From Eubacterium sp. (GTDB lineage: Bacteria; Bacillota; Clostridia; Oscillospirales; Acutalibacteraceae): 9,849 nucleotides of DNA. Of this stretch, positions 1 to 9,849 are shown in pieces. Positions within the stretch are counted from its first letter, which is position 1. Every line of letters begins with the position of its first letter. A program made the position numbers and the translations under genes. The DNA lies in NCBI GenBank assembly GCA_017543725.1, contig JAFYFO010000182.1:1-9849 (forward strand). The letters are read 5' to 3'. The notes under the pieces are model-generated. The model did no database searches, had not been told where the DNA came from, and saw only the letters and a program-made list of their open reading frames with translations.

Positions 1-1
1 G

Positions 2-937
2 AAAAAGGAAAAAGAAAAAGAAAAGGTTTCCACGGGAACAATAGTTTCCAGAGTTATTGCAGGCATAATCGCCGTTGCATATTTCGTTCTTCTCATTTTC
101 GGCAGATTCTTTATGGAAAAAGAAGGCTGGTTTCTTCAGAGCCTCGACCCGTTTTCAGGGGCTAAGAATCCAAACCAGTTAATCCGCGTTATCAGTCTTT
201 GCATTTTGACTTTAACGGTTAGTTACATTCTTCGTTTCATAATCGGCAAAATGGTCAACAACAAGAAGATAACAAAGAAAATTGGCGTTGCAGTTATTGA
301 ACTGCTCGGCAACACAGTTAAATATGTTGCAATTTTAGTTCTTGTTTTCCTCGTTCTGAGCGCTCTCGGAGTTAACACAACAGAACTTCTTGCAGGTCTC
401 GGAATTCTCAGTTTGATTCTCGGTCTCGGCGTTACCTCGCTGATTGAGGATATAGTTGCAGGAATTTTCATCATTGCCGAGCAAATCTTTGATGTTAACG
501 ATATTGTTGTTATCGACGGTTTCCGCGGAACGGTTGTTTCAATCGGCATCCGCTCAACAAAATTTGCCGATATCGGCGGCGATATTCTCACAATGCGCAA
601 CTCCTCCATCGGTTCGGTTGTTAACTTAACAGACCGTATGTCCTGCGCTGCTTTAACCTTCCCCATCGCTCCTCAGGAATCACTCGAGCATGTTGAAGAA
701 GTTATCAAAGAGCATTTCGACCCGTCTGCTGTTAAGAGCAGATGCGATAAAATGCAGGCAGAGCCGATTTATCTCGGACTTTGCGAAATCACAAAGAAGG
801 GCGTTCAGATGCTTCTCTTCATCGCAGGATGCAACGAGGCTGATAAATATGATGTTGAGCGTGCTCTTTACCACGAAGTTAAAACTGTTTTTGACGACAA
901 TAATGTTCAACTCGGCGCGTCCGGTCTTGAAGAGTAA
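2..937 (+). CDS. MscS-family mechanosensitive ion channel, 5'-truncated by window edge
   Basis: Small-conductance mechanosensitive channel of the cytoplasmic membrane, which releases ions and solutes on osmotic downshock. The frame is open from base 2 (311 visible residues). The first ATG, at 113, lies after a Lys/Glu-rich stretch and a clear membrane helix (visible residues about 15-37), so the true start is upstream of the window. Further helices lie at about 60-82 and 107-123, followed by a Gly-rich pore-lining segment (about 126-160; LLAGLGILSLILGLG then SLIEDIVAGIFIIAEQIF). The beta domain comes next, with GTVVSIGIRSTKF and the family-type MRNSSIGSVVNLT (about 198-210). The soluble C-terminal part is short, ending in SGLEE. 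The pore segment plus the beta-domain motif make the family call firm; ion preference cannot be read. It is probably the first visible gene of an operon, with 18 bases between its stop and the next start. No promoter is visible in the window. Confidence 0.9.
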   Translation, partial: KKEKEKEKVSTGTIVSRVIAGIIAVAYFVLLIFGRFFMEKEGWFLQSLDPFSGAKNPNQLIRVISLCILTLTVSYILRFIIGKMVNNKKITKKIGVAVIELLGNTVKYVAILVLVFLVLSALGVNTTELLAGLGILSLILGLGVTSLIEDIVAGIFIIAEQIFDVNDIVVIDGFRGTVVSIGIRSTKFADIGGDILTMRNSSIGSVVNLTDRMSCAALTFPIAPQESLEHVEEVIKEHFDPSAVKSRCDKMQAEPIYLGLCEITKKGVQMLLFIAGCNEADKYDVERALYHEVKTVFDDNNVQLGASGLEE

Positions 938-955
938 CAGATTGGAGGCAACGCC

Positions 956-1750
956 ATGAGAGCAAAAGAATACGGCGCAAGACCATCGCGCAATGTCTTT
1001 TCAGGCGGTCAACAATTTTCATACGACGAATTCAACAGAGAATATAAAAAGGTCAGATATAAAAGTGCTGAGGAATACGCATGCCGTAATGTTAAGGAAT
1101 ATCATCACTATCCCGAATATAAGGATTTAACTTCCGATGACGATTCTAAGAATCAATACGGCGCAGCAGCAGGCGGAGCGGTAATCGGCTCTGCTCTTCG
1201 CACAGCGGGAAGCGCAATGAAGCGCCGCAGGATGTTTCAGCAGGTTATCTGCATTATCGCAGGCTCAACCATCATTGTTTCAACCTATCAGGCAATGATG
1301 AAACAGCAGGCGCAGGCAAGTCCCCTTCCAACACCCTCCTCGGTTGTTCAGGAAACGGATAAGCCCGTTCCGACCATACCCGACGAGGAAACCGAATTAC
1401 CGCAGGTTGCTTCCGTTGAATGGGAATGGAACGAAGATTTCACCGAGGTGCATCTGATTCTTTACAACAGCGAAAGATTCGTTATTTTTGAAACCCCCGC
1501 TGAAATCAGCGTCAGTGTTCAGGAGCCGACCTGTAATAAAGAAGGCGTTAAAACCTACACTGCAGGCGCTGAATACGAAGGCGAGTCCTATACGGATTCA
1601 AAAACCGAAGCAATTCAGCCTCTGGGTCACTCTTTTGACAAAGGAAAAGACATTGTTCTCGACAGCGGCCAAAGCGCAAAAGAATTTGAATGTGCTCGCT
1701 GTCACGAGCACTTCAGAGTTGCAACAAGTTCGTCGGAAATAGACGATTAA
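956..1750 (+). CDS. Single-pass membrane protein with Cys-containing extracytoplasmic domain, function unknown
   Basis: 264 residues, not recognised as a named family. The start is supported by a GGAGG box at 944-948, seven bases before the ATG. The N-terminal 65 residues are hydrophilic and rich in Tyr, Lys and Glu. A Gly/Ala-rich stretch (68-86) is followed by a basic cluster (KRRR, 89-92) and one membrane helix (about 97-114), predicting an inner N-terminus and an outer C-terminus. A Pro/Thr/Glu linker (about 121-150) leads to a C-terminal domain containing EPTCNKEGVKTYT (190-202), LGHSF (223-227) and CARCH (246-250). The first two elements resemble the short Cys-containing repeats (TC..EG..TYTC..CG....PALGHS) common in secreted clostridial proteins, here degenerate, with the middle Cys pair replaced. 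Its position between an MscS channel and a glycosyltransferase suggests an envelope role, which is inference. Confidence 0.8.
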   Translation: MRAKEYGARPSRNVFSGGQQFSYDEFNREYKKVRYKSAEEYACRNVKEYHHYPEYKDLTSDDDSKNQYGAAAGGAVIGSALRTAGSAMKRRRMFQQVICIIAGSTIIVSTYQAMMKQQAQASPLPTPSSVVQETDKPVPTIPDEETELPQVASVEWEWNEDFTEVHLILYNSERFVIFETPAEISVSVQEPTCNKEGVKTYTAGAEYEGESYTDSKTEAIQPLGHSFDKGKDIVLDSGQSAKEFECARCHEHFRVATSSSEIDD

Positions 1751-1778
1751 AAAAACAAAATGTTTCGAGGAAAAGGCT

Positions 1779-2783
1779 ATGAAAAACACTGCGGCATTTA
1801 TTATGCCGGTTAAACTCAGCGGTTCCGATATGGAACTGCGCCATTTCAAAGAGGCAGTTGAATCAATCAAAAATCAAACAGACAAAAACTGGATTCTGAT
1901 TATGGTTGACGATGTTTCCGAAGATAAAAAGGTTTATGATACCATAGATGAAATTAAAACCGATTTGAAAGATAAAATCAGAGTTATCTATTCGGATAAA
2001 AACTGCGGAGCGGGAATGGCAAGAAACAAAGGAATAAAACTTGCAAACGAACTCGGCGCGCCCTTTATTCTCTTCAACGATTCGGATGATATTTCAAACC
2101 CGAGAAGGCTTGAACTCGTCAGAAAGGCGTTTGAAGATGAAAGCGCAAATGTTGTTTACACAAGTTTTGATGTTATCGACGAAAACGGAAAAACCGTTCC
2201 CGAAGAAAAAATCAATATGGCTGTCAGGGAAATAATCGACGGTCACAAAATTGATATTGTTGAGGGTGAAAACGCTTTCGTCAATATCGCTTCAAAGAAG
2301 AAGTACACAAACTTAACCTCCTGCACGGCAGTCAGAACTTCGCTTGCTGTTGCGGAGCCCTTCCCCTGCGAATCCGTTTCCGAGGATTGCAACACCTGGT
2401 TCAGATACGGAGCGTACAAAGGAAAATTCGTTTTCATCAGGGAAATAAAAGGGGGCTACAGAATCTGCACCGGCGTTGCGAGCCGTTCAAGGAGCAAGAA
2501 TGTTAACTTCTATGAAAAACTCTTTGAAGTTGATTCCTCGGGATTTGAAGCGGCACTTAAACTTGCAAAAAAGAACGGCACAATGGGCGCCTGGGAAGAA
2601 AATGATTTAAGATGCGCATTTTATGTTCGTCTTGCTCTGAGCCTTCTCCACGGTAATTCAGAGGATTATTGCAAAAAATCGCTCGAAATTTCAAAGAGCA
2701 TTTCAATGCAGAGCACTATTAAGTATATTGATATGCTTTACTGTGAAGATGAAGAAAAAGCCCGTATGAAAGAAATGTTATAA
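1779..2783 (+). CDS. Family 2 (GT-A) glycosyltransferase
   Basis: 334-residue inverting glycosyltransferase that should transfer a sugar from a nucleotide-sugar donor to an unknown acceptor. The GT-A fold is visible in order: an N-terminal strand and helix (AAFIMPV...HFKEAVESIKNQ), the nucleotide-binding acidic pair (VDD, 43-45), the family segment CGAGMARNKGI (76-86), the metal-binding DxD-type motif FNDSDD (99-104), and the acceptor-side SEDCNTWFRY (201-210), where the acidic pair would supply the catalytic base. The C-terminal 90 residues are helical and not recognised. There is no signal peptide or membrane helix, so it acts in the cytoplasm. Start: GAGG at 1767-1770, eight bases before the ATG and 28 bases after the previous stop. 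It is the last gene of the block and is followed by a strong terminator. A surface polysaccharide or glycolipid product is likely from the context, but unproven. Confidence 0.88.
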   Translation: MKNTAAFIMPVKLSGSDMELRHFKEAVESIKNQTDKNWILIMVDDVSEDKKVYDTIDEIKTDLKDKIRVIYSDKNCGAGMARNKGIKLANELGAPFILFNDSDDISNPRRLELVRKAFEDESANVVYTSFDVIDENGKTVPEEKINMAVREIIDGHKIDIVEGENAFVNIASKKKYTNLTSCTAVRTSLAVAEPFPCESVSEDCNTWFRYGAYKGKFVFIREIKGGYRICTGVASRSRSKNVNFYEKLFEVDSSGFEAALKLAKKNGTMGAWEENDLRCAFYVRLALSLLHGNSEDYCKKSLEISKSISMQSTIKYIDMLYCEDEEKARMKEML

Positions 2784-2788
2784 AGCAT

Positions 2789-2819
2789 AAAAAACAACCG
2801 CTTGATGCGGTTGTTTTTT
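2789..2819. terminator. Bidirectional rho-independent terminator between converging genes
   Basis: A 13-base stem, AAAAAACAACCGC (2789-2801), pairs perfectly with GCGGTTGTTTTTT (2807-2819) around a five-base loop. GCAT (2785-2788) and ATGC (2821-2824) can extend it past a one-base bulge. The arms give a U-run in either direction, so it can end both the glycosyltransferase transcript (stop at 2783, + strand) and the GH3 transcript (stop at 2829, - strand). Confidence 0.93.
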
Positions 2820-2828
2820 TATGCCTTT

Positions 2829-5288
2829 TTAAAGTTTTATATCCATTGCCATTTTAAGAACATTCATCGCCGTTCTCTGCATCTCGCCGAGAGTTATTCC
2901 GTCGGGCTTGCCAAAGGAGGCAAGAAGCGTTCCGTCGGGCTTGAACTTCATTTCAGGTGTTCTCAGCTTCGGGTCCATATACGGTGCGCCCGGCATAAAG
3001 AGGTCAACCTGAGCGCGAACACGATACGCCTGGTCGCGGATAATCGGGAATTCCGGTGACTTTGATTTTTGCATCCACCAGTCGGTCATAACATTGCCCT
3101 TATATCCCCATTCGTTTCTGAGAATAGTTGTACATAAATCATAATTATAATGTCCCCATACTCCGTTTATCTTATTATATGAGGTCATAATATTCTTCGG
3201 ATGCGCTTCCTTGACACAGATTTCAAAGCCTTTGAGATATATCTCTCTGAGCGCCCTTTCGGAAAGACGCGAATCATTCTTCGTTCTTTTGAACTCCTGA
3301 TTGTTGCAGGCAAAATGCTTCGGGCAGGCAGAAAGTCCTCCACTCTGAATTCCCTTAACGTATGCCGCAGCCATCTTACCGCTGATATACGGGTCCTCGC
3401 TGAAATATTCAAAATTTCTTCCGCAAAGCGGATTTCTGTGAATATTGAGCCCCGGGGCTAAAAGAATATCCGCTCCCCTGCTCTTCATCTCCTTTGCAAG
3501 CTCGGTGCATAGCTCTTCAATAAGCCCGGTATTATAACTGCTTGCAAGAAGCAGACCAATCGGAATAAGCGAGCAGTTTGCCTTAAGGCTGAGACCCGAA
3601 GGACCGTCCGAAGTTACAATCGGAGGAACGCCCTTATCCCTGAGAGACTGCAAAACGCCTGCACAAACGCCTGTGTTGCCTGCTGCACCGAGAGGACTGT
3701 CCACAGTGTAATCGCCCCTTGAAATTGCTTCAAGCTCATCAAGGCTGAGCTGAGCCGTAAATTCTTCAAGCGTTATCTTTCCCTCTTTAACATCGGCAAG
3801 TTTGTATCCGACATCGCCGACCTGGGGAATATCCTTTGGCATATTATTAAGAATTCTTGTTGCCATATCAAATTTCTGTTTGGCAACGGGTTTCTTTTTC
3901 AAAACGGTTTTTCCGTCAACTGTTTCAGCGTGGTAAACATCAAAATGTTCCTGGGGCGCAGAAGCCTGCTTATGCTGTGAATAAACAAAATTTTCTTCCT
4001 GATAGTAGTTGAAAATCTCTTCTGTGTCCCTGACGTTTTTGCCGAGGTGGAATTTATAATCGCCCTTTTCAACAACATAACAGCCTGCGTGGTTTGTTGA
4101 GCCGCAGTCATCATACGAACAAAGTTGATAAAAATCAACAAAGAGTTCAATCTCTTCGCTTTCTTTCGGCGCAAGAACTTTTGTCTTGCCAAAAGCCGCA
4201 AGTTCTCTTGCAGGATTTCCAAGCCTGCCGACGGGCTTTTGAAGGTATAACTGAACAACCTCTTTACCGCTGAGTTTGCCGACATTAGTCACCTTGATTT
4301 TAAACGAAAAGCCGTTTTCAACAGCCTGAGCGGCGCTGCACTCAAATTCAAAATCAGTGTAACTCAGCCCGAAACCGAAGGGATAAATAACGCTGTTTTT
4401 ATCAAAGGTTTCAAAATATCTGTAACCAACAAAGATATCCTCTTCATAATTATTAAAGATTTTGTTTCCGAAATTGGCTGAGGAGGGATAATCATAATAA
4501 CTCTTTGCAATTGTGTCGCTGAGTTTTCCGCAGGGATTAACCTTTCCCGTGAGCAAATCGCAAACAGCGTTTCCGCTTTCCATACCTCCCTGCCATACGC
4601 AGAGAATTGCGCTGATTTTATCGCCGAAGTTTTCAGCCCACGACATATCCATAATCATACCGACATTTAAAAGCACGATAACCTTATCAAAAACGCTTGT
4701 TATCGTTTTGAGGTTTTCAAGCTCCCAATCGTAGAGATAATAGCTTCCCTTTTCAAGAGTGCAGTCCTTATCCTCGCCTGCGCCCCTTCCTATTATATAT
4801 ATAGCGGCGTCGCTTTGCATTTTTGCTTTTTCAACGATTTCGCTTTTTAAAACGATATCATTGTGAGAAACGCGCCAGTTGCCCCACACGAATTCGGTTG
4901 GTATCGGATTCTTTTCGATGAAGGTTTCATACCGGGAAACGAGCTCCTCGTTTATTTCAAGCTCATCGCAATTTCTGAGCGCTTCAAGAAGACTTACATT
5001 GTTCCGGCATTTAACTGCTCCGCCCGAGCCGTAGCCAACGTAGAACCAATCCTTCTGAAGTCTTGAAAAAACGGAAAGACGGCTTCCCTTTGCAAGCGGA
5101 AGCGTTCCGTCATTTTTAAGAAGCACTGCTCCCTCGGCAGCCGCCTGCCTTGAAAGGGCGGTTATTTTTTCGTCTATTATTTCAGACTTTGTTTCCTGCT
5201 CCTCTTTTGTGAAGCTGTGGGTTGCCATATTATTAATTGTTCCTGCAACCTTATTAATGTCATCCTTGATTTTATCTAAAACACTCAT
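2829..5288 (-). CDS. Family 3 glycoside hydrolase (beta-glucosidase type), domain order permuted
   Basis: 819-residue cytoplasmic exo-acting beta-glycosidase that releases sugars from the non-reducing end by a retaining mechanism. The usual GH3 order (TIM barrel, alpha/beta sandwich, FnIII-like) is rearranged: the sandwich domain comes first (about 45-315; AAEGAVLLKNDGTLPL at 50-65, GMESGNAVCDLLTGKVNP at 235-252, FGFGLSYT at 304-311), then the FnIII-like domain (about 328-421; KVTNVGKLSGKEVVQLYL), a linker, and the barrel last (about 510-770). Barrel motifs include SDGPSGL (560-566), APGLNIHRNP (611-620), KHF (657-659) and DSRLSERALREIYL (672-685). The predicted nucleophile is D736 (VMTDWW); the predicted acid/base is E172 (GRGAGED, matching GRxSGEGxDR of relatives). 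Both are present, so activity is expected. There is no signal peptide. GCAGGA lies six bases before the ATG. The same order is known from Butyrivibrio fibrisolvens BglA and a Ruminococcus albus beta-glucosidase. Exact sugar specificity is unknown. Confidence 0.93.
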   Translation of the reverse strand: MSVLDKIKDDINKVAGTINNMATHSFTKEEQETKSEIIDEKITALSRQAAAEGAVLLKNDGTLPLAKGSRLSVFSRLQKDWFYVGYGSGGAVKCRNNVSLLEALRNCDELEINEELVSRYETFIEKNPIPTEFVWGNWRVSHNDIVLKSEIVEKAKMQSDAAIYIIGRGAGEDKDCTLEKGSYYLYDWELENLKTITSVFDKVIVLLNVGMIMDMSWAENFGDKISAILCVWQGGMESGNAVCDLLTGKVNPCGKLSDTIAKSYYDYPSSANFGNKIFNNYEEDIFVGYRYFETFDKNSVIYPFGFGLSYTDFEFECSAAQAVENGFSFKIKVTNVGKLSGKEVVQLYLQKPVGRLGNPARELAAFGKTKVLAPKESEEIELFVDFYQLCSYDDCGSTNHAGCYVVEKGDYKFHLGKNVRDTEEIFNYYQEENFVYSQHKQASAPQEHFDVYHAETVDGKTVLKKKPVAKQKFDMATRILNNMPKDIPQVGDVGYKLADVKEGKITLEEFTAQLSLDELEAISRGDYTVDSPLGAAGNTGVCAGVLQSLRDKGVPPIVTSDGPSGLSLKANCSLIPIGLLLASSYNTGLIEELCTELAKEMKSRGADILLAPGLNIHRNPLCGRNFEYFSEDPYISGKMAAAYVKGIQSGGLSACPKHFACNNQEFKRTKNDSRLSERALREIYLKGFEICVKEAHPKNIMTSYNKINGVWGHYNYDLCTTILRNEWGYKGNVMTDWWMQKSKSPEFPIIRDQAYRVRAQVDLFMPGAPYMDPKLRTPEMKFKPDGTLLASFGKPDGITLGEMQRTAMNVLKMAMDIKL

Positions 5289-5336
5289 AAAAGTTCCTGC
5301 CTTTCAAAAAGAATTCTATGGCAATTTTGTTTAACT

Positions 5337-5365
5337 ATTATATCACTGAAAAACATTTAGTGCAA
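5337..5365 (-). promoter_or_regulatory. Sigma-A-type promoter of the GH3 gene
   Basis: On the - strand, TTGCAC (5365-5360) and a perfect TATAAT (5342-5337) are separated by exactly 17 bases. Transcription would start near 5330, leaving a leader of about 42 bases before the ATG. Confidence 0.8.
5344..5362. promoter_or_regulatory. Imperfect dyad inside the GH3 promoter, candidate operator
   Basis: CACTGAAAAACATTTAGTG has outer arms CACT/AGTG and inner AA/TT matches. It fills the spacer between the -35 and -10 boxes of the hydrolase promoter, a position where a bound protein would block RNA polymerase. It does not match the CcpA cre consensus well. The match could be chance in AT-rich DNA. Confidence 0.3.
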
Positions 5366-5387
5366 CATATTAAAACAAAATCCCATT

Positions 5388-5416
5388 TAGACATTTTTCG
5401 CACGGATTATTATATA
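5388..5416 (+). promoter_or_regulatory. Candidate promoter of the spoIIE transcript
   Basis: TAGACA (5388-5393) and TATATA (5411-5416) are separated by 17 bases, with a predicted start near 5423 and a leader of about 40 bases. The AT-rich surroundings offer other -10 registers. In Bacillus subtilis, spoIIE is driven by sigma-A with Spo0A; I see no clear Spo0A box (TTCGACA or its complement) here. Confidence 0.5.
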
Positions 5417-5461
5417 TCATATAAAAAGTTGAAAAGATTATCAAAGTGAACGGATGATAAA

Positions 5462-7573
5462 ATGGAAGTTAAAGAAAGAAAAATGCAAAAAAATAAGGCT
5501 TTTCAAAGCAAAACGGCGAAAACTTTTTTCGAGGGGGCAATTTATTTTGCGCTCGCATTTTGTTTCAGCGCGGGAAAAACCGTTACGGGCGTTCAACCCT
5601 TCGGCGTTTCGCTCATTGCCGTTTCGAAAAACAAAAATATTATTTTTTCTTTTCTCGGCAGTGTTCTCGGATACCTCATCGGCGGAATTGATATCGGTTT
5701 TGCGCGTTATCTCGCCTCGGCGGTCCTTGCTTTAATAGGTGCAATTGCGGCAAATGCCTTTGATTTAAACTCCCGCCCCTTCTTTCCGGCGGCTGCCTCG
5801 TTTTTCTCGGTTTTCGTTTGCAGTTTCACCGTTAACATAAAACTTCAATGCGCTTTCAATCAATACATAGTTTCTTTTGCGGAGGCGCTTTTATGCTTTG
5901 CAGGGGCGTTTTTCTTCTATAAAAGCATTAATTCAAACTATAAAAGAGTTCGCCTGCCCGCTCTGCCCGTTTACGACCAGACCTGCATAATAATATCTCT
6001 TTCACTGCTTCTTCTGAGCCTTTCATATTTCAGAATTGAAAACATCAGCCCTGCGAAAATAATCGCGATTGCGGCAGTTCTTTTAACTTTAAGGCTTTAT
6101 AATCTTAAACTCGGAATGATTGCGGCGATTGCGGCTGGCTTTTCGGTTTCTCTTTCTAAGGGCGGCGAACTCTTTATGCTCGGCGCGCTTGCGCTTGCAT
6201 ATCTTTTAGCCGCATTATTCTTTGAATTTTCGGCGTTTTCATCGGGCGTTGTTTTCATTTGCGCCGTTTCGTTTTTCTGCATTGCTTCCGAAAGCACAAA
6301 CGCATTTCCGTTTTTTGAAGAAGCGCTGGCAGGCGATTTGATTTTTCTTCTTTTTCCGTCGAAACTCAACAGAAAAATTGAGGATTTAAGACAAAACGGC
6401 GAAAGCGACGATTCCTCCCTTCGCCAGAGCCTTGTTTTAAAACTGCGTTTTGCTTCAAGCGCAATGGCGGCAATCAGCGAAAGCGTTGACGCTGTCAGAG
6501 AGAAAATCGACGAAATAACACGAAACGAAAACGAGGCAAAGCGGAGCAGTATAAGCGAAGAAGAATATCTCAGGCGCGAGATAATTCTTGAAAAAACAAA
6601 TCAGATAAGGAGCGTTGCCTCCGACCAGTTTTATTCCATATCGGGAATGCTTGAAGATCTGGCTTTTGAATTTGACGAGGCTGAAACCTTTGACTCGGAA
6701 ATTTCAAAGAAGATAAGAAACCTTCTTTTTGAACACGGAATTTTTCCCGAAAGCATTTCAGCCGTCCGGGATAAATATTCAAGAATGAGGGTTGAAATTC
6801 TTTTAGACAATTCCGAAAACACCGCAGATTTTCCCGATTTGGAGGAGGAAATAGGCAAAATCTGTTCAAGATATTTTGAAAAAGGAATATTAACCAATCT
6901 CAAAAACGAAAAAATGATTTCTTTTTTTGAAAAGCCGAATTATAAAATCAGTTTCGGCTTTGCTCAGCACACCGCCGAGGGAAAACTCTGCGGCGACACG
7001 GTTAAAATCATAAACAACTGCAAGGGCAGATGTATTCTTATTATCAGCGACGGAATGGGCAAGGGCTCGCGCGCGGCGCTCGACGGAGCAATGGGAGCGG
7101 GGCTTATTTCAAAACTCATAAACGCGGGTTTCGGCTTCGATACTGCGCTGAAAGTTGTTAACAGTGCACTTTTTGTTAAAAGCAACGATGAAAGCCTTGC
7201 AACGCTCGACATTGCAAGCATTGATATGTTCACGGGAAAATGCGAATTCTATAAGGCGGGAGCGCCTTTGAGTTATGTTTTGAAAAGCGGAAAAGTTCTT
7301 AAATGCGAACTTTCCTCAATGCCTGCGGGAATACTTCGAGGAGTTGAATTTGCAAAGAAAAACGCCGTTTTGAAGCCCGGTGAATCCGTTGTTTTGCTCA
7401 GCGACGGACTTTGCGAACTCGGAGAAGAATGGCTTGAAAAAGCGCTTCTTGAAAGCGAAAGCCTGCCGCCGCAGGAAAGAGCGGATTTGATAATAAAAGA
7501 GGCAGAAGAAATAATGCAGGGAAAAAAGACTGATGATATGAGCATTATCATTGCAAAATCGGAAAGGAATTGA
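5462..7573 (+). CDS. spoIIE: Stage II sporulation protein E, membrane PP2C-type phosphatase
   Basis: 703 residues. In Bacillus, SpoIIE dephosphorylates SpoIIAA at the asymmetric septum, which frees sigma-F in the forespore, and it also interacts with FtsZ. The N-terminal 300 residues hold about ten hydrophobic helices, then a helical regulatory region (about 305-490), then a PP2C-type domain (about 495-700). Metal-binding motifs are intact: CGDT (510-513, D512), ISDGMGKGSRA (528-538, D530), SLATLDIASID (578-588), LSDG (646-649, D648) and TDDMSII (690-696). It is shorter than Bacillus SpoIIE (about 827 residues); the loss lies between the membrane part and the phosphatase, where relatives carry a Cys-rich segment absent here. 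The ATG at 5462 is the first in frame after an upstream stop and has only a weak CGGA box seven bases before it; M8 is an alternative start. Neighbouring genes usual in Bacillus (tilS, hprT, ftsH) are not downstream. Confidence 0.93.
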   Translation: MEVKERKMQKNKAFQSKTAKTFFEGAIYFALAFCFSAGKTVTGVQPFGVSLIAVSKNKNIIFSFLGSVLGYLIGGIDIGFARYLASAVLALIGAIAANAFDLNSRPFFPAAASFFSVFVCSFTVNIKLQCAFNQYIVSFAEALLCFAGAFFFYKSINSNYKRVRLPALPVYDQTCIIISLSLLLLSLSYFRIENISPAKIIAIAAVLLTLRLYNLKLGMIAAIAAGFSVSLSKGGELFMLGALALAYLLAALFFEFSAFSSGVVFICAVSFFCIASESTNAFPFFEEALAGDLIFLLFPSKLNRKIEDLRQNGESDDSSLRQSLVLKLRFASSAMAAISESVDAVREKIDEITRNENEAKRSSISEEEYLRREIILEKTNQIRSVASDQFYSISGMLEDLAFEFDEAETFDSEISKKIRNLLFEHGIFPESISAVRDKYSRMRVEILLDNSENTADFPDLEEEIGKICSRYFEKGILTNLKNEKMISFFEKPNYKISFGFAQHTAEGKLCGDTVKIINNCKGRCILIISDGMGKGSRAALDGAMGAGLISKLINAGFGFDTALKVVNSALFVKSNDESLATLDIASIDMFTGKCEFYKAGAPLSYVLKSGKVLKCELSSMPAGILRGVEFAKKNAVLKPGESVVLLSDGLCELGEEWLEKALLESESLPPQERADLIIKEAEEIMQGKKTDDMSIIIAKSERN
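7563..7568 (+). promoter_or_regulatory. Ribosome binding site inside the end of spoIIE
   Basis: AAAGGA lies nine bases before the ATG at 7578 and fixes that start over the in-frame ATG at 7551, which lies inside spoIIE, lacks such a box and would add nine residues before the MGNIFGFIG terminus that aligns with GlmS. The site overlaps the last spoIIE codons, which favours translational coupling. Confidence 0.75.
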
Positions 7574-7577
7574 GAAA

Positions 7578-9332
7578 ATGGGAAACATATTTGGATTTAT
7601 CGGAAAAGGAAACGCAAAAGATATCATTATTTCGGGATTAAACCAGTTGAGCGGAAAATGCGAATCCTCGGGAATTGTTTTAAAGGAAGAAGAAAAGTTC
7701 ACCGCCGTTAAAACTAAGGGAGGAGCGAGCGAACTTGCTTCAAAAATATCGAAATCGGATATTCCTGCGACGGCAGGTCTGGCGCAGTGCTGCGAGGATT
7801 TGCGATATAAAGCCTCAAGCGTTTTTGCGCCGCCATCTTTCAGCGACCTTTTTGCCGTTTGCTCAGACGGTGAAATTGAAAATTTTGATGCCCTTGTTTC
7901 ACAAATTCAAGCCCCCTTCCCCGTTGCCTCAAATGAAGATTTGATTCTGGCGCTTCTTAGCGTCAACGGCAATAAAAAAGGTTCTGAATTATTGCAGAAA
8001 GTTTCAGAACTTATAAGGGGCGATATCAATATTGCATTCATATCCCTGAAAGAAGAAGCAATCTACTGCAGGGGCGGACTGAAAAAACTGATAATCGGAT
8101 TTTCAAAATACGGATGCTTTGTTTCAAGCGAACTTTCAGCGCTGACGGGCTTTTGCGAAAAATATGCGCTTCTCGGCGAAAACGAATACGCGCGCCTTTC
8201 AAAAGATAAAATTTCTTTCTTTGATTCAAGGCAGAAAAAAATAAAAAAGACCTTTATGAGCGTTCCTGCCCAAAGATTGATTTTAAGCGAAATACCACCT
8301 GAAAAAGAACTTTATAATCTTCCGATTGCAGTTAAAAGAACTCTTGCGAATTTTGTTGAAAACGGCGAAATGAAATTTGATTATCTTAAATTCAGCAACA
8401 GATATTCGGAAAGAATAAACAAAATCATTGTTATCGGAAGCAACGGCTCAATAAGCACAGCGCGCTGTGCAGTCAGCCTTTTTGAAACCTATTTTGCCCT
8501 GACAAGCGTTTGCAAAGCGCCCGGCGAATTTCTTTCATCATATTCTCCGCTTGATAAAGGAACTCTGGTAGTCGCGATTTCAAAAAACGGCGAAGAAAGA
8601 AAAATACTGCAATGCTGCCGAAAAGCAAAACAGCACCGCGCGAAAATTCTTGCGCTGACCAATAATCCGTTTTCGGCGCTGTCAAGGGAGAGTGATTTTC
8701 CCGTTTTTGTTCCTGCAGAGCGCAAATCGCTTGAACTTAGCGTTTTTGAATGTGTTTCAAACTATCTTGCCCTGATCCTCTTTTCAATTTATATCGGCAG
8801 AAAAATTCAAACCGTTTCACCCCTCTATCTCGGAGTCAGTTTGAAAATGGCTGAAATGCTTCCCGGAATTCTCTCCTCGATTGCGGGAAATAATTCAAAC
8901 GGAGAAAGCGCCGCTTTGCTCATTCGTGAGAGCGAAAATATTTTCGTTTGCGGCGGCGATTCTTTTTCGGATGAAACGGCAAAATTCCTGCGCGAAAAGG
9001 CAAATAAAAACGCCTCTGCCGTTTCTCTCGATGAATTAACTGAATATCCGCAAAACCTGCTTGAAAACTCTGCGCTATTAGCGCTGTTTTATGACGGCGA
9101 AAATGCGCGCCATTTCAAATCGGATTTGAAAAAAATAAAAAACAGCGGCGCCAAAATCATTATAATAACAAGCGAGAGCGCAAAAGAACACTTTGCAGAA
9201 TATGAAAATCTTATAACTTTTGCCGACACTCTTCCTGTTTTCAATCCCATCCCCTGCATTGCCTGCGCTTATAAAATCGCACTTCTGGCAAGCACGCGTG
9301 AAAATGAAACAAGAAAAGAACAATCAGCATAG
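7578..9332 (+). CDS. GlmS-like protein (glutaminase-like plus two SIS domains), probable pseudoenzyme
   Basis: 584 residues that follow glucosamine-6-phosphate synthase from end to end. The N-terminal part (1-230) tracks the class II glutaminase: MGNIFGFIGKGNAKDII against MCGIVGYIGK.., AVCSDGEIENFDAL (93-106) against AVVHNGIIENY.EL, and KLIIGFSKYGCFVSSELSAL (170-189) against PLVIGLG...ASD..AL. Two sugar-isomerase (SIS) domains follow (about 280-410 and 453-570). The catalytic residues are gone: the nucleophile Cys after Met is Gly, TRWATHG reads AQCCEDL, SQSGET reads SKNGEE (335-340), CGTSY reads IGSNG, the E..K..E triad and the KHGP His of the second SIS domain are not found, and the C-tail carrying the catalytic Lys (LAKSVTVE) is replaced by a charged tail. 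The frame is intact and the ribosome site is good. It is cotranscribed with spoIIE. The fold call is firm; the function is unknown, with sensing or scaffolding the likeliest guess. Confidence 0.85.
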   Translation: MGNIFGFIGKGNAKDIIISGLNQLSGKCESSGIVLKEEEKFTAVKTKGGASELASKISKSDIPATAGLAQCCEDLRYKASSVFAPPSFSDLFAVCSDGEIENFDALVSQIQAPFPVASNEDLILALLSVNGNKKGSELLQKVSELIRGDINIAFISLKEEAIYCRGGLKKLIIGFSKYGCFVSSELSALTGFCEKYALLGENEYARLSKDKISFFDSRQKKIKKTFMSVPAQRLILSEIPPEKELYNLPIAVKRTLANFVENGEMKFDYLKFSNRYSERINKIIVIGSNGSISTARCAVSLFETYFALTSVCKAPGEFLSSYSPLDKGTLVVAISKNGEERKILQCCRKAKQHRAKILALTNNPFSALSRESDFPVFVPAERKSLELSVFECVSNYLALILFSIYIGRKIQTVSPLYLGVSLKMAEMLPGILSSIAGNNSNGESAALLIRESENIFVCGGDSFSDETAKFLREKANKNASAVSLDELTEYPQNLLENSALLALFYDGENARHFKSDLKKIKNSGAKIIIITSESAKEHFAEYENLITFADTLPVFNPIPCIACAYKIALLASTRENETRKEQSA

Positions 9333-9346
9333 CCAAAGCAAGTTAA

Positions 9347-9361
9347 ATATTCGTTGAATAT
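9347..9361. repeat. Short perfect palindrome over the transporter -35 box
   Basis: ATATTC (9347-9352) and GAATAT (9356-9361) flank GTT, and the right arm covers the -35 hexamer of the next promoter. Its position suits a repressor operator. Six-base arms in AT-rich DNA can arise by chance, so support is weak. There is no U-run, so it is not a terminator. Confidence 0.3.
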
Positions 9362-9382
9362 AGAAAGGAAATGTGATAGAAT
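9354..9382 (+). promoter_or_regulatory. Sigma-A-type promoter of the transporter gene
   Basis: TTGAAT (9354-9359) and TAGAAT (9377-9382) are separated by 17 bases, with a predicted start near 9389 and a leader of about 27 bases. It follows the GlmS-like stop by only 21 bases, and no hairpin with a U-run lies between, so readthrough from the spoIIE transcript is also possible. Confidence 0.7.
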
Positions 9383-9403
9383 AGTATTAAGATTTTGTTT
9401 AAA

Positions 9404-9409
9404 GGGGAG
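9404..9409 (+). promoter_or_regulatory. Strong ribosome binding site of the transporter gene
   Basis: GGGGAG within AAAGGGGAG, six bases before the ATG at 9416. It fixes the start of a gene that runs off the window. Confidence 0.8.
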
Positions 9410-9415
9410 AAATTT

Positions 9416-9849
9416 ATGGCAGATAACGGTATTAAGCAAAAAGCAAAAACGCTTTCCGATAATGTTCGGTATTATTGGAAAGAGCCTCCGATTGGCAAAT
9501 ATATGCCTTTCAAAGAAGTTATTTCCTATGCTTTCGGCGGAATTGGCGCATATTTCATCATTCAACTCGGCTCAACGCTTATTGTCAGCACAACCAATAT
9601 CATTGTCAGCAATGCAATCGGAGTCGGACCGAAACACTCCTATATCATCTATCTCATTGCAACCCTGCTAAACATTCCGCTGACGGCAATCAGGGCAAAT
9701 ATGGTTGACAACACCCGAGGAAAAGGCGGAAAATACCGACCCTATCTGATTTCAATGGGAATTCCGACAACGCTTATTGCGCTGATATATGTCTGGTTCC
9801 CGTATGAAACGATGTACAACCTGTTTCCCGGCAAAATCTTTAATTATGA
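9416..9849 (+). CDS. GPH/MFS_2-type sugar:cation symporter, 3'-truncated by window end
   Basis: The first 144 residues of a membrane transporter; the frame is still open at the last base. Members of this family (MelB and relatives, usually about 450-500 residues) bring glycosides, pentosides or hexuronides into the cell with Na+ or H+. After a hydrophilic N-terminus of about 30 residues (IGKYMPFKEVISYAFGG), hydrophobic helices lie at about 36-65, 75-94 and 109-128. Between the second and third lies MVDNTRGKGGKYRPYLI (96-112), which matches the D-x-T-R-x-x-x-G-x-x-R-P-Y/W loop motif of this family. It has its own promoter and a strong ribosome site. The substrate cannot be told from this part. 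Together with the intracellular GH3 enzyme it suggests import of a beta-glycoside before cleavage, though the two genes are 4 kb apart and not in one operon. Confidence 0.85.
   Translation, partial: MADNGIKQKAKTLSDNVRYYWKEPPIGKYMPFKEVISYAFGGIGAYFIIQLGSTLIVSTTNIIVSNAIGVGPKHSYIIYLIATLLNIPLTAIRANMVDNTRGKGGKYRPYLISMGIPTTLIALIYVWFPYETMYNLFPGKIFNY

Follow-up and report, generated by a model that had tools for sequence, protein, structure and literature searches.

Why should a bacterium keep, directly behind the gene for a sporulation phosphatase, a nearly full-length relative of glucosamine-6-phosphate synthase (GlmS) in which most of the catalytic residues have been replaced? GlmS catalyses the committed step in making the aminosugars of the cell wall; the phosphatase SpoIIE sets off the first sigma factor of the forespore. 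Such a pair of genes lies in the window, by which we mean the whole 9,849-nucleotide stretch of Eubacterium sp. analysed here. Across sister species this single locus holds, beside the sporulation phosphatase gene, an active enzyme, a dead full-length protein or a domain-stripped remnant. It lets the stepwise conversion of an enzyme into a non-catalytic protein be tested, and it allows the same for the question of cross-talk between SpoIIE and hexosamine metabolism or the enzyme that once served it. The features concerned are listed below.

5462..7573, + strand: spoIIE-like gene, 703 aa, ending in a stop codon 4 nt upstream of where the pseudoenzyme gene begins
7561..7567, + strand: GGAAAGG, ribosome-binding-site-like, within the 3' end of spoIIE and 10 nt before the ATG
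7578..9332, + strand: predicted GlmS pseudoenzyme P0001, 584 aa, an open frame with an ATG start
7578..8252, + strand: residues 1-225, a GATase (Ntn glutaminase)-like domain with Gly2 in place of the nucleophile Cys
8223..8249, + strand: basic hinge DSRQKKIKK, residues 216-224
8418..8771, + strand: first of the two SIS domains (281-398 in the Pfam SIS match); the former SQSGET is SKNGEE, residues 335-340
8820..8885, + strand: helical linker, residues 415-436, bearing family-specific residues
8934..9308, + strand: second SIS domain, which retains E466 and E473; K485 replaced by F470, H504 by E489, C-tail Lys absent

Three other frames of the window were noted. One at 9395-9849 (+) begins after the pseudoenzyme gene and runs off the window end; in the related locus L037 the gene in this place encodes an MFS sugar transporter. 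Another, at 956-1750 (+), encodes 264 aa for which Pfam gave no match at E 1; a CxxC lies close to its C-terminus. In the glycoside hydrolase family 3 (GH3) protein encoded at 2829-5288 (-), the usual order of the GH3 domains is inverted: the C-terminal domain comes first (residues 54-309) and the N-terminal one last (551-744).

P0001 can be aligned with GlmS from end to end, as the original prediction of GlmS order and near-full length had it. In profile searches NCBIfam glmS (TIGR01135) matched residues 4-570 (E 1.7e-43), although at 149 bits the match missed the equivalog cut-off of 418, and E. coli GlmS chains aligned to residues 3-579 (E about 1e-23). The Pfam SIS profile (PF01380) scored 60.4 bits, above its gathering cut-off of 25, with its best stretch at residues 281-398, and GATase_7 matched weakly (16.4 bits, under the threshold of 25). 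Structure prediction suggests that P0001 has the GATase plus double-SIS fold of GlmS and that this fold is kept whole; a family missing from the fold lists was not read as excluded. No HTH family, of the kind found at the N-terminus of RpiR/MurR regulators, was among the Pfam matches of P0001. Regulator profiles matched solely its SIS part, and its N-terminus aligned with the GATase domain.

Catalytic residues are numbered here as in E. coli GlmS; according to a review, glutaminase catalysis falls to Cys1 and isomerase catalysis to Glu488, His504 and Lys603 (PMC9272926). The residues of the glutamine site (Cys1, Arg73, Trp74 and Asp123) are G2, C72, E73 and N119 in P0001, and H77 and N98 have become R76 and D97. 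In the sugar-phosphate and isomerase part, Q348 is K336, S349 is N337, T352 is E340, K403 is F390, K485 is F470 and H504 is E489, K603 has no partner in the alignment, and only one of the three isomerase residues is retained (Glu488, as E473). Glu481 is also kept, as E466, and positions 303, 347, 350 and 351 as well as G99 carry the E. coli residues. This map upholds most of what had been claimed, namely that the nucleophile Cys is Gly, that TRWATHG is rewritten, that the Asp of SDTEV is Asn, that SQSGET has become SKNGEE, and that the KHGP His and the C-tail Lys are lost; the good ribosome site also stands. The wider claim that every alignable catalytic position is changed holds for most of them but not for Glu481 and Glu488, and the E-x3-K-x2-E triad, described as gone, has lost its Lys but retains both Glu. 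From these replacements we predict that P0001 is without synthase activity.

We then compared 31 dead homologues, comprising the 20 full-length proteins of the genus (that of the window included) and P0003-P0013, with the 95% identical P0002 left out. None of them keeps Cys1, Arg73, Trp74, His77, Lys403 or His504. Retention at other positions is graded: N98 is kept in 2, E488 in 6, K485 in 12, D123 in 17, E481 in 25, S347 in 27 and G350 in 29. Lys603 was found in 0/31 in this larger alignment and in 4/21 in an earlier, smaller one, a count that carries no weight because the short C-terminal tail makes its alignment uncertain. All these residues are present in 14/14 intact spoIIE-linked GlmS of sister species and in 17/17 GlmS of a second type encoded elsewhere in the genomes. 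Since the intact GlmS of the genus themselves differ from E. coli at 302 and 401 (linked type) and at 303 (both types), changes at these three positions were not scored as losses. Position 303 is Ala in the intact relatives and Asp in 16/27 of the SIS-only proteins, in which position 350 is Gly in 6/27 and the E481 position is Tyr in 22/27.

Other residues are nearly invariant in the dead family. Y417 and G430 occur in 31/31 and L124, G167 and T361 in 30/31, and the intact-linked proteins lack all five. The hinge keeps D216 in 31/31 and K223 and K224 in 30/31 each; K224 is found in 14/14 and K223 in 5/14 of the intact-linked GlmS. The phosphate loop drifts: of the 31 dead homologues, 2 keep Q348 and 5 keep T352, which is an acidic D/E in 14. 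The family as a whole is thus not being conserved for binding a Fru-6-P-like ligand in the usual manner.

That selection does act on the dead proteins is indicated by dN/dS. There are 190 pairs of dead full-length genes; of the 15 closest, 12 had a finite dS and gave NG86 dN/dS of 0.11-0.21, values that are rough because dS (1.3-2.6) was near or at saturation; 3 had no finite dS. In six pairs both domains were constrained (0.09-0.24 for the GATase part, 0.09-0.19 for the SIS part). Four SIS-only pairs with dS of 0.31-0.80 gave 0.09-0.135, and the 12 closest of 78 intact-linked pairs gave 0.03-0.10. The frames of the dead homologues stay open through 26-52% identity. These values agree with the earlier argument, made from the open frame, that the gene is no decaying pseudogene, and they fit a pseudoenzyme under selection, in which protein-level constraint persists and catalytic loss is judged from the residues. 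Causes confined to a single window, whether a pseudogene or a sequencing error, were ruled out by the 31 dead homologues together with the low dN/dS.

The surroundings of spoIIE were examined in 80 genomes of the genus, including that of the window, of which 77 had a spoIIE match at 1e-20 (G019, G072 and G090 had none); in G003 and G071 spoIIE is cut by contig ends, leaving 75 genomes with readable downstream DNA. A dead full-length GlmS follows spoIIE in 20 of these, and a dead one that is in pieces, truncated at a contig end or missing some of its GATase domain in 4 (G066, G087, G097 and G020, where the gene is in two pieces). An intact GlmS was found in 14 and a SIS-only protein of 323-369 aa in 27 (G091 and G092, cut by contig ends, read shorter or incomplete). 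Canonical GlmS nearest the second type stands in this position in 3 (G032, G086 and, in two pieces, G061), with spoIIE-to-GlmS gaps of 76, 49 and 116 nt in L120, L181 and L158 respectively, as if a second-lineage GlmS had replaced the linked gene in the same slot. The remaining 7 genomes have spoIIE but no GlmS-family gene within the 2.4-8 kb read after it, so a partner of SpoIIE at this place must be dispensable or replaceable. With start codons chosen by rule, the gap between the spoIIE stop and the following start had a median of 5 nt for dead genes (-4 to 19, one 290), 2 nt for SIS-only genes (-4 to 51) and 29 nt for intact genes (17 to 157); dead and SIS-only gaps differed from intact ones (Mann-Whitney P 1.6e-5 and 8.9e-6, ignoring shared ancestry). 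Outside the genus the pairing was not seen in the single genome examined (G044), which has spoIIE at about 2.94 Mb and glmS at about 0.46 Mb of the same 3.0-Mb contig.

Two genomes gave unusual results of their own. In G083 (98% complete, 3 contigs) no complete GlmS could be recognised: TIGR01135 matched at best with E 2.3e-26, a single short GlmS stretch contains stops, and spoIIE is followed by nothing GlmS-like in the next 2.4 kb; it possibly lives on amino-sugar salvage. In G074 the spoIIE and GlmS matches (C214 and C147) contain in-frame stops, from either poor assembly or real loss.

A search of the window's own genome for a separate canonical glmS, as had been suggested, succeeded: contig C283 carries a second gene, truncated where the contig stops and preceded by a glmS ribozyme (RF00234, 78.9 bits). 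Counting pieces at contig edges, canonical GlmS is encoded elsewhere in 18/20 dead genomes (the exceptions, G006 and G014, are 73% and 88% complete) and in 25/27 SIS-only genomes (the exceptions, G079 and G080, are 92% and 97% complete in about 420 and 410 contigs). In all 14 intact-linked genomes a single match passed the cut-off, namely the linked gene itself. Of 20 second-type loci scanned, the ribozyme scored over threshold in 9 and fell short in 11. None precedes the linked gene of the window, nor those of L057 and L065, the two scanned among the 14 intact-linked loci. In 11/24 loci of the second gene, some of them short, tex is nearby. Identity between linked intact and other-lineage GlmS was about 40% (two pairs compared), and between P0001 and the second GlmS of G007 it was 18%.

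In a SIS-domain tree (78 rows, quick method, SH-aLRT supports only) nine intact-linked GlmS fall beside the group of dead and SIS-only proteins (98, then 99), and the linked GlmS lie far from the second type (100). A SpoIIE tree of 40 rows divides the genus into SIS-only genomes with G018 and G028, intact genomes with G032, and dead genomes with a second SIS-only group (G005, G013 and G017), so that this tree requires no fewer than two losses of the GATase domain. With G044 as sole outgroup, the SpoIIE tree puts both dead groups on one side (100/99). A single loss of catalysis is the preferred though unproven history; two alternative topologies stay unrejected (p-AU 0.258 and 0.244), and the GlmS tree may be misled by long branches. 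G032 belongs to the intact group by its SpoIIE, yet has a second-type GlmS after spoIIE, which looks like replacement of the linked gene at the same slot. The trees suggest an ancestor in which spoIIE was followed immediately by an active glmS. The cell would later have come to rely on a second GlmS, from a different lineage and in many species under ribozyme control; the linked copy would then have been free to lose catalysis while being kept for a role needing the double-SIS body. The glutaminase domain was presumably dropped in two separate groups of species, with the SIS part and its place beside spoIIE retained.

The PP2C domain of the neighbouring 703-aa product aligned to B. subtilis SpoIIE (5ucg), sharing DGMG, SDG and DDM, and its PF07228 phosphatase domain was recognised at 103.2 bits. 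Several results count against a partnership with SpoIIE in sporulation, among them the 7 genomes without the gene and the 3 in which a canonical GlmS of the other lineage stands after spoIIE. The neighbour missed the TIGR02865 SpoIIE cut-off (266.6 against 490.8 bits); Spo0A-box cores before spoIIE were not enriched (5/33 genomes against 3.7 in shuffles); and sigF matches of 287-305 bits in 6/8 genus genomes were under the cut-off of 321. In the window's own genome (74.6% complete) the best sigF match was 225 bits, and no sigF match attained the cut-off. For B. subtilis, two papers describe activation of SpoIIE via dimerization through its regulatory domain (PMC5468089) and its proposed membership of a division and cell-wall complex (PMC7349982), which makes a GlmS-derived protein beside SpoIIE plausible. 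A C. difficile study lists glmS in a table of genes under sporulation sigma factors (PMC3789822), a weak hint that hexosamine supply is tied to sporulation.

Our leading interpretation, held with somewhat less than even confidence, is that the spoIIE-linked GlmS has lost key catalytic residues of its two active sites, is under purifying selection with a predicted GlmS fold, and likely serves as a non-catalytic, probably dimeric partner of SpoIIE early in sporulation; the SpoIIE-binding role is read from gene arrangement and sequence. Translational coupling could give near-equal stoichiometry of the SIS dimer and SpoIIE. Through the basic hinge and the family-specific linker helix, the dimer might bind SpoIIE or the surrounding septal complex and tune SpoIIE assembly or SpoIIAA-P dephosphorylation. 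A fuller version, possible though on the improbable side, is that SpoIIE of this genus has an enzyme-derived partner, that GlmS first moonlighted by linking cell-wall precursor supply to the sporulation phosphatase, and that the old copy became a signalling or scaffold protein after the second GlmS took over catalysis; if so, the intact, dead and glutaminase-less stages are all alive in sister species.

A sensor, as first proposed, in which the SIS pocket binds a sugar phosphate or UDP-GlcNAc and relays the signal like RpiR/MurR or the glucokinase regulatory protein, now appears unlikely. The phosphate-loop positions are unconserved in dead homologues (Q348 and T352 rare, the latter often acidic) and in SIS-only proteins (few Gly at 350, mostly Asp at 303), so that the family shares no common ligand chemistry; single groups may differ.

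We consider it rather unlikely that the dead subunit forms a regulatory heterodimer with the cell's active GlmS, lowering or redirecting hexosamine synthesis when spoIIE is on. His504 is an inter-subunit residue in the E. coli GlmS dimer. The dead protein is predicted to keep the GlmS fold, canonical GlmS is nearly always present, and PMC9272926 depicts the E. coli enzyme in dimeric form; yet the active partner would come from the other, distant lineage, and G079 and G080, two genomes that yielded no canonical GlmS, still keep the SIS-only form.

Very improbable is a different enzyme, in which the remodelled SIS pair runs another sugar-phosphate reaction (deaminase, deglycase or isomerase). 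The GlmS relatives NagB-II and FrlB do combine a common fold with other chemistry, and P0001 retains E466 and E473, the former position being Glu in 25/31; but E488, K485 and H504 are poorly kept or lost in the dead family and the E481 position is mostly Tyr in SIS-only proteins. A slow relic, redundant after the second GlmS, heading for loss and kept merely by operon position, is strongly disfavoured, for although different stages of loss are found side by side (14 intact, 20 dead, 4 broken or cut, 27 SIS-only, 7 with none), dN/dS is about 0.1-0.2 in both domains, the frames stay open and some invariant residues are specific to the dead family.

The favoured reading, a non-catalytic SpoIIE partner, can be set beside known systems. 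Among the matches listed from the literature on inactive GlmS homologues, SpoIIE and sporulation pseudoenzymes, in which subscription journals are thinly covered, no GlmS-derived pseudoenzyme family beside spoIIE is described. The window protein differs from GlmS/GFAT (TIGR01135) in the lost key residues of both sites and in its score (149 against 418 bits). It resembles the RpiR/MurR regulators in having SIS without obvious catalysis, with profile matches to the first SIS domain that are all below cut-off; unlike them, it has no HTH match, an N-terminal GATase fold, two SIS domains and an unconserved phosphate loop. The glucokinase regulatory protein is a SIS-fold inhibitor, whereas the window protein is bacterial, spoIIE-linked and derived directly from GlmS. 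The proposed role resembles that of GpsB and RodZ, described in PMC7349982 as B. subtilis SpoIIE partners, in that it would link SpoIIE to the cell-wall machinery, a link suggested here by the genes.
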